From assembly GCA_013299105.1 (NCBI GenBank), contig JAAFJY010000022.1:1-64000 (forward strand): DNA of 64,000 nucleotides, written 5' to 3'. The position numbers and the translations under genes were made by a program. Every line of letters starts with the position of its first letter. The stretch's first letter is position 1. The stretch comes from Chitinophagales bacterium. Lineage in GTDB: Bacteria; Bacteroidota; Bacteroidia; Chitinophagales; Saprospiraceae. Under the pieces are notes generated by a model. The model was not told where the DNA came from. It made no database searches and was given only the letters and a program-made list of their open reading frames with translations. Below are positions 1-64,000 of the stretch, piece after piece.

Positions 1-58
1 GAACTCTTTGGTTTAATTCCTCAGGTTTGGCAACTTCCGTCTCGCAAGACTCCATCAT
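1..58 (-). CDS. 5' end of an unidentified leftward gene (partial)
   Basis: Only about 19 codons lie inside the window, reading MMESCETEVAKPEELNQRV, an acidic start that does not identify a family. Two ATG codons at 58 and 55 are preceded on the minus strand by AAAGGAGAGGTGATG, a strong purine-rich ribosome-binding site, which is uncommon in Bacteroidota and argues for a well-expressed gene. The promoter-like boxes at 205-727 all point toward it. Multiple strong promoters would suit a housekeeping gene such as a ribosomal protein, but that is a guess. Confidence 0.6.
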   Translation of the reverse strand, partial: MMESCETEVAKPEELNQRV

Positions 59-204
59 CACCTCTCCTTTTAAACCTATTCTTCAATCAATACATCCTCG
101 CTTTCGAGAAGGTAAAATTGTCATTTCTTATTTGCCGTTTTCTCGGCTTTTCCTTTCTGAAAGGTCTGTGATTTTTACAAATCATTTCCTTTCTTTTGGG
201 GCAG

Positions 205-236
205 CAAAGATACAGCGTTTTTGACTTTACCACCAA
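205..236 (-). promoter_or_regulatory. Promoter 1 of the leftward ladder (TTG-21-TATCTTTG)
   Basis: On the minus strand TATCTTTG (212-205) matches the Bacteroidota -7 consensus TAnnTTTG, with TTG at 236-234, a spacer of 21 bp. It is the box nearest to the partial gene at 1-58. Confidence 0.6.
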
Positions 237-369
237 GTTTTTGTCACACTTTTTTTGAAGTTCTTTTGAAGTTTTTTTTACTTCAATATTACTCATGAAA
301 GTGGCATTTCTACCAGGACAAATACTTAGTTTGGTATGTCAATTTTGTGCTTTTCTTCCAAAGCGGCTG

Positions 370-401
370 CAAAGATACGCTAAGTCATTTTAAACTTCCA
401 A
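370..401 (-). promoter_or_regulatory. Promoter 2 of the leftward ladder (TTG-21-TATCTTTG)
   Basis: Minus-strand TATCTTTG at 377-370 with TTG at 401-399, spacer 21 bp. It shares its surroundings (CAAAGATAC, then TTTTTGAAGTTTTTTTTA about 48 bp further on) with promoter 1, 165 bp away. Confidence 0.55.
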
Positions 402-549
402 ATATTTTTGAGAAAATTTTTGAAGTTTTTTTTAGCGCTTCGTTTTTGATCCAGTGTCTTTTTCAAAACCTCTCTCTAAAACTGCATTTTGTATTCGCAA
501 GCGATTTGTGAATTCATCACTTGTGTGCCCTTGCTTTCAAAAGCGGATG

Positions 550-579
550 CAAAAGTACAAGCTCATTTCAGATTTGCAA
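550..579 (-). promoter_or_regulatory. Promoter 3 of the leftward ladder (TTG-19-TACTTTTG)
   Basis: Minus-strand TACTTTTG at 557-550 with TTG at 579-577, spacer 19 bp. The preceding text AAAGCGGATGCAAAAGTAC resembles AAAGCGGCTGCAAAGATAC at promoter 2. Confidence 0.5.
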
Positions 580-719
580 GTCTTTTTTCAAAAAAAATGC
601 AAAACAAAGCCCTTGACCTTGCCCTTTGTAATCATATTAAGTATCCAATTCTTTGCAGACCAATGAGATACATAAGTGAGGTGGCTTTGAAAAAAGTTGG
701 AAAAAATTTTAATCCCTGG

Positions 720-727
720 CAAAAGTA
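720..727 (-). promoter_or_regulatory. Possible fourth -7 box (TACTTTTG)
   Basis: TACTTTTG on the minus strand, 170 bp beyond promoter 3 and so in step with the ladder, but I see no TTG at the right distance. It may be a decayed copy. Confidence 0.3.
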
Positions 728-807
728 CATGGAATCCATCTTTTGTATTTTTTCCATTCCTACCTTATATATATGTATACCATTTAGACCAATCATGGGA
801 AATCCGA

Positions 808-1452
808 TCAAACGCTTTCTTTGACTGTGCTGATTTGTTGCAAGACATTCAGAAAAGTAGCGCTTTCTTGTGCTCCCGATACTGCGTATTGACGGTTGAA
901 TACAAAGAAAGGAACTGCATTGATCTGAAATTGGCGGGCCAGGTTCAAATCTTCTTCTACCAATTGCTGTTTTGCGGGATCATCAATTGCAGCTTGCGCC
1001 TGAATGGGGTCCAGGCCAATCGACTCGGCAATGCCTACCAGCGTTGTTGGATCATCAATGTTTTTGCTTTCGCAGAAATACGCAGCAAACAGTGCTTCTT
1101 TGGCTTGGTCTTGTACTCCAAGCGACTTGGCGAAATGCAAGAGGCGGTGGGCCTGAAGGGAGTTAGCTACTTTAGCCTCATTGATGCGGTAATCCAAACC
1201 CACTGTTTTAGCCATTTCACTGACCTGGTTCATGGCTTGTTCGGCCTGGGTCAAAGTCCAGCCTTTTTGGTAGGCCAATGACTGTGCCAGGGTTTGATCG
1301 GGATTGCTGACCAAACCCGGGTTGAGTTGAAAACTACGCCATATTACTTCTACTTGCTCCTCTGGGTTGAATTGAGCCAAGGCATTTTCAAAGCGGCGTT
1401 TACCGATGTAACAAAAAGGACAAAGGATGTCCGACCAAATCTCTACGGTCAT
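808..1452 (-). CDS. DsbA family oxidoreductase (FrnE-like)
   Basis: A 214-residue thioredoxin-fold protein of the DsbA/2-hydroxychromene-2-carboxylate isomerase superfamily. The N-terminus reads MTVEIWSDILCPFCYIGKRR, with CPFC in the redox-active position at residues 11-14 (the family usually has CPWC), followed by the alpha-helical insertion typical of FrnE. A late segment AVPFFVFNRQ holds the cis-proline expected of the fold. I chose the ATG at 1452 because the open frame upstream (from 1479) adds nine residues outside the conserved start. There is no signal peptide, so it is probably cytoplasmic and involved in thiol redox or stress tolerance. The exact substrate cannot be told. It lies 45 bp downstream of the sigma-factor gene, in the same direction. 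Confidence 0.88.
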   Translation of the reverse strand: MTVEIWSDILCPFCYIGKRRFENALAQFNPEEQVEVIWRSFQLNPGLVSNPDQTLAQSLAYQKGWTLTQAEQAMNQVSEMAKTVGLDYRINEAKVANSLQAHRLLHFAKSLGVQDQAKEALFAAYFCESKNIDDPTTLVGIAESIGLDPIQAQAAIDDPAKQQLVEEDLNLARQFQINAVPFFVFNRQYAVSGAQESATFLNVLQQISTVKESV

Positions 1453-1497
1453 TGTAGTAAAGGTTTTGGGAAAGAACACAAAGAGACCTAAAAAAGA

Positions 1498-2754
1498 TCA
1501 AAGTGCAGCCAGTTTCTCTTGCAAAACTTGTTGCTCAGCGGGCAAGGTGGCATACTTCAAAGCTTGCTCATAACTTTCTTTAGCTTGCTTTGAATGCCCA
1601 AGTCGCTTGTATGTTTCACCCAAAGCAGCATGGAAATGGGCATTTTTTTCTAAACCTTTGATCCGCTGCAATGCTTTTAATCCTGCGCCTGGGTTTTCAG
1701 CGTAGCCCAAAGCTACTGCTAGATTAAGCTCCACAAAAGGTGAAGGATCGAGTTGTAACAAAAGTTGATAGCAATAATAGATACCTTGCCAATTGGTACT
1801 AGAAAAATTGGGGGCAGACGCGTGGTAAGACGCGATAGCTGCTTCTAAATGGTATTCACTGTAAGTTTCTCCTACTGAGGAGTGCTTTAAAAAATGATAC
1901 CCAGAGGTGATGAGCTTTTGGTCCCAAAGCCCGCGGTCTTGCTTTTCGAGGGTGATGATGTTCCCGTTTTCATCTAATCGAGCTGGGAAACGGCTGGCAT
2001 TGAAGCACATCAAGGCCATCAAAGCCTGCGTTCTGGGCAGTGCACTCACGGGATGCTCGCACAAAAGCTGGCAGAGACGCAGTGCTTCGGCACAAAATTC
2101 GATCCGGATCACTTCTTGGGCGCTACTGGCCTTGTAACCTTCGTTGAAAAGCAAGTAGATGGCTTGCAAAACAGCATCAAGTCGCGTGCTCAAATCCACT
2201 CCGCTTGGCACTTCCAATTTGAGTTTCTCTTGTTTGATCTTTTCTTTTGCCCGGTAAATGCGTTTACCGAGCGTATCCTCACTCAAAAGCAGGGCGCTGG
2301 CAATTTCACTGGTACTTAGTCCGCACAGGGTTTTCAGTACCAAAACCAACTGCGAGTCGGCGGGAATAGCTGGATGACAGGCCGCAAACATCATGCGCAA
2401 TTGAGCATCCTGGATTTCTTGTTCGGAAAAAAAGGTGTCCAACCAGGCTCCGTTGCGCTGAGGACCTTCGCTTTGGGCCACAAAATTGGGCGAAACATTG
2501 TCACGGAAATTCTTCTCCCGGCGCAGGTAGTCCAAAGTCTTGTTTTTGGCCACCTGGTACAGCCAAGCCCTGGGATTGTCGGGAACGCCTTTGATTTTCC
2601 AGGTTTCAAGGGCAGAGATCAGGGTTTCTTGCAGGATGTCTTCGGCGATTTCGCTTTGTTGCAGGCCAAAGAGTTTGGTCAAAACCGCGAGCATCTTTCC
2701 CGACTCTTGTCGGAAAAGATGCGCCGCAGTTTGTTCATACGAAGTCTTGGACAC
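1498..2754 (-). CDS. ECF sigma factor of the ECF42 type (C-terminal TPR extension)
   Basis: A 418-residue sigma-70 family protein, about twice the usual ECF length. Region 2 (AEDILQETLISALETW, then AWLYQVAKNKTLDYLRRE) and region 4 (LCGLSTSEIASALLLSEDTLGKR) occupy roughly the first 180 residues; the rest is the DUF6596/TPR-like extension, ending in repeats such as AALGETYKRLGHSKQAKESYEQAL. The extension and the upstream DGPF (YciI) gene are the hallmarks of group ECF42, which lacks a membrane anti-sigma factor and is thought to be controlled by its own C-terminus. I chose GTG at 2754, two bases after the YciI stop; this agrees with translational coupling, and the longer frame would overlap the YciI gene. 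Targets are unknown; DGPF genes themselves are usual targets in this group. Confidence 0.88.
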   Translation of the reverse strand: MSKTSYEQTAAHLFRQESGKMLAVLTKLFGLQQSEIAEDILQETLISALETWKIKGVPDNPRAWLYQVAKNKTLDYLRREKNFRDNVSPNFVAQSEGPQRNGAWLDTFFSEQEIQDAQLRMMFAACHPAIPADSQLVLVLKTLCGLSTSEIASALLLSEDTLGKRIYRAKEKIKQEKLKLEVPSGVDLSTRLDAVLQAIYLLFNEGYKASSAQEVIRIEFCAEALRLCQLLCEHPVSALPRTQALMALMCFNASRFPARLDENGNIITLEKQDRGLWDQKLITSGYHFLKHSSVGETYSEYHLEAAIASYHASAPNFSSTNWQGIYYCYQLLLQLDPSPFVELNLAVALGYAENPGAGLKALQRIKGLEKNAHFHAALGETYKRLGHSKQAKESYEQALKYATLPAEQQVLQEKLAAL

Positions 2755-2756
2755 GC

Positions 2757-3113
2757 TTATTCGTTGAAAACCATGATCTGACGAACCTCCACCGAGCCTT
2801 CCATATTGAAAATTGGACAACCCTTTGCCAGTTCAATTGCTTCCTCGATTGATTCAGCTTCCAGGTTCAGATAGCCACTGACCAATTCTTTGCTCTCTAC
2901 ATAAGGGCCGTCACTGATCACGTGCTTAGAAGTACTCACTAATTTGCCCACCTGAGTCAGCGCTTCGGCACCGAGTAGTTTGCCTTGGGCTGCAATACCA
3001 CCAATCCATGCATTCCACTTATCAAGATCGGCTTGCATATCTTCTGGGCTCATGTTTTGATAAGCATCTTCAGAAATTTCAGAGTTACGGAATAACAACA
3101 TGTACTTGTTCAT
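2757..3113 (-). CDS. DGPF (YciI-like) protein, partner of the ECF42 sigma factor
   Basis: A 118-residue ferredoxin-like-fold protein of the YCII family starting MNKYMLLFRNSE. The segment HVISDGPYVESKELVSGY carries the DGP(F/Y) motif that names the DGPF group. The ATG at 3113 begins the conserved domain; the longer open frame to 3233 adds unconserved residues rich in Phe and Leu. The gene is immediately upstream of the sigma gene with a 2 bp gap, so both are surely one operon. The molecular role of DGPF proteins is not established; they may act as small enzymes or ligand-binding proteins in stress responses. Confidence 0.9.
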   Translation of the reverse strand: MNKYMLLFRNSEISEDAYQNMSPEDMQADLDKWNAWIGGIAAQGKLLGAEALTQVGKLVSTSKHVISDGPYVESKELVSGYLNLEAESIEEAIELAKGCPIFNMEGSVEVRQIMVFNE

Positions 3114-3265
3114 GATTAAAAATTTTGCGGTTAAAAGTAGAAAAAATTCCTTTTCCTGAGAAAAGACATATTGGAGACGAAGGAGTAGATAGGAATCGGA
3201 CAAGAGGGAATAATTTTTTTTGAATTTTCTCAAAAAAACCTATTTTTCCACAAGATGTGCTTGAT

Positions 3266-5626
3266 ATGAAATACCTACCCACCCTTTTAGCTTTATTCTT
3301 TGCCCTGCAAGCCCAGGCCCAAAGCCCTACCCAAAGTATTCGCGGCTTGGTACGCGACAAGGCCACCAAGCAATTGTTGATTGGTGCCAGTGTGGCAATC
3401 CCCGGCAGTACGCAGGCCAGCGTCACTGACGAAAACGGTGCTTTTTTGCTGGAAAAAATTCCGGTAGGGCGGGTCAATATCCGGGTACAATACCTGGGCT
3501 ACGAGCCTTTGAACCAAGAGGACTTGATTTTGCAGTCCACCAAACCGCTGTACCTGGAGTTTGAGTTGAGCGAGGGCCTAGTTGGCCTGGACCAGGTTTT
3601 GGTCAGCAGTGCCAAAAACGCTTTTGAGGCGGTCAATGCTTCTTCGGTGGTCAGTACCCGATCATTTACCGCTGAAGAAACCGAACGAATCCCGGCGGGG
3701 GTGAACGATCCGGGGCGGGTGGCCCTCTCCTACCCTGGCGTGCAGCGGGGCGAAAACGACACCGAAAACCAGATCGTGGTGCGCGGCAATTCCCCAGCGG
3801 GTATTTTGTGGCGGTTGGAGGGCATCGACATCCCCAACCCCAACCATTTTGCGATCATTGGCTCTTCGGGAGGTGGGGTGACGGTGTTTTCGGCGCAATT
3901 GCTGGCCCGCTCCGATTTTTCTACGGGTGGTTTTGCGGCAGAATACGGCAATGCTTTTTCGGGGGTTTTTGACATGCACTTTCGGCAAGGGAATTTTCAA
4001 AAAGCCAGCAATCGCTTTCGCCTGAGTGTATTGGGCATCGACTTTTCGCGGGAGGGGCCGATCCAAAAGGGGCGTTCTTCCTATTTGGTCAATTACCGCT
4101 ACTCAACCTTGGGCTTGCTCAACAGTTTTGGGCTGTACCTGGTAGGCGAAAGGGTCAGCAATCAATTCCAGGACCTGTCCTTTAACCTGGCTTTTAAGTC
4201 CAAAAACAACAAAAGTACCCATACCCTATTTGGCATCGGCGGCTTGAGCGAAGAGCGCTACATTCCAGTTGAAAACCCACAGGAACGCGACCCCGCCATT
4301 GCCAACCACTGGGAAGACCGCGTGCGCCCCGCCAACATGGGAGCCTTGGGTTGGACCTGGACTTACCTGCCCGATACCAAGTCGTACCTCAAAACTGTGG
4401 TCGCCCTGGTGGGCAGCATCAACATCCGCCGCTACGATACACTAAGCCGGGAGGACCTGCGCTACCGCTACGATACCGAAAAATACCAGGATACCCGCCT
4501 GGTCAGTTCGATTACTTACAACCGCAAAGTCAGTGGCAGGGCTACTTACAAAACCGGGGTCATTTTCAACCAGGTTTTTTTCAATTTCAGCAGCGACATT
4601 CGCCCGCGCTCGAATGCCTCGAACGTAGTCAATCCCATTTTTGTAAACAATGTAAAAGGCCAGGGCAATACGCAACAGTTCCAACACTACGGCCAATGGA
4701 GCCAGCAACTCAGCCCGCGCCTGAGCCTGAACGGTGGCTACCATTTCCTGCACTTGTTTGCCAACGGCAGCAATTCTTTTGAGCCCCGCCTTTCGGTCGA
4801 ATACAAGCCCGCCAACAACCAACGCATCAGCCTGAGCCAGGGTTGGTACAGCCGTACTTTGCCCCTGATGGCCTATTTTTACAAAGACGAACGTGGGAAT
4901 TTACCCAACAAAAACCTGGATTTGCTCAAGGCCGAGCATACCATCTTGGCGTATCACCTGTACACCAAGCAAAAAATGCGCATCATCCTGGAGGCATACC
5001 GACAGCGCTTGTACAATGTGCCCGTGATGCCCAATCGCAATTCCACGTATTGGATGCTGAACCAAAGTGATGCTTTCCCACTTTTCACGGTAGTGAGCGA
5101 GGGCAAAGGCCAAAACCTGGGCATTGACGCTGCCGTAGAAAAACTGTTTTCCAAAGGCTATTACTTCCTGCTCAATGGCTCCTTGATGAAAAGCACCTTC
5201 CAGGCTTTGGATGGCAAGCGCTACAACACCCGTTTCAACACGGGTTTTTCCACTAGTTTTACTTTTGGCAAAGAGTTTGCGCTCAACAAGGGCCGGATTT
5301 TGCAAGTGGGGGGCCGCTACCTTTTGAATGGTGGTTTTCGCTACACGCCTTACGATCCGGTGCAATCGGGCTTGAAAAGAACCTTCGTGCCCCTGGCAGG
5401 TGCCGATTTCGCCGAGCAAGTGCCCGCCTACCAACGCCTGGATACCCGCATCGCCTACCGTTTCAATGGGGCCAAAGTAGCGGGTGTTGTCAGCTTGGAC
5501 ATTCAAAATACGCTGAACCGAATCAATCCCAGCCGGGTGGCTTACGACAGCGGGACCAATGCGACTTATGTGGTGTACGATGGGAGTAGTTTGGTGCCGG
5601 TTTTGGGGGTGGCTTGGGATTTTTAA
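3266..5626 (+). CDS. TonB-dependent outer-membrane receptor
   Basis: A 786-residue protein with a signal peptide (MKYLPTLLALFFALQAQAQ), a carboxypeptidase-regulatory-like beta sandwich at about 25-110 (IRGLVRDKATKQLLIGASVAIPG, SVTDENGAFLLEKIPVG), a plug at about 115-250 (ENQIVVRGNSPAGILWRLEG, FSTGGFAAEYGNAFSGVFDM) and a C-terminal beta-barrel ending in hydrophobic AWDF. It would import a large substrate across the outer membrane using TonB energy. The substrate cannot be read from the sequence: there is no SusD, DUF4249 or siderophore gene beside it. The ATG at 3266 is preferred to the one at 3257 because it begins the signal peptide. It converges on the hydrolase gene with a gap of only 4 bp, with no obvious shared terminator. 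Confidence 0.92.
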   Translation: MKYLPTLLALFFALQAQAQSPTQSIRGLVRDKATKQLLIGASVAIPGSTQASVTDENGAFLLEKIPVGRVNIRVQYLGYEPLNQEDLILQSTKPLYLEFELSEGLVGLDQVLVSSAKNAFEAVNASSVVSTRSFTAEETERIPAGVNDPGRVALSYPGVQRGENDTENQIVVRGNSPAGILWRLEGIDIPNPNHFAIIGSSGGGVTVFSAQLLARSDFSTGGFAAEYGNAFSGVFDMHFRQGNFQKASNRFRLSVLGIDFSREGPIQKGRSSYLVNYRYSTLGLLNSFGLYLVGERVSNQFQDLSFNLAFKSKNNKSTHTLFGIGGLSEERYIPVENPQERDPAIANHWEDRVRPANMGALGWTWTYLPDTKSYLKTVVALVGSINIRRYDTLSREDLRYRYDTEKYQDTRLVSSITYNRKVSGRATYKTGVIFNQVFFNFSSDIRPRSNASNVVNPIFVNNVKGQGNTQQFQHYGQWSQQLSPRLSLNGGYHFLHLFANGSNSFEPRLSVEYKPANNQRISLSQGWYSRTLPLMAYFYKDERGNLPNKNLDLLKAEHTILAYHLYTKQKMRIILEAYRQRLYNVPVMPNRNSTYWMLNQSDAFPLFTVVSEGKGQNLGIDAAVEKLFSKGYYFLLNGSLMKSTFQALDGKRYNTRFNTGFSTSFTFGKEFALNKGRILQVGGRYLLNGGFRYTPYDPVQSGLKRTFVPLAGADFAEQVPAYQRLDTRIAYRFNGAKVAGVVSLDIQNTLNRINPSRVAYDSGTNATYVVYDGSSLVPVLGVAWDF

Positions 5627-5630
5627 AACC

Positions 5631-6779
5631 TCACCTCCCCACCTCCATCCCAGCAGCCAATTTCTCTATTCCCTGCAACTTCGCCATGATCCCATTCTCC
5701 GTATTCGCAAGGATCACAATCGTGGTCTCGTTTTTGGGGATGTACATCAGAACCGAGTTGAAGCCCGCAATGCCGCCGCCGTGCGAGATGACCTTGGTGC
5801 CAAAGTTTTCGATGATTTGAAAGCCCAAACCATAGCCAAACTTTTTGATGTTGTCTGGAAATTGGGGTTTTTGACCGTCTGGAGAAAACAGGTGCTCGTG
5901 CACCGGGTCGCCATTGGATACCCTAGCATACGTGGTCATTTGCTCGTAGGTGGCTTTGCTGACCAGTTTACCTGAGCGCAAGGACCGCATGAATTTCAAC
6001 ACATCGGCTACCGTGGACCTTAATCCTCCTGCCGAAAAGGGCATGTGGTAAAAATCGGGTTGGACAAAGGGGGGCGTTGACTTGGGGTTGTAAGCATAGC
6101 CTGTCACCCAATTGGGCTTGGGCTGATCCACGTATTCCATTTCAGTGTTTTGCAAGCCAGCGGGGATCAAAATATGGGTTTTCAAGTAGTCCATGTAAGA
6201 TTGTCCAGACACTTTTTCGATGATTTCGCCCAGCAAAACGTAGCCTGTGTTGGAATAGGCGTGGAAAGTACCTGGCTCAAAAAGCGACTTCACACCCATG
6301 CGCTCGATGTAGCTGTGAGGGTCCTTGCACATGGGGAAGTTCTTGGGCTCGTCTTTGGGCATCTCAGCTTCGTACCAATTGGGAATGCCGGAGGTATGTG
6401 ACAAAAGGTGATAGACGGTAATTTTTGAGGCGTTGAAAATCCTGGGGAAAAACTTGGACAGGGTGTCGTTCAGGGAAAGTTGGCCTTTTTCCACCAACTG
6501 CATGATAGCAGTAGCCGTAAATGGCTTGGTCATTGAGGCAATTCTGAACGGCGCATTTTCGCTCAAGCTGGTTTTTTGGGCTAAATCAGCAAAGCCAAAT
6601 GCCTTGTTTTTGGAAAGCACCTTGCCCATTTGAATGCCGTAATCGACACCCACTGTCCTTTTTTCGGTGACGAGCTCACTGACCAATTGCTCGATTTTTT
6701 TGGCATTCTGCTTTGGTTCAGTGGTTTTACAACTGGCCAGAATGGCGATTGAGATTAAAAGGATAATGCCTTTTTTCAT
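5631..6779 (-). CDS. Class C beta-lactamase-like serine hydrolase (lipoprotein)
   Basis: A 382-residue protein of the beta-lactamase/D-alanyl-D-alanine carboxypeptidase (PF00144) family. It starts with a lipoprotein signal (MKKGIILLISIAILASC, Cys at 17). The catalytic SMTK tetrad (Ser82, Lys85) and the YSN motif (Tyr175 to Asn177) are intact, and VISHGGGIAGFNS near the C-terminus supplies the HGG-type third motif. Such proteins act on D-amino-acid peptides, esters or beta-lactams; the substrate is not predictable. It is probably anchored in the periplasm or outer membrane. A minus-strand TAATTTTG box lies about 34 bp before the start. It has no operon partner. Confidence 0.9.
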   Translation of the reverse strand: MKKGIILLISIAILASCKTTEPKQNAKKIEQLVSELVTEKRTVGVDYGIQMGKVLSKNKAFGFADLAQKTSLSENAPFRIASMTKPFTATAIMQLVEKGQLSLNDTLSKFFPRIFNASKITVYHLLSHTSGIPNWYEAEMPKDEPKNFPMCKDPHSYIERMGVKSLFEPGTFHAYSNTGYVLLGEIIEKVSGQSYMDYLKTHILIPAGLQNTEMEYVDQPKPNWVTGYAYNPKSTPPFVQPDFYHMPFSAGGLRSTVADVLKFMRSLRSGKLVSKATYEQMTTYARVSNGDPVHEHLFSPDGQKPQFPDNIKKFGYGLGFQIIENFGTKVISHGGGIAGFNSVLMYIPKNETTIVILANTENGIMAKLQGIEKLAAGMEVGR

Positions 6780-7092
6780 GTCCTTTGAGTTTTTTTAAAT
6801 TTAAAACTGAGGCAAAATTATGTGGATCAAATCAAGGATAGGTGAATGTCATCCTGCCATAAAAGCGACATTTTTGTGTCACATGTGCCAATTATTTAGC
6901 AGACAGGTGCCTGTATTACTGATGCAACTGCCGGATAGATGCTAGATGTGAATTGGGGGAAGACCTTTTGTCCCCGGACTGAAGTCCAGGGTTACACGAT
7001 GCAGGATGTATCTTGGGTTTCAAATACAAAAAAAGCCTTTAATTCGATGAAATTTTGAGACCACCACATACCAAATTCTTAGCCCACTCTCC
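6780..7092. other. Intergenic region with one hairpin
   Basis: 313 bp between two leftward genes. Apart from the -7 box it holds a compact palindrome near 6973-6992 (CCCCGGACTGAAGTCCAGGG, stem GGACT/AGTCC with flanking CCC/GGG). The hairpin could end the HTH gene, but it has no T-run on the minus strand. Nothing else is recognised. Confidence 0.4.
6813..6820 (-). promoter_or_regulatory. -7 box (TAATTTTG) for the serine hydrolase gene
   Basis: The minus strand reads TAATTTTG at 6820-6813, fitting TAnnTTTG, about 34 bp before the ATG at 6779. No TTG is found 19-21 bp further upstream, so this is only a partial match. Confidence 0.35.
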
Positions 7093-7671
7093 TCAAAGAA
7101 TATTAGGTACAAAAGCCAAGATGGGCTGCGATTTGCTGAGCTTGATTGCAGTATTGAGCACGACAAAGACATTGAGCACCACACAAATGAAATAAACCCA
7201 AAACCGGATTGCATTTGAATCACTCATCCTGGGGGCCAGCAGAAAAGGGAGCATGACGCAGAGCAGCAAAGTGAGCAAGGTCCATAAAATTTGAAAACTC
7301 AGAATTTTAAGCACAGTAACTTTATCTGTCATTTGTTTTTTATAGACAAAAAAGAGTAAAGTGGGCAAAACAAGGTTCAATAGCGGGAGAAAGACCACAA
7401 AAATTGCACTCAAGTTGATCGCCTTCACCCGTCTTTGCGGGCTAAAATCTAATTGTTCATTTTGCTCAGGTGCTGTGCTATCTAGTTCAATCTCTAAATC
7501 AGCAGCGTCAATGTCCAGGGTTTTGCACAAAGATTTGATGATAAAAGGGCTGCCCGTTGAGCCTCCTTTTTCGATCCGTTGAATCGTGCGGACCGAAATA
7601 CCTGACTTTTCAGAAAGTTCTTGTTGAGATAAATTATGGGTTTTGCGGTGCTCTTTTAATGTTTTTTTCAT
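7093..7671 (-). CDS. XRE-family HTH protein with C-terminal membrane segments
   Basis: A 192-residue protein with a Cro/C1-type helix-turn-helix at residues 4-60 (TLKEHRKTHNLSQQELSEKS, then SVRTIQRIEKG) and, after a charged linker, a hydrophobic half with about three membrane helices (AIFVVFLPLLNLVLPTLLFF, ILWTLLTLLLCVMLPFLL, FWVYFICVVLNVFVVLNTAI). HTH plus a DUF4870-like membrane domain is common in Bacteroidota and may tie transcription to membrane state, but the signal and targets are unknown. ATG at 7671 is taken as the start; a GTG at 7677 is possible. No neighbour gives a functional hint. Confidence 0.85.
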   Translation of the reverse strand: MKKTLKEHRKTHNLSQQELSEKSGISVRTIQRIEKGGSTGSPFIIKSLCKTLDIDAADLEIELDSTAPEQNEQLDFSPQRRVKAINLSAIFVVFLPLLNLVLPTLLFFVYKKQMTDKVTVLKILSFQILWTLLTLLLCVMLPFLLAPRMSDSNAIRFWVYFICVVLNVFVVLNTAIKLSKSQPILAFVPNIL

Positions 7672-8139
7672 AGACACGCTTGGAGTTTTTGATTGGCTTG
7701 AAGTCGGTTCAATGCTTCTTCAAGCTCAATAAAAATGACTCCATCAAAGATACATCCCCTTCTTACAAATGTCAAAATATACTTTGAAGCGCGCCTATTT
7801 CATGAAGCTCTTATCTTGTACAAACCATAAACGGGACTTCAGCAAACACCAAAGTCCCATTCATTTCAAGGCTCAATTTGGAGATTAAGTTGAAGTCAAT
7901 AACTCCTACTCCGGTATTCCTCCTCAGAAAAACTTCCACTGTTCAGCTTCAATGAAAGTTTGCAACGGAGTGCTTTCAATCATTTCAAATCGGAAAAACG
8001 ATGACTTGAGGAACCTTAAATCTACCCTGCGAGCGCTTACTTCTGACTTCGTAAATCATCGATCATCGCTCGTACTTCAAAAAATCCAAGTACAGAGAAT
8101 TAGTACTACCTCCCACTTGAAACCCAATAAGAGCCTATT
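7672..8139. other. Intergenic region, nothing recognised
   Basis: 468 bp between the HTH gene and the 3' end of the PF14905-type receptor. One 89-codon open frame on the plus strand lacks any recognisable domain and overlaps the receptor's end. I see no hairpins or repeats of the families found elsewhere. Confidence 0.4.
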
Positions 8140-10551
8140 TCAATTTATCCTCCTACTCTCCTCATCCGCTCCAGTATTCCTTCTACGTGCAGCACCTACC
8201 TCCTTCCTTCCAAAATTATAGCTCAAATTCACCCGAAACTGGCGGCTTTCCCAGCCACCGCTGGCGTCCATTACCAGGCCACCGAAGCGGCTGATGCCTC
8301 GCCATTGCATGCTGTTGAACAGGTCGGATACGCTGACTTTGAGGTTCAATTTGTCATTTAGGAAGCGTTTTTGCACCCCAGCTTCGCTGCCCCAAAACCG
8401 TCGATTGTCGTAGGTGCCGCCCCAAACCGAGGGCGAGGTGTAAAAACCAGAGAGCTCAAAACGCCAGTTTTTGAGCAAGGTGAACGTATTTTGCACATAC
8501 AAACTGAGCACATTGGCCGAAATGTTGTAAAAACCATTGCCTTGCGCAGCCTGGTAATCCAGGCGGTAAGCGTTGACATTGGCGTACACGCTCCACCACT
8601 TGGCGGGATTGAAGGGGTAGCTGATGTTGATGCCAATGTTGCGTTCGCTGGCGATGTTGCGGGTCATCAGGAAGTTGCGGTTGCCCTCGATGGTATCGCT
8701 CACCTCGGCAAAGAAATTGCTGGTGTGGCTCACCCGCAGGCTGGTGTTGAGGGTGTATTTATAGGTATGCGATAGCTCGATGTTGTTGGTGTACTGGGGT
8801 TGCAGGAATGGGTTGCCCTGACCGTAAGTCAATTCATCGAGTTGCGACACAAAAGGATTCAAAGTCCGGTAATTGGGGCGATCAATGCGGCGGCTGAAAT
8901 TCAAACCCCATGAATGCGAGGGACCAGCTTCGTAAGTCAAGCCACCGCTGGGAAACAGGTTCACATAATTGCGCTGCACCCGGTTGTTGGGGTTTTCCTG
9001 TTGGGCTTCCAACTGGCCCAGGGAATTGGTGTTTTCCAGGCGCAGGCCCGCATCCAGGCCCCATTTTTTCCATTTTTGCTGGTAACTGGCGTAAGCGGCA
9101 TTGATGTTTTCGCGGTAGTTGAAGGTATTGCTGCGGTCTTCATCCAATTGGTTTTGTCCACTGATGACGTTGAAAAAATCAAAGGTATTCTCGGTTTCAA
9201 CCAAAGACAACTTGGTGCCATACAACAATTTTCCTTTGCCCAGGGGCCGACTCAGGTCCATTTTCAAGGAGTAGATGCCGATTTGAGTGGGCGTATTCAT
9301 GCGAAAATCGCGGCTACTGAGTACGTTTTTCTCATTGGCATCAAAGTAGCGATTGGGTTGGAATGACTCGTCGGCGCGGGTAAAACGACCGAAATCGAGG
9401 TCGATGTTGAATTCTTTTCCCTGCTCAGCATTGACGCGGTAATTCAAGTTGGCATTCAAATTGCGCCGATCTCTGGCCGAAAAACCCTGGGCTTGCAAAA
9501 CCTGCAAGACTTGCGCTGCGCCCTGTGTGCTGATCGGCGTGCGACTCCAGGATTGGCCCTCGCTGTCGCTGAAATTGCCATTGAGGATAAAGCCCAGGGT
9601 CTTGTTTTTGCTCAAAAAGAAATCAGCACCCAGCTTCAGGTTGTTGTTGCGGTCTTCATTGCGGTAAGTTGATTTTTGATCAAAAACCAAGTTCGACTGC
9701 AAACGGTAAAAATTGGTAAAACTCTGATTGACGCCCAAATTGTTGCTAAAAGTCCCAAACCAGTTGCTGCCTTTGCTGCGGTTGTTGAAACTCAGAGAGC
9801 CATTCCATTTGTTGAAAATCCCGATGGCATAACCATAATTAAAGCTGCCGTTGGTGCCCAGTTTTTTGTCCTTTTTGAGGCGAATGTTGATGATGCCTGC
9901 GTTGCCCGCCGCATCAAATCGGGCCGTGGGTTGTGAAATGATCTCAATCGCTTCAATTTCACTGGCCTGCATCCCCCGCAGAATACTTTTAAGGTCGTCG
10001 CCTTGTAGTTGCGACAAGCGGCCATCAATGTAAATGGCTACCCCATTTTTGCCCTTGAGGATCACGTTTTCGTCCTTGTCGAGCATTACGCCGGGGGCTT
10101 TGCGCAGCAGTTCCAATCCGTTTTGGCCCATCGCATTGATGCTGCCTGCTACGTTGAACACCATTTTGTCAGGCAGAACCTCGATCAAGGGCCTTTGGGC
10201 CTTCACTTCTACGGTATTGAGTTGCTGGGCGTTAGTTTGCAAGCCCAGATCGGCCAAACGAAGCGCTTCCGAGCCCTCGAAACTGAAAACCGGGCCAGTC
10301 AAGGTTTGGTAGCCGAGGCTGCTGGCCTCCAAAAAATAACGCCCTTGCGGCACTGCGTTGAAGACAAATTGTCCCTGGGCATCGCTGTATTCCACTTTCA
10401 AGGCGCTGGAATCGGCCGCTTGGCGCAAAACGAGCCCGGCAAATGGAATGCCTTCATTTGATGGGGAGAGTACACGACCATTGATGTTGTTTTGAGCGAA
10501 AACCATCATCGTGCACAACAGGAAGATAAAAAGTAGCGTGAATTTTTTCAT
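8140..10551 (-). CDS. TonB-dependent receptor, PF14905-type outer-membrane barrel
   Basis: An 803-residue protein: signal peptide MKKFTLLFIFLLCTMMVFAQ, carboxypeptidase-regulatory-like domain at about 24-105 (INGRVLSPSNEGIPFAGLVL), plug at about 115-220 (MGQNGLELLRKAPGVMLDKD, GNAGIINIRLKK), and a long barrel with PF14905 features (WGLNFSRRIDRPNYRTLNPF, NPFLQPQYTNNIELSH). A charged tail (GAARRRNTGADEESRR) follows the last strand, as is common in this group. The ATG at 10551 begins the signal peptide; the open frame extends 40 codons further without merit. It is divergent from the LytS-LytTR pair, which may regulate it. The substrate is unknown. Confidence 0.92.
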   Translation of the reverse strand: MKKFTLLFIFLLCTMMVFAQNNINGRVLSPSNEGIPFAGLVLRQAADSSALKVEYSDAQGQFVFNAVPQGRYFLEASSLGYQTLTGPVFSFEGSEALRLADLGLQTNAQQLNTVEVKAQRPLIEVLPDKMVFNVAGSINAMGQNGLELLRKAPGVMLDKDENVILKGKNGVAIYIDGRLSQLQGDDLKSILRGMQASEIEAIEIISQPTARFDAAGNAGIINIRLKKDKKLGTNGSFNYGYAIGIFNKWNGSLSFNNRSKGSNWFGTFSNNLGVNQSFTNFYRLQSNLVFDQKSTYRNEDRNNNLKLGADFFLSKNKTLGFILNGNFSDSEGQSWSRTPISTQGAAQVLQVLQAQGFSARDRRNLNANLNYRVNAEQGKEFNIDLDFGRFTRADESFQPNRYFDANEKNVLSSRDFRMNTPTQIGIYSLKMDLSRPLGKGKLLYGTKLSLVETENTFDFFNVISGQNQLDEDRSNTFNYRENINAAYASYQQKWKKWGLDAGLRLENTNSLGQLEAQQENPNNRVQRNYVNLFPSGGLTYEAGPSHSWGLNFSRRIDRPNYRTLNPFVSQLDELTYGQGNPFLQPQYTNNIELSHTYKYTLNTSLRVSHTSNFFAEVSDTIEGNRNFLMTRNIASERNIGINISYPFNPAKWWSVYANVNAYRLDYQAAQGNGFYNISANVLSLYVQNTFTLLKNWRFELSGFYTSPSVWGGTYDNRRFWGSEAGVQKRFLNDKLNLKVSVSDLFNSMQWRGISRFGGLVMDASGGWESRQFRVNLSYNFGRKEVGAARRRNTGADEESRRIN

Positions 10552-10568
10552 TTCAGTCGGATTTGTCA

Positions 10569-10576
10569 CAAAACTA
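10569..10576 (-). promoter_or_regulatory. -7 box (TAGTTTTG) for the PF14905-type receptor
   Basis: Minus-strand TAGTTTTG at 10576-10569 fits TAnnTTTG, 18 bp before the ATG at 10551. No well-spaced TTG is seen, so an activator, perhaps the divergent LytTR regulator, could be needed. Confidence 0.35.
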
Positions 10577-10737
10577 CCCTGCTTCAGCAAGTCGGAAAAG
10601 CCCTTTCCGACCACTTGCACAATGTGCCGATGAGCGTTGGGGCATTTCCATTCATCGACGTATTTGTCCATTTATCGGAAGAGCTTGGGGATTTCAATTG
10701 TTTTACTTGTATTTTGTAAGAGTATAAATTACCAAAC

Positions 10738-11784
10738 ATGCCGAATCGCATTTTGCAGAAACAAATTTGGGGTATCCCGCTGGCGGATTTTTTAGCTTTG
10801 TTGGGATTTTTTGTGGTCAATGCGATCCTATACCGCAATACCATCATTTTTGCCACTGGTGCAAAACCAGCGCAAGAGCCTATTTGGCGCTATGTGTTAG
10901 AATATGGGACCAAATTTGCCCTTTTCATTCCCATTTGGTGGCTATTTATCCAAAAAATGGCACCCTGGCCGTTTTGGGCAAAAGCACTTTTACATATTCC
11001 CTTCATGGTCATCTACGCCAAAGGCTGGCAGCAAACCTCTTACGCTATAGGTGATTACCTCGATATTGGCCACTTGTGGGGCAATGGTGAAATATGGGAC
11101 GTTTACATTGCTGGCTTGCAGTACATTTTGCTGTTTAGTGCCATCCATGCTTACAGCTATCACTTACAGATGAAGGCACAAATACTCAAAGAAGCCGAGC
11201 TCCAACAGTTGACCTTGCAACACGAGTTGATCGCCCTGAAAGCCCAGATCAATCCCCACTTCTTGTACAATGTTTTCAATACGATCAATGCTTCCTTGCC
11301 GCCAGAGCAGGAAAACACCCGCGAAATGATCGCCACCCTGGCCGACTTGTTTCGCTACCAACTCAAGGCCACCAAAGTCGATTTGGTCAGTGTAGAAGAG
11401 GAATTGGACTTTACACGCAAGTATTTGTCCTTGGAAAAAGCCAGGTTTCAGGAGCGCTTGCAATTGGAGTACGAGGTCGATCCGGCCATTTTGTCCAAAA
11501 AAATCCCACCCTTGATTTTGCAACCTTTGGTCGAAAATGCGGTTAAGCACGGGATTTCACCCAAAATTGAAGGGGGTGAGGTCAGCATTCAGATCAAGGA
11601 CCTTGGTGGGAAACTCCACTTTGAAATCAGCGATACTGGCGTGGGCAATGTCGAGAAAGCAGGTTTGTTGGACAAGGGCATTGGACTGGGTAATACCGCC
11701 CAAAGACTGGAAAAAATGTACGGTATCTTGCTCAAACTGGAAGACAACAAACCTAGTGGATTCAAGATCAGTTTTGACTTGTGA
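10738..11784 (+). CDS. LytS-type sensor histidine kinase
   Basis: A 348-residue membrane sensor. Residues about 15-150 form four hydrophobic segments (IPLADFLALLGFFVVNAILY, FALFIPIWWLFI and others). They are followed by the PF06580 His-kinase domain with LKAQINPHFLYNVFNTINAS (phospho-acceptor His in NPHFLYN, near residue 180) and an HATPase domain (PLVENAVKHGIS as N box, FEISDTGVG and GIGLGNTAQRL as G boxes). There is no periplasmic sensor domain, so the membrane part probably senses the signal. It runs into the response-regulator gene with almost no gap, so the two form a pair. It is divergent from the PF14905-type receptor 187 bp away. Confidence 0.92.
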   Translation: MPNRILQKQIWGIPLADFLALLGFFVVNAILYRNTIIFATGAKPAQEPIWRYVLEYGTKFALFIPIWWLFIQKMAPWPFWAKALLHIPFMVIYAKGWQQTSYAIGDYLDIGHLWGNGEIWDVYIAGLQYILLFSAIHAYSYHLQMKAQILKEAELQQLTLQHELIALKAQINPHFLYNVFNTINASLPPEQENTREMIATLADLFRYQLKATKVDLVSVEEELDFTRKYLSLEKARFQERLQLEYEVDPAILSKKIPPLILQPLVENAVKHGISPKIEGGEVSIQIKDLGGKLHFEISDTGVGNVEKAGLLDKGIGLGNTAQRLEKMYGILLKLEDNKPSGFKISFDL

Positions 11785-11789
11785 GCAGT

Positions 11790-12527
11790 ATGCAAAAAGT
11801 AATCATCATTGACGACGAAGAGGCGGGCCGCAAACTCATCCGCCAGTACTTGAGCGAATACCCAGATCAAATTGTATTGGGCGAGGCCAACAACGGGGTG
11901 GATGCCATTCGCCTGATCCGCGAGTTCAAACCTGACCTGATTTTTCTCGATATTCAGATGCCAGGCATGACTGGTTTTGAGGTGTTGACCCACCTCGATG
12001 AGATGCCCAAAGTCATCTTTTCTACCGCTTATGACCAGTATGCCATGCAGGCTTTCGAAGTGCACGCCTTGGATTACCTGCTAAAGCCCTACACCCGCGA
12101 ACGTTTCCAAAAAGCAATGCAAAGAGCTACCCAGCAAGAAACGAGCAATGGCTTGCAACCCGTACAAGGCTTAACGGAGAGCCTTTTGCAAGCAGGTAAG
12201 ACTTTTCCAGAAGTGATTTTGGTGCAAATGGGCCAGAAACTAGTTAAAGTGGCCTTGAATGAGGTCATCAGGATCGAAGCTGAAGGCGATTATTCTACCC
12301 TGATCACGGCCCAGCAGCGGTATTTGAGTAATTATGGCGTAGGAGCTTTAGAGCAAAAGTTAAACCCTAAAAAATTCATGCGGATACACCGCTCCAGTAT
12401 CATCAACCTGGATTTTGTGAAGGAGCTTCGCAAGCAAATCTCCAGTTACGATGTACTGATGCAAAATGGTGAAGTGGTACGCGTAAGCAGAGGTTACGCG
12501 GAAAGGATCAAAGAAATAACGTATTGA
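11790..12527 (+). CDS. LytTR-family response regulator
   Basis: A 245-residue cytoplasmic regulator: receiver domain at 1-120 (IIIDDEEAG acidic pocket, phospho-Asp in LIFLDIQMPG, AFEVHALDYLLKPY) and a LytTR DNA-binding domain from about 140 (IRIEAEGDYSTLITAQQ, FMRIHRSSIINLDFV). It receives phosphate from the kinase encoded just upstream. I chose ATG at 11790, 5 bp after the kinase stop; a GTG at 11781 overlapping that stop is the alternative. LytTR proteins bind paired direct repeats, which I could not define in the divergent promoter region. Confidence 0.93.
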   Translation: MQKVIIIDDEEAGRKLIRQYLSEYPDQIVLGEANNGVDAIRLIREFKPDLIFLDIQMPGMTGFEVLTHLDEMPKVIFSTAYDQYAMQAFEVHALDYLLKPYTRERFQKAMQRATQQETSNGLQPVQGLTESLLQAGKTFPEVILVQMGQKLVKVALNEVIRIEAEGDYSTLITAQQRYLSNYGVGALEQKLNPKKFMRIHRSSIINLDFVKELRKQISSYDVLMQNGEVVRVSRGYAERIKEITY

Positions 12528-12548
12528 GAAGGCAGGGATCAAGGCTTT

Positions 12549-12842
12549 TTACCGATCCCCTACCAAACTGGCCCAACGTCTTTCATCAGCAAAAACAGGC
12601 ATGCTTACCTGCTCCTCTTCAAGTATTTCGGTCAGCCAATCGTCAATGTCGCGGTACCAATCGACGTGCATCGACCATTCGTGACAGTTGAGGCAACAGG
12701 TTTCATCCCATTGTTGGTTGCAAGCTGGACAGTGCGCTGCAGTTTCGAAAGTGTTCCACAGATGCCCGCAGGTACACATCCATAGCGATTCAGGGCGTGG
12801 TTCCCAATCACACTTTGGACAAGAAATTTTTTCGTGACACAT
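12549..12842 (-). CDS. Small double zinc-ribbon protein
   Basis: A 97-residue protein that I do not recognise beyond its metal motifs. Cys pairs CPKC (residue 8 on), CTCGH, CPAC and CCLNC could build two zinc ribbons in the first 55 residues. The remainder is acidic and ends in EEEQVSMPVFADERRW, resembling small Bacteroidota proteins of unknown function. It converges with the response regulator (22 bp gap; a GGGATC/GATCCC hairpin spans 12535-12559 and overlaps its stop). No operon partner. Confidence 0.7.
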   Translation of the reverse strand: MCHEKISCPKCDWEPRPESLWMCTCGHLWNTFETAAHCPACNQQWDETCCLNCHEWSMHVDWYRDIDDWLTEILEEEQVSMPVFADERRWASLVGDR

Positions 12843-13028
12843 GGCTAGTTAATAAGAAGTTTGTCAAGGAGGGGAACAAGCTTGCCAAATTTATGACTTA
12901 TTTTTGACCGAACAAAGGCTTTGTGTATAGATTACACGATTATCTTTCTGTATATGGCTTTTTTATTTCTCAATGACCTAATTTATTACTCAACTGCCTG
13001 GATTTTTTTCTGAAAATTCTACAATCAC

Positions 13029-13421
13029 ATGCACACAAACAACTATCAGTGTACAAGCCCTTCGGGTAGTTTCAACCTGATCATTGGCGAATACCACGAG
13101 CCCAACAATGGCCGTGAACTTTTTGGGGTAAAGTTGATGCTGGAAGAATGCGATGTGACTGAACAGTATTTTGGCAATTGGCCCTTCGTGCCGATCCACT
13201 TGGATCAATACCAAGCCCTTTCGCCTGATGAACAATGGATGTACATCCCCAAAGAGGACGGCCATTTTGTGATCCATTTGCCCAGTTTGCAAAAAGTGGA
13301 TTTGCCTAGTTTGCCCTTTGCAGCGATTAATTTTATGGGCAATTATTTTGAAGAGAAAATGCTGATTGTAAAAAGCAGGGCTGGTGATTTGAGGATAGAT
13401 TTGACGCTTGAGGGGTACTAA
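13029..13421 (+). CDS. Hypothetical protein, 130 residues
   Basis: Not recognised. The protein has no signal peptide or membrane helix, is slightly acidic and predicted to be beta-rich (NYQCTSPSGSFNLIIGEYHE, MLIVKSRAGDLRIDLTLEGY). The composition and full-length frame with a clear stop suggest a real gene. It is isolated between the zinc-ribbon gene and repeats B and A, and no promoter of the consensus type is obvious. Confidence 0.6.
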   Translation: MHTNNYQCTSPSGSFNLIIGEYHEPNNGRELFGVKLMLEECDVTEQYFGNWPFVPIHLDQYQALSPDEQWMYIPKEDGHFVIHLPSLQKVDLPSLPFAAINFMGNYFEEKMLIVKSRAGDLRIDLTLEGY

Positions 13422-13559
13422 AAAAGCGGGGAAACTGCGGTTCGGAGGTGCTCTGCGAAGGTGCTCATTTGCTTCGATAGAAGATCCGTTTATACTCGTC
13501 CCCGACTGGTTTTGTGCAAATCATTGGTCAAGATGAGTCCTGGTTTGTTCGGCATGCTT

Positions 13560-13665
13560 TTTTGACATACGATAGACGACATACAACTTACGACATATGA
13601 TTTAGGGGCTCGCTGGGGAAATTTGTCCTATTTTTAGGTTCTCGTTTGCACGGTTTGAGATTTTT
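13560..13665 (-). repeat. Dispersed repeat B, copy 1
   Basis: Read on the minus strand: AATCTCAAACCGTGCAAACG, then a variable stretch, then CCCCAGCGAGCCCCTAAATC and a tail of 7 bp units (TCATATG, TCGTAAG, TTGTATG, TCGTCTA, TCGTATG). The same order occurs at 22361-22455 and 41588-41697. Confidence 0.75.
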
Positions 13666-13745
13666 GAAATTTTTAATTGACAAGTTCCTGCCGTGAACCA
13701 TGACATTAGAAAATTAGTTTGAAATACACAAAACCTAAAGTGGTT

Positions 13746-13930
13746 TAGTATATGCGTTACAAACGCGTGGAAGCTGGTTCCGGTCACAGACCTGGAACCA
13801 GCTTCCGTTCAACGTTGTGTTGGTGTCAGGTCTCCTGACCGACACCAGTCTTCTGCACGTTTGCAAGGTGCTTACGAGAACTTTAATTTGTAAGTTCAAC
13901 TAGAAAAAGGTCCTTGTAGCAACACGAATT
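13746..13930 (+). repeat. Dispersed multi-hairpin repeat A, copy 1
   Basis: About 180 bp, aligning end to end with 40141-40322. Inverted repeats: GCGTT-aca-AACGC (13754-13766), GGAAGCTGGTTCC (13769-13781) with GGAACCAGCTTCC (13794-13806) plus inner GGTC/GACC, then TGGTGTC/GACACCA around TCTCCT, and GCAC/GTGC. No open frame; it looks like a structured mobile element or RNA. Confidence 0.8.
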
Positions 13931-13967
13931 TACAAATCACTAGATATGATTTTAAAAACTTGTTTGC

Positions 13968-14849
13968 CTAAAACTTCAGCTTTTTCAAGTTCTTGTATGC
14001 TTTAGCCACTCCCTCCATCGGAGTAGTTTTGTAATGCTCTAGTTCGACCACAAAATAGGAAGTTCCAGCTAATGGCGCATATTTGAAAATCTCCTGGAAA
14101 TTGATGCTGCCATCGCCTACCTCTACAGTTTCCTGCTTTTCGGTTTTGGCCATGTCTTTTACGTGGACCAATTGGAAACGGCCTGGGTATTTTTTCAACC
14201 ACTCGATGGTAGTTCCGCTGCCTTTTTCTGACCAGTACATATCGAGCTCCATCGTCACCAATTTAGGATCGGTACCTTCAACGATGTGTTCGTACATGGT
14301 TTTGTTGCCAATTTTCACAAACTCAAAGTCGTGGTTGTGGTAGCCATAGGTCATGCCTGCTTTTTTGCAAGCCTCACCAGCTACGTTGAAACCTTCGATC
14401 AAGTGCTTGACCTTGGTTTCGTTGCGATCGGTATCGATCATGTAAGGGCAGATGACAAACTTCTGGCCCACCTCGGCGCATGAGTCGATGGTTTGCTTCA
14501 TGTTGTCGCTCAATTTGCCATTGCCCAGGTAATCGGCGCTGGTCATCATGTTGTGGCCACCTGGCATGCTCAAGCCCAAGTCTGCGAGGATTTTTTTGAA
14601 TTCAGCAGGCGTTTTGCCGTAAAACTTGCCTTCGCCGTATCCAGCTCCTTCTACTTCGCGGTAGCCCATTTTGCGTACAGCGCTCAGGGTGCCGATCAGG
14701 TTCTTTTGTACATCTTCCCGAATGCTCCAGAGTTGTAAGCCGATATGGCGCTTGGGAGCCAAAAAATCCAGGTTGCCTGCCAGGAGTGCTCCTGTGCCTG
14801 CGAGGGCCAATTGGCTAAATTCCCGGCGATTGATTTTGCGATCTTGCAT
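13968..14849 (-). CDS. Tat-exported sugar isomerase/epimerase-like TIM barrel
   Basis: A 293-residue protein of the xylose isomerase-like TIM barrel family (PF01261). The N-terminus MQDRKINRREFSQLALAGTG is a twin-arginine signal (RREF), so the protein should be folded and exported to the periplasm. Barrel motifs include IGLQLWSIREDV, CPYMIDTD, YGYHNHDFEF (metal-ligand His region), LVTMELDMYW and RFQLVHVKDM. Exported members near GMC oxidoreductases are thought to act on 3-keto-glycosides or to epimerise oxidised sugars; I infer that here. It is the last gene of the leftward cluster, 62 bp after the GMC gene, the gap holding an octamer array. Confidence 0.87.
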   Translation of the reverse strand: MQDRKINRREFSQLALAGTGALLAGNLDFLAPKRHIGLQLWSIREDVQKNLIGTLSAVRKMGYREVEGAGYGEGKFYGKTPAEFKKILADLGLSMPGGHNMMTSADYLGNGKLSDNMKQTIDSCAEVGQKFVICPYMIDTDRNETKVKHLIEGFNVAGEACKKAGMTYGYHNHDFEFVKIGNKTMYEHIVEGTDPKLVTMELDMYWSEKGSGTTIEWLKKYPGRFQLVHVKDMAKTEKQETVEVGDGSINFQEIFKYAPLAGTSYFVVELEHYKTTPMEGVAKAYKNLKKLKF

Positions 14850-14859
14850 GTTTTCTAAG

Positions 14860-14891
14860 TTGAAAAGTTGAGTGGTTGAGGAGTTGAGAAG
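14860..14891 (+). repeat. Octamer array (TTGAnnnG)4
   Basis: Four consecutive 8 bp units: TTGAAAAG, TTGAGTGG, TTGAGGAG, TTGAGAAG, placed between the GMC gene and the isomerase gene of the same operon. The family recurs at seven other places in the window. Confidence 0.75.
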
Positions 14892-14911
14892 AGTTCTAGC
14901 TACTCATCCGA

Positions 14912-16621
14912 TCAGATATTGCGTTTTTTCATTTCTTTCATGGCATAATCCACCGCACGGGCGGTCAGGGCCATGAAGGTAACTGAAGGGTTTTGGCTGC
15001 CTTGTGAGGGCAAGGAAGAGCCATCGGTCACGAAGACGTTTTTGACCGTGTGGACTTGGTTCCAGCCATTGAGCATCGAAGTCTTGGGGTCTTTGCCCAT
15101 GCGGCAGGTGCCCATTTCGTGGATGCCCAAGCCCGGTGCCTGGTGGCTGTCCCAGGCATAGATGTCCTTGAATCCGGCAACTTCCAGCATCTCAGGTAGG
15201 GTTTTCATGATGTCTTTGACCATTGCGTCCTCGTTGGCTTTCCATTCGCAGTCGATGTCAAGGGTAGGTAAGCCCCACTGGTCTTTTTTGTCGTGGTTGA
15301 GGCTTACTTTGTTGTCAAAGTGGGGCAACATCTCCCCCTGTGCTACTGCAAAAAAGTTCCAACCGCCTGGTTCGCTGAGCATTTTTTTGAAATCCGCCCC
15401 CAAACCTTCACTGGTCGCTTCGGCGCTCCAGTTGCTACGGGTGCATTCTCCGTATGTTGCATAGCCCCGCAGAAAGTCTTTTTGCTTGTCGCTGCCAAAA
15501 TTGCGGAACCTTGGGATATAGAAACCATTGGGCCGCCGACCACTATAGAAGCGATCCAGGAACCCATCCAGCTTGGCACTGACCCGCACGCGGTAGTTGT
15601 GGTCCACGAGGTAGTGGCCCAAAACGCCACCATCATTGCCCAAGCCATTTTGGAAACGATTAGAAGTGGAATTGAGCAAAAGCCAGGTGGAATTGAGGGT
15701 AGCGGCGCACACAAAAATCACCTTGGCGTAATACTCGGTGGTTTCTTTGGTCAAGGCGTCGATGACCCGCACTCCGGTGGCTTTACCCAGTTTTTCATCG
15801 TAAATGATAGAATGGACGATCGAATCGGTCTTCAACGTCAACTTCCCGGTACGTTCAGCAGCGGGCAAGGTAGCCGAGTTGCTGCTGAAATAACCGCTGA
15901 AGGGGCAGCCACGGTGACACAAGTGGCGATAGCGGCAAGGCCCTCTCCCCTCTCCCACCGGAGCCGTATGATTGGCCGTGCGGCCAATGATGATTTTGCG
16001 GTTGGGAAAACGGGCCTCTGACTTTTGCTTAAAGTGCTTCTCTGCCGCATTCAATTCCATCGGCGGCAAAAACTCGCCATCAGGAATCTGGGGCAAGCCG
16101 TCGCGATTGCCACTGATGCCCGCAAAACGCTCCACGTAACTGTACCAGGGGGCCAAATCTTGGTAGCCAATGGGCCATTCATTGCCATGACCATCCTCGC
16201 TATTGGAGCGAAAATCGTGTTCACCTAAACGGTAACATTGCCGGGCCCACATGATCGACTTGCCACCTACATGGTAGCCCCGAACCCAGTCAAAAGGCTT
16301 GACTTGTTGGTAGGGATGCTCCTGGTCTTTGACAAAGAGGTGTTTGGTGCCTTCGTTCCAGGCGTAACACTTGCTTTGGATGGGGTTGGCTTCCTTTTCC
16401 GCTTCGGTCATGTTGTTGCGGTGGGGAAACTTCCAGGGATCGACCATCGAAGTGGTGTAGTCTTCGATGTGGTTGTAACGCCCACCCCGCTCCAAGACCA
16501 GGGTTTTCATTTTTTTCTCGCAAAACTCCTTTGCGGCCCAGCCACCCGACATACCTGAGCCAACGACAATGGCATCGTAGGTATTTTTCTTTTTGGCAAC
16601 GTTGTTTATGTTGACGGACAT
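14912..16621 (-). CDS. GMC-family FAD sugar dehydrogenase with Cys cluster
   Basis: A 569-residue flavoprotein related to the large subunits of gluconate 2-dehydrogenase and FAD-glucose dehydrogenase. The FAD-binding motif GSGMSGG is at 21-27 after VVV; the C-terminal GMC part has HEMGTCRMG, VTDGSSLPSQG and QNPSVTFMALTARAVD, holding the catalytic His region. Cys229, Cys235 and Cys239 form C-x5-C-x3-C, the pattern linked to a [3Fe-4S] cluster in FAD-glucose dehydrogenase catalytic subunits. It has no signal of its own and probably travels to the periplasm with the Tat-bearing subunit encoded upstream. The start at 16621 (MSVNINNVAKKK) is chosen over one 8 codons earlier. No cytochrome subunit is encoded nearby, so the electron acceptor is unknown. 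Confidence 0.93.
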   Translation of the reverse strand: MSVNINNVAKKKNTYDAIVVGSGMSGGWAAKEFCEKKMKTLVLERGGRYNHIEDYTTSMVDPWKFPHRNNMTEAEKEANPIQSKCYAWNEGTKHLFVKDQEHPYQQVKPFDWVRGYHVGGKSIMWARQCYRLGEHDFRSNSEDGHGNEWPIGYQDLAPWYSYVERFAGISGNRDGLPQIPDGEFLPPMELNAAEKHFKQKSEARFPNRKIIIGRTANHTAPVGEGRGPCRYRHLCHRGCPFSGYFSSNSATLPAAERTGKLTLKTDSIVHSIIYDEKLGKATGVRVIDALTKETTEYYAKVIFVCAATLNSTWLLLNSTSNRFQNGLGNDGGVLGHYLVDHNYRVRVSAKLDGFLDRFYSGRRPNGFYIPRFRNFGSDKQKDFLRGYATYGECTRSNWSAEATSEGLGADFKKMLSEPGGWNFFAVAQGEMLPHFDNKVSLNHDKKDQWGLPTLDIDCEWKANEDAMVKDIMKTLPEMLEVAGFKDIYAWDSHQAPGLGIHEMGTCRMGKDPKTSMLNGWNQVHTVKNVFVTDGSSLPSQGSQNPSVTFMALTARAVDYAMKEMKKRNI

Positions 16622-16657
16622 GTTTTGTCTGTTTATAGTCTGCAAAAAAAAGAAAGA

Positions 16658-17194
16658 TCAAAAATAATCAGCCCAACTCTTTTGGCCGGGCTTCAGTGGA
16701 ATATCGGCTTCGTATGTACCGGGTAAAGGCAGATAAGCCTGGGCTTGGGTCATGCCGATTTCGGAGGTGAAATAACCTGCTACGGCCAAACCTTTGAATC
16801 CGACGAAGAAAGGGTCCCGACCTTTGTCTAGTTTTTGCAAGTATTCCAAGCGTTTGTCAGCCGAAGCGACCAGGAAAGTAGTGCCGTATTGCTTTTGAAA
16901 ATTGTCTTCAAAAGCTTGCAAACCCGACCAAAATTTGGCCACCTCGGCGGCTGGCGTACAATCTTTCAGCATCAGTAAGATGTACTGGTCCACTTGGGCC
17001 GCTTTGGCACCTGGTGTATCGGTAGTCGGAATGATGATGTCGGCCATTTCGGCCAGGAGTGGCGCTTTTTCGGCATTGGGCAGCAAGGCCAATGCTGGAT
17101 TTTTCCAGTGGTCAAGTGCAGTTAGCGCGGACGGGGCAATGATCATACCTCCTGAAATCACAGCCAAGCGCTGTAGTATTTCCCTGCGATTCAT
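16658..17194 (-). CDS. Gluconate 2-dehydrogenase subunit 3-like protein (Tat signal)
   Basis: A 178-residue small subunit (PF13618 type). MNRREILQRLAVISGGMIIA is a twin-arginine signal, and the body keeps the family phrases ADIIIPTTDTPGAKAAQVDQ and PFFVGFKGLAVAGYFTSEIG. The family binds the GMC catalytic subunit and carries it through the Tat pathway as a hitch-hiker. The ATG at 17194 fits the signal; an in-frame ATG at 17221 would add nine residues. It is the first gene of the cluster, 36 bp ahead of the GMC gene, and is divergent from the AAA-ATPase-like gene. Confidence 0.9.
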   Translation of the reverse strand: MNRREILQRLAVISGGMIIAPSALTALDHWKNPALALLPNAEKAPLLAEMADIIIPTTDTPGAKAAQVDQYILLMLKDCTPAAEVAKFWSGLQAFEDNFQKQYGTTFLVASADKRLEYLQKLDKGRDPFFVGFKGLAVAGYFTSEIGMTQAQAYLPLPGTYEADIPLKPGQKSWADYF

Positions 17195-17380
17195 GTTTTT
17201 TGTTTGTGTTGTATGGTTCATCGGTCTAGCACTGCTGCTGGCACGACAAGCAGGGGCAAGATAGGGCTTGTTGCTCGCTTTGCGCAATATTGTTTCGGAT
17301 TTCAGTCTTTTTCAGGAAGAAATTTGTTGAAATTGGGCGAGTTTGCTTGTTCATCCAAAGCTGGATTTCCATTTTAGCAA

Positions 17381-17413
17381 CCTTGAAAAATCTCATTGAT
17401 TGCAGTATCTTTG
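17381..17413 (+). promoter_or_regulatory. Consensus promoter placing the start near the ATG of the AAA gene
   Basis: TTG near 17383-17385 is followed about 20 bp later by TATCTTTG (17406-17413), a full match to the Bacteroidota promoter. The gene starts with ATG at 17418, only 4 bp after the -7 box, so the transcript is likely leaderless or nearly so. Confidence 0.65.
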
Positions 17414-17417
17414 TCTC

Positions 17418-18950
17418 ATGGCAATTCAAAAATACCCGATCGGACGTCAGGATTTTAAAAAAATCATCACAGAAAATTTCATGTATGTAGACAAAACACG
17501 CTACTTACACCTACTTGTTGATCAAGGTGGATATTATTTTCTGTCTCGCCCACGCAGGTTTGGCAAATCACTGTTGGTTAGCACCTTGGATTACCTATTT
17601 AAAGGAGAAAAAGACTTGTTTGAAGGTCTTTACATTGCCGACAAATGGGCTTTTGAGGAATATCCGTTGATCAGGATTTCTTTTTCGGACATTGGTTATC
17701 GCACTAACGGATTAACAAAGGCCATAGTCGATGAACTAAAGAGTATAGCTGAAAAGGAAGGGATCGCACTTAGTCTTGAACTTCAAACAATTGACAAAAA
17801 ATTCAAGGCTCTCATCCATGCTTTACAAGCGAAATATCAAAAGCAAGTCGTCATCCTTATTGATGAGTACGACAAACCCATCATCGACTACCTTGATCAG
17901 GATCAAATACACATAGCACGTGAGAATCGGGGTATTCTCAAAAGTTTCTACAGTATTTTGAAAGATGCTGATCCATATTTGAAATTGGTATTCATTACAG
18001 GTGTTAGCAAGTTCAGTCAAGTCAGTATTTTTTCTGATTTAAATAACTTGTACGACCTTAGCATGGACCCAGACTATCATGAAATATGTGGCATTAGCCA
18101 GGCAGAGTTGGAACATTATTTCCCAAAAGAGTTGGAAAAATTTGATCGCGAAAAAATCCGACACTGGTACAATGGATACCGCTGGTTTTTTCCAGGCGAC
18201 ACTTTGTACAACCCCTTTTCAATCCTCAACTTTTTTGCCAAGGGTGTTTATTTCAATTATTGGTACACCACTGGCACGCCTACTTTTTTGATGGACATCA
18301 GTAAAAAGGAGCATTTTTATGAATTTGAAGAAATCACAGCTGATAGTTTAAGCCTACAATCTTTTGATTTTGAAAACATCAACCTGATCCCTTTGCTTTT
18401 TCAGACGGGGTATTTGACCATCACAGCTTACGATGAAGTGATGGACAATTTTACTTTATCTTTTCCAAATCATGAAGTAAAGGGAGCTTATTTGAACAAG
18501 TTAGCGGATACTTACATCCAGTCACAGCTTCATCCAGCTAAAGTCATCATGACCAATTTGATCAAAGCCCTGCAAACCAAAAGTACACAAACCTTAAAAG
18601 AGAACATCAATAAAGCATTCGGGCATATTCCTGGCCCGCTGTGGCAAAAAGAAAATGAACAGTTTTACCATGCCATCGTGCATCTACTTTTTAGCTTGAT
18701 GGGCGTTTACATCAATAGTGAGGTCTATACAAAAGAAGGTCGTGCAGATGCCATCATCCAAATTGAAGAAGGCATTTTTTGTCTAGAGTTTAAACTTGAC
18801 AAAAGCGCAGAAGCAGCACTTGCCCAAATTTATGACAAAGGGTACCTTGCCCCGTTTTTGAACAAAGGAAAGCCTTGTCATGCCATCGGCATCAATTTCA
18901 GCAAAGAGAAAAAAGAAGTGGAGAAGATACTTTGGGAGGAGGTCAAGTAA
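17418..18950 (+). CDS. AAA-ATPase-like / PD-(D/E)XK nuclease family protein
   Basis: A 510-residue protein with an N-terminal AAA-ATPase_like domain (PF09820) and a C-terminal DUF1703 (PF08011) nuclease-like domain. Visible motifs: YPIGRQDFKKII start, Walker A region SRPRRFGKS (43-51), Walker B VVILIDEYDKP (IDE at 148-150), FITGVSKFSQVSIFSDLNNL, and at the C-terminus GRADAIIQIEEGIFCLEFKL with Asp444, Glu457 and Lys459 as the PD-(D/E)XK-like set. These proteins are numerous in Bacteroidota genomes and have no settled function; a defence or mobile-DNA role is often suggested. The start at 17418 is preferred over 17400 because of the promoter position. It converges with the nspC gene. Confidence 0.9.
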   Translation: MAIQKYPIGRQDFKKIITENFMYVDKTRYLHLLVDQGGYYFLSRPRRFGKSLLVSTLDYLFKGEKDLFEGLYIADKWAFEEYPLIRISFSDIGYRTNGLTKAIVDELKSIAEKEGIALSLELQTIDKKFKALIHALQAKYQKQVVILIDEYDKPIIDYLDQDQIHIARENRGILKSFYSILKDADPYLKLVFITGVSKFSQVSIFSDLNNLYDLSMDPDYHEICGISQAELEHYFPKELEKFDREKIRHWYNGYRWFFPGDTLYNPFSILNFFAKGVYFNYWYTTGTPTFLMDISKKEHFYEFEEITADSLSLQSFDFENINLIPLLFQTGYLTITAYDEVMDNFTLSFPNHEVKGAYLNKLADTYIQSQLHPAKVIMTNLIKALQTKSTQTLKENINKAFGHIPGPLWQKENEQFYHAIVHLLFSLMGVYINSEVYTKEGRADAIIQIEEGIFCLEFKLDKSAEAALAQIYDKGYLAPFLNKGKPCHAIGINFSKEKKEVEKILWEEVK

Positions 18951-18959
18951 GGTCAACCC

Positions 18960-20096
18960 TCACGACAATCGATCCCGAAAATCCGCATAACCAAACTCCC
19001 TGACCACCTCCAATTCACCATTTTCGTGCCAGATGCAAATGTTGGGGTGCTTGACCCCATTGAAAGTGGTGGTTTTGACCATGGTGTAGTGGATCATGTC
19101 CCACAAAATGAGGCGATCGCCTACTTCCAGGGGCTTGTCAAAGGAATATTCGCTCATGAAATCACCCGCCAGGCAACTTACGCCACCCAGACGGTAAGTA
19201 GGTTTCCCCTCTACCGGATCGCTCGCCCCCAAGACCTTGGGCCGATAGGGCATCTCCAAGGTATCAGGCATGTGGGCGGTAAACGACACATCGAGGATTG
19301 CCGTTTTTACCCCTCTACTGTTCACGATGTCCAAAACGGTGCTGACCAACTCGCCCGTTTCCCAGGCGATTGCGCTACCGGGTTCGAGGATTACTTCGAG
19401 GTGGGGGTATTTGGCCTTGAAATTTTTCAGGATTTGGATCAGGTGCTCTACATCGTAGCCCTTGCGGGTCATCAAGTGGCCGCCGCCGAAGTTGACCCAT
19501 TTGAGTTGGGGAATGAATGAGGCAAAGCGTTGCTCAAAAGCCACCATCATTTTCTCCAAATCACTTGCCGCAGATTCGCAAAGGGTATGGGCGTGCAAAC
19601 CTTCGATGCCTTCCGGCAAAACGCCGCCAAAATTCTCAACCATTTCGCCCAAGCGCGAGCCGGGTGCTGCGGGGTTGTACAGGTCGGTCTCTACACTCGA
19701 ATACTCAGGATTGACCCTGATGCCCGGAGAAATATGCGGATGGACCTTTACTTGTTCCTTGAATCGCTGGTATTGGGTGATTGAGTTGAAGACCAAGTGC
19801 TCGCTGTAAGCCATGACGTGCAAAAACTCATCGTCGGCATAAGCAGGTGAATAGGTGTGGGCCGGAACACCCATTTCCTCAAAAATCAGACGCGCCTCGT
19901 GCAGTGAACTGGCAGTAGCGCCTGCCAAATATTGCTTGACAGAAGGAAAAACCCGCCACATGGCAAAGCCCTTGAGTGCCAAAATCACTTTCGCTCCCGA
20001 TTCCTGCTGCACACGCTGGATCAATTCGAGGTTTTTACGCAAGCGCGCCAGGTCCAATACGAAGGAGGGGGAAGGAACTTTGTTGTAGTCGATCAT
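18960..20096 (-). CDS. nspC: Carboxynorspermidine decarboxylase
   Basis: A 378-residue PLP enzyme of the alanine racemase-fold (fold III) decarboxylases. It removes CO2 from carboxynorspermidine or carboxyspermidine, the last step of the alternative polyamine route common in Bacteroidota. Visible: MIDYNKVPSPSFVLDLARL, the PLP lysine in VILALKGFAMW (near residue 43), NFGGGHLMTRKGYD, ILEPGSAIAWETGE, and the second-subunit Cys/Asp segment VSCLAGDFMSEYSF. The length is typical. The carboxynorspermidine synthase gene is not in the window. The gene stands alone, with heptamer repeats in front of it. Confidence 0.92.
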   Translation of the reverse strand: MIDYNKVPSPSFVLDLARLRKNLELIQRVQQESGAKVILALKGFAMWRVFPSVKQYLAGATASSLHEARLIFEEMGVPAHTYSPAYADDEFLHVMAYSEHLVFNSITQYQRFKEQVKVHPHISPGIRVNPEYSSVETDLYNPAAPGSRLGEMVENFGGVLPEGIEGLHAHTLCESAASDLEKMMVAFEQRFASFIPQLKWVNFGGGHLMTRKGYDVEHLIQILKNFKAKYPHLEVILEPGSAIAWETGELVSTVLDIVNSRGVKTAILDVSFTAHMPDTLEMPYRPKVLGASDPVEGKPTYRLGGVSCLAGDFMSEYSFDKPLEVGDRLILWDMIHYTMVKTTTFNGVKHPNICIWHENGELEVVREFGYADFRDRLS

Positions 20097-20117
20097 TTGG
20101 TTGGGTGGTTTTTATTT

Positions 20118-20160
20118 TTACATACGATAGATGACATACGACCTACGACATATGATTTGG
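20118..20160 (-). repeat. Heptamer tail of repeat B (partial copy)
   Basis: On the plus strand CATACGA, TAGATGA, CATACGA, CCTACGA, CATATGA, each 7 bp, then TTTGG. It is the heptamer tail of repeat B in inverted orientation, lacking most of the body, just upstream of nspC. Confidence 0.65.
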
Positions 20161-20212
20161 CCAATTTGACGTTGACCATTCGTGCTCTTTAAGCTTTTCC
20201 TTTGTTCAATTC

Positions 20213-20272
20213 TTGCCTGCGAGCCCATTAAACCATCTATCGTATATCATCTATCGTATATCGTATGTCAAG
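20213..20272 (+). repeat. Diverged repeat B copy with heptamer tail
   Basis: TGCGAGCCCATTAAACCATC resembles the CAGCGAGCCCCTAAATCAGA core of repeat B and is followed by 7 bp units TATCGTA, TATCATC, TATCGTA, TATCGTA. Together with 20118-20160 it forms an inverted pair in the 171 bp between rluD-like gene and nspC. Confidence 0.6.
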
Positions 20273-21350
20273 AAAGGTTGCCTTTCATCGCCGATTTCCG
20301 CCCGTCCAGGTAGTTGCGCCAGGCATCCAGTGCGGCTTGCATATCATCGGGAATTTCGGAATCGAACTGCATGAATTTGTTGGTGGTAGGGTGCACGAAA
20401 CCCAAAGTCTTGGCGTGCAAGGCATGGCGAGGCATCAGGTCAAATACATGGTCCACAAAGGTTTTGTACTTGCTGAACACCGTGCCGCGATGGATTTCAT
20501 CCCCGCCGTACTTTTCATCATTGAACAAGGGGTGTCCGGCATGTTTCATGTGGACCCTGATCTGGTGTGTACGTCCAGTTTCAAGCACACATTTGATCAG
20601 ACTCACGTAGTACATCGGTTCCAAAACCTCGTAATGGGTAACGGCCCACTTGCCGTGATCGCCCTCCGGATAAGCCGCAAAAAGCTGCCGGTGGCGCAAG
20701 TCGCGACCCACGTGGGCATTGACCGTGCCTTGTGCCGGATCGGGCTCACCCCACACCAAAGCATAATAAGTACGCTCGGTGGTATGGTAAAAAAACTGCT
20801 TGGCCAGGTGAGAAAGGGAATATTCGTTCTTGGCGATCACCAAAAGACCAGAAGTATTCTTGTCGATGCGGTGTACCAAGCCTACCCTTTCCTGAAAATT
20901 GCCACTTTTTAGCGATTCGGCACTGATGTTGAGGTAATGCGCAAGGCCATTTACCAAAGTGCCTTTGAAATGACCCACTCCAGGGTGTACCACCAGCCCA
21001 GGAGGCTTGTTGATCACCATCAGGTCAGCGTCTTCGTATACCACATTGATGGGCATGGCCTGGGGTACAATCCGCAATCCACCAGTGTGGGCCGATCGTG
21101 GCATGAGCAAGATCACTTCCTGTCCGGGTTTGACCTTGAAATTGGGCTTCACCTCTTGGTTATCGACCAAAACGGCACCTGCGCGAATGGCTTCCTGAAT
21201 CCGATTACGCGACACTTCGCCAATCCGGTCAAAGATGAATTTGTCGATGCGCAGCGGGCTCTGGTTAGCATCGACCCTGAAGATCTTTTGTTCATGAAAG
21301 TCATCGGAGATGTTCTCCGAATCGAGCAATTCCTCGGTGTCCATTTTCAT
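20268..21350 (-). CDS. RluA/RluD-family pseudouridine synthase
   Basis: A 360-residue RNA-modifying enzyme. An S4 RNA-binding domain at about 25-85 (QSPLRIDKFIFDRIGEVSRN) precedes the catalytic domain, with VHPGVGHFKGTLVNGLAHYL and the active-site motif HRIDKNTSGLLVIAK, in which Asp is the nucleophile. Both match RluD, which converts uridines in helix 69 of 23S rRNA; the assignment to RluD rather than RluC is likely but not certain. ATG at 21350 is chosen, with 21344 also possible. It lies 88 bp from trpA in the same direction; it may be read as the last gene of the trp transcript, or separately. Confidence 0.9.
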   Translation of the reverse strand: MKMDTEELLDSENISDDFHEQKIFRVDANQSPLRIDKFIFDRIGEVSRNRIQEAIRAGAVLVDNQEVKPNFKVKPGQEVILLMPRSAHTGGLRIVPQAMPINVVYEDADLMVINKPPGLVVHPGVGHFKGTLVNGLAHYLNISAESLKSGNFQERVGLVHRIDKNTSGLLVIAKNEYSLSHLAKQFFYHTTERTYYALVWGEPDPAQGTVNAHVGRDLRHRQLFAAYPEGDHGKWAVTHYEVLEPMYYVSLIKCVLETGRTHQIRVHMKHAGHPLFNDEKYGGDEIHRGTVFSKYKTFVDHVFDLMPRHALHAKTLGFVHPTTNKFMQFDSEIPDDMQAALDAWRNYLDGRKSAMKGNLS

Positions 21351-21438
21351 TAGCTTTACTTGGATTACGGTGTACTGGAGTGGAAGCAAAAATACGTAAA
21401 TTGAGGCAGGTAAACAAGTCTGTGCAACTAGACTTTGT

Positions 21439-22215
21439 TTACGCAGTCAAAATACCTTTCACAAAATCACGCGTACTGGCTGCTACATCTGTACTGCCCC
21501 CCACTGCCTTGATGAATGCACTGCCAATGATGGCTCCGTTGGCATACTGACATGCCTGGCGATAGGTAGCATGGCTAGAAATGCCAAAACCAATCAAGCG
21601 TGGATTTTTGAGTTGCATGGCATTGATGCGTTCAAAATAGTCAATTTGTGTTGAGCTGATCTCACTTTTAGCTCCGGTGATCGAAGAACTGGACACCATA
21701 TAGATGAAGCCATTGCTGAGCTCATCCACTTTTTTGACCCTGGCAGCCTCAGTTTGTGGGCTGATCAAGAAACTGATGCTCAGTCCCAGTTCTTCTACAA
21801 TCTTGCGGTACTTGGATTCGTACTCGTACAAGGGTAGGTCGGGCAAAATCAGCCCGTCAATGCCCACGGCGGCAGCTTTTTCAAAAAACTTTTGCTCGCC
21901 ATATTGCATTACTTGGTTGAAATAGCCCATCATAACCAGCGGAATGTTGGTTTTTTGGCGCACGACCTCCAGTTGCTCAAACAACAAAGGCAAAGTCATG
22001 CCATTTTGCAGCGCTTGGGTCCCACTCTCCTGGATGGTTGGACCATCGGCAAGGGGGTCAGAGTAGGGCATGCCTACTTCGACGAGGTCGGCCCCGGCCT
22101 TTTCCAGGTTCAAAATAATGGTTTCGGTATCCTGCAAGTTCGGATAACCGGCAGTGAAGTAGATATTGAGGATGTTTCGGTTTTTTCCCTGAAACAAGCG
22201 TTGAATGCGATTCAT
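21439..22215 (-). CDS. trpA: Tryptophan synthase alpha chain
   Basis: A 258-residue TIM barrel that cleaves indole-3-glycerol phosphate to indole and glyceraldehyde 3-phosphate. The catalytic Glu46 and Asp57 lie in LVEVGMPYSDPLADGPTIQ. FTAGYPNL near the N-terminus and VSSSSITGAKSEIS, GFGISSHATYRQACQYANG and GAIIGSAFIKAV near the phosphate site are intact. The ATG at 22215 is chosen; the open frame begins two codons earlier at a TTG. It is the last trp gene, separated from trpB by 279 bp that contains an octamer array and repeat B, an unusual gap for two chains that form one complex. Confidence 0.95.
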   Translation of the reverse strand: MNRIQRLFQGKNRNILNIYFTAGYPNLQDTETIILNLEKAGADLVEVGMPYSDPLADGPTIQESGTQALQNGMTLPLLFEQLEVVRQKTNIPLVMMGYFNQVMQYGEQKFFEKAAAVGIDGLILPDLPLYEYESKYRKIVEELGLSISFLISPQTEAARVKKVDELSNGFIYMVSSSSITGAKSEISSTQIDYFERINAMQLKNPRLIGFGISSHATYRQACQYANGAIIGSAFIKAVGGSTDVAASTRDFVKGILTA

Positions 22216-22227
22216 TTGCAAATGGAG

Positions 22228-22259
22228 TTGAAGGGTTGAAAAGTTGAAGGGTTGAAGAG
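22228..22259 (+). repeat. Octamer array (TTGAnnnG)4
   Basis: Units TTGAAGGG, TTGAAAAG, TTGAAGGG, TTGAAGAG in exact 8 bp register, 13 bp upstream of the trpA start. Confidence 0.75.
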
Positions 22260-22360
22260 CGCGACCCTCGTTTAATCAACTGTCCTTGTTTTAAAAGTCA
22301 AAAAGCAGCTTTTAAGTAAATTCTGGGCAATTGGGTTTTTGAAATTGAAAAATAAAAAAA

Positions 22361-22455
22361 TCCCAAACCGTGCAGACGATAATCCAAAACACGACAAATC
22401 TCCCCAGCGAGCCCCTAAATCAGATGTCGTATCTCGTATCTCGTCTATTGTATGT
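22361..22455 (+). repeat. Dispersed repeat B, copy 2
   Basis: AATCCCAAACCGTGCAGACG, a short spacer, CTCCCCAGCGAGCCCCTAAA and a heptamer tail GTCGTAT, CTCGTAT, CTCGTCT, ATTGTAT. It sits between trpB and trpA. Confidence 0.75.
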
Positions 22456-22494
22456 TTAAAAACAAACCCAATAAACCAGAATTCACGTTGGCAT

Positions 22495-23673
22495 CTACAA
22501 ATGCTTCATGTAAGTATCAAGGTCCTTGTCCCCCCGGCCAGAAAGGCAAAACACCAGTATATCACTTGGCTTGTATTGCATGTACTTGAGCGCGGCAAAA
22601 GCATGCGCAGTTTCTAAGGCTGGAATAATGCCTTCGCGGCGCGACACGAGTACTGCGGCTTCAAGGGCTTCCTCATCGGTGATGCTGATCGCCTCGGCAC
22701 GACCTGTGCTAATCAAGTGTGCGTGCATCGGGCCAATGCCGGGGTAATCGAGGCCTGCTGAAATGGAGTGGGGCTCCACGATCTGCCCGTCTTCGGTCTG
22801 CATCAGCAAGGTGCGACTGCCGTGGATGACTCCCTTGGTACCCAAAACGCTGGTAGCCGCCGATTTACCGCTGTGGATGCCTTCGCCAGCCGCCTCAACG
22901 GCAATCAGGCGTACTTTTTCCTCGTTCAAATAATGGTAAAAAGCACCAGCTGCATTGCTGCCTCCACCCACGCAGGCGATGACCGCGTCGGGATATTTTT
23001 TGCCCGTATGCTCCTCCAACTGCCACATGATCTCTTCGCTGATCACCGATTGAAAGCGGGCCACCATGTCGGGATAAGGGTGCGGGCCAACTACCGAGCC
23101 GATGATGTAATGCGTATCCACAGGGTTGTTGATCCAGTCGCGGATGGCTTCATTTGTAGCATCCTTGAGGGTTTTGCTGCCACTAGTGGCGGGACGAACT
23201 TCAGCCCCCAACATGCGCATCCGGGCCACGTTGGGGGCTTGCCTTTTGATGTCGACCTCGCCCATGTACACGATGCACTGAATGCCCATCAAAGCACAAA
23301 CGGTGGCCGTAGCTACCCCGTGTTGTCCTGCTCCAGTTTCAGCAATGATGCGGGTTTTGCCCAGGCGTTTGGCCAAAAGGATCTGGCCGATGGTGTTGTT
23401 GATCTTGTGTGCGCCAGTGTGGCAAAGGTCTTCACGCTTGAGATAAATGGTGGTACCATAATATTCCGACAAGCGCTTGGCCAGGTATAGCGGCGTGGGG
23501 CGGCCCACATAATCGCGCAGCAAGTGCTGAAATTCTCGCTGAAAATCAGGTTGCGAAGACAAGTCCAGGTACTTTTGTCGCAATTCCTCCACATTAGGAT
23601 GCAACATTTCGGGGATAAATGCCCCTCCGAATTCTCCGTAGTAGCCTTGTTCGTTTACTGTGATGGGTGCCAT
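22495..23673 (-). CDS. trpB: Tryptophan synthase beta chain
   Basis: A 392-residue PLP enzyme that joins indole and serine to make tryptophan. The Schiff-base Lys90 is in [33 protein letters not shown] and [16 protein letters not shown] (phosphate loop) and the [17 protein letters not shown] region are complete. Length and motifs point to the ordinary TrpB1 form that pairs with TrpA. It lies between trpF and trpA, with an octamer array in the 52 bp in front of it. Confidence 0.97.
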
Positions 23674-23687
23674 GTTCGTAATTTGAG

Positions 23688-23719
23688 TTGAAATGTTGAA
23701 GGGTTGAAATGTTGAAAAG
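23688..23719 (+). repeat. Octamer array (TTGAnnnG)4
   Basis: Units TTGAAATG, TTGAAGGG, TTGAAATG, TTGAAAAG in exact 8 bp register fill most of the 52 bp trpF-trpB gap. Confidence 0.75.
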
Positions 23720-23725
23720 AAAGGA

Positions 23726-24385
23726 CTAGCTTTTGAGGCCGTTGAGAAAAGTGGCGATTTTCTCCACTGCCTTCAAGCCGGGTGAAACCTCGAATTTGCT
23801 GTTCAAATCTAGCCCAACAAGTTGTGGGTGCCGTACCAGGCGTATGTCATTCACCGATTCGGGAGCGATACCGCCGCTGAGGATGAAAGGCGTATCGCCG
23901 TGGTAGTTGTCCAGCAAGCGCCAGTTGAATTGTTGGCCAGTGCCGCCAAAACCCGCTCCTTTGGTATCAAAAAGAAAGTACTTGCAATAAGGGCGATAAA
24001 ATTGGGTTTGGGCAAAATCAAAGTTTTCGTCGATGCCAAAAGCCTTGATCATACTGGCCCTGCGGATCGAACTAAAGCTCCACAAATCGCTCAATTCACG
24101 GCAGTACTCTGGGCTTTCGTTGCCGTGGAGTTGCACAAAATCGAGTTCAAAATCGTGTACCCGATTCAAGACCGTTTCTACCTCCGCATCTACAAATACC
24201 CCTACCCTGGCCGGGCTGTCGAGGGTCTTTTTGCCCTCTCCGTTGAGCCATTTTTCCAGTTTTTTATTGCTTTCAGCAAAACGGGGCGACTTGGGATAAA
24301 AAATAAAGCCAATCATGTCGATGGGCAGTTTTTGTACTGCTGTGATGTTCTCCTGATCGCGCATGCCGCATACTTTCACCAACAT
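23726..24385 (-). CDS. trpF: Phosphoribosylanthranilate isomerase
   Basis: A 219-residue TIM barrel that rearranges phosphoribosylanthranilate to CdRP. Family motifs: [12 protein letters not shown] (catalytic Cys near residue 6), [24 protein letters not shown], and the phosphate site [12 protein letters not shown] with [13 protein letters not shown] (the usual Asp is present). It starts 5 bp after the trpC stop, so the two are translationally close, and the protein is separate from TrpC (no fusion). Confidence 0.95.
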
Positions 24386-24390
24386 ACTGC

Positions 24391-25206
24391 TTAATTTTGT
24401 AGTTTAAAAACGGGGCTTTCAATTGCTTTTACTTGGCCCACAAACTCGGCGAAACGCTGCTGCGGGCGTTCGTCGCGCATAAAATGTTCGCCAATCAAAA
24501 AGCCTTGGAATCCGGCTTGCTTGAGTTGTACGATGGTTTCAGCCTGGCTGATGCCACTTTCGGAGATGCGCAAAGCCTCTTTCGGCATTTTGTCAAACAA
24601 GTCCAATGAAGTCTGCACGCTCACTTCAAAAGTCTTGAGGTTGCGGTTGTTCACGCCCACCACGTCAATGTCAGGGGTCCACTTGTCGAGTTGGTCGGCG
24701 GAATGGACTTCGAGCAGCACTTCCAGGTTCAAAGACTTGGCGGTTTTAGCTAACGCTGCAACTTCTTGATGGTTCAAACACTCGGCGATCAGCAAAATCA
24801 CATCCGCGCCCATGCTGCGCGCTTCGATGATTTGGTACTCGTCGATCATGAAGTCTTTGCGCAAAATCGGAACCTGATTGGCTGCCCGCCCCGCCATGAG
24901 ATCTTCGGGGCTGCCCCCAAAAAAGTCGCGGTCGGTCAGGATCGACAAGGCCGAAGCCCCTGCTGCGGCATATCCAGCCGTCACTTCCGCCGCTGAGGCG
25001 CTGCGATTCAAGTCGCCCTTGGATGGCGAATGTCTTTTGAACTCCGCAATGATGCCCGTGCGTTGTGGATCGAGCAAAAACTGGCGCAAAGAGTAAGTAG
25101 AGCGAGAAAAACCCAGCTGGGCTTCCAGTTCCTTGATCGAAACCAGGGCTTTGCTTTCCGCTACCTCTTCTTTTTTGCGTGCTACGATTTTATCTAAAAT
25201 ATTCAT
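24391..25206 (-). CDS. trpC: Indole-3-glycerol phosphate synthase
   Basis: A 271-residue TIM barrel that closes CdRP to indole-3-glycerol phosphate with loss of CO2. The catalytic Lys/Glu segment IAEFKRHSPSKGDL, RKDFMIDEYQIIEARSMGAD, VGVNNRNLKTFEV and SESGISQAETIV all match. The start is ATG 25206, 2 bp after the trpD stop; the in-frame TTG at 25212 is not needed. The tight spacing suggests coupling with trpD. Confidence 0.96.
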   Translation of the reverse strand: MNILDKIVARKKEEVAESKALVSIKELEAQLGFSRSTYSLRQFLLDPQRTGIIAEFKRHSPSKGDLNRSASAAEVTAGYAAAGASALSILTDRDFFGGSPEDLMAGRAANQVPILRKDFMIDEYQIIEARSMGADVILLIAECLNHQEVAALAKTAKSLNLEVLLEVHSADQLDKWTPDIDVVGVNNRNLKTFEVSVQTSLDLFDKMPKEALRISESGISQAETIVQLKQAGFQGFLIGEHFMRDERPQQRFAEFVGQVKAIESPVFKLQN

Positions 25207-25208
25207 TT

Positions 25209-26207
25209 TCAAAGAGTTTGCAAGGAAAGCAATTTATTGAAAGTAGCCAGGGCTTTGCCAGCGTCGATGCTTTTACGGGCTTCGGCCACACAGTCTGGCA
25301 GCGATTGCTGGGGCTTGATGACCTGGATGGCCAGACCAGCGTTGGCCAATACGGCGTTTTTCTGGGCTGCAGTGGCTTCGTTTTTCAACACATTCCAGAA
25401 AATCTTTGCCGCATCTTCGGCGCTTTGTCCACCGTCCAAATCTTGGGCGCTACAAGCTGGCAGGCCAAAATGTTGAGGATCCAGTACTTTTTCACTTGTT
25501 TTGGTGCTGAATTTCACTTTGCCCGTGAGCGACACCTCGTCGTAACCATCAAAGGCGTAAACAATGCCGTATTCGCGGCCACTGGCCTGCATTACATATT
25601 GGTACATGCGCTGCAATTCCATGCTGAAAACCCCCAGTAATTGGTACTTGGGCTGCAAGGGATTGACCAATGGGCCGAGGATGTTGAAAAAAGTCTTGGT
25701 GCCCAACTGCCGCCGCACGGGCACCACCGTTTTCAGGGCCGGGTGAAACAAGGGACCATGCAAAAAGCAAATACCCGCGTCGTGCAAGTAGCGCTTGAGT
25801 TTGTCCTGTTCGTTGGTGAAAGCATAGCCCAGTTGCCCCAGCACATCCGAGGACCCCACCGAGGAGGAAACGCCAAAACTACCTTGTTTGGTCACCGCAT
25901 AACCCGCCCCAGCCACCACCACACAAGACAAGGTAGAGATGTTGAAGGTATTTTTGCCATCGCCCCCCGTACCTACAATGTCGATGGTTTCGGGGTGATC
26001 GAGGTCGATTTTTACACAGGCTTCTAGCAGTGCATCGCGAAAACCCTGCAATTCAGGCATGGAAATCGGGCGCATGTTGAAGGCCGTGACGAAGGCAGCA
26101 ATCTGCACTTCGTTGTATTGCCCCTCGGCAATTTGGCCCAACACCTGTTTGGCTTCGGCCCGGTCCAGGCTCTGGTGTTCGTATAAGCGATTTAAAATCT
26201 GTTTCAT
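25209..26207 (-). CDS. trpD: Anthranilate phosphoribosyltransferase
   Basis: A 332-residue enzyme that attaches phosphoribose to anthranilate. The PRPP-binding motif DIVGTGGDGKNTFNIST is complete, and KQGSFGVSSSVGSSDVLGQL and VPVRRQLGTKTFFNILGPLV match the family's KHGNRxxSSxxGSADxLexL and RxxLGxRTxFNxLGPL phrases, with KQG and SSS in place of KHG and RSV types. The start at 26207 (MKQILNRLYEHQ) begins the helical domain; the frame upstream is unconserved. It is separated from trpG by 334 bp with a terminator-like hairpin. Confidence 0.95.
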   Translation of the reverse strand: MKQILNRLYEHQSLDRAEAKQVLGQIAEGQYNEVQIAAFVTAFNMRPISMPELQGFRDALLEACVKIDLDHPETIDIVGTGGDGKNTFNISTLSCVVVAGAGYAVTKQGSFGVSSSVGSSDVLGQLGYAFTNEQDKLKRYLHDAGICFLHGPLFHPALKTVVPVRRQLGTKTFFNILGPLVNPLQPKYQLLGVFSMELQRMYQYVMQASGREYGIVYAFDGYDEVSLTGKVKFSTKTSEKVLDPQHFGLPACSAQDLDGGQSAEDAAKIFWNVLKNEATAAQKNAVLANAGLAIQVIKPQQSLPDCVAEARKSIDAGKALATFNKLLSLQTL

Positions 26208-26330
26208 TTTGTAAAAATCCGGTATTAAAAAAGCGCTTAGTAAAGTGTCAAAATGCACCAAATCTTGCCGGGTCTTGAGCGCAGCAGTGTCAACGTCGTG
26301 GTCAAAATCATGCTGGCAATCCGCAAGAAA

Positions 26331-26448
26331 GGGGTGTGTCGTGGGTAAGTGTGAGTTCGAGTGTGGGGGCTTCGATCAAAATCCTTTGACTCGCTTAATT
26401 GGAACTGGGGTTTATGCACACTCACACCCAAACAAACACACCCAAACC
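26331..26448. mobile_element. MITE-like 118 bp inverted-repeat segment
   Basis: Inverted arms GGGTGTGT (26332-26339) with ACACACCC (26436-26443), and GTGTGAGT (26349-26356) with ACTCACAC (26420-26427). It has no coding capacity and interrupts repeat D copy 1. Boundaries are approximate and no clear target duplication is visible. Confidence 0.45.
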
Positions 26449-26463
26449 CAATTTTATCCGCGT

Positions 26464-26493
26464 GCTAAAAATGGCCTCGCTCTGCGAGGCCAT
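26464..26493 (-). terminator. Terminator-like hairpin between trpG and trpD
   Basis: The perfect 10 bp stem ATGGCCTCGC-tct-GCGAGGCCAT (26471-26493) is followed on the minus strand by TTTTTAGC, so it has the shape of an intrinsic terminator in the direction of the trp operon. It belongs to repeat D. Confidence 0.6.
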
Positions 26494-26541
26494 TGAAGCA
26501 ACGCAGTTGCGATTTGGTACATTTTATTCGTGGCTTATCAC

Positions 26542-27141
26542 TTACGCTACACCTACACTCAATTTCTGCTCACAGTACTGCAAAAAGTTGCGCAACATCT
26601 GCTTGCCGTCAGGAGTCATCACCGATTCGGGGTGAAATTGCACGCCAAAAATATCGTATTCGCGGTGGCGTATGGCCATGATTTCGCCGTATTGGTCTTC
26701 CGCAGTCACGATCAAATCAGCGGGCAGCGTGTCTTTTTTCACCACCCAGGAATGGTAGCGCCCAGCCTCAAAAGTCTGCGGTACACCCTGAAAAAAGCCC
26801 CGATCGTCACCCAATTGGTTCATGTAACTGGCTACCCCATGAAAAACTTTTGAGAGGTTGTGCAATTTGGCCCCGAAAGCTTCGCCGATGGCCTGGTGGC
26901 CTAGGCATACGCCCAAAATGCACTTGCTGGCCTGGTAGCGTTGCAAAAGCGCAGGCATGATCCCCGCTTCTTCGGGCAGGCCGGGACCAGGCGAAAGGAC
27001 AATCACGTCGTAATCATCCACGGCATCGAGGCTGATGGCGTCGTTGCGAAAAACCTCGATGTCGGCACCCAGGATTTCCTGGATGTACTGCACCAGGTTG
27101 TAGGTAAAAGAGTCGTAGTTGTCGAGCACAAGCACTTTCAT
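26542..27141 (-). CDS. trpG: Anthranilate synthase component II (glutamine amidotransferase)
   Basis: A 199-residue class I amidotransferase that feeds ammonia to TrpE. The triad is visible: Cys79 in GVCLGHQAIGEAFG, and His170 and Glu172 in VQFHPESVMTPDG. LSPGPGLPEEAGIMP is the oxyanion-loop motif. Such subunits may also serve aminodeoxychorismate synthase, but the location in the trp operon, 21 bp after trpE, favours anthranilate synthesis. Confidence 0.96.
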   Translation of the reverse strand: MKVLVLDNYDSFTYNLVQYIQEILGADIEVFRNDAISLDAVDDYDVIVLSPGPGLPEEAGIMPALLQRYQASKCILGVCLGHQAIGEAFGAKLHNLSKVFHGVASYMNQLGDDRGFFQGVPQTFEAGRYHSWVVKKDTLPADLIVTAEDQYGEIMAIRHREYDIFGVQFHPESVMTPDGKQMLRNFLQYCEQKLSVGVA

Positions 27142-27162
27142 TATCTATAGTTTTGGGAATAA

Positions 27163-28572
27163 TCAATTCTGTTTGCCAAGCTTTTCAGCTTCGCCCAGGG
27201 CCTTGGTCAGGGCACCGAGTTTATTGTGTACTTCTTGCAATTCGTTTTCCTCCTTGCTGTCTACCACAATGCCAGCCCCGGCCTGGTAATATAAGGTGTT
27301 GTTGCGACTCAGGAAAGAACGGATCACAATGCAGGTATTGATGTCGCCATCAAAACCAATGTAGCCCAAAGCCCCGCCGTAAAAAGCGCGGTTTTGGTTC
27401 TCGTACTGGTTGATGAGTTGGATGGCTTTGTATTTTGGCGCGCCAGACAAGGTTCCGGCAGGAAAAGTATCACCAAAAATTCGCACTGGGTTAGACCCTT
27501 CCGGCAATTGGCCAGTGACTGTAGAAACCAGGTGAATGACATGACTGAAAAATTGGACCTCTTTCAGTTTTTTGACCTCCACATTCACCGCGTGGCGGCC
27601 CAGGTCGTTGCGGGCGAGGTCCACGAGCATGATGTGCTCGGCGTTTTCTTTGGGGTCCACGGCCAAAACTTTGGCGCGGGTGGCGTCTTCGATGGCGTCG
27701 CCGCTGCGGCGATAGGTCCCCGCGATGGGGTTGACGCGGGCGATACCCTTGCGTACCACCATTTGGGCTTCAGGCGAGGAGCCGAAGATTTTGTAATCGC
27801 CATAATCAAAATAAAAAAGGTAAGGCGAGGGGTTGATTGAGCGCAAAACGCGGTACACATTGAACTCGTCGCCTTGGAATTTTTGCGAAAACTGGCGCGA
27901 AAACACGATCTGAAACACATCGCCGATCTGGCAGTGGTGCTTGCCGATGCGCACCAATTCTTTGAATTCCTCGTCGCTGAGGTTGCTTTCTTCCGCACCG
28001 TCCAATGAAAAAGTGTGGGTGCTGATTTTTTGCATGTCGATCAGTTGCTCCAAACGCTCCATTTCTGACTCCTGGCCAGGCAAGAGGTTCTCCAAAATCA
28101 CCAGCTCGTCGTTGAAGTGGTTGATGGAAATCACGAAGCGGTGCAGGTTAAAACGCAAATCGGGGATGTCCTGGGTGCGTTTTTCGGCTGCAAACTCCAG
28201 GGTGTCGAAGTACTGCACCCCGTCAAAACTCACGTGCCCCAGCAAGCCATTCAAGGCCCGGATGCCGTTGCTGTCGTTGGTTTTGAAGCCTGCCGCAAAG
28301 GCCTGGAGTTGGGCGGGGACCTCTTCTACGCCATTCACCGCTTTGGTTTCGACCCTGCCGTCGGGGTAGCGGAGTTGCATTTCACCATTTTGCACTTTGA
28401 ACTCGGCTATGGATTGCAAGCCGATGAAAGAATAGCATTCTTCAGGCAAAGCAAAGTCGTTGCTTTCCAGCAAAACCGGGGAGGTGTAATGGTCACGCAG
28501 CTTGAGGTACAATGACACCGGGGTGGCGATGTCGGCCAGCTTGCGTTTAATTTTTGTGTTCAGATGAATCAT
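27163..28572 (-). CDS. trpE: Anthranilate synthase component I
   Basis: A 469-residue chorismate-binding enzyme that makes anthranilate from chorismate and ammonia. The LLES motif (34-37) in SPVLLESNDF is the tryptophan feedback site, so the enzyme is probably inhibited by tryptophan. The catalytic domain has YLFYFDYGDYKIFGSSPEAQ, NPIAGTYRRSGD, AEHIMLVDLARNDLGR, FPAGTLSGAPKYKAIQLI and YYQAGAGIVVDSKEENE. It is the first gene of the operon, with an attenuator in its leader and its ATG at 28572, 31 bp after the terminator stem. Confidence 0.97.
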   Translation of the reverse strand: MIHLNTKIKRKLADIATPVSLYLKLRDHYTSPVLLESNDFALPEECYSFIGLQSIAEFKVQNGEMQLRYPDGRVETKAVNGVEEVPAQLQAFAAGFKTNDSNGIRALNGLLGHVSFDGVQYFDTLEFAAEKRTQDIPDLRFNLHRFVISINHFNDELVILENLLPGQESEMERLEQLIDMQKISTHTFSLDGAEESNLSDEEFKELVRIGKHHCQIGDVFQIVFSRQFSQKFQGDEFNVYRVLRSINPSPYLFYFDYGDYKIFGSSPEAQMVVRKGIARVNPIAGTYRRSGDAIEDATRAKVLAVDPKENAEHIMLVDLARNDLGRHAVNVEVKKLKEVQFFSHVIHLVSTVTGQLPEGSNPVRIFGDTFPAGTLSGAPKYKAIQLINQYENQNRAFYGGALGYIGFDGDINTCIVIRSFLSRNNTLYYQAGAGIVVDSKEENELQEVHNKLGALTKALGEAEKLGKQN

Positions 28573-28602
28573 GAATGGGCACTTTGTAGCGAACGATTTG
28601 GG

Positions 28603-28648
28603 TTAAAACAGCATCGGCTTGCCGGGGGTCCCGACAAGCCGATGCTGT
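28603..28648 (-). terminator. trp attenuator (leader terminator hairpin)
   Basis: Perfect 14 bp stem ACAGCATCGGCTTG (28608-28621 on the plus strand) with CAAGCCGATGCTGT (28635-28648), loop 13 with inner GGG/CCC pairing, followed on the minus strand by TTTTAACC. It lies between the leader peptide and trpE, where an attenuator terminator should be. Confidence 0.85.
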
Positions 28649-28669
28649 GATGTGTGCAACATAAATGGC

Positions 28670-28732
28670 CTATCCTTCCACCCGGGTCCGAGAAGAATGA
28701 TGCCACCACCACATGCTGCTCAATTGAATCAT
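28670..28732 (-). CDS. trpL: trp operon leader peptide with Trp-Trp-Trp
   Basis: A 20-codon open frame, ATG at 28732 and TAG at 28670, reading MIQLSSMWWWHHSSR and on to VEG. Three TGG codons in a row at positions 8-10 make it a classic Trp sensor: ribosomes stall there when Trp-tRNA is scarce, changing the folding of the mRNA so that the terminator at 28603-28648 does not form. It lies about 20 bp downstream of the predicted transcription start and 21 bp before the terminator stem. The peptide itself should have no other job. I could not draw a single convincing antiterminator; CAGCAT early in the leader can pair with ATGCTG of the terminator's 3' arm. Confidence 0.85.
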   Translation of the reverse strand: MIQLSSMWWWHHSSRTRVEG

Positions 28733-28759
28733 AAAAGAAGTTTTTGATTGCTTCGATCG

Positions 28760-28789
28760 CAAAGTTAGGGGAATTTTGGATTTTTGCAA
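28760..28789 (-). promoter_or_regulatory. trp operon promoter (TTG-19-TAACTTTG)
   Basis: Minus strand TTG at 28789-28787, a 19 bp spacer and TAACTTTG at 28767-28760, both in the Bacteroidota consensus. Predicted start is close to 28753, giving a leader of about 180 nt before trpE. Confidence 0.8.
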
Positions 28790-28936
28790 GAGGTGGGGGG
28801 AATTTTTTAGGGGAAAATAGCAAACCAAGGGTTGGGTTCAAAGGCTTCCGTTGACCATGTGCACGAAATAATTAGTACTTTGACAAATAGTGTGGTCAAT
28901 ATCTTTTCAGACTGCGATTATGAGTAAAGCACTGGA

Positions 28937-28963
28937 TTTTGAAAACTTCGGAAAAGTTTCAGC
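28937..28963 (+). repeat. Palindromic repeat F, copy 1
   Basis: TTGAAAACTTCGGAAAAGTT followed by TCAGCA, an imperfect palindrome (GAAAACTTcggaAAAGTTTC) related to those at 29126, 41122 and 41502. Confidence 0.5.
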
Positions 28964-29010
28964 AGCGACAATTTTTGTGCTGAAAATGATTGCTAGCGTG
29001 ACGTTGACCG

Positions 29011-29104
29011 ACCAACGTTAGGGACTTACAGCCCCACCAAACATGATGTTATCCTTCATGCTACCGACGTTAGGGGCCTACAGCCCCGCTAATATGGTGC
29101 TGTT
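29011..29104 (+). repeat. Repeat E, two direct copies
   Basis: CCAACGTTAGGGACTTACAG with CCCC at 29012 and CCGACGTTAGGGGCCTACAG with CCCC at 29064, 52 bp apart. The second has stem GGGGC-ctaca-GCCCC. A third, poorer unit lies at 30292-30332. Confidence 0.6.
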
Positions 29105-29125
29105 TAACTCACGGTTGGCTTATTC

Positions 29126-29151
29126 TGAAAAGTTCTCCGAAGTTTTCAGTG
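29126..29151 (+). repeat. Palindromic repeat F, copy 2
   Basis: CTGAAAAGTTCTCCGAAGTT followed by TTCAG: outer arms CTGAAAA/TTTTCAG. Confidence 0.5.
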
Positions 29152-29336
29152 GATTTCACTATTATTTGATGCCATCCAGCACATTTGAATTCAAAAGTAG
29201 CCCCCTTGACTGTTATCCGGTGATGTCCGAAAAGAAATGCTTGCTTTCCGCAGCATTTATCAAAGAATCATTTCCCCCCCTTTGATTTTCATAAACAATC
29301 CTTTGTTTTCCGTAGGTTAACCCACCTGATGATTTG

Positions 29337-29344
29337 TACTTTTG
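29337..29344 (+). promoter_or_regulatory. -7 box (TACTTTTG) for the 29401 gene
   Basis: TACTTTTG fits TAnnTTTG and lies 57 bp before the ATG at 29401; no well-spaced TTG is present. Confidence 0.4.
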
Positions 29345-29400
29345 CAGCATGATTGGGGGCCTATTATGCTCCTTTTTGCTTCAAAAACACACTCACTTAA

Positions 29401-30171
29401 ATGAACAGCGTCAGGTTTTTTGTGATTTTGTTATCCATTTGTTTTGCTTTCCCGGCTTTTGCGCAGCAAAGCGACAGCACCCAGCAAGTCAGCTCATTTT
29501 ACGGCTCAGTGGGCCTTACGAACAACGGTTTTTCCATCATCCCTTCATTTTCACTCAATGCACCAGCGGTGGTGACTTTGCTCAACTGGCAAAAAGGCCG
29601 CTTCATCATCGCACCGGATATTCGCCTCACCTTAGATGCCCGCAAGGGTGGCATGCTTTTTTGGCTGCGCTATAGATTGGTAGAAGGGCAAAAGTTCAGC
29701 TTGAGGGTGGGCGCACACCCGGCTTTCAATTTACAAACCCGCGTGGTTCAAGTAAATGACCAAGACCTGGAACTCACCCAAGCGCGGCGCTTTTTTGCCA
29801 GCGAAATCGCGCCTAACTTCCGCATTACGCCCAAGTGGTCAGCGGGGATGTATTACTTACAAGGGCATGGTTTGCAAAAAGATGGCCCACAAACCACCCA
29901 TTTTGTGACTTTGAACACCAGTTTGAACAACATCAAAGTATCCAAAGATTTACGCTTGATGCTGGCCCCAGCCGTTTTTTACCTGAACCTGGATGGCTAC
30001 GAAGGCACTTATTTTACGGCTACCGTCGCCTTGTCGAGCCAAAAAAGCCCTTTCAGCCTACAATCCTCCATCAACCAAACTTTCAATTCTAACCTGCCAG
30101 GCAACAAGGAGTTTTTGTGGAACGTGGTGCTGAACTACAATTTCCACCAGGATTTTGTGCGGCGGAAGTGA
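29401..30171 (+). CDS. Hypothetical outer-membrane beta-barrel protein
   Basis: A 256-residue protein with a cleavable signal (MNSVRFFVILLSICFAFPAFAQ) and a body of alternating beta strands (FSLRVGAHPAFNLQTRVVQV, APNFRITPKWSAGMYYLQGH, VVLNYNFHQDF) ending in aromatic residues, as in small outer-membrane porin-like barrels. I do not recognise a named family and no catalytic motif is seen. It is preceded by a -7 box (29337) and followed by a hairpin with a short T-run (30208-30228). No operon partners, so its role is open. Confidence 0.75.
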   Translation: MNSVRFFVILLSICFAFPAFAQQSDSTQQVSSFYGSVGLTNNGFSIIPSFSLNAPAVVTLLNWQKGRFIIAPDIRLTLDARKGGMLFWLRYRLVEGQKFSLRVGAHPAFNLQTRVVQVNDQDLELTQARRFFASEIAPNFRITPKWSAGMYYLQGHGLQKDGPQTTHFVTLNTSLNNIKVSKDLRLMLAPAVFYLNLDGYEGTYFTATVALSSQKSPFSLQSSINQTFNSNLPGNKEFLWNVVLNYNFHQDFVRRK

Positions 30172-30207
30172 GGAGCTGCTGATTTGCTACGCCCCGCTTC
30201 GCAGGCT

Positions 30208-30228
30208 GGGCTGCTGTCGCAGCCCTTT
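30208..30228 (+). terminator. Hairpin after the 29401 gene
   Basis: GGGCTGC (30208-30214), loop tgtc, GCAGCCC (30219-30225), then TTT. A short intrinsic terminator is plausible; it occupies the place of the GCCTCGC hairpin in repeat D. Confidence 0.5.
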
Positions 30229-30233
30229 AAGTT

Positions 30234-30292
30234 GGAACACGGATGAGACGGATGTAACTGATCTTCACAGATTTCCAGTGGGACCTTGACTG
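30234..30292 (-). repeat. Dispersed repeat D, copy 2
   Basis: Minus strand: CAGTCAAGGTCCCACTGGAA, ATCTGTGAAGATCAGTTACA, TCCGT and TGTTCC. It matches copies 3 and 4 with about three quarters identity by eye. Confidence 0.6.
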
Positions 30293-30332
30293 CCCAACAC
30301 TTAGGGGCCTACAGTTCTGCTGGTCTGATGTT
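30292..30332 (+). repeat. Repeat E, third copy
   Basis: CCCAACACTTAGGGGCCTAC then AGTTCTGCTGGT, related to the two units at 29011-29104 but with the GCCCC arm changed. Confidence 0.45.
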
Positions 30333-30488
30333 GACAAATTGTTAAATTAGCTCGATACAGAATATGCTTCAACATCCGGGTGGCCCATCAAATGTAATGC
30401 TATTTTGTATGACAATCCTTTGGTTTCAGTCTTTCATTCAGAAGACTACCAGTTCAAAAGACTTAGTTGAGCACGGCGATCTTGTCTT

Positions 30489-30520
30489 TTCAATATTTCA
30501 ACCCTTCAACATTTCAACTT
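30489..30520 (-). repeat. Octamer array (TTGAnnnG), reverse orientation
   Basis: On the minus strand TTGAAATG, TTGAAGGG and TTGAAATA in 8 bp register, preceded by AAG. Confidence 0.6.
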
Positions 30521-30666
30521 CTTCGACCAGCATTACATTTTTAGAGCACTACCAACATCCGCAGCGGGGAAAATTGTCAAGGTAACGCTGGAATCATGGT
30601 CTTCACAAAAATCACAAAAATCACAGTTCAGACAAAAACTCCCTGCTGAAAATCCTGCAATTCCGC

Positions 30667-30674
30667 TACATTTG
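30667..30674 (+). promoter_or_regulatory. -7 box (TACATTTG) for the haloperoxidase-like gene
   Basis: TACATTTG fits TAnnTTTG, 23 bp before the ATG at 30697, giving a leader of about 16 nt. Confidence 0.5.
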
Positions 30675-30696
30675 CGCCGTAACAATTTACTGCATT

Positions 30697-32034
30697 ATGA
30701 ATCCTAAGTTACTGTGCTGGCTGGCTGGTTTGGCCCTGTTCACTTCCTGTCAAAAAGAATACAATCCGGCTCCAGCCGAAGATCCGGAAAACCTGCACCA
30801 GGCGGTCAGGCAGTTGAATGAAGTCATCATCCACGACATTTTTTCGCCTCCAGTGGCCAGCCGTATTTATGCTTATGCTGCAATAGCGGGCTACGAAGCA
30901 GCACACCGTGCCGATGCGGGTACCCTTTCAATGGCGGGCCAATTGAACGGCTACAACCAGGCGCCTCAGCCCGAAGCCGGACAGACTTACTGCTATCAAC
31001 TGGCGGGTTTGCACGCTTTTTTGACCGTAAGCAAAACCCTGACTTTTTCTGAGCCAATGATCGACGAGTTTAGGGAAACGCTCTATGCCAAAATCCGCAA
31101 GGAGTCGCATATTCCCAAGGATGTGTTCGAGCGCTCTTTGGCTTTTGGCGAGGCCGTGGCGACTTCGGTGATCGACTGGTCCAAAACCGATACTTACAAA
31201 GAATCGCGTACTTTCCCAAAATTCACGGTTGACGAAAGTGACCCTACCCGCTGGCAGCCTACACCTCCTGATTACAAAGATGCCGCCGAACCTCACTGGG
31301 GCAAAATTCGCCCGATGACCCTGGATTCTGCCGGGCAGTTTTTGCCCAGCCCTCCTACCCCATTTTCTACGGCCAAAGGCAGTCCATTTTACCAAGACGC
31401 CATGCAAGTGTACGAGGCTTTGGGCAAAACAGGCGACCCCGCAAGAGAAGAAATCGCTTATTTCTGGGACGACAACCCCTTTGTGTCGCACCACCAGGGC
31501 CACGTGATGTTTGCCTCCAAAAAAGTGACGCCTGGCGGGCACTGGATGAACATTGCCATGCTGGCTTCACGCATGAAGGGAGCGAATTACGTGCAGTCTA
31601 GCGAGGCTTACTTGCGGGTAGCATTGGGCTTATTTGAGGGCTTTATCTCTTGCTGGCACGCCAAATACACCTACAACCTGGTGCGCCCCGAAACCTACAT
31701 CAACAAAAACATCGATGAAGACTGGCGGCCATTCCTGCAAACGCCGGCCTTTCCTGAGCACACCAGCGGCCACAGCGTGATTTCGCGTTCGGCAGCGGTG
31801 GGTTTGACCAAAATATACGGCGAAAACTTCGCTTTCAACGATACCACCAACGTGGAATTTGGCCGCACCGCACGCAAATTCAGCTCCTTCCACCAGGCTT
31901 CCGACGAAGCCAGCATCAGCCGTTTGTACGGCGGCATCCATTTTCTGCCCGCCCTGAATGTAGGTTCAGAACAGGGCCGCAAGGTAGGCGATTGGGTAAA
32001 CAACAAGGTTAGGACCCGGAAAGAGGAGAATTGA
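30697..32034 (+). CDS. Vanadium-dependent haloperoxidase / PAP2-like lipoprotein
   Basis: A 445-residue all-helical protein of the vanadium haloperoxidase and PAP2 phosphatase superfamily. It starts with a lipoprotein signal (MNPKLLCWLAGLALFTSCQK). The three active-site motifs are visible: K-x6-RP in KYTYNLVRP (about residue 322), a TSGH form of PSGH in PEHTSGHSVISRSAA (about 352), and SRx5H in SRLYGGIHF (about 407). The fold can hold vanadate or phosphate, so it is either a halide-oxidising enzyme or a phosphatase; sequence alone does not settle this. The signal places it in the cell envelope. No partner genes; it is followed by a hairpin. Confidence 0.88.
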   Translation: MNPKLLCWLAGLALFTSCQKEYNPAPAEDPENLHQAVRQLNEVIIHDIFSPPVASRIYAYAAIAGYEAAHRADAGTLSMAGQLNGYNQAPQPEAGQTYCYQLAGLHAFLTVSKTLTFSEPMIDEFRETLYAKIRKESHIPKDVFERSLAFGEAVATSVIDWSKTDTYKESRTFPKFTVDESDPTRWQPTPPDYKDAAEPHWGKIRPMTLDSAGQFLPSPPTPFSTAKGSPFYQDAMQVYEALGKTGDPAREEIAYFWDDNPFVSHHQGHVMFASKKVTPGGHWMNIAMLASRMKGANYVQSSEAYLRVALGLFEGFISCWHAKYTYNLVRPETYINKNIDEDWRPFLQTPAFPEHTSGHSVISRSAAVGLTKIYGENFAFNDTTNVEFGRTARKFSSFHQASDEASISRLYGGIHFLPALNVGSEQGRKVGDWVNNKVRTRKEEN

Positions 32035-32044
32035 GCCTGTTGGT

Positions 32045-32076
32045 TGACATGTTGAAGGGTTGAAAGGTTGAAGAGA
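32045..32076 (+). repeat. Octamer array (TTGAnnnG)4
   Basis: TTGACATG, TTGAAGGG, TTGAAAGG, TTGAAGAG in 8 bp register, just after the haloperoxidase-like gene. Confidence 0.7.
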
Positions 32077-32086
32077 CGGGCTTCGA

Positions 32087-32129
32087 AAGGGCTATAAGCG
32101 GTAGTTGGAAAGCCGTTTATAGCCCTTTG
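32087..32129 (+). terminator. Hairpin after the haloperoxidase-like gene
   Basis: AAAGGGCTATAAGCGG pairs with CCGTTTATAGCCCTTT (one mismatch), loop about 11. The 3' side continues TTTGTTGTTGG, so it is a plausible intrinsic terminator with a weak T-tract. Confidence 0.55.
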
Positions 32130-32300
32130 TTGTTGGTAGCGGTCAGTACTTTTCTACTCAGTTTTTCATATCTTTTCACCAAAATTGTCAACATGAAATA
32201 CCGCTCACTTTCCCAAAAACAAGTCCCAAAATATCATTTGAAGCGCTATTGAACGCAATCGTGGCCATTTTTGCTGAAACTTTTAACAAATCATCACAAA

Positions 32301-33791
32301 ATGACAAAAATGCTCGTCGCACTTTTTCTAACGTTTGGATTGTGTTTCCAGCTTGGAGCCATGCCTGAGCCTACGCTCAGTTTAAATCAGCAAACCGAAG
32401 ACTTCGCCATTTTCAAAAAAGGGCTGGAAGAAGGCCATTCAGGAATGTATTATTTCATCACCAAAGAGCGGTTTGCACAGCAGTGCGACAGCATCCAGCA
32501 GACCTTTCGCGAAGGCTTGAGCGAAGGCGATTTTTACCTCAAACTTCGTTACCTTATCACCTTATTGAGTCATGGCCATACCCGTATCAAATTGCCCTAC
32601 CAGGGTTTTGTCAACTACAAAATGATGGCCTTGGACTCGAATAAGTTATTCCTGCCTTTCAAGTTCCGAATCATCAAAAACCAACTGATCGTACTGGAAG
32701 ATTGCAGCAAGGAACAACTGATTCCTCGTTTTTCGATGGTCAAAAGCATCAATGATGTCAGTGCTGATCAATTGATCAAAAGGATGCGAACTTACATCCC
32801 TGCGGATGGGGTTAACCAGAGTTTCAAGGATTATACACTGTGCAATTATTTCTACTTGCACCACCTATTCAACCTTTTTTATCCTGACAAAAAAGGTGTG
32901 AAGATCGAAATCGAAAAAAACAAGACCCATTTTTACCTCGAACTCCTGCGGCCAAAAGTCATTGAAAAAAATTATTTGGCCAAAAATCCAAAAGGCATCA
33001 GTTTTTATGGACCACAATTGGAATACAAAACGAACCAAGTTCAATCTGTTGGAACCTTGCGGGTTGGCAGTTTTTACAAAGGCTTAATTGAGGGCAAAGG
33101 CCAGCGCTACGAGCCCTTTTTGGACTCTTGCTTCACCGATTTGCAAAAAAAAGGCATTCAAAACTTGATTTTGGATGTACGCAGCAATGAAGGCGGTGGG
33201 GACAGTTACGATCGGATCTTATTCAATTATTTGGGGAATTTGAATCCTGGTAAACCTGTAACCTATTTACCGGGTACTCAGTTTTCAACCCTGCCTTATG
33301 CGATCAACTTAAGCGATGATGTGCGCATGTTTGTACAAAATCCCCGGGAGTTTTTGAATGAAAACACCCTTCAACTGAAGCAACAATACCAGGATATGAT
33401 GGACCCTTATTCGCCTCAAGTACTTTCCAATCGCTTCAATGGCAATATTTACGTACTTACCGATGGAGGCTCCTTTTCTGCAACTACCTATTTAATCGGC
33501 TTTTTGTACAAACTCAGGCAGACAGATCCACAAAGAAAAATCCTTTTCATTGGTGAAGAAAATGGCGGCGATATTTCCAGCAACACCTCATGCGCCGGGC
33601 AAAGTTATACCGTCAAACTACCCAACAGCCTAATTGAAGTCGATATGCCCATTTTGTGTTTTGGCGAGTTGAAAAAAGAATATCCCAAGCAGCGCTTGCC
33701 CGATTTCGAGGTTTTTCCTACCTCCGAATCGCTGAAGCAAGGCAAAGATGCCGTGATGGAGTTTGCTTTGAAGCAAATTATTAATTATTAA
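32301..33791 (+). CDS. S41-family (C-terminal processing-like) peptidase
   Basis: A 496-residue secreted protein. The start MTKMLVALFLTFGLCFQLGA is a signal peptide; the ATG at 32301 is chosen over 32271. The S41 core is visible: NLILDVRSNEGGGDSYDRI, then TDGGSFSATTYLIGFLYKL with the nucleophile Ser of GGSFSAT, and FIGEENGGDISSNTSCAGQS. A catalytic Lys is expected in the family around the next helix, but I cannot place it with confidence. No clear PDZ domain is seen. Bacteroidota encode many such enzymes for envelope or peptide processing; the substrate is unknown. The final TAA lies inside the first heptamer of the array at 33789. Confidence 0.85.
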   Translation: MTKMLVALFLTFGLCFQLGAMPEPTLSLNQQTEDFAIFKKGLEEGHSGMYYFITKERFAQQCDSIQQTFREGLSEGDFYLKLRYLITLLSHGHTRIKLPYQGFVNYKMMALDSNKLFLPFKFRIIKNQLIVLEDCSKEQLIPRFSMVKSINDVSADQLIKRMRTYIPADGVNQSFKDYTLCNYFYLHHLFNLFYPDKKGVKIEIEKNKTHFYLELLRPKVIEKNYLAKNPKGISFYGPQLEYKTNQVQSVGTLRVGSFYKGLIEGKGQRYEPFLDSCFTDLQKKGIQNLILDVRSNEGGGDSYDRILFNYLGNLNPGKPVTYLPGTQFSTLPYAINLSDDVRMFVQNPREFLNENTLQLKQQYQDMMDPYSPQVLSNRFNGNIYVLTDGGSFSATTYLIGFLYKLRQTDPQRKILFIGEENGGDISSNTSCAGQSYTVKLPNSLIEVDMPILCFGELKKEYPKQRLPDFEVFPTSESLKQGKDAVMEFALKQIINY

Positions 33792-33830
33792 TGGTTAATG
33801 GTTAATGGTTAATGGTTAGTTGTTAATGGG
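33789..33830 (+). repeat. Heptamer array (TAATGGT)4 plus two variants
   Basis: Units TAATGGT x4, TAGTTGT and TAATGGG, all 7 bp. The stop codon TAA of the peptidase gene is the first three bases of the first unit. It is the reverse complement of the arrays at 46625 and 47232. Confidence 0.85.
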
Positions 33831-34142
33831 AATCGCTGAGGTATTTGGTCGGTGGAGTAGTGGATTTTGGTCTTCCGATTAGCGTTCTTCTAATGTTGAG
33901 TTGAAACTCAAACACGTCCTACAGCTATCCAGCTTTGCATCAGCAATCCAAGGATTTGACAAAGAACCATCTTGCTTGTTCAAAAAAACTACGGGGAGCC
34001 CTGTGCCGCTTGTGTTCATTCCCGAACGAAAAAACCTGTGAAAACCAATTGCAAAAAAAATGGCCAGGTTACTCCCCGTGTTAACACCCTATTTTCCTAT
34101 GAAACTTGATAAAAAAGTTTTGTTGGCAACTGCTTTACCGAA
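33792..34142. other. Intergenic region after the S41 peptidase
   Basis: 351 bp between convergent genes. After the heptamer array I see only a long-range inverted pair, ACGGGGAG near 33990 and CTCCCCGT near 34072. An 83-codon open frame from 34060 overlaps the DUF4249 gene in antisense and is rejected. Confidence 0.4.
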
Positions 34143-34976
34143 TCAATTGTTGACGGTTAAACTCAGTACATCAGCTGCTGCGATGCCCGTAAAAATGCCC
34201 AAGCCGCCGCCTTCAATGTTGGTGGGCACGTTGGCCAGGTTGAGTGAGTTGGTACCATTTTGCTCGTACAAGGTGGCATACTCTGGTCGAATACGGTACA
34301 AAATGACCTGATGCCTGCCCAGGAATCGGAAGTTTTGAAAATTCAACTCGTAGGAGTTGGCTTGGATCGGCTCAGACCTAAAATTGGGCAGGTCTTCAGG
34401 GTCAATGTTTTCAAAAATCGGGTCTGGGCTACTTTCGATGTTTTTGACCACCAACAAGTAGTAAGCCCCGCTTTCACTTTTCCAGTTCAGTTTTACCGGA
34501 TCAGGAAAACTGGGAAAACCACCGCCGAAAGTAGGCACCGTGAAAGTGCTGGTTGAACTGGTGAAGCCCAGTGGCTTGGCAGGAATTTCAGTGTTGGCAG
34601 TCAAGGTTTTGCTGCCATAGATCACTTCCAAACCATAAGCTTCACCAGCCTGCGGCACCAGTGTTTTAGCATCTAAAGTATAAATGCCTTCTCCTTGGGC
34701 GCTCAATGGATACTTCTTGCCACGGTGAATGATCGAAACGGGCAGTTTGTCCAAAGTTTGGCGGGTCTGCTGGTTTTCAGGGTCAAAAGCGATGATTTGG
34801 GTAATCTTGACCTGGATGGCTTCGCCCGAAATCAGGTAGGATTCAATCACCGCCTGGTCTGCTGTTTGGCTGACTTCTTCTTCCTCACAGGCAAAAAAGC
34901 CGAGTGCAATACATCCAAACAGTAGAAAACTGGAGAAGCGAGCAAGGACTGTCATGGTCAAAAATGTATTTTTCAT
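34143..34976 (-). CDS. DUF4249 family lipoprotein
   Basis: A 277-residue protein with a lipoprotein signal ending FFACEEEE (Cys near residue 30) and the DUF4249 layout: AVIESYLISGEAIQVKITQ at the start of the beta sandwich, GIYTLDAKTLVPQAGEAYGL, NTEIPAKP and LNWKSESGAYYLLVV. DUF4249 proteins sit at the outer membrane beside a TonB receptor with a regulatory domain, and probably act with it much as SusD does with SusC, but the substrate is not established. It follows its receptor gene by 9 bp, clearly in an operon. A run of acidic residues after the Cys may favour surface exposure. Confidence 0.88.
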   Translation of the reverse strand: MKNTFLTMTVLARFSSFLLFGCIALGFFACEEEEVSQTADQAVIESYLISGEAIQVKITQIIAFDPENQQTRQTLDKLPVSIIHRGKKYPLSAQGEGIYTLDAKTLVPQAGEAYGLEVIYGSKTLTANTEIPAKPLGFTSSTSTFTVPTFGGGFPSFPDPVKLNWKSESGAYYLLVVKNIESSPDPIFENIDPEDLPNFRSEPIQANSYELNFQNFRFLGRHQVILYRIRPEYATLYEQNGTNSLNLANVPTNIEGGGLGIFTGIAAADVLSLTVNN

Positions 34977-34985
34977 TTGCTTGGA

Positions 34986-37697
34986 TTAAAACTTGATGGA
35001 AAGGCTTAGGTTGGGTGTGAAACCCAGGAAGAGGACACTGTTTTCAACCAGCTGATCGTCCACGATTTCGTACTCTTTGTACCAGGTATTGGCCCGGTTG
35101 TAGATATTGAACAAGGACAAGCCTAAGCTACCGACTTCTCGACCATCACTGCGGGGATTGAAGTGGTAGGTCGCAGCTGCGTCAAAGCGGTGGTAGTCGG
35201 GTAAACGGCGGCCATTTTTGGCACCAATGTTGATGTAGTCTTGTTGGGTTCCGTCCAACAGGGTCAACTGGTACGCTCCTTCGGGTGCAGTGTAGGGGCG
35301 GCCTGTGGCATAAATCCAGGTGGCGCTGAAGTCAAACTTGCCCAACTTATACGTGTGTACCATCTTGAATTCGTTGGTCACATCCTGATTGGCTGGGAAA
35401 TCGTCGGGGCCGTAGTTGGCAAAGTTGTAGCGCACCCGGCCCAGGGTATAACTCACCCAACCATTGTATTTGCCGTACTTCTTTTGTGCCAAAAACTCTA
35501 CGCCCTGCGCATAGCCGCTGCCATTGAAAAAGTTTTCGTCATAAGACACCCCACGGCCAGGCTGTACATCGTAGCGCAGGGAGTACTCGGTCAGGTTATC
35601 GAGGTTCTTGTGGTAGGCTTCAATGTCAAACAGGTAATCTTTGGTCTCGTAGCTGATCCCGCCGATGAAATGTTGGGAAGCGCTAACGGGTACGTTTTCA
35701 CCATCTGACAAAATCCAGAAATCGCGACTGCCCCGCAGGATGTCTTCCCGCACAATGCGGTTGGCCATTTGGTAAAATTGCCCGGTTGCGGCTTTCACCT
35801 TTACCTTTTGGGTGACTTGGTAGGTCAAGCTGGCGCGAGGCTCAAAGTAAAGCTTATTGGTCACGTCAAAATGCGTGACCCGGACACCAGGTTGGATGAC
35901 CAGGCGGTCGTTGAGCAAACTCAGTTTGTCCTGCACGTACAAGGCGCTGATCAATCCACTTTCATCCCGGTTCAAAATGGTCACGGTGTCATTCTGTGCG
36001 TAGGTGTAGGCAATGTTGTTGTGCGTTACTTGCAGGCCGAAATCGAGTTGGTTGTTCTTGCTGAGTTTGTACTCAAAATCAGAGCGAAAAGTCAGGTCTT
36101 GCAGGTCATTGTTTTCGAGGGTACCGTTGCGGATGTTGCGTTCTTCACCGTTGTCATCCGTGAAACTGCCCCCTGCGGTACGGTCGCGCTTGCTGAAGTA
36201 GCTGGAAGTACCCAGCATGGTATTGGAGTAGAGGCGATCATTCCAGCGTCGGCTCCATTTCAAGCTGCCACCCGTGTTTCCCCAAGTCGTAAGGTCATTG
36301 ATGCCGAAACCTGAGCCGCCGCCAAATCCACCGCCGCCGCCGAAATTGGGCAGCGACAAAGTGGTAGAATTGTCCATGTCATCGGTACCATTGTAAAAAC
36401 TGATGGTGTAAATGTCCTTGTTATTGGGTTTGAATGTCAACTTGCCATTCAGGTCATAAAAATAGGAGGCCACTGTCGAGCTAAAGGAGGCGAGGTTGCC
36501 ACCGCCGCCGCCGGGCAAAGCAGGCTCGCTTTCGCCCGCAAAACGGTCGAACAAAGTATTGTACAAAGGGCTGCGCCAAGAGCGGCGACCAGCCACCAAC
36601 AAGGTCACTTTTTCGCCAAAAGGGCGCTCAAAATAGGCATTGGCGCTCAACATGCCGATGTCGAAACCACCGCTGGCTCGGCGGCTGTTGCCGTCTTTGC
36701 CCGTGATTTCGGCCACGCTGGAGAGGCGGCCACCAAATTTTGCCGGAAACCCACCTTTGTACAATTGCACATCCTTGATCGCATTGGGGTTGAATGCCGA
36801 GAAAAAACCAAACAGGTGGTCAACGTGATAGACCGTGAAGCCGTCGAAAATATTCAGGTTTTGGTCGGGGGTACCGCCACGTACAAATAGGCCGGAAGAG
36901 TTTTCGTTGGCTGCGCTCACGCCGGGCATGAGTTGGAAGGCCCGCATGATGTCGCGCTCGCCTGCATTGGGCAAGGTCGCGATTTTGGCGGGCGACATTT
37001 TGAGCATACTCACCGTTTGGGTATTGGTGCGCAGCAGTTCTTCGCGTTCGGCTACCACGGTCACTTCGCCCAAGTCAGTACCAGCAGGGTGCATTTCGAT
37101 GATCAGATTGGTTTTGGAGCTGCTTGGTGTGAGGAATACTTTTTTAGGTGCATAACCCAGGTACGACACAAAAATGGTGCTGGTATCGCTGGGAACTTCC
37201 AGCAGCGAAAACCAGCCATCCACATTACTAGACGTACCAATGGTAGTGCCGGGGATATTCAGGGCCGCAAAAGGAAGGCTTTCGCCATTTTGAGCATCCC
37301 TTACCACGCCACTCAGGGTAAACTTGAAAGAAGTAGGTTTGATCGCAGTGTTGCGTTGGGTGATTTCTTTGCTGGCGTCAAAACGTTCGTTTTTGCCGAT
37401 GATGCGTACGACCTTGCTGGCACCTACCATGTATTTGAGTTGGTATTCTTTACAGATGTGGTCGAGCAGGTTTTTCAGGTCATTGGGGCGATAGACGATG
37501 CGTAGTTTGCCCAGCTTCTCGCGGTCATACTCAAAACGATAACCCGTGCGGGGGCCAATTTGCTCAAAAACGCTGTTCAAGGAACCAGTTAATAATTCTT
37601 CCAGTGGAACTGCGCTCAGTTCATTGTCTTGTGCCTTCAAAAACTGGGCGAACAGTGCAAAAAAACAGAACAGGCCAAGTTTTGTAAATTTCTTCAT
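34986..37697 (-). CDS. TonB-dependent receptor with STN domain
   Basis: A 903-residue receptor: signal peptide MKKFTKLGLFCFFALFAQFLKA, secretin/TonB N-terminal short domain at about 35-105 (VPLEELLTGSLNSVFEQIG to YMVGASKVVRII), carboxypeptidase-regulatory-like domain at about 130-205, plug at about 225-330 (NSSGLFVRGGTPDQNLNIFD) and a barrel ending NLSLSIKF. An STN domain often talks to a FecR-type anti-sigma factor, but none lies here. Two Gly-rich stretches, PGGGGGNLAS and FGGGGGFGGGSGFG, lie in presumed extracellular loops. It forms an operon with DUF4249 and is divergent from a LytS-LytTR pair. A minus-strand TACATTTG box (37732-37725) precedes the gene. Confidence 0.93.
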   Translation of the reverse strand: MKKFTKLGLFCFFALFAQFLKAQDNELSAVPLEELLTGSLNSVFEQIGPRTGYRFEYDREKLGKLRIVYRPNDLKNLLDHICKEYQLKYMVGASKVVRIIGKNERFDASKEITQRNTAIKPTSFKFTLSGVVRDAQNGESLPFAALNIPGTTIGTSSNVDGWFSLLEVPSDTSTIFVSYLGYAPKKVFLTPSSSKTNLIIEMHPAGTDLGEVTVVAEREELLRTNTQTVSMLKMSPAKIATLPNAGERDIMRAFQLMPGVSAANENSSGLFVRGGTPDQNLNIFDGFTVYHVDHLFGFFSAFNPNAIKDVQLYKGGFPAKFGGRLSSVAEITGKDGNSRRASGGFDIGMLSANAYFERPFGEKVTLLVAGRRSWRSPLYNTLFDRFAGESEPALPGGGGGNLASFSSTVASYFYDLNGKLTFKPNNKDIYTISFYNGTDDMDNSTTLSLPNFGGGGGFGGGSGFGINDLTTWGNTGGSLKWSRRWNDRLYSNTMLGTSSYFSKRDRTAGGSFTDDNGEERNIRNGTLENNDLQDLTFRSDFEYKLSKNNQLDFGLQVTHNNIAYTYAQNDTVTILNRDESGLISALYVQDKLSLLNDRLVIQPGVRVTHFDVTNKLYFEPRASLTYQVTQKVKVKAATGQFYQMANRIVREDILRGSRDFWILSDGENVPVSASQHFIGGISYETKDYLFDIEAYHKNLDNLTEYSLRYDVQPGRGVSYDENFFNGSGYAQGVEFLAQKKYGKYNGWVSYTLGRVRYNFANYGPDDFPANQDVTNEFKMVHTYKLGKFDFSATWIYATGRPYTAPEGAYQLTLLDGTQQDYINIGAKNGRRLPDYHRFDAAATYHFNPRSDGREVGSLGLSLFNIYNRANTWYKEYEIVDDQLVENSVLFLGFTPNLSLSIKF

Positions 37698-37724
37698 GCA
37701 GGTCGGTGATTAATGTAACAAGCG

Positions 37725-37732
37725 CAAATGTA
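37725..37732 (-). promoter_or_regulatory. -7 box (TACATTTG) for the STN-type receptor
   Basis: Minus strand TACATTTG at 37732-37725, about 28 bp before the ATG at 37697; no well-spaced TTG. Confidence 0.4.
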
Positions 37733-37927
37733 TTGGCCTGTTGGAATCAAAAAGGCTTGGCTAGACGTTCACCGCGAATGAATCGTTAAACGGACGATTA
37801 CTGGTTTGGAAAAATGAAAGCCATTTTTTAGTATCGACAATCCAGGGTTTTGTATCGACAAATCTTTGAGTACACGGCCCAACCAAAAAGCTTATTTCCT
37901 GATCTTTAGTTATCTTATTTTCCAAAA

Positions 37928-38974
37928 ATGACAAAAAACAGATTGGCCATTTTGATCCAGGCCTTCACCTGGCTGGGCATTTGGTCACTGACCATGTTCG
38001 TTGAGGGTCCGATTATTGGACATGGTGGTCTTTTCCACCAAATCATGAGCCTGCGCATTTTACTGATGGTCATTTTTTTTAACGTGGTGCAGCGTTTGCT
38101 CATGCCCATTTTTTACAAGGGTAAAAGACAAAAATTCATCTTTTTTTCCTTGTTGTCCATTGTGTTATTGGTGAGTTGCTCAGTCACTATGGACTTGATG
38201 ATGGGTTTCCCGCAAAGGATGCTCGAGGAAATGCCGCAATTCAATGGTTTGCCTCCTTTTCCCCGCAAACCCTTGCCTTTCACCATGATTCCCTCGGTGA
38301 TGATGTCGGTTTTGGTGTATGGTGTTGCGGCCACCCTGAGCAGTTTTTCAGCTTTTGAAAACCAACGCAAAGCGGAAGAAGAAGCCAATCGCCGCCGATT
38401 AGAGGCGGAGCTTTCGCTGCTCAAGTCTCAGATCAATCCCCATTTTTTGCTCAATACGCTCAATAACATCTATACCTTGTCTTTGACCGACTCTGCCAAG
38501 ACGCCGACCGCTTTGCTCAAACTATCGAGCATGGTGCAATACATCCTCTATGATTGTAACAAACCCAAGGTGGAACTGGAGCAAGACCTGGCCTTTTTGC
38601 AGGACTATCTGGCCTTGCAAAAATTGCGGCTGCCCGAAAATGTAAAACTGGAGGTACAGTTTCCCACTCAAGCCATTGAAGGTCAAATCGAGCCTATGAT
38701 CCTGATCAACTACATCGAAAATGCCTTCAAGCACGGGGTGAGCACCCTGGAGGATTGCCTGATTCGCATCCAAATTGCCTTGGAGGAGCACCAATTGCAC
38801 CTGCGGGTATGCAATTCCTTGTTGGAAAGGGCACCACAATCCACCCAAAATGGCTTTGGCCTGAGCAATACCCAACAACGCCTAGAGCATTCGTATGCCG
38901 GGAAATTCCAGCTACATACGCAGGAGGAAAATGGCTTGTATTGTGTGGATTTGAGGTTAAAGTTGAGTAGTTGA
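37928..38974 (+). CDS. LytS-type sensor histidine kinase
   Basis: A 348-residue membrane kinase, the same length as the one at 10738. Four hydrophobic stretches span about 10-155, followed by a coiled linker (ENQRKAEEEANRRRLEAELS), the PF06580 motif LKSQINPHFLLNTLNNIYTL with the phospho-acceptor His, and HATPase boxes (ILINYIENAFKHGVSTLE, NGFGLSNTQQRLEH). Its last codons (KLSS, stop) are part of an octamer array. It is divergent from the STN-type receptor and is followed, after a 321 bp repeat-rich gap, by its likely regulator. Confidence 0.92.
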   Translation: MTKNRLAILIQAFTWLGIWSLTMFVEGPIIGHGGLFHQIMSLRILLMVIFFNVVQRLLMPIFYKGKRQKFIFFSLLSIVLLVSCSVTMDLMMGFPQRMLEEMPQFNGLPPFPRKPLPFTMIPSVMMSVLVYGVAATLSSFSAFENQRKAEEEANRRRLEAELSLLKSQINPHFLLNTLNNIYTLSLTDSAKTPTALLKLSSMVQYILYDCNKPKVELEQDLAFLQDYLALQKLRLPENVKLEVQFPTQAIEGQIEPMILINYIENAFKHGVSTLEDCLIRIQIALEEHQLHLRVCNSLLERAPQSTQNGFGLSNTQQRLEHSYAGKFQLHTQEENGLYCVDLRLKLSS

Positions 38975-39044
38975 GTGGTTTAGGAGTTGAAAAGAGGACC
39001 TAAATTTAGGCTTATCTCAACTCCTAAATTTCTCAACTCCTCAA
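38963..39044. repeat. Two inverted octamer arrays forming a long hairpin
   Basis: Plus-strand units TTGAGTAG, TTGAGTGG, TTTAGGAG, TTGAAAAG (38963-38994) are mirrored by TCAACTCC, TAAATTTC, TCAACTCC, TCAA (39017-39044). Around the centre CCTAAATTTAGG the arms TTTAGGAGTTGA and TCAACTCCTAAA can pair. The array encodes the last residues and stop codon of the kinase gene. Confidence 0.7.
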
Positions 39045-39295
39045 CCTTTTTGCAAAGACGAACCTTGCTAAGGAACAGGAAAGAAATAAAGTGGACATCT
39101 ATGACTTTTGATTAAGCCCTTTGCGTGGCAACGTTATCGCCAAAATCACGGTCAAAATCATGCTGGAAATCAGTGAAAATCAGTTTTATCCGTTTCCATC
39201 TGTGTTCCCAATTAGCCTCGCGCAGCGAGGCAACCAAGTTGTCCAATTTATTTAATCTGCGGCCCTAAATGAAGAATCTTCAACATAATAATTCA
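38975..39295. other. Gap between LytS kinase and LytTR regulator
   Basis: 321 bp holding the inverted octamers (38963-39044) and repeat D copy 3 (39137-39235). No promoter match to the consensus was found for the regulator, and no gene. Confidence 0.5.
39137..39235 (+). repeat. Dispersed repeat D, copy 3
   Basis: ATCGCCAAAATCACGGTCAA, AATCATGCTGGAAATCAGTG, AAAATCAGTTTTATCCG and the hairpin GCCTCGC-gca-GCGAGGC (39215-39231). It lies upstream of the regulator; copy 4 in reverse lies downstream. Confidence 0.7.
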
Positions 39296-39982
39296 ATGAC
39301 TACCATCGCACTAGACGACGAACCACTGGCCCTGACCCTAATCCAAAAATACGCAGCAGAAACGGAAGGCTTGGACCTGCTCGCAACTTTCACCAATGCC
39401 AAATTGGCGATGGAGTTTTTGCAACAAAACCAAGTTGAGCTGCTCATTTCTGACATCAATATGCCCGATGTGACGGGCTTGCAAGTGGCGCACAGCCTGG
39501 GCAAGAGTGGCCCTTTGGTTATTTTTGTCACCGCCCACAAGGAGCACGCCCACGAGGGTTTTGAACTGGATGTGGTCGATTACCTGGTGAAGCCCATTTC
39601 GCCCGAGCGCTTTCAAACCGCCATCCAAAAAGCCCAAAAACGCCTGGCTGCCGAGCGCCCTGCAAGCCCCCCAACTCCGGCCACCGAGGAGCATTTTTAC
39701 GTTTTTTCAGACTACAAACAAATCAAAATCCGCATCAAAGACATCCTCTACATCGAAGGCATGGGCGACTACGTAAAAATCCACCAGCAAGGCCAAAGCA
39801 AACCCGTGATCACCCTGGAGCGCATGAAAAAACTGGCCGAGCGCCTGCGCGAGCATGGTTTTCGGCGCATCCACCGCTCGTTTATCATCAACATCGACAA
39901 AATTGAGGAAAGGCAAAAGACCCGGGTGTGCATTGCGGGTGTATGGCTGAGTTTGGGGGAGACTTTTGAGATGGATTTTTGA
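39296..39982 (+). CDS. LytTR-family response regulator
   Basis: A 228-residue regulator: receiver domain (IALDDEPLALTL, phospho-Asp in LLISDINMPDVTG, AHEGFELDVVDYLVKPIS) and LytTR DNA-binding domain (IRIKDILYIEGMGDYVKIHQ, RRIHRSFIINIDKI). It is the likely partner of the kinase at 37928 despite the 321 bp gap. ATG at 39296 gives the usual short lead to DDEP; an ATG at 39269 would add nine residues. It is bracketed by inverted copies of repeat D, the downstream copy (40000-40080) supplying a terminator. Confidence 0.92.
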   Translation: MTTIALDDEPLALTLIQKYAAETEGLDLLATFTNAKLAMEFLQQNQVELLISDINMPDVTGLQVAHSLGKSGPLVIFVTAHKEHAHEGFELDVVDYLVKPISPERFQTAIQKAQKRLAAERPASPPTPATEEHFYVFSDYKQIKIRIKDILYIEGMGDYVKIHQQGQSKPVITLERMKKLAERLREHGFRRIHRSFIINIDKIEERQKTRVCIAGVWLSLGETFEMDF

Positions 39983-39999
39983 GGAGTTGAGCCGCTGTT

Positions 40000-40024
40000 G
40001 CCTCGCTGCGCGAGGCTGTTTTTA
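40000..40024 (+). terminator. Terminator after the LytTR regulator
   Basis: Stem GCCTCGC-tgc-GCGAGGC (40000-40016) followed by TGTTTTTAGC on the plus strand, 18 bp after the stop. It is the hairpin end of repeat D copy 4. Confidence 0.65.
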
Positions 40025-40080
40025 GCACACGGATTACGCGGAGTTTCACGGATTGCCAACAGGACTTTGACCGTGATGCA
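40000..40080 (-). repeat. Dispersed repeat D, copy 4
   Basis: Minus strand: ATCACGGTCAAAGTCCTGTT, GGCAATCCGTGAAACTCCGC, GTAATCCGTGTGCTAAAAAC and the GCCTCGC hairpin. It is inverted relative to copy 3 across the regulator gene. Confidence 0.7.
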
Positions 40081-40140
40081 GGCACCAAAAGTCTGCTAAA
40101 TCAAATGCTCGAATTGGTAAGTTCTTAATCCGCTGAAGAT

Positions 40141-40322
40141 CAGTTTACGCGTTACAAACGCGTTTAAGATGGTTCCAGTCAGAGACCTGGAACCAGCGTC
40201 AATTTAGCGTTGTGCTGGTGTCGGGTCTCCTGACCGACACCAGGCTTCCGCACGTTTGTAACGTGCTTAAGAGATCTTTCATTTGTAACCTCAGCTAGAA
40301 AAAGTTACTTGCTGAAACATGG
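40141..40322 (+). repeat. Dispersed multi-hairpin repeat A, copy 2
   Basis: Aligns with 13746-13930. Hairpins: ACGCGTT-aca-AACGCGT (40147-40163), TGGTTCC/GGAACCA (40170-40195), CTGGTGTCGG (40215-40224) with CCGACACCAG (40234-40243), and GCACGTT-tgt-AACGTGC (40250-40266). Three of these stems are longer here than in copy 1, while the second is longer in copy 1. Confidence 0.8.
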
Positions 40323-40463
40323 ATTGAGAACTTACAACTTTTCGCACATCAATGCAAAAATCAACCAAATATCCAGGCTTTTATGCTGCATTTACAAAAT
40401 AGGCAGCAGGAAAATTGATTTTATTTCCAAAAAATACTAAATTTCGCCATAAATAGAAACAAA

Positions 40464-41102
40464 ATGAATTTCCAAACCTTTAGACATACTTTTCAATCTT
40501 ACCCAATTATCTCGCGGATGGAGATAGAAAAAGTATTTCCTGGTTTTGACTATAAAAACTTGGCATACTGGCAAAAAAAAGCATATTTGCAAAAAATAAG
40601 AAACGCTTGGTATCGCTTGAACGAAAAGCCACTTGACAGTTCTACGCTGTATTTTATTTCCAATCAGATCTATCAGCCATCCTATCTTTCTTTAGAGACG
40701 GCCATGTCGTATTACGGCTTTATCCCAGAAGGTGTTTTCAAGATGACCGCAATCTCTACCTTGAAAACCAAGGATTTTCACACCGCAATAGGTCATTTTG
40801 GCTACCAAAACCTCAAACCAAACCTTTTTTTCGGTTACACGATGATTCCCTTTGGAGATTTTAGATTCAAAATGGCGACACCCGAAAAAACGATTTTAGA
40901 TTTTTTATACTTACATTCCGAAATGACGGATGAAAGCCATTTTGAAGAGATGCGCTTGAATGTACGCGAGATAAACCAAAGTGTAAACCAAGCTACCTTT
41001 TATCAATATTGCCAAGCTTTCGATTCGAAGGCATTAAGCAGTCGAGTGGATGTTTTCTTGCGCTTTACTCAGAAAACTTCAGGGCTACTTTCTGAAGAAT
41101 AG
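40464..41102 (+). CDS. AbiEi-like antitoxin-family protein, no toxin partner seen
   Basis: A 212-residue protein resembling the AbiEi antitoxin family of type IV toxin-antitoxin systems, judged by a winged-helix N-terminus (YPIISRMEIEKVFPGFDYKN, WQKKAYLQKIRNAWYRLNEK) and the core QPSYLSLETAMSYYGFIPEG with KMATPEKTILDFLYLHS. In AbiE systems a nucleotidyltransferase toxin gene (AbiEii) follows directly; here 645 bp of repeat-rich non-coding DNA follows, so it is an orphan or a stand-alone regulator. It is AT-richer than its neighbours and lies between repeat A and palindrome clusters, which would suit horizontal transfer. Confidence 0.75.
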   Translation: MNFQTFRHTFQSYPIISRMEIEKVFPGFDYKNLAYWQKKAYLQKIRNAWYRLNEKPLDSSTLYFISNQIYQPSYLSLETAMSYYGFIPEGVFKMTAISTLKTKDFHTAIGHFGYQNLKPNLFFGYTMIPFGDFRFKMATPEKTILDFLYLHSEMTDESHFEEMRLNVREINQSVNQATFYQYCQAFDSKALSSRVDVFLRFTQKTSGLLSEE

Positions 41103-41121
41103 TTGGTTCTTTGACAAATCA

Positions 41122-41148
41122 CTGAAAACTTAGGAGAAGTCTCCAGCA
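41122..41148 (+). repeat. Palindromic repeat F, copy 3
   Basis: CACTGAAAACTTAGGAGAAG then TCTCCAG, an imperfect version of CTGAAAACTTC-GAAG-TTTCAG. Confidence 0.45.
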
Positions 41149-41234
41149 AATTAATGGAAACGAGAAATACCATCCTAAATCCCAAAACGGGTAGCGGATT
41201 GTTCATTTTTTTGAGAAAACCTGCCAGCGAGCGA

Positions 41235-41427
41235 GCTTCGTAAGAAGCCAAAAGCTTTGTAGCAGATTTACGAACAGCGCGGGTCTGGCTTCGGATGAAG
41301 CCTAAGAATGAATGTTTTGGATGGAAATGGGTTAGAAATGGATAATCTTAGGCTTCTTGCGAAGCCAGTAGTGGGGAAATACGCATGGGTTGCCGATATC
41401 TACAAAGCTTGGGCTTCTTGCGAAGCG
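41235..41427 (+). repeat. Spaced palindromes GCTTC-N4-GAAGC (four units)
   Basis: GCTTC-gtaa-GAAGC at 41235, GGCTTC-ggat-GAAGCC at 41287, GGCTTC-ttgc-GAAGCC at 41351 and GCTTC-ttgc-GAAGC at 41413, spaced 52-64 bp. Units two and three can also pair with each other through CCTAAG/CTTAGG. Confidence 0.65.
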
Positions 41428-41501
41428 GGACCTGCGAGATTGAATTGGGCTAACGGCATTGAAAAAACAGGAGCTGCTACTGAAACTCATAACCACTAAA
41501 A

Positions 41502-41526
41502 ACTTTTCCGAAGTTTCCAGAAATCA
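41502..41526 (+). repeat. Palindromic repeat F, copy 4
   Basis: AAACTTTTCCGAAGTTTCCA, the reverse-complement form of copy 1. Confidence 0.45.
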
Positions 41527-41587
41527 TATGTTCAAGCATCTTGTTTGACACTCATAATGAGAAGAAATTTGTTTCACCTATACAAAT

Positions 41588-41697
41588 TCGAAAATCTCAA
41601 ACCGTACAAACGAGTGTTCAAGGTGCCCTGAAGCCTCCCCAGCGAGCCCCCTAAATCAGATGTCGTATCTCGTATGTCGTATCTCGTATGTACAAAA
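41588..41697 (+). repeat. Dispersed repeat B, copy 3
   Basis: AATCTCAAACCGTACAAACG, spacer, CTCCCCAGCGAGCCCCCTAA, then heptamers GTCGTAT, CTCGTAT, GTCGTAT, CTCGTAT. It is the cleanest copy and lies just downstream of the ATP-grasp gene. Confidence 0.8.
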
Positions 41698-41747
41698 CAT
41701 ATACAAACCAGGACTTACATCGACATTTTTTCTCAAAAAAATACCCC

Positions 41748-42965
41748 TCAATTAGCAGGTCGATCAGGCGCGGGCATACTGGCATGATAGTCCCTGGCCA
41801 CGCGGTGAGCGTAGTCGTCCAGCAGTTCGATTACCCGTTCTTGCTGATCTGAACGCACCACGAGGCCGATGTGGTGCTTCATGCCCCGCATCCGCCAGGC
41901 CAGTTCGGGCTCGTTGAACTGTGAATCATCGGGCTCTGGTTGGCGGGTGAGCGATACGATGATGCCTGCGTAGTTGTTTTGGGCCTTGGGAACCTTGTAT
42001 TTTTCGCCTTTCGCTTCGGCGATTTCCATTTTCGCCCATTCTTCCCAGAGGTTGAGGCCTGAGGCCATTTCCACCATTTCCATCAGGTTGGCCCCGCCCA
42101 CCCGCGAGGCGGTTTCGAGGAAATAGAGTTGCCCGGTTTCGTGGCACTTGATGAACTCGGTATGGCTGGCGCTATAGACCATACCAAAAGCTTTCATGGT
42201 CTGATCGGTCATTTTCAGGAGGGCTTGCTCCACGGGATCGCCCTGGCGCATGGTCACACTGCGAAAAATGCCGCCGCCGTGTGCGACCTCAAAAGGCGTT
42301 GCGAGGTATTGCGAAGCCCTGGCAAAAACCGTTTTGCCATCCACCGAAAGGGCATCTACGTGGTAAACGTTGCCGGGTTTGAACTGCTCTACCAAGTAAG
42401 CATGTCGCTGGTCGCCGAGGCAGTGGATGTGTTCCCAGAGCTCTTCAGCGGTATGGACTTTTTTCATGCCCGTAGCCGAGGCTTGTCCGCGTGGCTTTAC
42501 GATCCAGGGGCCGGGATTGTGGGCGATGAATGCGTTGATCGTTTCGTCGTTGAACAAGCTGGAAAATCCCGGCACGGGCACGCCCATTTCTTTGGCTTTC
42601 AGGCGCATGGCCAGTTTGTCGCGGAAGTAGCGGCCAGTGGTCTGTCCCATGCCCGGAATGCGGAAATACTCGCGCAAATGGGCTCCTTTTTCCACGTCAA
42701 AATCGTCGAGCGATACGATGCGATCTACTTTGCGCGAACGCAGCAGCCAGGCCAAACCTGCAATCACCTCCTCCATGTTCCACTCGTTGTTGGGGCCTTC
42801 TTGCACAAAAAAGATGTCGTCAAGTGATTCACGGGCCCAGTTTTCGTTTTCCAGTTTTTTGGAGGTCAGCAAAAAAACCGTAGCACCAGCAGCTTTGGCG
42901 GCTTGCAAAAAACGATTGCCTTTGAAGTAGCTCGATACACAGAGCAGGGTAATGTTTTGGCTCAT
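41748..42965 (-). CDS. ATP-grasp family ligase-like enzyme
   Basis: A 405-residue stand-alone ATP-grasp protein. An N-terminal Rossmann-like part (ITLLCVSSYFKGNRFLQAAK, DRIVSLDDFDVEKGAHLREY) precedes the ATP-grasp core: YFRDKLAMRLKAKEMGVPVP, PWIVKPRGQASATGMKKV (ATP lysine region), YLVEQFKPGNVYHVDALSVD and the metal-binding YFLETASRVGGANLMEM. It resembles carboxylate-amine ligases of the carbamoyl-phosphate-synthase-like type. No acceptor domain or partner gene shows which acid and amine it joins, and it is not in an operon. It is likely cytoplasmic. Confidence 0.85.
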   Translation of the reverse strand: MSQNITLLCVSSYFKGNRFLQAAKAAGATVFLLTSKKLENENWARESLDDIFFVQEGPNNEWNMEEVIAGLAWLLRSRKVDRIVSLDDFDVEKGAHLREYFRIPGMGQTTGRYFRDKLAMRLKAKEMGVPVPGFSSLFNDETINAFIAHNPGPWIVKPRGQASATGMKKVHTAEELWEHIHCLGDQRHAYLVEQFKPGNVYHVDALSVDGKTVFARASQYLATPFEVAHGGGIFRSVTMRQGDPVEQALLKMTDQTMKAFGMVYSASHTEFIKCHETGQLYFLETASRVGGANLMEMVEMASGLNLWEEWAKMEIAEAKGEKYKVPKAQNNYAGIIVSLTRQPEPDDSQFNEPELAWRMRGMKHHIGLVVRSDQQERVIELLDDYAHRVARDYHASMPAPDRPAN

Positions 42966-43329
42966 GATAGGAATGCAGGTTAGGTTTAGAGCAGAATCTT
43001 ATCGTCGTGTTACAAAAGATTAGTTGTCACAAAATAGATTAAAAAGTTAAATCAACAAGTACTTTGTGTAAAACCTTGCGTGTTCATTGCCCTGTTGGAC
43101 AAAATCCGACGCTCCAAGCCAAAAAAACTTTCCCCCGAAAAGGAAAAAAGCTATTTTTACACCCGCTTGGCGAAACACCCTTAGAGTTATTTATATGTAC
43201 TCTTAGAAGGCGGCTCGCGGCAGCCGTTTTCTCCAAGTTCTTTTGTATTTTGTCGCAGGAGCATGTTTAAAAAAATTTTGTTTACCGTAACCTTCAATAT
43301 TTAAACTTACTCCAACACAGTAACGCAAC
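42966..43329. other. Divergent intergenic region before parA
   Basis: 364 bp between the ATP-grasp gene and parA. I found no consensus promoter, no parS-like 16 bp palindrome and no repeat of the dispersed families. A 68-codon frame at 43064 is not supported. Confidence 0.4.
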
Positions 43330-44133
43330 ATGGGTAAAATCATCACCATCGCCAACCAAAAAGGCGGAGTTGGCAAAACTACTACGGCCATCAACCTGGC
43401 TGCTAGTTTGGCTATTTTGGAAAAAAAAGTCCTGCTGATCGACTCCGACCCACAGGCCAATGCGTCTTCAGGTGTGGGAATCCTCGAAGGAGAGGCGGAA
43501 GCAACCATTTACGACTGCCTGATCAATGGCATGGACCCCATGGATGCTATTTACGAAACCGACACGCCTAATTTGCACATCATCCCAGCAAGTATCGACC
43601 TCGTTGGGGCTGAATTGGAGCTGGTAGGTCGCGAAAACCGTGAATTTTTCATGCACAAGGTGGTACACCCTTTGCGTGGCTACTACGATTACATTTTCAT
43701 CGACTGCTTGCCTTCATTAGGTATGCTTACTTTAAATGCCCTTACTGCTGCCGACTCGGTATTGGTGCCTGTGCAATGCGAGTTTTTTGCCCTCGAAGGT
43801 TTGGCCAAGCTCCAGGAAACCATCCGCCGCGTACAAGACCACATCAACCAGCGCCTGAGCCTGGAGGGTATCGTGCTCACCATGTACGACCCACGCCTGC
43901 GACTAGCCAATGTGGTAGTGAAAGAAGTGAAGGAAATTTTTGGCGAAAAAGTATTTGAAACCATCATCCACCGCAACTCTCGCATTGGCGAAGCCCCCAA
44001 CATGCACATGCCCGTGGTGCTACTCAATGCAGGCAGCAAAGGGGCCATCAATTACCTGAACCTGGCCCAGGAATTCCTCGAAAGAAATGCCGCAGTGGAA
44101 GGCCAAGGTGCCATTGCCCCCAGTATGGACTAG
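43330..44133 (+). CDS. parA: Chromosome partitioning ATPase ParA/Soj
   Basis: A 267-residue deviant Walker ATPase. ITIANQKGGVGKTTTAINLA has the signature KGGxGKT, LLIDSDPQANAS the A' motif and IFIDCLPSLGMLTLNAL the Walker B region. The protein lacks the N-terminal HTH of plasmid type Ia ParA, so it is of the chromosomal Soj type. It dimerises on DNA with ATP and is stimulated by ParB, positioning the chromosome origin. parB follows after 42 bp, in the same direction. Confidence 0.95.
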   Translation: MGKIITIANQKGGVGKTTTAINLAASLAILEKKVLLIDSDPQANASSGVGILEGEAEATIYDCLINGMDPMDAIYETDTPNLHIIPASIDLVGAELELVGRENREFFMHKVVHPLRGYYDYIFIDCLPSLGMLTLNALTAADSVLVPVQCEFFALEGLAKLQETIRRVQDHINQRLSLEGIVLTMYDPRLRLANVVVKEVKEIFGEKVFETIIHRNSRIGEAPNMHMPVVLLNAGSKGAINYLNLAQEFLERNAAVEGQGAIAPSMD

Positions 44134-44175
44134 CGAATCCTACCTTACCCTAAAAACTCCTAAGTAGAAACAACG

Positions 44176-45114
44176 ATGGCAAAAAAGATCGAAAGAAAGC
44201 CTAGTATCGCCGTTGGCAAAAAGGACTTGGGCGCGGGCATCAAGGCCATGTTCAAGGAAAAAACCCTGGAAGCCGCGCTCAACGAGGATTTTGAAAAAGT
44301 AGTCAAAGAACTGGCCAACAATACGGCTTCGATTCCGATCGTCCAGATCGAGCCCAACCCAGCGCAACCCCGTTCGGAATTTGACGAAGTGGCCCTGGAA
44401 GAACTCGCTGCTTCGCTTAAAACGCATGGACTAATCCAACCCATCACCGTTCGGCGCTTGTCGGAGGAAGAGTTTCAGATCATTTCAGGCGAACGCCGCT
44501 GGAGGGCAGCCCAAAAAGCGGGTTTCACTGAGATTCCCGCCTATGTGCGCATTGCCAATGATACCGAGATGCTGGAAATGGCCCTGATCGAAAACATCCA
44601 GCGCCACGACCTCAATCCCATTGAAATTGCCGAAACCTACGCTCGCCTCAAACACGAATTGGGCCTGACCGACGAGCAACTCTCGACCCGAATGGGTAAA
44701 ATTGACCGCTCTTCAGTGACCAATTACCTGCGCTTGCTCAACTTCCTGACGCCAGAAATCCAAACGGCCCTGAAAGAACGACGCATCAGCTTTGGGCATG
44801 GCAAGGTCCTGGCAGGCATCAACGATTTTTCGGTGCAGGATGCTTTGTTTAAAATGGTCTTGAAAGAAGGCTTGTCGGTACGCGCCTTGGAAAAGGAGCG
44901 CGACACCTTCATGCCCAAGCCCAAGGAGGGCAAAGCGCCAAAAAAATCCGACCTACCCGACGATTACAACCAAATCCAGCAGCAGTTCCGCACTTTTTTT
45001 GGCACCAAGCAGGTGAACCTCAAACTCAAAGAAGGTGGCAAAGGGCAGATCATTTTGTCTTTCAGCAGCGTTAAAGAATTGAACGACCTGCTCGATTGCA
45101 TCGACGAAGATTGA
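44176..45114 (+). CDS. parB: ParB/Spo0J-family partition protein
   Basis: A 312-residue DNA-binding protein. The N-terminal CTPase/ParB domain (IVQIEPNPAQPRSEFDEVAL, GLIQPITVRRL, IISGERRWRAAQKAGFTEIP with the GERRxRA nucleotide motif, ALIENIQRHDLNPIE) is followed by the parS-binding HTH (LTDEQLSTRMGKIDRSSVTN) and a C-terminal dimerisation part. It would load on parS sites near the origin and stimulate ParA. No parS-like palindrome was found by eye in the window. Confidence 0.95.
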   Translation: MAKKIERKPSIAVGKKDLGAGIKAMFKEKTLEAALNEDFEKVVKELANNTASIPIVQIEPNPAQPRSEFDEVALEELAASLKTHGLIQPITVRRLSEEEFQIISGERRWRAAQKAGFTEIPAYVRIANDTEMLEMALIENIQRHDLNPIEIAETYARLKHELGLTDEQLSTRMGKIDRSSVTNYLRLLNFLTPEIQTALKERRISFGHGKVLAGINDFSVQDALFKMVLKEGLSVRALEKERDTFMPKPKEGKAPKKSDLPDDYNQIQQQFRTFFGTKQVNLKLKEGGKGQIILSFSSVKELNDLLDCIDED

Positions 45115-45193
45115 TTGGGCAGCGCAAGGGAGCGTAAAAAAATAAGGTAGATGTCGTTTACCTTATTTTAGCTCAAATACCAAGACGTGTGAA

Positions 45194-45790
45194 ATGAAGC
45201 TGTTGAAACTGTTGTGTTTATGGGGAGTCTGTTTTTTGCTCCACTTGCCCCAAGCTTGGACCCAAAACCAAGTGGACACCACCCTCTTGGTGGAGGAAAA
45301 CGTCATTCTGGACAGCGTTTTTCAGAAAAAACAAAAAAGATTGCCTGTGCCCAAAAGGGCACTTTTGTATTCCTTTGCCCTGCCGGGTTCGGGCCAGGTT
45401 TACAATGGCAACTGGTGGAAAGCACCCTTCATGACAGGCGGCCTGGGTTTTCTCATTTATCGCATTGGCGATACCGAAGCCAATTACCGCGATTTTCGCG
45501 ATGCGGTACAGAAAAAACTCAGAAATGAACCCCACAAATTCAGCGGTCGCAGTTTCGACAACATCAACAGCTTAAGGACGATCCGAGATCGTTTTGACCG
45601 ACAAAGGCAGCTCTCCTACGTATATGCAGTAGGCGCGTATGGCCTCATCGCCCTCGAAGCCTATGTGGATGCCCACCTGCAAAATTACGACATCAGCGAG
45701 GATTTGAGTATGCGGCTCAAGCCAGTTTTTGGGCCAGTACCGCAGGGCCTGGGGATGCAGGCGGGGATTGGGTTGGCGTTTACATTTTAG
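45194..45790 (+). CDS. DUF5683 domain membrane protein
   Basis: A 198-residue protein starting with a signal-like segment (MKLLKLLCLWGVCFLLHLPQ), with the DUF5683 core RALLYSFALPGSGQVYNGNW, GGLGFLIYRI and YVYAVGAYGLIALEAYVDAH. It has a hydrophobic helix in the middle and a likely beta-strand end. This family commonly follows parB in Bacteroidota, and it does here (79 bp gap), so a link with cell-cycle or envelope functions is possible but unproven. Confidence 0.85.
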   Translation: MKLLKLLCLWGVCFLLHLPQAWTQNQVDTTLLVEENVILDSVFQKKQKRLPVPKRALLYSFALPGSGQVYNGNWWKAPFMTGGLGFLIYRIGDTEANYRDFRDAVQKKLRNEPHKFSGRSFDNINSLRTIRDRFDRQRQLSYVYAVGAYGLIALEAYVDAHLQNYDISEDLSMRLKPVFGPVPQGLGMQAGIGLAFTF

Positions 45791-45835
45791 TGATGAATTA
45801 TGAGTTAGGGGTTATGAGTTGGGGGACAGTAGTTT

Positions 45836-46456
45836 TTAATACAACAACAAGCCCAAATCAAACTCGAATCCTTTAAGGACTGCTTCCCCACTTAATTTTT
45901 GTTGGAATCCTTGTACCTTTTCTACTGTTCCGCCGGCACGGAAAATCAGCACTTGTTGTTCGGCACGATTGATTAGCCAGCCCAACTGCACACCATTGTC
46001 GATGTATTCTTCCATTTTCTGGCGTGCTTCGCGCCAATCATCGTTTTCGGACATCAACTCAATCACGAAATCAGGCGCGATTGGAGGGTGCTTGCGCTGT
46101 TGAGCATCGTTCAACTCCTTCCATCGTTCAGTCTGAATCCAGGCAGCATCCGTCGAACGTACTGCTCCACTGGGTAGCCGAAATCCTGTTGAGGAATCAA
46201 AAGTATGTCCGCCGTGCTGGCGTTTCCAAAGCGTGAGTTCGGTTGTAAGCTCGGAGTTGTACTCCCCAGTTTTGCCGCCAGTTAAAGGCGTAAAAGTGAT
46301 GGTTCCATCAGCGTTTCGTTCCAGCTTTAAGTGCTGATTATCCATACAAAAATCGTAGAACTCCTTGTCGCTCATGGCCAAGCACGAAAAGTTGAGTGTG
46401 CGGCTCAATCGTTCTGCTGAAATATATGGCGGGCTACTGAACACCGGAAAAGTCAT
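45836..46456 (-). CDS. Uma2 family (DUF820) nuclease-fold protein
   Basis: A 206-residue protein of the PD-(D/E)XK-fold Uma2 family. Typical phrases: GGKTGEYNSELTTELTLWKR, TGFRLPSGAVRSTDAAWIQT, APDFVIELMSENDDWREARQ and KMEEYIDNGVQLGWLINRAE; the Asp-Glu pair in PDFVIEL and later QLGW correspond to the family's metal site. Function is unknown, and many Bacteroidota and cyanobacteria carry many copies. ATG at 46456 is chosen, 8 codons inside the open frame. Confidence 0.88.
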   Translation of the reverse strand: MTFPVFSSPPYISAERLSRTLNFSCLAMSDKEFYDFCMDNQHLKLERNADGTITFTPLTGGKTGEYNSELTTELTLWKRQHGGHTFDSSTGFRLPSGAVRSTDAAWIQTERWKELNDAQQRKHPPIAPDFVIELMSENDDWREARQKMEEYIDNGVQLGWLINRAEQQVLIFRAGGTVEKVQGFQQKLSGEAVLKGFEFDLGLLLY

Positions 46457-46624
46457 TTTTTGAATACTTATGGTGTACAATTTACAAAAAAATGGGAAAA
46501 ATTCAAGTTTTTGTGGCTCGATCTTGATTTTTTCAAGCCAAGAAAGATTAAGCTGAAATTTTGACCAAACCCCTATTTTACTTCGCCCTATTACTCACCA
46601 AAAGCCAAATACCCAGAGTATCCC

Positions 46625-46673
46625 TAACCATTAACAACTAACCATTAACCATTAACAACTAACCATTAACAAC
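46625..46673 (+). repeat. Heptamer array (TAACCAT/TAACAAC)7 abutting the RidA-like start
   Basis: Seven 7 bp units: TAACCAT, TAACAAC, TAACCAT, TAACCAT, TAACAAC, TAACCAT, TAACAAC, then TAAATGA, in which the ATG of the RidA-like gene begins at 46677. The array therefore forms the whole 5' untranslated region near the start. Confidence 0.85.
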
Positions 46674-46676
46674 TAA

Positions 46677-47069
46677 ATGAAAAAAATCTACCCATCCTCG
46701 CTCCCCTACCCCAAGGGTCATTATTCACCTGCCATTGTACACCAGCAGACCGTGTATGTTGCGGGTCAATTGCCGATCGACGAAAACGGCATCCCTCAAT
46801 TGGACAGCATCGAAGCCCAAACCGAGCTTTGTCTCCAAAACCTGGAAACCATCCTGCTCGCTGCGGGCAGCGACCGCAACCATGTGCTCAAAGTGGGCAT
46901 TTTTGTGAGCGACATCAGTACCTGGCCCAAGGTCAATGAAGTATATGCCCGTTTTTTTGGAGAACATCGCCCTGCGAGGATGGTGATTCCTTGCAATACT
47001 TTGAACTATGGGTGTGGGATTGAGTTGGATTGTGTGGCGGCGGTGGCGGAGACCTCAATGGGGGCCTAA
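46677..47069 (+). CDS. RidA (YjgF/UK114) family protein
   Basis: A 130-residue enamine/imine deaminase-like protein: MKKIYPSSLPYPKGHYSPAI, VYVAGQLPIDENG, TELCLQNLETILLAAGSDRN and PARMVIPCNTLNYGCGIELD. The conserved Arg of the active site is present in PARMVIP, while the usual Glu-Ile-Glu near the end is IELD, so it may be a Rid subgroup other than canonical RidA. The gene lies between two heptamer arrays in direct orientation, with the upstream one touching its start. It converges with the flippase gene. Confidence 0.88.
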   Translation: MKKIYPSSLPYPKGHYSPAIVHQQTVYVAGQLPIDENGIPQLDSIEAQTELCLQNLETILLAAGSDRNHVLKVGIFVSDISTWPKVNEVYARFFGEHRPARMVIPCNTLNYGCGIELDCVAAVAETSMGA

Positions 47070-47231
47070 AATCTCCCAATTTTCTCATCAATCTTTTCTT
47101 GCTCAAACGAATGCAATTCCTTCGCCCAAACTCCCAATTCCAGCAAGACCTCAAGCGCTGGATATTTGAGTAAGCGCAAATCGGTAGCATTTACCTGGGT
47201 ATGGATCACTATACTCTCCACCAAGCCCAAC

Positions 47232-47280
47232 TAACCACTAACCATTAACAACTAACCATTAACAACTAACAACTATTAAA
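47232..47280 (+). repeat. Heptamer array (TAACCAT/TAACAAC) overlapping the flippase gene end
   Basis: TAACCAC, TAACCAT, TAACAAC, TAACCAT, TAACAAC, TAACAAC, then TATTAAA. The stop codon (47259-47261 on the minus strand) and the last residues IVVSC of the flippase are made of repeat units. Confidence 0.85.
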
Positions 47281-48554
47281 ATCAACACCCCCGCATAAAT
47301 TCCCAACCAACCCAAATCAAGATAGCTCCCCGGTCCAATCTTCTTCCGTTTCCACAAATACCAAACCTGCAAACCCTTCTCCAGGCCATGGCCCCCAATC
47401 ACCGCCCAGGCGATGCCGTACATGCCCCAAAACTGCACCAAAATGCTGGCCATGATCACGGTGAAAACCACCTCAGCCAAGGAAATATAGAGGATAGCGC
47501 GGTTCTTTTGCAAACCATTCAAAATAGCTTGCGAAAAAACTACCCTGGGGATTAACAACAAGCTGAACAACTGAAACAGCGGCACACTAGTCGCAAATTT
47601 TGCCGAAAAAACGACCACAAACCACCAAGGTGTCGTGGCCACCAAAGCAATGGTAACGAGAAACAAAATATGCATCAAGCGCCGAGAACGCCTTTTGATT
47701 TCTGGCAAAGCCTGGCCCAAATCGCTGGCCACGCTAGGGATGAAGGCCGCATTCAGGGCCGTGACCAAGGCCAGGGCGTAGGGCAATTCGCGGGCCCCAT
47801 AACGGTAAATGGCAAACAACTCCTCATCGCCCCCACTGTGAAAATTGAGCAACCAGTGGCTGAAAAACAGGATAAAACTGCCTAATAACGCATACAAAAC
47901 CAAGGGCCAGGCCAAGCTCAACCAGTTTTCCAGCAAAGCCTTGGGAAATTGGATTTTACCGAAACGAAAAACCAAAACCAGCAAAAAAAGCGCCCGCAAT
48001 AACGCCGCAAGGAACAAACCCCAAAATACCCCCTCAATGCCCCAGGCACCAAAAGCGGGGAGCAGGATCAGGGCAGTTTGCACGCCAAAATTGAGGATGC
48101 CATACCCCAACAATTCCCCACTGCGCCGGAGCAGTAAATACGCGTACTCAACCAAAGTGCCAGGGATAAAAAGCAACAAAAAGCCCAAACTGAGCCGTGG
48201 AAAAGGCAGGTCTGCCCGCCCAGTGAACAAGGGGATCGCCCATCCTGGCAAAAGCCAGAAAAGTAAAACAAATACCAAGCCCAAAAGCCAGAAAAAACCC
48301 AACGCCATGCCCAAAGCCTGGCGTTGTTGCTCCTCATTGAGTTTGGGATAAAGCGACAAAAGCGCCTGCTGCAAACCCGTGGCTCCAAAATAACTCAAGG
48401 CGCTGGACAAGAACCAAATTTGCTCAAATTGTCCAATTTCTGCCTCTAACAAAGGACTGTAAGCCAAGGCCGCAGCCGTGAGCAGCACCGCAGCTTGCCG
48501 CAGCAAGTGGAAAATTTGGAGCGCAGTGGCCGTATCCTTAAGCTGGAATTGCAA
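47259..48554 (-). CDS. Polysaccharide/oligosaccharide flippase-like membrane protein (Wzx/MATE-like)
   Basis: A 431-residue very hydrophobic protein with about 12 membrane helices, of the polysaccharide biosynthesis (Wzx, MviN/MATE-like) fold. The start MQFQLKDTATALQIFHLLRQ and segments such as YALLGSFILFFSHWLLNFHS and PWWFVVVFSAKFATSVPLFQ support membrane topology but no substrate. The only start codon in frame near the conserved beginning is TTG at 48554; no ATG is available, which is unusual. It lies alone, away from glycosyltransferases. Confidence 0.8.
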   Translation of the reverse strand: MQFQLKDTATALQIFHLLRQAAVLLTAAALAYSPLLEAEIGQFEQIWFLSSALSYFGATGLQQALLSLYPKLNEEQQRQALGMALGFFWLLGLVFVLLFWLLPGWAIPLFTGRADLPFPRLSLGFLLLFIPGTLVEYAYLLLRRSGELLGYGILNFGVQTALILLPAFGAWGIEGVFWGLFLAALLRALFLLVLVFRFGKIQFPKALLENWLSLAWPLVLYALLGSFILFFSHWLLNFHSGGDEELFAIYRYGARELPYALALVTALNAAFIPSVASDLGQALPEIKRRSRRLMHILFLVTIALVATTPWWFVVVFSAKFATSVPLFQLFSLLLIPRVVFSQAILNGLQKNRAILYISLAEVVFTVIMASILVQFWGMYGIAWAVIGGHGLEKGLQVWYLWKRKKIGPGSYLDLGWLGIYAGVLILIVVSC

Positions 48555-48608
48555 TGAAATGAAGGTTTTTGGATGGATTGGAAAAGCTTACGCTTGAAGC
48601 CTCTCCCC

Positions 48609-48650
48609 AAAAAAAACACAGCCTTTTGCTCCGACTGGAACAAAAGGCTG
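48609..48650 (-). terminator. Terminator after the DUF2795 gene
   Basis: Stem CAGCCTTTTG (48619-48628) with CAAAAGGCTG (48641-48650), loop 12, followed on the minus strand by TGTTTTTTTT. It is a textbook intrinsic terminator. Confidence 0.85.
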
Positions 48651-48673
48651 CATGTATATCGAGCGATAGTCGA

Positions 48674-48895
48674 TCAATATTCGTCTTCGTTGAAGAGGAA
48701 GTCATCTTTTTTCGGATAGTCGGGCCAAATGTCCTCGATGCTTTCGTACTCCTCTTCCTCGTCTTCCATCAACTGTAGGTTCTCAATGACTTCTTTGGGC
48801 GCACCATTGCGGATGGCGTAGTCAATGAGTTCGTCACGGGTTGCAGGCCAAGGGGCATCCTCCAAGTGGGAGGCTAGATCTAGCGTCCAATACAT
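48674..48895 (-). CDS. DUF2795 domain protein
   Basis: A 73-residue small acidic protein: MYWTLDLASHLEDAPWPATR, DELIDYAIRNGAPKEVIENL and a tail of Asp and Glu (EDEEEEYESIEDIWPDYPKK). DUF2795 is a small helical domain of unknown role, found in several phyla. The gene has its own strong terminator (48609-48650), so it is a monocistronic unit. No signal or membrane helix. Confidence 0.85.
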   Translation of the reverse strand: MYWTLDLASHLEDAPWPATRDELIDYAIRNGAPKEVIENLQLMEDEEEEYESIEDIWPDYPKKDDFLFNEDEY

Positions 48896-49152
48896 AATTC
48901 CAAAAAAATTTGTGAATGCTAAAAACGACTTGTTTTAAAGCAAAAATACGTGTCAAAAGTTCCCGAACTTAGCACAAAAGGGTCAGCTCTTGTATTTTGA
49001 CCATTTATTTTCGCTAGGTCACTTGTCTAATGCGGCAAAAGTCGTAAAACTTTGCGGTTAAGAAAATTTTTTTTTCAAAGGTTGCGATGATTTTCCAGTC
49101 GCTTTGCTATTCACGGCTCCAAGTTCTCAGTTGTTCAACGCTTAAACACCCC

Positions 49153-50346
49153 TCAATACTGCCCCAAAACCTCATATTTTTGACCAATAAACTCCTCCGG
49201 CAAGCGTCCGATTTCATCCGAATTGGCGGGGCCAGTGGGGTCACAAAAAAAATATTTTACCCCTTGGTAATTTATGCCTTCGCCCTTGAAATCGGGAATG
49301 GCCACCGCAATGGTCAGGTGGTCAGGAAAACCGATGACCAACATACGGTAGCCTAAGATTTCTTTGATCAAGCTGTAAAACAAAGCCGAGCGGTCTTCAC
49401 AATCCGAATAAGGGTAATGAAACAACTCGTCCGGAATCATTGGTTTGCTGCGCCCGAAGTAGTCTTTGTCTTCCATGTATTTGAACACCGAGCGGGTAAA
49501 AACCGCCAGTAGAGCCACCGATTCCGTCGCGTTTTTACCATCCAGCAAGTAGCGCAGCTGCGGAACCAGGCTTTCTCTCAACAAGCTTGACATGGGCGCT
49601 TTTAGGTATTCCCGCTCATCTACCAAAGGATACTTTTCCATGATCTTGACCAGATTTTGGTCAATGGCAATCTCCAATTCGTAGTGTTCAGCTTGGTATT
49701 TGAAGGGCACTTTGTGGGTGATAGGTAGCGCTGGTAGCTTGGGCAGGTATTGCAAACTGAAAGAAAAAGCTTCGCCAAAAGGCCGGGGTTTGAAATCGAG
49801 CAGGAAGACCCCTTCTTCATCCTTGCGCTGTGTATTGAGGGCGCTGAGGTTGACAAAAGTACGTTCCTTGTCTTCGATCAGGGGTGCTTCGTAGATCTCG
49901 TCTTTGGTGTGTACGCAAAGGAAAATTCGCTGTTCGCGGAAAGTAATACGGGTATCGAAACCACTTTCGGAGATCAAAAACCAGGTCAGCAGGGTTTTTT
50001 CATTGCTGCTGCGGTTGCTCAAAATAACCTCCACGCTGGCTTTGACCATTTCATAAAACAGCCAGTCATTGAGCAGCAATTGTTCTTTATGGGTTTGCAG
50101 AGCCGCCAAAAAAGGGCGGAAATCGAGCTTGGCGAGTTTTTGATAGTGCCCCTTGATCGCAGTTGCTTCCACCTGTGGTTTGGGCAATTCTTGAAATTGG
50201 AGCGGGTATTCAAAAGAAAGGCGGGTGGTGTAAAACTGGACAGTGGCCTGCCCCCAAGTGGCAGCCATTGTTTTGCCCATGAGCAATGGCCCCAAAAAAA
50301 GGGACCAAGAGAACCAGAATCGTAGTTCGTTAAATGCGCGGGTCAT
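49153..50346 (-). CDS. Transglutaminase-like exported protein
   Basis: A 397-residue protein with an N-terminal hydrophobic signal segment (RFWFSWSLFLGPLLMGKTMA) and a C-terminal transglutaminase-like (papain-type) domain. The probable triad is Cys in YPYSDCEDRSALFYSLIKEI, His in GFPDHLTIAVAIPD and Asp in YFFCDPTGPANS. The central region is unrecognised. It could be a peptidase or amide-cleaving enzyme of the cell envelope. The queA terminator lies just ahead of it, so it should have its own promoter, which I could not identify. Confidence 0.8.
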   Translation of the reverse strand: MTRAFNELRFWFSWSLFLGPLLMGKTMAATWGQATVQFYTTRLSFEYPLQFQELPKPQVEATAIKGHYQKLAKLDFRPFLAALQTHKEQLLLNDWLFYEMVKASVEVILSNRSSNEKTLLTWFLISESGFDTRITFREQRIFLCVHTKDEIYEAPLIEDKERTFVNLSALNTQRKDEEGVFLLDFKPRPFGEAFSFSLQYLPKLPALPITHKVPFKYQAEHYELEIAIDQNLVKIMEKYPLVDEREYLKAPMSSLLRESLVPQLRYLLDGKNATESVALLAVFTRSVFKYMEDKDYFGRSKPMIPDELFHYPYSDCEDRSALFYSLIKEILGYRMLVIGFPDHLTIAVAIPDFKGEGINYQGVKYFFCDPTGPANSDEIGRLPEEFIGQKYEVLGQY

Positions 50347-50357
50347 GAGCAGGAGGG

Positions 50358-50393
50358 AAAAAAGGCCAGGGTGATGACCAACCCTGGCCTTTT
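50358..50393 (-). terminator. Terminator of queA
   Basis: AAAAGGCCAGGG (50360-50371) pairs with CCCTGGCCTTTT (50382-50393), loop 10. The minus-strand side ends in TTTTTT, as for an intrinsic terminator, about 100 bp after the queA stop. Confidence 0.85.
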
Positions 50394-50490
50394 AAGGCTT
50401 ATAAATCGGTTGAGAGATAGGTCAGTAGTTTCAAGAAAAAGTGGCCTTTAGGAGCCCGAAATGTGGCTGACCTAAACTTTTATAGCACCT

Positions 50491-51555
50491 TTACATGATC
50501 AGCATAGCGTCGCCATAGCTGAAAAAGCGGTATTTTTCCTTCACCGCCTCTTCATAGGCTTCCATGATCAATTCGTAGCCACCAAAGGCGCAAATCATGA
50601 TCAGGAGGCTTGATTTTGGCAAGTGAAAATTGGTGATCATTGAGTTGGCAATGCTAAAATCATAAGGCGGAAAGATGAACTTATTGGTCCAACCTTCGGC
50701 TGGTTTCAGCAATCCTTCGGCAGAAACTGAAGTTTCAATAGCACGCATGGAAGTGGTACCAACTGCGCACACGTGTTTTTCGGCTTGTTTAGCACGGTTT
50801 ACCAGGTTCACTGCGTCAGAGGGAATGCGGAAATATTCTGCGTCCATTTTGTGTTTCGACAAGTCTTCCACATCAATGGTCCGGAAAGTGCCCAAGCCTA
50901 CGTGCAAAGTCAGCTCTGCAAAATCTATCCCCTTGATTTCCAGTCGCTTCATTAATTCGCGGCTAAAGTGTAGCCCAGCGGTTGGGGCAGCAACGGCACC
51001 TATTTCTTTGGCATAAACCGTTTGGTAACGATCACGGTCTGCATCTTCAGTATTTCGTACAATGTATTTGGGTAGTGGTGTATTGCCCAGGGTGGCCAAC
51101 TCTTTCTGGAACTCATCATCGGTACCATCGTACAAAAAGCGGATGGTACGGCCACGTGATGTGGTGTTGTCGACCACTTCAGCTACAAGGATGTCATTGT
51201 CTTGTTCATCGCTGAAATATAACTTATTACCTACCCGAATTTTACGGGCCGGATCAACGAGTACATCCCAAAGGCGGGCTTCATTGTTCAACTCGCGGAG
51301 CAGGAAAACCTCAATTTTGGCACCTGTCTTTTCTTTTCGACCGTATAAGCGGGCAGGAAAAACCTTGGTGTTGTTAAAAACCATCACATCGCCTTCATCA
51401 AAAATATTCAAAACGTCTTTGAAGATCTTATGCTCGATTTTGCCAGTTTTACGATCAACTACCATCAATCTGGCCTCATCGCGATTGGTCGTGGGGTGCT
51501 GGGCAACTAAATGTTTGGGGAGTTCGTACGAAAATTGCGAAAGCTTAGTCCTCAT
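50491..51555 (-). CDS. queA: S-adenosylmethionine:tRNA ribosyltransferase-isomerase
   Basis: A 354-residue enzyme that transfers the ribosyl part of SAM to preQ1 in tRNA, making epoxyqueuosine. It has [79 protein letters not shown] and [20 protein letters not shown], all signature stretches, and it is full length. The rest of the queuosine genes are not nearby. No preQ1 riboswitch was recognised in its leader. Confidence 0.96.
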
Positions 51556-51817
51556 GCGTTGTGTTGATTTTACAAAATTGGCGGTAAAGATAGTAAAATG
51601 TTTGGTTTTTACACTTTAAAGGAGCCATGCATTGATTTCACGCCGCATTCACAAACGTTGAGCAATAAAAACTTGTTGTTCATCGAATGAATTAGGCGGA
51701 GCATCCAGCATTGTTGTATTTTTCGGCATCCTTCTTTTCAACAAATAATACTGGTTTTGGGTTGCAAAGGAGAGGTGCAACAGGATTTTTTCTTTGCACG
51801 ACCAAATCTTATTCGAC

Positions 51818-53077
51818 ATGGGGATTGTATTACGCGTAATTGGTGAGAGTATTTTGCAGGCTTTGGGGCAGTTGAACGCCAACCGTCTTCGTAGTTTCTT
51901 ATCGCTATTGGGCATCACCATTGGTATCTTTTGCATCATTGGGGTTTTCTCAGCAGTAGATTCCCTGGAAGACAACGTGCGGGGCAGTTTGGCCAAATTG
52001 GGTGACGATGTGGTGTACATCCAAAAATTTTCTTGGGCCGAAGACCCTGGCCAAAACTGGTTCAAGTGGATGCGACGCCCCAATCCAGATTACGACGATT
52101 ACAAAGCGATTTCTGAAAAATCCCAAACCGCAGGTCTCATGACCTATTACGTAGGCATCGGCCAGCGTACTGCCAAGTACTTAAAAAACAACGCCGAACA
52201 AGCCTACCTTTTGGGATGTACAATTGAGTTTGCGGAAATTTTTAAGCTCAATTTTGAAAAAGGTCGCTTTTTTTCCCCTTCAGAAGATGCTTATGGCTCG
52301 CCCAAGGTGGTGATTGGCTACAATGTTGCTGAAGCTCTATTTGGTGAGATTGATCCGGTGGGTAAAAGCATCAAAGTAGGTGGTCGCCGTTACGAAGTGG
52401 TAGGAGTGATTGAAAAAGCGGGTGAAAGCATCATTAATGTCTTGAATTTTGACGATGTGTTGCTCATTTCCTACAACATGGCCCGCAAAGTGGCCAACCT
52501 CAACTCTGCTGATCTTTTTTCGGAGTCCACTGTTTGTGTAAAGGCCGCTGCGGGTGTGCCTGTGCTCCAAATGAAGGACGAGGTAACTTCCATTTTGCGT
52601 GCCAATCGACGCTTGAAACCACGTGAGAAGGACAATTTTTCGATGAATCAATTGTCCATCATCTCTGGATTCTTGAACAGTTTCTTTGGGGTGCTCAATA
52701 TCTTGGGAATTTTCATCGGTGGCTTTGCCATTTTAGTGGGCATGTTTGGTGTGGCCAACATCATGTTCGTTTCGGTCAAAGAAAGAACCCGCTTGATTGG
52801 CATCAAAAAAGCCCTAGGGGCCAAGCAATATGTGATCCTACTCGAATTTTTGATCGAGTCCGTAGTGCTTTGTGTGTTGGGCGGCTTGGCAGGCTTGCTG
52901 ATGGTTATTGTGACCATGACTGCCATGTCGCAAATATTTGAGTCTTTCGACCTGTATTTGTCCCTCAACAACGCCGTGTTGGGCGTGGTCATGGCAACCA
53001 TTATTGGGGTTTTGGCGGGGATGATTCCGGCTACCCAGGCAGCCCGAATGGATCCTGTGGAGGCGATGCGGAAGTGA
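51818..53077 (+). CDS. MacB/FtsX-type ABC transporter permease
   Basis: A 419-residue permease: first membrane helix at about 25-45 (RLRSFLSLLGITIGIFCIIG), a periplasmic MacB-PCD domain (about 50-270), and an FtsX domain with three helices near the C-terminus (GVLNILGIFIGGFAILVGMF, VLCVLGGLAGLLMVIVTM, GVVMATIIGVLAGMIPATQA) ending in the AARMDPVEAMRK signature. The ATPase gene is not adjacent in the window, so its partner must be elsewhere. The ATG at 51818 starts the conserved part; an earlier ATG at 51794 exists. Such permeases export peptides, lipids or antibiotics, or act mechanically on envelope proteins. Confidence 0.9.
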   Translation: MGIVLRVIGESILQALGQLNANRLRSFLSLLGITIGIFCIIGVFSAVDSLEDNVRGSLAKLGDDVVYIQKFSWAEDPGQNWFKWMRRPNPDYDDYKAISEKSQTAGLMTYYVGIGQRTAKYLKNNAEQAYLLGCTIEFAEIFKLNFEKGRFFSPSEDAYGSPKVVIGYNVAEALFGEIDPVGKSIKVGGRRYEVVGVIEKAGESIINVLNFDDVLLISYNMARKVANLNSADLFSESTVCVKAAAGVPVLQMKDEVTSILRANRRLKPREKDNFSMNQLSIISGFLNSFFGVLNILGIFIGGFAILVGMFGVANIMFVSVKERTRLIGIKKALGAKQYVILLEFLIESVVLCVLGGLAGLLMVIVTMTAMSQIFESFDLYLSLNNAVLGVVMATIIGVLAGMIPATQAARMDPVEAMRK

Positions 53078-53105
53078 TTGGAACCAGAGAATACTCAATC
53101 CCCAA

Positions 53106-53138
53106 AAAAGGGTACAGGATTTGGTTTTGTACCCTTTT
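53106..53138. terminator. Bidirectional terminator between convergent genes
   Basis: AAAAGGGTACA (53106-53116) pairs with TGTACCCTTTT (53128-53138), loop 11, with A and T runs at either side so it can serve both the permease and the propeller gene. Confidence 0.85.
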
Positions 53139-53149
53139 ACCACAACAGT

Positions 53150-54172
53150 TCACTCACCTTTCAGTTTTCTTTCAGCAGTACTGACCACTAAAATGCCCTT
53201 GAATGATTTCATATTGGTTACTGCGAAACCTTTTGGCAAACCTTTGCTGGATAAAACCCAGGTGTCAAGTGGACTCCTCTTTTTGTATATACCGTCCCAT
53301 TGCCCGGCAAGCAATGTACTATTTTGATTCAGCACATTGAATGTATACAGATGCGGTGGCAAACCTTCCTGAATACTAATCCAATTTACACCATCCGATG
53401 AAGAAATGAGCAGCTCATCATAAGTCATCGCATAGAGTGCGTTCTCATCTGAACTGATGTTGTGCACACTCACCTTTGGTGCTACATTTACCCAAGATTG
53501 GCCTTTCATTTCTTTGTAAATCCCTTTGTTGGTAGCGAGGTAAAAACTTCCATTGTAATTAGTAGCGCCGTTAACTTGCAAAGACACAAAACCAAATTTC
53601 AATTCCCAACTCAATAAAATTTCATTGAAAACGTAAAAACCAGCATTTGTACAAACGTAGAGGGAATCTTCGAATTCGATGAATCTTCTGATGCTTTGAT
53701 TGGGCAATCCAATATTTTGATGAACCCAAGTTTGACCCTGGTTTTTGGAAGAAAAAACGCCTTTGTGCTGTGTTCCGACCAGCATGGTATTTTTAAAAAA
53801 TGCCAATGCTCCTATATTGCCTTCAATGATCTCTTTGCTAGTAGGCACATTTGTCCAGTTGTTACCCGCAGTGCTGTATAAATAAACGCCGTATTCTTTT
53901 GTGGCGATGCCAAGCAGGTTTTCAGCAGCAGCAATTCCTCCTAATCCAATGCTTACTTTGGCTGGCAAACCCGTGCTTTCATTCTCCCAACTGCTCCCGT
54001 TGTCACGCGAAAAATAAACTATTCCCATTGAGGCTTCGGCGGAGTCTTTTGGTGCACTTGGGTTGAACTCCAATGGCAACATTGCCCTCGTGCGATCACT
54101 CGCTTGCCCTTCGCAGGTATTGAAGCAAAGGAATGCTACTATGGTGGCCAAGACGAATTCTGATTTTCGCAT
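53150..54172 (-). CDS. Exported beta-propeller (sialidase/YCF48-like) protein
   Basis: A 340-residue protein with a signal peptide (MRKSEFVLATIVAFLCFNTC) and repeated strands typical of sialidase/BNR-type propellers: YFSRDNGSSWENESTGLP, GVYLYSTAGNNWTNVPTS, GVFSSKNQGQTWVHQNIGLP and LISSSDGVNWISIQEGLP, with the Ser-x-Asp-x-Gly-x-x-Trp boxes clear. It lacks the catalytic residues of sialidases. Its role may be binding or structural; the family is unclear. A Cys near the signal end could mean lipidation but the lipobox is poor. No partner genes. Confidence 0.78.
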   Translation of the reverse strand: MRKSEFVLATIVAFLCFNTCEGQASDRTRAMLPLEFNPSAPKDSAEASMGIVYFSRDNGSSWENESTGLPAKVSIGLGGIAAAENLLGIATKEYGVYLYSTAGNNWTNVPTSKEIIEGNIGALAFFKNTMLVGTQHKGVFSSKNQGQTWVHQNIGLPNQSIRRFIEFEDSLYVCTNAGFYVFNEILLSWELKFGFVSLQVNGATNYNGSFYLATNKGIYKEMKGQSWVNVAPKVSVHNISSDENALYAMTYDELLISSSDGVNWISIQEGLPPHLYTFNVLNQNSTLLAGQWDGIYKKRSPLDTWVLSSKGLPKGFAVTNMKSFKGILVVSTAERKLKGE

Positions 54173-54428
54173 GTATTGTTTTTATCATTCCCCCAATGGC
54201 AATTTAGCACTGAGACATTAAACTTAATTTCAAACAAAGACTGGGGTCTGGTACAAAATAAACAAAAACCAATTGCGTATGGCAAACCTTTTCGAGAAAA
54301 CCCAAAATAAAATTTCGAGAAACTAAAAATTCAGCATTAAAATACGGATTTTGGCCACCAACAACATGGCTTGTTCTTTTTGACCAGCCACTCAATCATC
54401 AATAGCAAAGTAGGAAACCGCCTTATTC

Positions 54429-54977
54429 ATGGAGCAAAGTGCAGTAGTATGGGCAAATATCCAAGCTGGGGATATGGCAGCGTTCAATGCGCTGTACCAT
54501 AGCCAAGTCGATGGATTGTATGCTTATGGGCTTTCGCTTTGCAAGGATTCGGCTACAGTTCAAGATGCCATTCAAGAGGTTTTTACTACAATTTGGAACA
54601 AAAGGGCATCCCTTGGGCACATTGACAACATACATTGGTACCTCCAACGTGCTTTGCGCAATCGACTACTGAGAGTGTTGGAGCAAAATCGACGCTTCGA
54701 ACTCAAAGAGACTCCCGAAGCCCCTCCTGGGGAAACAGAACTTTCCATCGAATCCATCCTGATTGAAGAAGGAGAAACCGCCGAGCGGGTTGCTAAACTG
54801 CGTGCAGCGCTGAGTACACTTTCCGAGCGACAACGCGAAGCCCTGCACCTGCGCTACTTTGAAAACCGCGATTATGCTGAAATCGCGAGCCTGCTTGAAA
54901 TGGAACAACAATCGGCATACAACCTCATTTTCAGGGGAATTCAAGGGCTGCGGAAAATACTTGGAGCTGCAAAATGA
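54429..54977 (+). CDS. ECF sigma-70 factor of the SusC-regulating type
   Basis: A 182-residue sigma factor: region 2 (NIQAGDMAAFNALYHSQVDG, ATVQDAIQEVFTTIWNKRAS) and region 4 (LRAALSTLSERQREALHLRY, IASLLEMEQQSAYNLIFRGI). This length and neighbourhood (FecR, SusC with STN, SusD) are those of sigma factors that turn on a glycan-uptake operon when the outer-membrane receptor signals through FecR. The start MEQSAVVWANIQAGD has an ATG at 54429. The genes that follow form its probable regulon. Confidence 0.92.
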   Translation: MEQSAVVWANIQAGDMAAFNALYHSQVDGLYAYGLSLCKDSATVQDAIQEVFTTIWNKRASLGHIDNIHWYLQRALRNRLLRVLEQNRRFELKETPEAPPGETELSIESILIEEGETAERVAKLRAALSTLSERQREALHLRYFENRDYAEIASLLEMEQQSAYNLIFRGIQGLRKILGAAK

Positions 54978-55161
54978 TCACTAAACCCAGGTTGTTTACA
55001 TTTTTTTTGTAAAAAAAACCTCCTCCACTGAGTAATTCCACCAAACGGGTGGCTCTTTACTCAAACGGAGGTTAACTAGCGCAAGCAGGCAGTTTTAATC
55101 CGGTACAAACCAAGTCCTTCTAAACTGCATTATTGAGCTGATTCATCCTTACGATTTTCAC
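54978..55161. other. Gap between sigma and FecR genes with a compound hairpin
   Basis: 184 bp. It contains a compound stem-loop at 55017-55073 and, before it, an AT-rich stretch around 54998-55018 (TTTACATTTTTTTTGTAAA). No gene. Confidence 0.6.
55017..55073 (-). terminator. Three-part hairpin with T-run on the minus strand
   Basis: AACCTCC/GGAGGTT, GAGTAA/TTACTC and CCACC/GGTGG nest in one long hairpin. On the minus strand it ends GGAGGTTTTTTTT, the shape of an intrinsic terminator, but both neighbours are on the plus strand. It may instead be a processing or expression-level site between sigma and anti-sigma. Confidence 0.5.
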
Positions 55162-56151
55162 ATGACAACACGCGAAAGGCACGATTTTTTGGTGCAGCAT
55201 CAATTCAGCAAACACGTTTTGGCTCCCAACGAGCAAAGCGAAATTTTTTGGGCTGAATGGATAGCGCAAAGTCCGGAGAATAAAGCTGCTGCCCAGGCGA
55301 TGCATGATTTGGTAAGATCATTGCACCCTGTACAAAAATTAGATGCTCAAGAAAAAGCCCAACTGTGGGCGAACATCCAGCAGGACCTCGAATTTGAAAA
55401 ACAAGTGCCCGTACGCAAACTCAATTGGTTCCGCTATGCCGCTGTTGCGGTGCTGGCCCTGGCTATTTTAAGTGGCTTGGGCTTGTGGTTCAAAGGCGCG
55501 GGAACCGTTGAGGTACTGACCACTTATGGCGAAACCAAAAATGTAAAATTGCCCGATGGCTCGACCGTCGTTCTGAATTCGCACTCCAGTTTGACTTATC
55601 GCAGCAAAGGTTTTGACCAGCGTGACCGCGAAGTAGTCCTGGATGGAGAAGCCTTTTTTTCGGTGGTAAAAAAAGCAGGACTTCGGTTTACTGTCCACAC
55701 CAAACAAGCCCATGTGGAAGTGCTGGGTACTCGTTTCAACGTCAACAGCCGCCGTGAGCAGACCAGTGTTTTTCTACAATCAGGTAAAGTTGCTTTGACC
55801 AATGCCCAAGGACAAGCTACCAAGCCGACCATCCTTCAACCTGGTGACTTGGCCGAGGTAGAAGCAGGCAACAAAGCCATAAATGTGAACCAAACCCAAT
55901 CAAAGTTGCATACCTCCTGGGTGAATCGCAAATTGGTTTTTGACAACAGCACGCTGCGCGAAATAGGTCAAATAATCGAAGATACGTATGGATTAAAAGT
56001 ACGCATTGACGATGAGCAACTGGCCAAAGAACTCGTGACAGGAGAAATTCCGATCGCCGAAAAAAGCATCCTGTTCAAGGCGCTAGAGTCCTTGTATGGG
56101 TTAACGATTGAAGAATCAAACCAAGATAGCATTAGCATCAAACGAAACTGA
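55162..56151 (+). CDS. FecR-type anti-sigma factor
   Basis: A 329-residue inner-membrane protein. A cytoplasmic N-terminal part (MTTRERHDFLVQHQFSKHVL, FFWAEWIAQSPENKAAAQ region) binds the sigma factor, one membrane helix at about 93-110 (YAAVAVLALAILSGLGLWF) follows, and the periplasmic FecR domain has VEVLTTYGETKNVKLPDGST, VVLNSHSSLTYRSKGF, HVEVLGTRFNVNSRREQTSV and the C-terminal STN-like repeat LREIGQIIEDTYGLKVRID. It should relay the state of the receptor encoded next to the sigma factor. It is followed 47 bp later by the susC-like gene. Confidence 0.93.
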   Translation: MTTRERHDFLVQHQFSKHVLAPNEQSEIFWAEWIAQSPENKAAAQAMHDLVRSLHPVQKLDAQEKAQLWANIQQDLEFEKQVPVRKLNWFRYAAVAVLALAILSGLGLWFKGAGTVEVLTTYGETKNVKLPDGSTVVLNSHSSLTYRSKGFDQRDREVVLDGEAFFSVVKKAGLRFTVHTKQAHVEVLGTRFNVNSRREQTSVFLQSGKVALTNAQGQATKPTILQPGDLAEVEAGNKAINVNQTQSKLHTSWVNRKLVFDNSTLREIGQIIEDTYGLKVRIDDEQLAKELVTGEIPIAEKSILFKALESLYGLTIEESNQDSISIKRN

Positions 56152-56198
56152 ACAAAGCTAAACCCACAGTAACCTACACCGAACTTAACTGTAAACAA

Positions 56199-59100
56199 AT
56201 GACAAACATTAGTTACTCACTCCGCAAGGTTTGGGCTGTCATTCTATTGCTCTCATGGTACGGAACCATGACCATGCAAGCCCAGGCATCCGCAAAACAC
56301 TCCGCCGACAACACGGCCTGGTTGCCCGATAAGCAACAACAAAACAGTATTTATTTGACCGAGTTTTTGGGCTTGCTCAAAGAAAAACACGGGCTTACTT
56401 TCTTTTACAACCCAAAAGAAGTAGCCAATCGTTCGGTCAAGGACCATGAAGCACTGCTCAAACTGGGACCAGAAAAAGCATTGCTCAAAATCCTCCAACC
56501 ACATCGGCTGGTTTATGAAAAAGTAGATCGCAAAGTGTTTGTGATCAAAACCCAGGGCAAATTGGGCAAGCCTGAATCACAAAGCAGCCAATCCGAGCCC
56601 GAACAGCCTGGTGAATTGACTACATTGGAACAAAAAATGGATCGCCTTGCTGAGGTAAAATCCAAAAACCTGCTTTCCAAAAAACTCAAAGCAGAAGCCA
56701 CCGCCTTGAAAATCTCTGGAAAAATCGTGGATGCTAGGACCAGCGAAGGCTTGGTCGGGGTAAACGTTTTGATCAAAGGCACTGAAATTGGGGTAGCCAC
56801 TGGCTTGGAAGGTTTGTTCTTGCTGGATCAAGTACCCAACAACGCCGAAACCCTGGTGATTACCTACCTGGGTTATGAGCCACTGGAAGTACCCATCGGC
56901 GATAAAATCTTCTTCGCCATCAGCTTAGAACCCACTGCGAGCAACCTCAGCGAAGTAGTTGTATCGGGTTATGGCGAGCAAAAACGCCGCGATGTAACCG
57001 GGGCCATTTCCTCAGTAAAATCCGAAGACATCCGCAACCTGCCACAAGCGGGGATCGACCAATTGATCCAAGGGCGTGCAGCTGGCGTGGTAGTGACCCA
57101 AAACACTGGTCAACCCGGTGGTGGTGTGTCAGTACGCATCCGGGGAATTACCTCACTGACTGGCAGCAATGAACCCTTGTACGTGATTGATGGAGTACCT
57201 ATTGAGGGCAACGGAGTCAATTCACAAGCATTCAATGTATTCGGCGGTGGTGGTGGCCAAACGGCCCAAAGCGCCTTGGCCAGCTTGAATCCCTCAGACA
57301 TTGTCTCGGTTGACATCCTCAAAGATGCCTCAGCAACTGCAATCTACGGTTCTCGTGCAGCCAATGGGGTGATTGTGATCACCACCAAACGGGGCAAGTC
57401 CAACGAAACCAAAATCTCCTACGATGCTTATGTAGGTTCCAGCGAAGTACCTAAATTCCTGGATGTGATGAAATTGCCCGAATACGGCAAGTACCTCAAC
57501 GAGCAACAAGCCCTGCTGGGCGGAAAACCAGTAGAGGAACTGGCCATGACCAATTCTTTGGGTCCTGGCACCGATTGGCAGGACGCGATCTTCCGCAAAG
57601 GCATGAGCCAAAGTCACCAATTGGCTTTTTCGGGTGGCAACGACCGCAACCGCTTTTACTTGTCGGGCAACTACTTCAAGCAAGACGGGATTGTGATCGG
57701 TTCGGGATTCGACCGCTACTCTATCCGGGCCAATTTTGACAGCCGTATCCGGTCCTGGCTCAAAGTAGGCAACAGCCTAACCCTGAGCCGCACCAACCAG
57801 CGCATCACCCTGACTGATTCGGACGATGGGGTGGTTTCCGCCGCACTACTGCAAGCCCCCAACATCCCCATCCGGATGCCCGATGGTTCCTGGGGTGGGC
57901 CTTTCCGTGACCAGGTTTCAAATGTTGACTTCAGTTTCCCAATCAACCCTGTAGCTTTGGCTGAGTTGAAGGACGTTACCCAGGGCCAAAACCGTGTTTT
58001 AGGCAATGTTTTTGCGGACGTCACTTTCCTCAAAAACTTCACCTTGCGCACTGAATTGGGTGGTGACATCAATTTCAGCCAAAACAACGCTTTCAACCCA
58101 ACCTACGAATGGGGCAACAACATCAATACCGTCAACACCTTTATCCGCTCGGACAACCAGTCGTTTTTCTGGATTTTGAAAAACTACCTGACCTACAACC
58201 TCAATGTCAAAAAGCACAGCCTCAATGCGATGGCTGGTCACGAAGCCCAACGCTCATCTTGGGAATGGTTGGGCGGCCAGCGCACTGGCTTCCCATCCAA
58301 CTCATTGAGGGCCCTTAACGTAGGCAACAACGCCACTGCTACCAACCAAAACGGACGTGGTGCACAGAGTTTGGAATCGTACTTTGCCCGTGCTTATTAC
58401 GGTTTCGACAACCGCTACCAGCTCACCATTACTGCTCGTGCCGATGGTTCTTCCAAGTTTGGTCCGGCCAATCGTTGGGGCTTTTTCCCGGCGGCTGCCG
58501 CTGCCTGGAACATCTCCAATGAAAAATTCATGGATGGTCTCGACTTTGTAAGCAACTTGAAGCTGCGCATTGGTTATGGTGAAGTAGGCAACCAGAATAT
58601 CCCTAACTATGCTTATGGCTCGGCCTTGGCACCTTGGGCCACGGCTTACGGAACGGGCTTTTTTGTGGATAAAATTGCCAACCCCACAGTACGCTGGGAA
58701 TCGGCTACGCAGTCCAACATTGGCTTGGATGTGAGCCTGCTCAAAGACCGCCTCAGTTTCACTGTGGATGTTTATGACAAAATTTCCAGGGACTTTTTGT
58801 TCCAAGTACCAGTACCATTGTTCGTAGGTGCAGGCAGCAACTACGACCAAATCCAAGCTCCTTTCCTGAACCTGGGCAAAATGGAAAACAAAGGCATCGA
58901 TGTGACCATCAATTCGGTGAACATCGAAAAGAAAAATTTCACTTGGAAATCTTCTTTCAACCTCTCACATTACCGCAACGAACTGCTCCAAATCTATGGT
59001 GGTACGACTGCTATTCTGCAAAGGATCCAATGGTTCAATGACGTGACCATATCGAGTGTAGGGCAGCCCGTTGGCTTGTTTTACGGTTGGCAAACGGCGG

Positions 59101-59789
59101 GCTTGTTCCGCGACGTGGAAAGCCTCAAAGGCGCAGCGGTGCCAGATCCCAACAAAATTGGCAGCGAAACCAATCCTTTTGCCACTTATTTGGGCGACTA
59201 CCGTTTTGTGAACAATGACCAAACCGCGGTCAACGGCAAGCAAGTGATCGATGGCCGCGACCGCACCGTCATTGGCAATCCTCACCCTGATTTTGTAGCA
59301 GCTTTGACCAATACCTTCAGTTTCAAGGGGCTAGACCTGAGCATCTTCCTCACGGGCAGCAAAGGGGCCGATATTTTCAACTTCACCCGCCGCAGCACCG
59401 AGGGAATGAACAGTATTGGCCAAAACCAATTGGCCACAGTAGCCAATCGTTTCACCAAGGACAACCCCAATGGCAACTTGCCACGCGCCATCGTAGGCGA
59501 CCCCAATGGCAATACCCGCATCAGCGACCGCTACATCGAGGACGGCTCTTACCTGCGCATCCAAAACGTAGCCATTGGTTACACCATTCCAGTAAAAGCC
59601 AATGGCAAAACCATCATCAACTCTTTGCGGGTGTACGCCTCGGCTCAAAACCTGAAGACTTTCAGCAACTACTCAGGCTACGATGCCGAATTGGGCGCAT
59701 TCAACCAAAATGCCATGATCATGAACGTGGACAATGGGCACTACCCGATCCCGCGAACCTATACCATTGGCATGAATGTGGAATTTTAA
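56199..59789 (+). CDS. SusC/RagA-family TonB-linked receptor with STN domain
   Basis: A 1196-residue outer-membrane receptor. Signal peptide to about residue 25; STN domain at about 50-110 (LLKEKHGLTFFYNPKEVANR to KVDRKVFVIKTQ); carboxypeptidase-regulatory-like domain at about 172-250; SusC plug (GYGEQKRRDVTGAISSVKSE, LIQGRAAGVVVTQNTGQPGG, RIRGITSLTGSNEPLYVIDG, ASATAIYGSRAANGVIVITT); then the long barrel ending in aromatic EF. The STN domain is what contacts FecR in trans-envelope signalling, so this receptor both imports a glycan and reports its presence. It is followed by susD after 27 bp. Confidence 0.96.
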   Translation: MTNISYSLRKVWAVILLLSWYGTMTMQAQASAKHSADNTAWLPDKQQQNSIYLTEFLGLLKEKHGLTFFYNPKEVANRSVKDHEALLKLGPEKALLKILQPHRLVYEKVDRKVFVIKTQGKLGKPESQSSQSEPEQPGELTTLEQKMDRLAEVKSKNLLSKKLKAEATALKISGKIVDARTSEGLVGVNVLIKGTEIGVATGLEGLFLLDQVPNNAETLVITYLGYEPLEVPIGDKIFFAISLEPTASNLSEVVVSGYGEQKRRDVTGAISSVKSEDIRNLPQAGIDQLIQGRAAGVVVTQNTGQPGGGVSVRIRGITSLTGSNEPLYVIDGVPIEGNGVNSQAFNVFGGGGGQTAQSALASLNPSDIVSVDILKDASATAIYGSRAANGVIVITTKRGKSNETKISYDAYVGSSEVPKFLDVMKLPEYGKYLNEQQALLGGKPVEELAMTNSLGPGTDWQDAIFRKGMSQSHQLAFSGGNDRNRFYLSGNYFKQDGIVIGSGFDRYSIRANFDSRIRSWLKVGNSLTLSRTNQRITLTDSDDGVVSAALLQAPNIPIRMPDGSWGGPFRDQVSNVDFSFPINPVALAELKDVTQGQNRVLGNVFADVTFLKNFTLRTELGGDINFSQNNAFNPTYEWGNNINTVNTFIRSDNQSFFWILKNYLTYNLNVKKHSLNAMAGHEAQRSSWEWLGGQRTGFPSNSLRALNVGNNATATNQNGRGAQSLESYFARAYYGFDNRYQLTITARADGSSKFGPANRWGFFPAAAAAWNISNEKFMDGLDFVSNLKLRIGYGEVGNQNIPNYAYGSALAPWATAYGTGFFVDKIANPTVRWESATQSNIGLDVSLLKDRLSFTVDVYDKISRDFLFQVPVPLFVGAGSNYDQIQAPFLNLGKMENKGIDVTINSVNIEKKNFTWKSSFNLSHYRNELLQIYGGTTAILQRIQWFNDVTISSVGQPVGLFYGWQTAGLFRDVESLKGAAVPDPNKIGSETNPFATYLGDYRFVNNDQTAVNGKQVIDGRDRTVIGNPHPDFVAALTNTFSFKGLDLSIFLTGSKGADIFNFTRRSTEGMNSIGQNQLATVANRFTKDNPNGNLPRAIVGDPNGNTRISDRYIEDGSYLRIQNVAIGYTIPVKANGKTIINSLRVYASAQNLKTFSNYSGYDAELGAFNQNAMIMNVDNGHYPIPRTYTIGMNVEF

Positions 59790-59816
59790 TGTCCCAACTC
59801 TAAAACTGCAACAAAC

Positions 59817-61370
59817 ATGAAATCGCTATATCAAAAAATGGGTCTATTGCTGGTGTTGCTTTTCAGCGGCCTCAGTTGTGGCAAGGACTTCCTCGATATT
59901 CCACCACAAGACCGCTTGACGATTGACAACTTCTTTGAAACCGAAGACCAAATCAACGCCACCACGGCTACTTTGTACGGTTTTCCCTGGTTCAACCTCA
60001 ACGACAAATCGATCTACGCGATCGGTGACCTGGGGGCTGGCAATATGTTCTCCTGGGACGGTGCCTATCGTCCCTTCCAAACCTTTACTGTTCAACCGGA
60101 CAATGCCCGTTTGAACGAGGCTTGGGAATCGCTCTTCAAGGTTGTTTCGCTTTCCAATTCGATCATCAATAACCTGCCTACCAGGGTGGATCCCAGCATC
60201 GACAAAGCGGTGGTAAACCGGGCTTTGGCCGAAGCAAGATTTATGCGCGCCCTGGCTTATTTTTACCTGGTACGTACTTGGGGTCCTGTTCCAATTGTAG
60301 AAGACAGTGAAGAGCTGGCCTTGAACTTCAAAGTGCCACGCAACCGTACCGAGGATATTTACACCTTCATTTTGCGCGATCTGGCTTTTGTGGAAAGCAA
60401 TGCCCCGGAATTCAACAGCGGTAGTTTGAAAGGTCGCGTAACCCGTGCAGCAGCGCAAGCCTTGCTCGCCAAGGTGTATTTGTACCAGAAAAACTACGCC
60501 AAAGCACGCGAGAAAGCCGAAGCAGTAATCAATGGGGGGCAGCACGACTTGATGCCCAAATACGATGACTTGTTCAAGGCTAAAAACAACTACAATAAAT
60601 CCAGTTCCAGCAACCACGAAACCATTTTTGCCTGGCAATGGGTTGCCGTCGCCGATGGCTGGGGCACCCAAAACACCAACCAAGCCTACTTTGCGCCTTT
60701 CGGCCAAGGTATTACTGAAGTTGGCGACGGTTGGGGCTCGGTCATGCCCAGCATGGACTTGTTGGCGGCCTACGAAGCCAATGACAAGCGCAAACACGCC
60801 ACGGTGATGACCCCCGGTGAAAAATACCCTGAATTGGTGTCAAAAACCAACCCCAATGGGTACACCTATCCGGCTACTGCTCCCTTCCCTTCAGCCAACC
60901 GGGCCAACATTCGCAAGTACATAGTTGGTTCACCCCTATCGGGCGATGGTCCGGTATATTTCATGCGCAATGAGCTGAACACCTATGTATTGCGCTATGC
61001 CGATGTGCTGCTCATCCACGCCGAGGCAATCATGGCAGGTGGGGCAAGTACCAGCGATGCCAAGGCGCTAGCCTCCTTCAATGCGGTGCGCCGCAGAGCA
61101 GGTTTGCTTGAAAAAACCAGCATCACGGAAGAAGACATGCTAAAAGAGCGCCGGGTCGAGTTTGCATTTGAACACGACTACTGGTACGATTTGGGGCGCA
61201 TGGATCGGGCCAAAGCGACGGCGATTATTGCCACTCAACACCGGGGAACTTTTGATTTCATCGAAAAATTCACGCCCACGCCAAAAGATTTTCTCATGCC
61301 CATTCCACAAGCCGAAACTTCAGCCAACCCACGTTTGCTGGATGAACCAGTAGCTTACAATTTCAAGTGA
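59817..61370 (+). CDS. SusD/RagB-family glycan-binding lipoprotein
   Basis: A 517-residue protein with a lipoprotein signal (LLVLLFSGLSCGKDF, Cys near 22) and the SusD signature: FLDIPPQDRLTIDNFFETED, EARFMRALAYFYLVRTWGPV, the TPR-like helices RAAAQALLAKVYLYQKNYAK, YADVLLIHAEAIMAGG and a C-terminal MDRAKA region. It forms the lid of the SusC transporter and binds the sugar at the cell surface. The best guess at substrate is a beta-1,4-linked glucan, from the GH9 gene downstream. The final acidic tail is short. Confidence 0.95.
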   Translation: MKSLYQKMGLLLVLLFSGLSCGKDFLDIPPQDRLTIDNFFETEDQINATTATLYGFPWFNLNDKSIYAIGDLGAGNMFSWDGAYRPFQTFTVQPDNARLNEAWESLFKVVSLSNSIINNLPTRVDPSIDKAVVNRALAEARFMRALAYFYLVRTWGPVPIVEDSEELALNFKVPRNRTEDIYTFILRDLAFVESNAPEFNSGSLKGRVTRAAAQALLAKVYLYQKNYAKAREKAEAVINGGQHDLMPKYDDLFKAKNNYNKSSSSNHETIFAWQWVAVADGWGTQNTNQAYFAPFGQGITEVGDGWGSVMPSMDLLAAYEANDKRKHATVMTPGEKYPELVSKTNPNGYTYPATAPFPSANRANIRKYIVGSPLSGDGPVYFMRNELNTYVLRYADVLLIHAEAIMAGGASTSDAKALASFNAVRRRAGLLEKTSITEEDMLKERRVEFAFEHDYWYDLGRMDRAKATAIIATQHRGTFDFIEKFTPTPKDFLMPIPQAETSANPRLLDEPVAYNFK

Positions 61371-61423
61371 TTTGTTTGGCAAAAGGGGAGCGTAAATCAG
61401 CTCAAGTACAAATAAAATAAAAC

Positions 61424-62737
61424 ATGAAAACGTCCTTTCAAATATTTGGCAGAACCACTTTGATGCTGGTCTTCGCCTGCTTGTTGGCTTTTGCCTGCGA
61501 GAAAAAAGAACCCATCGACTCGGCAGCGGCGGCACCAAAGCCCGTGATCAATGAAATTACGCCCAAAGAGGCTTTGCCAGGTGCGCTCATCGAGATCAAA
61601 GGTGTCAACATGGACCGCTTGCACAAGGTGCTTTTCGGCAAAGTTGACGCGGCCTTTAACCCAACCTACAACACCCAAAAAAACTTGCTGATCCGGGTAC
61701 CTGCGGCGGCTGATTACGGAAAACAGCTCATCACCATCCTCAACGCAGGCGGCGAAGCGACCCAAGCCACCGCCGAGTTTTTGGTTTTGCAGCCTGAACC
61801 TGTGATTGAAGCTTTCGCGCCACTTGTGGGCGTCGGTGGTGATACCATTACCTTGACTGGAACCATTTTCAACAATGTTTCAGCAGTGAAATTTGGCACT
61901 ACAGCGGCTAAAATCATCAAAAGTGGTCCATCCGAGGTAAAAGTGACTTTGCCGGAACTGACACCCGATACAGAGTTCGATCTGAGCATCACTACCCCTG
62001 GAGGTATTTCCATTGCCAAGCGCAAGTTCAAAGTACTGGGAGTAAATCCTACGCTGGATGCCATCGAGCCAATCGAAGCCTCTCCAGGCGAGCAATTGAC
62101 GATCAAAGGCACCAATTTTGGAAAACTCAAAGAAGTAAGATTTGGCGGTTTGACCGCTAAAATCATCTCCGCTGCTGCCGACAAAATCGTGGTAGAAGTA
62201 CCTGCGGTGACGGTCAAATCTCAAATGAAAGTGGAAGTGATCACGGCCACAGGCCAAGGCAAATCGTCAGAAACCTTTACCGCATTGGCAGTGCCTTTTG
62301 TTTTCTATGGCGAAGGATTGGAAAATGCTGTGCAAAATTGGTCCTGGGCTAAAGTAGAGGCCGATGATGAAAGTACGCCAAAAAATGGCAAGAAAAACTG
62401 CAAAGTCACCTATGGTGCCTGGTCCGCACTCTGGTTCAACACAGGCGACAGTAATCCTAAAGTTGCCTTGGCCAATTACAAGTACTTGCGTTTCTGGGTG
62501 CATGGCGGCAAAGGTAAATCATTGAAAGTCAAAATCTTTTACCGCAACGAATCCAAGGCTGAGGCAGAAGGCGATTCTGGCTTAATCATTTCAACTAAAC
62601 CAGGTGAATGGCAATTGGTCAGCATTCCGATTGATAAACTTGGAAAAGCTGTTGACCTGAGCACCCTGATCATGCAAGAGTTTGGCACCGATGGCAGCAA
62701 CGAAGCTATTTACCTTGATGATGTCCGCTTGCAGTAA
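61424..62737 (+). CDS. TIG-domain surface lipoprotein (SusE/F position)
   Basis: A 437-residue lipoprotein (lipobox LLAFAC, Cys near 24, followed by EKKEP). Three IPT/TIG-type immunoglobulin-like domains follow in order (PVINEITPKEALPGALIEIK, PVIEAFAPLVGVGGDTITLT, PTLDAIEPIEASPGEQLTIK), then a C-terminal jelly-roll-like part from about 295 (YGEGLENAVQNWSWAKVEAD to EAIYLDDVRLQ) resembling a carbohydrate-binding module. It occupies the place of SusE/SusF-type surface glycan-binding proteins. It is 53 bp after susD, in the same operon. Confidence 0.88.
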   Translation: MKTSFQIFGRTTLMLVFACLLAFACEKKEPIDSAAAAPKPVINEITPKEALPGALIEIKGVNMDRLHKVLFGKVDAAFNPTYNTQKNLLIRVPAAADYGKQLITILNAGGEATQATAEFLVLQPEPVIEAFAPLVGVGGDTITLTGTIFNNVSAVKFGTTAAKIIKSGPSEVKVTLPELTPDTEFDLSITTPGGISIAKRKFKVLGVNPTLDAIEPIEASPGEQLTIKGTNFGKLKEVRFGGLTAKIISAAADKIVVEVPAVTVKSQMKVEVITATGQGKSSETFTALAVPFVFYGEGLENAVQNWSWAKVEADDESTPKNGKKNCKVTYGAWSALWFNTGDSNPKVALANYKYLRFWVHGGKGKSLKVKIFYRNESKAEAEGDSGLIISTKPGEWQLVSIPIDKLGKAVDLSTLIMQEFGTDGSNEAIYLDDVRLQ

Positions 62738-63024
62738 CAAGGTGGTCCAAAGTCAAAATGGTTTGATTTCGACTTTTAGTTTCATACATTGATATTCATT
62801 GCGAGGCTCCGGCAGGGCAGCAACAAGTTCGGTTTCTAGCCAAAACCATTGTGAATGAGTGCTTACTTGCTGGAGCTTTTTTGGTTGAAAAGTGGAAATG
62901 TTGAGGGGTTGAAAAGAGTAGGCCCCGAATTGGTGAAGCCACAACCCAATGTTAACCTGGTTTTTGGAGGAATCTTTTTCGGTTCTCTTTCGGTACAATC
63001 CTTCCCAAAACAACTCAAACGCGC
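62738..63024. other. Intergenic gap before the GH9 gene with an octamer array
   Basis: 287 bp. The octamer array at 62885-62916 lies in it. No consensus promoter is seen; the GH9 gene may be read through from the SusCD operon. Confidence 0.5.
62885..62916 (+). repeat. Octamer array (TTGAnnnG), one diverged unit
   Basis: TTGAAAAG, TGGAAATG, TTGAGGGG, TTGAAAAG in 8 bp register, upstream of the cellulase gene. Confidence 0.65.
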
Positions 63025-64000
63025 ATGAAAACGACGCTCTTTTTCCTATTTTTGATCCAAGCCCTTTCTCTTTGGGCTGGCCCAACGGTTACGACTGAAT
63101 TCATCAAGATAGATCAATTTGGCTACTTTTGCCAATCCAAAAAAGTGGCCGTCATCGTAGACCCTCAGGAGGGATTCAATGCCGCCTTGTCTTTTAATCC
63201 TGGCACAGGGGCTGATCAATACCAAGTGCGCCGTTGGGAAGATGATGCGGTGGTGTACAGCGGTACTTTGCAACAGTGGAACAATGGTCAAACCCACAGC
63301 CAATCGGGCGATCGGGGCTGGTGGTTCGATTTCAGCGCAGTGACCCAACCGGGGTCGTATTATATTTTTGACAAACAAAACCTGGTCGGCTCTTTTCGCT
63401 TCGAGATCGGCGAGCAGGTGTACGAGCAGGCTTTGACCCAGGCCATCCGCATGTTTTTTTACCAGCGCATCAATTTTGCCAAAAAAACACCTTATGTGGA
63501 TACCAAATACGCTGACGGAGCCAGTTTTGACGGCCCAGGGCAAGACAAAGAAGCCCGCAGTCGCAACGATAAAAACAATGCCAGTACCGCTCGCGACTTG
63601 CGCGGGGGGTGGTTCGACGCTGGCGATCCCAATAAATACACGACTTTTGTTTTTGACCCGCTTTTGCAAATGCTGGATGCCTACCGCCAACACCCCAGTG
63701 TGTTCAAAGACCAACTGAACATTCCTGAATCAGGCAATGGCATACCCGATTTGTTGGATGAAATCAAGTGGGAACTTGATTGGCTTAAACGCATGCAAGA
63801 CGGCACGGGCACCAATGGTTTTTTCCTGAAATTAGGCGTGGATAATTTTAGTGATGTTTCGCCGCCCAGCAATGACCGCCGCCCTCGTTATTATGTGGGT
63901 GAATGCACTTCTGCAACCATCACTGGTGCCGCAGTCTTTGCGCTGGCCGGCCAGGTGTACAAAAGCCTGCCCCAGGCTGAGATGAAAACCTATGGCGAAG
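63025..64000 (+). CDS. Glycoside hydrolase family 9 (cellulase-type), 3' end missing
   Basis: The first 325 residues of a GH9 enzyme running off the window end. After a signal peptide (MKTTLFFLFLIQALSLWAG) there is a cellulase N-terminal Ig-like domain (IKIDQFGYFCQSKKVAVIVD to GSFRFEIGEQ, about 25-135), then the start of the catalytic alpha6 barrel: DLRGGWFDAGDPNKYTTFVF, with DAGD at 198-201 holding the expected catalytic Asp, and GNGIPDLLDEIKWELDWLKR, a strong GH9 phrase. It would cleave beta-1,4 glucans such as cellulose. The catalytic Glu is beyond the window. It is the likely depolymerase of the SusCD locus. Confidence 0.93.
   Translation, partial: MKTTLFFLFLIQALSLWAGPTVTTEFIKIDQFGYFCQSKKVAVIVDPQEGFNAALSFNPGTGADQYQVRRWEDDAVVYSGTLQQWNNGQTHSQSGDRGWWFDFSAVTQPGSYYIFDKQNLVGSFRFEIGEQVYEQALTQAIRMFFYQRINFAKKTPYVDTKYADGASFDGPGQDKEARSRNDKNNASTARDLRGGWFDAGDPNKYTTFVFDPLLQMLDAYRQHPSVFKDQLNIPESGNGIPDLLDEIKWELDWLKRMQDGTGTNGFFLKLGVDNFSDVSPPSNDRRPRYYVGECTSATITGAAVFALAGQVYKSLPQAEMKTYGE

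Follow-up and report, generated by a model that had tools for sequence, protein, structure and literature searches.

A probable ribosome-mediated attenuator before the trp operon of a Saprospiraceae bacterium and its counterparts in Bacteroidota

The trp operon and its leader region

The window (the whole 64,000-nucleotide stretch of Chitinophagales bacterium contig JAAFJY010000022.1 analysed here) carries a trp operon on its minus strand, preceded by a promoter motif, a short frame with Trp codons and a hairpin:

28789..28760, minus strand: promoter motif TTG-N19-TAACTTTG (TTG 28789-28787, 19 nt, TAACTTTG 28767-28760), read from the sequence
28732 (ATG)..28670, minus strand: leader peptide frame MIQLSSMWWWHHSSRTRVEG plus stop codon UAG, 20 codons, from the sequence and its likeness to short frames in relatives
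28711-28703, minus strand: three successive Trp codons, codons 8-10 of the leader frame, from the sequence
28672-28670, minus strand: stop codon UAG of the leader frame
28648..28605, minus strand: predicted intrinsic terminator, hairpin 28648-28608 followed by U4, from sequence and fold
27163..28572, minus strand: trpE, the first structural gene (ATG 28572), on which a family profile test was run
21439..27141, minus strand: trpG, trpD, trpC, trpF, trpB and trpA in this order, named from their translations

This order of promoter, 20-codon frame with three Trp codons and terminator before trpE, as given in a preliminary description of the locus, was confirmed from the sequence. The T4 of the terminator described there (28648-28603) was also retained, while its 14 bp stem gave way to a perfect stem of 19 bp with a 3-nt loop, after which only four U residues follow. 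The fold of the leader RNA was more stable than those of 200/200 shuffles (z -5.5). The promoter motif, which fits the Bacteroidota-type consensus, was absent from the output of a generic sigma-70 scan, as expected for a motif of this type. TAnnTTTG occurs within 80 nt 5' of the first Trp codon in 55 of the 97 leaders assembled below, compared to 252 of 5938 80-nt windows taken from the second-set loci.

The upstream frame (29401-30171) lies on the plus strand and is divergent from the trp operon, and the terminator at 28648-28608 therefore ends no upstream operon. Immediately upstream of the trp promoter lies a MITE-like repeat (28936-29150) with 20-nt inverted arms (28940-28959/29129-29148), and the genome holds 45 matches to it, the repeat itself among them; six of the others are about 209-215 bp long with 88-93% identity. 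The TrpE of the window scored 408.9 bits against TIGR00564, whose cut-off of 517.7 is exceeded by matches in 72 of 118 phylum genomes; there are perhaps two TrpE types in the phylum, judging from these scores.

Recurrence of the leader in relatives and across the phylum

A search with the TrpE query gave matches in 59 of 60 related genomes, paralogues included, from which a first set of 30 trpE loci (the window and 29 relatives) was taken; five full-length orthologues (47-52% identity) and one fragment fell outside it. A short frame with WW or WWW occupies the same place 5' of trpE in 28 of the 29 relatives, the sole miss (L025) having only 173 nt of upstream sequence, and a terminator-like hairpin follows the leader in the same 28 relatives as well as in the window. 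Beyond the Trp codons the peptide differs between groups. The terminator core, GGCUUGUCG...CGGCAAGCC, is kept in sequence and pairing in most rows of this set, and the T-runs are imperfect in some relatives.

A second set was obtained with a TrpE profile, which retrieved 586 relatives; it covers Saprospiraceae, flavobacteria, Bacteroidales and relatives, Chitinophaga, Microscillaceae and others, and leans to near relatives because the best 80 of the 586 were kept. By rule, a WW frame with a hairpin and T-run was found in 67 of the 76 loci with 500 nt of upstream sequence, compared to 0/76 reverse complements and 1/73 windows placed 1.1-1.6 kb upstream. When the nine misses were read by eye, four (L054, L064, L090 and L093) did carry a WW frame and hairpin, two (L073 and L091) had WHW and a terminator, and three (L043, L105 and L108) were without a Trp run. 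The preliminary description had suggested such a comparison and had regarded a lack of conserved Trp codons or terminator in relatives as evidence against attenuation; both are conserved, in 28/29 and 67/76 loci of the two sets. An additional upstream Trp leader with its own hairpin, at about -250 to -320 before trpE, was seen in L055, L056, L076, L081, L096 and L098, with the peptides NTIWLPWWGLL or SIWLWWGNTFLC, and in L084 the peptide is NKIWWWQSKL. Read from the sequence, these double leaders are putative tandem attenuators.

An even draw of 118 phylum genomes contained 102 with a TrpE-family match of at least 380 bits. Of 87 additional upstream regions, 50 carry a leader and hairpin between -400 and -90. 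The rule itself gave 55, and five of them, at -571 to -608, were set aside; the hairpin of one of the 50 (L226) is doubtful. For the remaining 15 genomes a locus with a leader was already available (the window, L022, L029 and twelve full-length model matches beside trpE), bringing the total to 65 of 102 genomes with a trp leader. No leader before trpE was found in 26/26 genomes of family f36 (L160-L167, L169-L180, L182, L183, L185, L187, L189 and L204) and in 11 others of the draw, and a tblastn search for trpB in the 38 loci without a usable leader, f36 included, found none.

A search of 296 phylum genomes with model R1 gave 136 with a match at E<=0.01, a count that is too high because six of ten weaker or specially chosen places checked (L150, L151, L152, L155, L158 and L159) were not trp-leader-like; among these, L151 has a WW frame with no gene seen after it. 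The 29 strongest R1 matches besides the window all adjoin trpE, and three of the weaker or chosen places (L154, L156 and L157) precede trpE or trpE-like frames. Another, L153 (G137:C3:330424-330528), has a WWW leader, MIIKNLNNNWWWHNDIC, and a hairpin before a frame that reads as trpD-like, and in this genome trpE lies on a different contig, with a WLW leader (L252) in front of it.

A leader with His codons was also observed in the genome of the window (contig C34 of G000, about 13487-13570; L114, L202), where MTLANLHFHHHHALLS, ending in a stop codon, and a terminator lie about 0.33 kb before hisG. By rule, and as a raw count, a short frame with a His cluster is present in 13/13 hisG upstream regions examined, 11 of which have a hairpin below -9 kcal/mol.

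Alternative pairings and the proposed switch

Two further pairings were found in the leader RNA of the window, a 1:2 hairpin and an antiterminator, the latter by folding with pairs inside the terminator forbidden:

28719..28705, minus strand: region 1, the 5' strand of the 1:2 hairpin, including Trp codons, from the fold
28669..28656, minus strand: region 2, the 3' strand of the 1:2 hairpin, directly past the stop codon, from the fold
28685..28657, minus strand: antiterminator 5' strand, from the constrained fold and covariation in relatives
28647..28622, minus strand: antiterminator 3' strand, made of the terminator 5' arm, the loop and the top of the 3' arm, from the constrained fold

The antiterminator 5' strand consists of the final codons of the leader, its stop codon and bases past it, with the pieces CCGGG (28685-28681), GG (28679-28678), GAUAGGCC (28674-28667, with the stop codon) and AUGUUG (28662-28657). 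The pieces of the 3' strand are CAGCAU (28647-28642), GGCUUGUC (28640-28633) and 28628-28622, giving the pairs 28685-28681/28626-28622, 28679-28678/28628-28627, 28674-28667/28640-28633 and 28662-28657/28647-28642. As judged from pairing and geometry, the antiterminator and the terminator are mutually exclusive, and the 5' strand is free when a ribosome is placed at the Trp codons. The same constrained folding gave a similar layout in relatives. A clear antiterminator, which the preliminary description had found missing, is therefore present at 28685-28657/28647-28622 and covaries. The pairing of CAGCAT with ATGCTG offered there in its place was rejected, as CAGCAU 28718-28713 sits in the 1:2 hairpin and the covarying antiterminator lies elsewhere; it is not the conserved pairing and is not needed.

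The statistics that follow used 97 leaders: the first set contributed 29 and the second set 70 of its 80 loci, and two duplicates were removed. The ten loci left out had no qualifying hairpin by rule. Within the 97, L042 is a repeat of L020, and some rows from the same genus are nearly identical. Compared to shuffled upstream strands, the antiterminator energy has a mean z of -2.2, with 79 of the 97 leaders below -1 and 18 not, and the window itself is modest at -2.19. Another 49 leaders, fetched after the idea had formed (L226 skipped), gave a mean z of -1.95, with 41 below -1. The predicted antiterminator pairing begins before the stop codon in 88/97 and 45/49 leaders, respectively.

Covariation was assessed in 23 leaders of the window's family. 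The 16 antiterminator pairs are 80.8% paired, compared to 31-39% for slid versions, and 13 two-sided changes occur over the whole antiterminator, a number reached by 0/500 shuffles (mean 4.8) in a test whose structure came from one row, L013, and whose shuffles ignore relatedness. Pairing amounts to 97.4% in the outer helix, where compensatory changes occur, and is less constant in the inner helices, at 74.8% and 52.2%. For the terminator it is 98.6%, with 25 two-sided changes. We also considered a local hairpin within the HS..RV codons as an anti-antiterminator and rejected it, since 310/500 shuffles attained its degree of pairing.

For the 1:2 hairpin, we folded the stretch that runs from upstream of the Trp codons as far as the terminator. 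Its mean z against shuffles is -2.2, with 86/97 leaders below -1, and the best fold pairs the Trp-codon side with post-stop sequence by at least 5 pairs in 82/97 leaders. In the window the fold has this hairpin competing with the antiterminator; a duplex-only test of the 1:2 pairing was weak, with 15/96 leaders at p<0.05.

We then folded the growing RNA of the window with the ribosome-covered parts hidden. When the ribosome sits at Trp codon 10, the best fold remains the antiterminator until the RNA has grown to 28615, and by 28610 the terminator has taken over. When it sits at the stop codon, the upper stem of the terminator appears from 28620, and with the ribosome absent, the 1:2 hairpin and the terminator form. 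At full length the best fold includes the terminator in each case, even with a stalled ribosome (-41.7, compared to -32.2 for the antiterminator-constrained fold), and the choice must therefore be kinetic.

On this evidence the leader is very probably a ribosome-mediated transcription attenuator of the trp operon, as the preliminary description had proposed, a reading supported by the recurring leader, Trp codons and terminator together with the covarying antiterminator. The switch most likely turns on the trp genes under tryptophan scarcity. A ribosome would translate the 20-codon leader close behind RNA polymerase and, with Trp-tRNA scarce, would stall at codons 8-10, opening the 1:2 hairpin and leaving the RNA from 28685 onward unpaired. 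The freed strand could then form the antiterminator 28685-28657/28647-28622, allowing transcription to continue into trpE. With ample tryptophan, the ribosome would reach UAG 28672-28670 and cover the antiterminator 5' strand, whereas without translation the 1:2 hairpin would sequester this strand, the terminator forming in either case. Coupling, leader translation, stalling, in vivo termination and the tryptophan response are what we infer.

Other explanations of the same features were weighed. The most stable fold holds the complete terminator, which would suit a plain terminator or a processing site, the Trp-rich frame being there by chance or encoding a small functional peptide and no attenuation taking place. 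Nevertheless, the Trp-codon frame, terminator and antiterminator co-occur upstream of trpE across much of the phylum, the peptide differs from group to group outside the Trp codons, and the upstream frame is divergent, all of which make this explanation very improbable. T-box and TRAP/TrpR systems control trp operons in other phyla, and such a system or another ligand-sensing element, instead of a translating ribosome, might control this operon as well. We consider this to have hardly any probability, since what is conserved is a run of Trp codons within an open frame and no corresponding match was found: an Rfam search of 26000-31000 gave no match at E<=1, a T-box was not among the chance-level Rfam matches to the leader at E<=10, and neither TrpBP (PF02081, TRAP) nor Trp_repressor (PF01371, TrpR) had a match in the genome. 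The four U residues in the window and the imperfect T-runs of some relatives could also point to attenuation through translation of trpE or Rho-dependent termination rather than an intrinsic terminator. Against this, the hairpin is a covarying stem with T-rich sequence after it, and it ends 35 nt 5' of trpE in the window and at a variable 16-201 nt in relatives, hence not regularly over the trpE start, and we judge this explanation to be highly unlikely.

Returning to attenuation by a translating ribosome, we see about an even chance that trp attenuators of Bacteroidota share an antiterminator 5' strand that begins inside the leader frame, spans the stop codon and pairs with the 5' arm, loop and upper 3' arm of the terminator, and that a terminating ribosome would block antitermination in them. 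If true, such leaders would be natural reporters of transcription-translation coupling in Bacteroidota, which are said to lack Shine-Dalgarno initiation. The proposed mechanism needs a ribosome close behind RNA polymerase, and the leader thus offers a ready test of coupling in this phylum.

Comparison with known leaders

The preliminary description had referred to attenuation as known from proteobacterial trp operons; Rfam also lists trp leaders of Bacteroidota, under RF01692 (Bacteroid-trp, 'Bacteroidete tryptophan peptide leader RNA'), a row of Table 1 in Weinberg et al. 2010 (PMC2864571). RF01692 matched L112 with 78.1 bits and L121 with 74.5 bits, and its gathering threshold (49 bits) was reached by 10/17 flavobacterial loci and by 1/20 loci from the first set, the locus of the window being one of these 20. 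The window leader itself had no RF01692 match even at E<=10, below gathering, and is therefore not filed under RF01692 by score. Homology was found with model R2, built from 39 leaders that took in accepted RF01692 members and excluded the window and its genus, which finds 28607-28711 with 50.2 bits (E 6.6e-8, a rough value). Model R3, built from 20 flavobacterial leaders, ranks the window leader first, weakly, with 22.6 bits (E 0.025, likewise rough). RF01692 shares with the window its place before trpE, the Trp-codon leader, the 1:2 hairpin and the terminator 5' arm GGCUUGUC; its consensus is one hairpin (1:2) that ends in the terminator 5' arm, and the antiterminator is absent from the model. 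The antiterminator may already be described in the supplements of Weinberg et al. 2010 (PMC2864571), beyond the table row. Judged by its homology to RF01692, the window leader belongs to a known kind, as a divergent yet ordinary member whose switch is resolved here in more detail; the Rfam search of 26000-31000 by itself, giving no match, would have suggested an undescribed element, and it was the search of relatives that led to RF01692.

Older comparative work is said to have named attenuators in Bacteroidetes. For Flavobacterium psychrophilum, strong clues of leader-peptide attenuation before amino-acid operons were reported (PMC9723704), sharing the phylum and the inferred mechanism with our case; the passage concerned contains no trp leader or antiterminator. 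In Bacteroides thetaiotaomicron, leader-peptide-like short frames were reported in long 5' UTRs (PMC7366714), sharing the phylum and the leader-peptide idea, with a hypothetical gene as the example in the part concerned; the word 'tryptophan' is absent from the main text. The parts of PMC4833913 and PMC8305728 consulted hold nothing trp-specific for Bacteroidota, and a literature search for Saprospir- with leader peptide and attenuation, with most subscription papers outside its reach, found none. The present analysis adds the antiterminator, the reach over a wide phylum sample and the matching His leader before hisG in the genome of the window. A search with RF00513 (Trp_leader; gathering 41 bits) gave no match in the window at E<=10, and L009 scored 23.3 bits.

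The classical trp attenuator of Escherichia coli has a Trp-codon leader peptide, the 1:2, 2:3 and 3:4 pairings and a terminator before trpE. The window leader resembles it in its Trp-codon peptide, alternative pairings and terminator before trpE, and differs in sequence. Unlike in E. coli, the 5' strand of the predicted antiterminator takes in the final codons of the leader as well as its stop codon, and the 3' strand extends as far as the loop and upper 3' arm of the terminator. The comparison with RF01692 indicates that a trp leader missed by Rfam is probably the same known switch.
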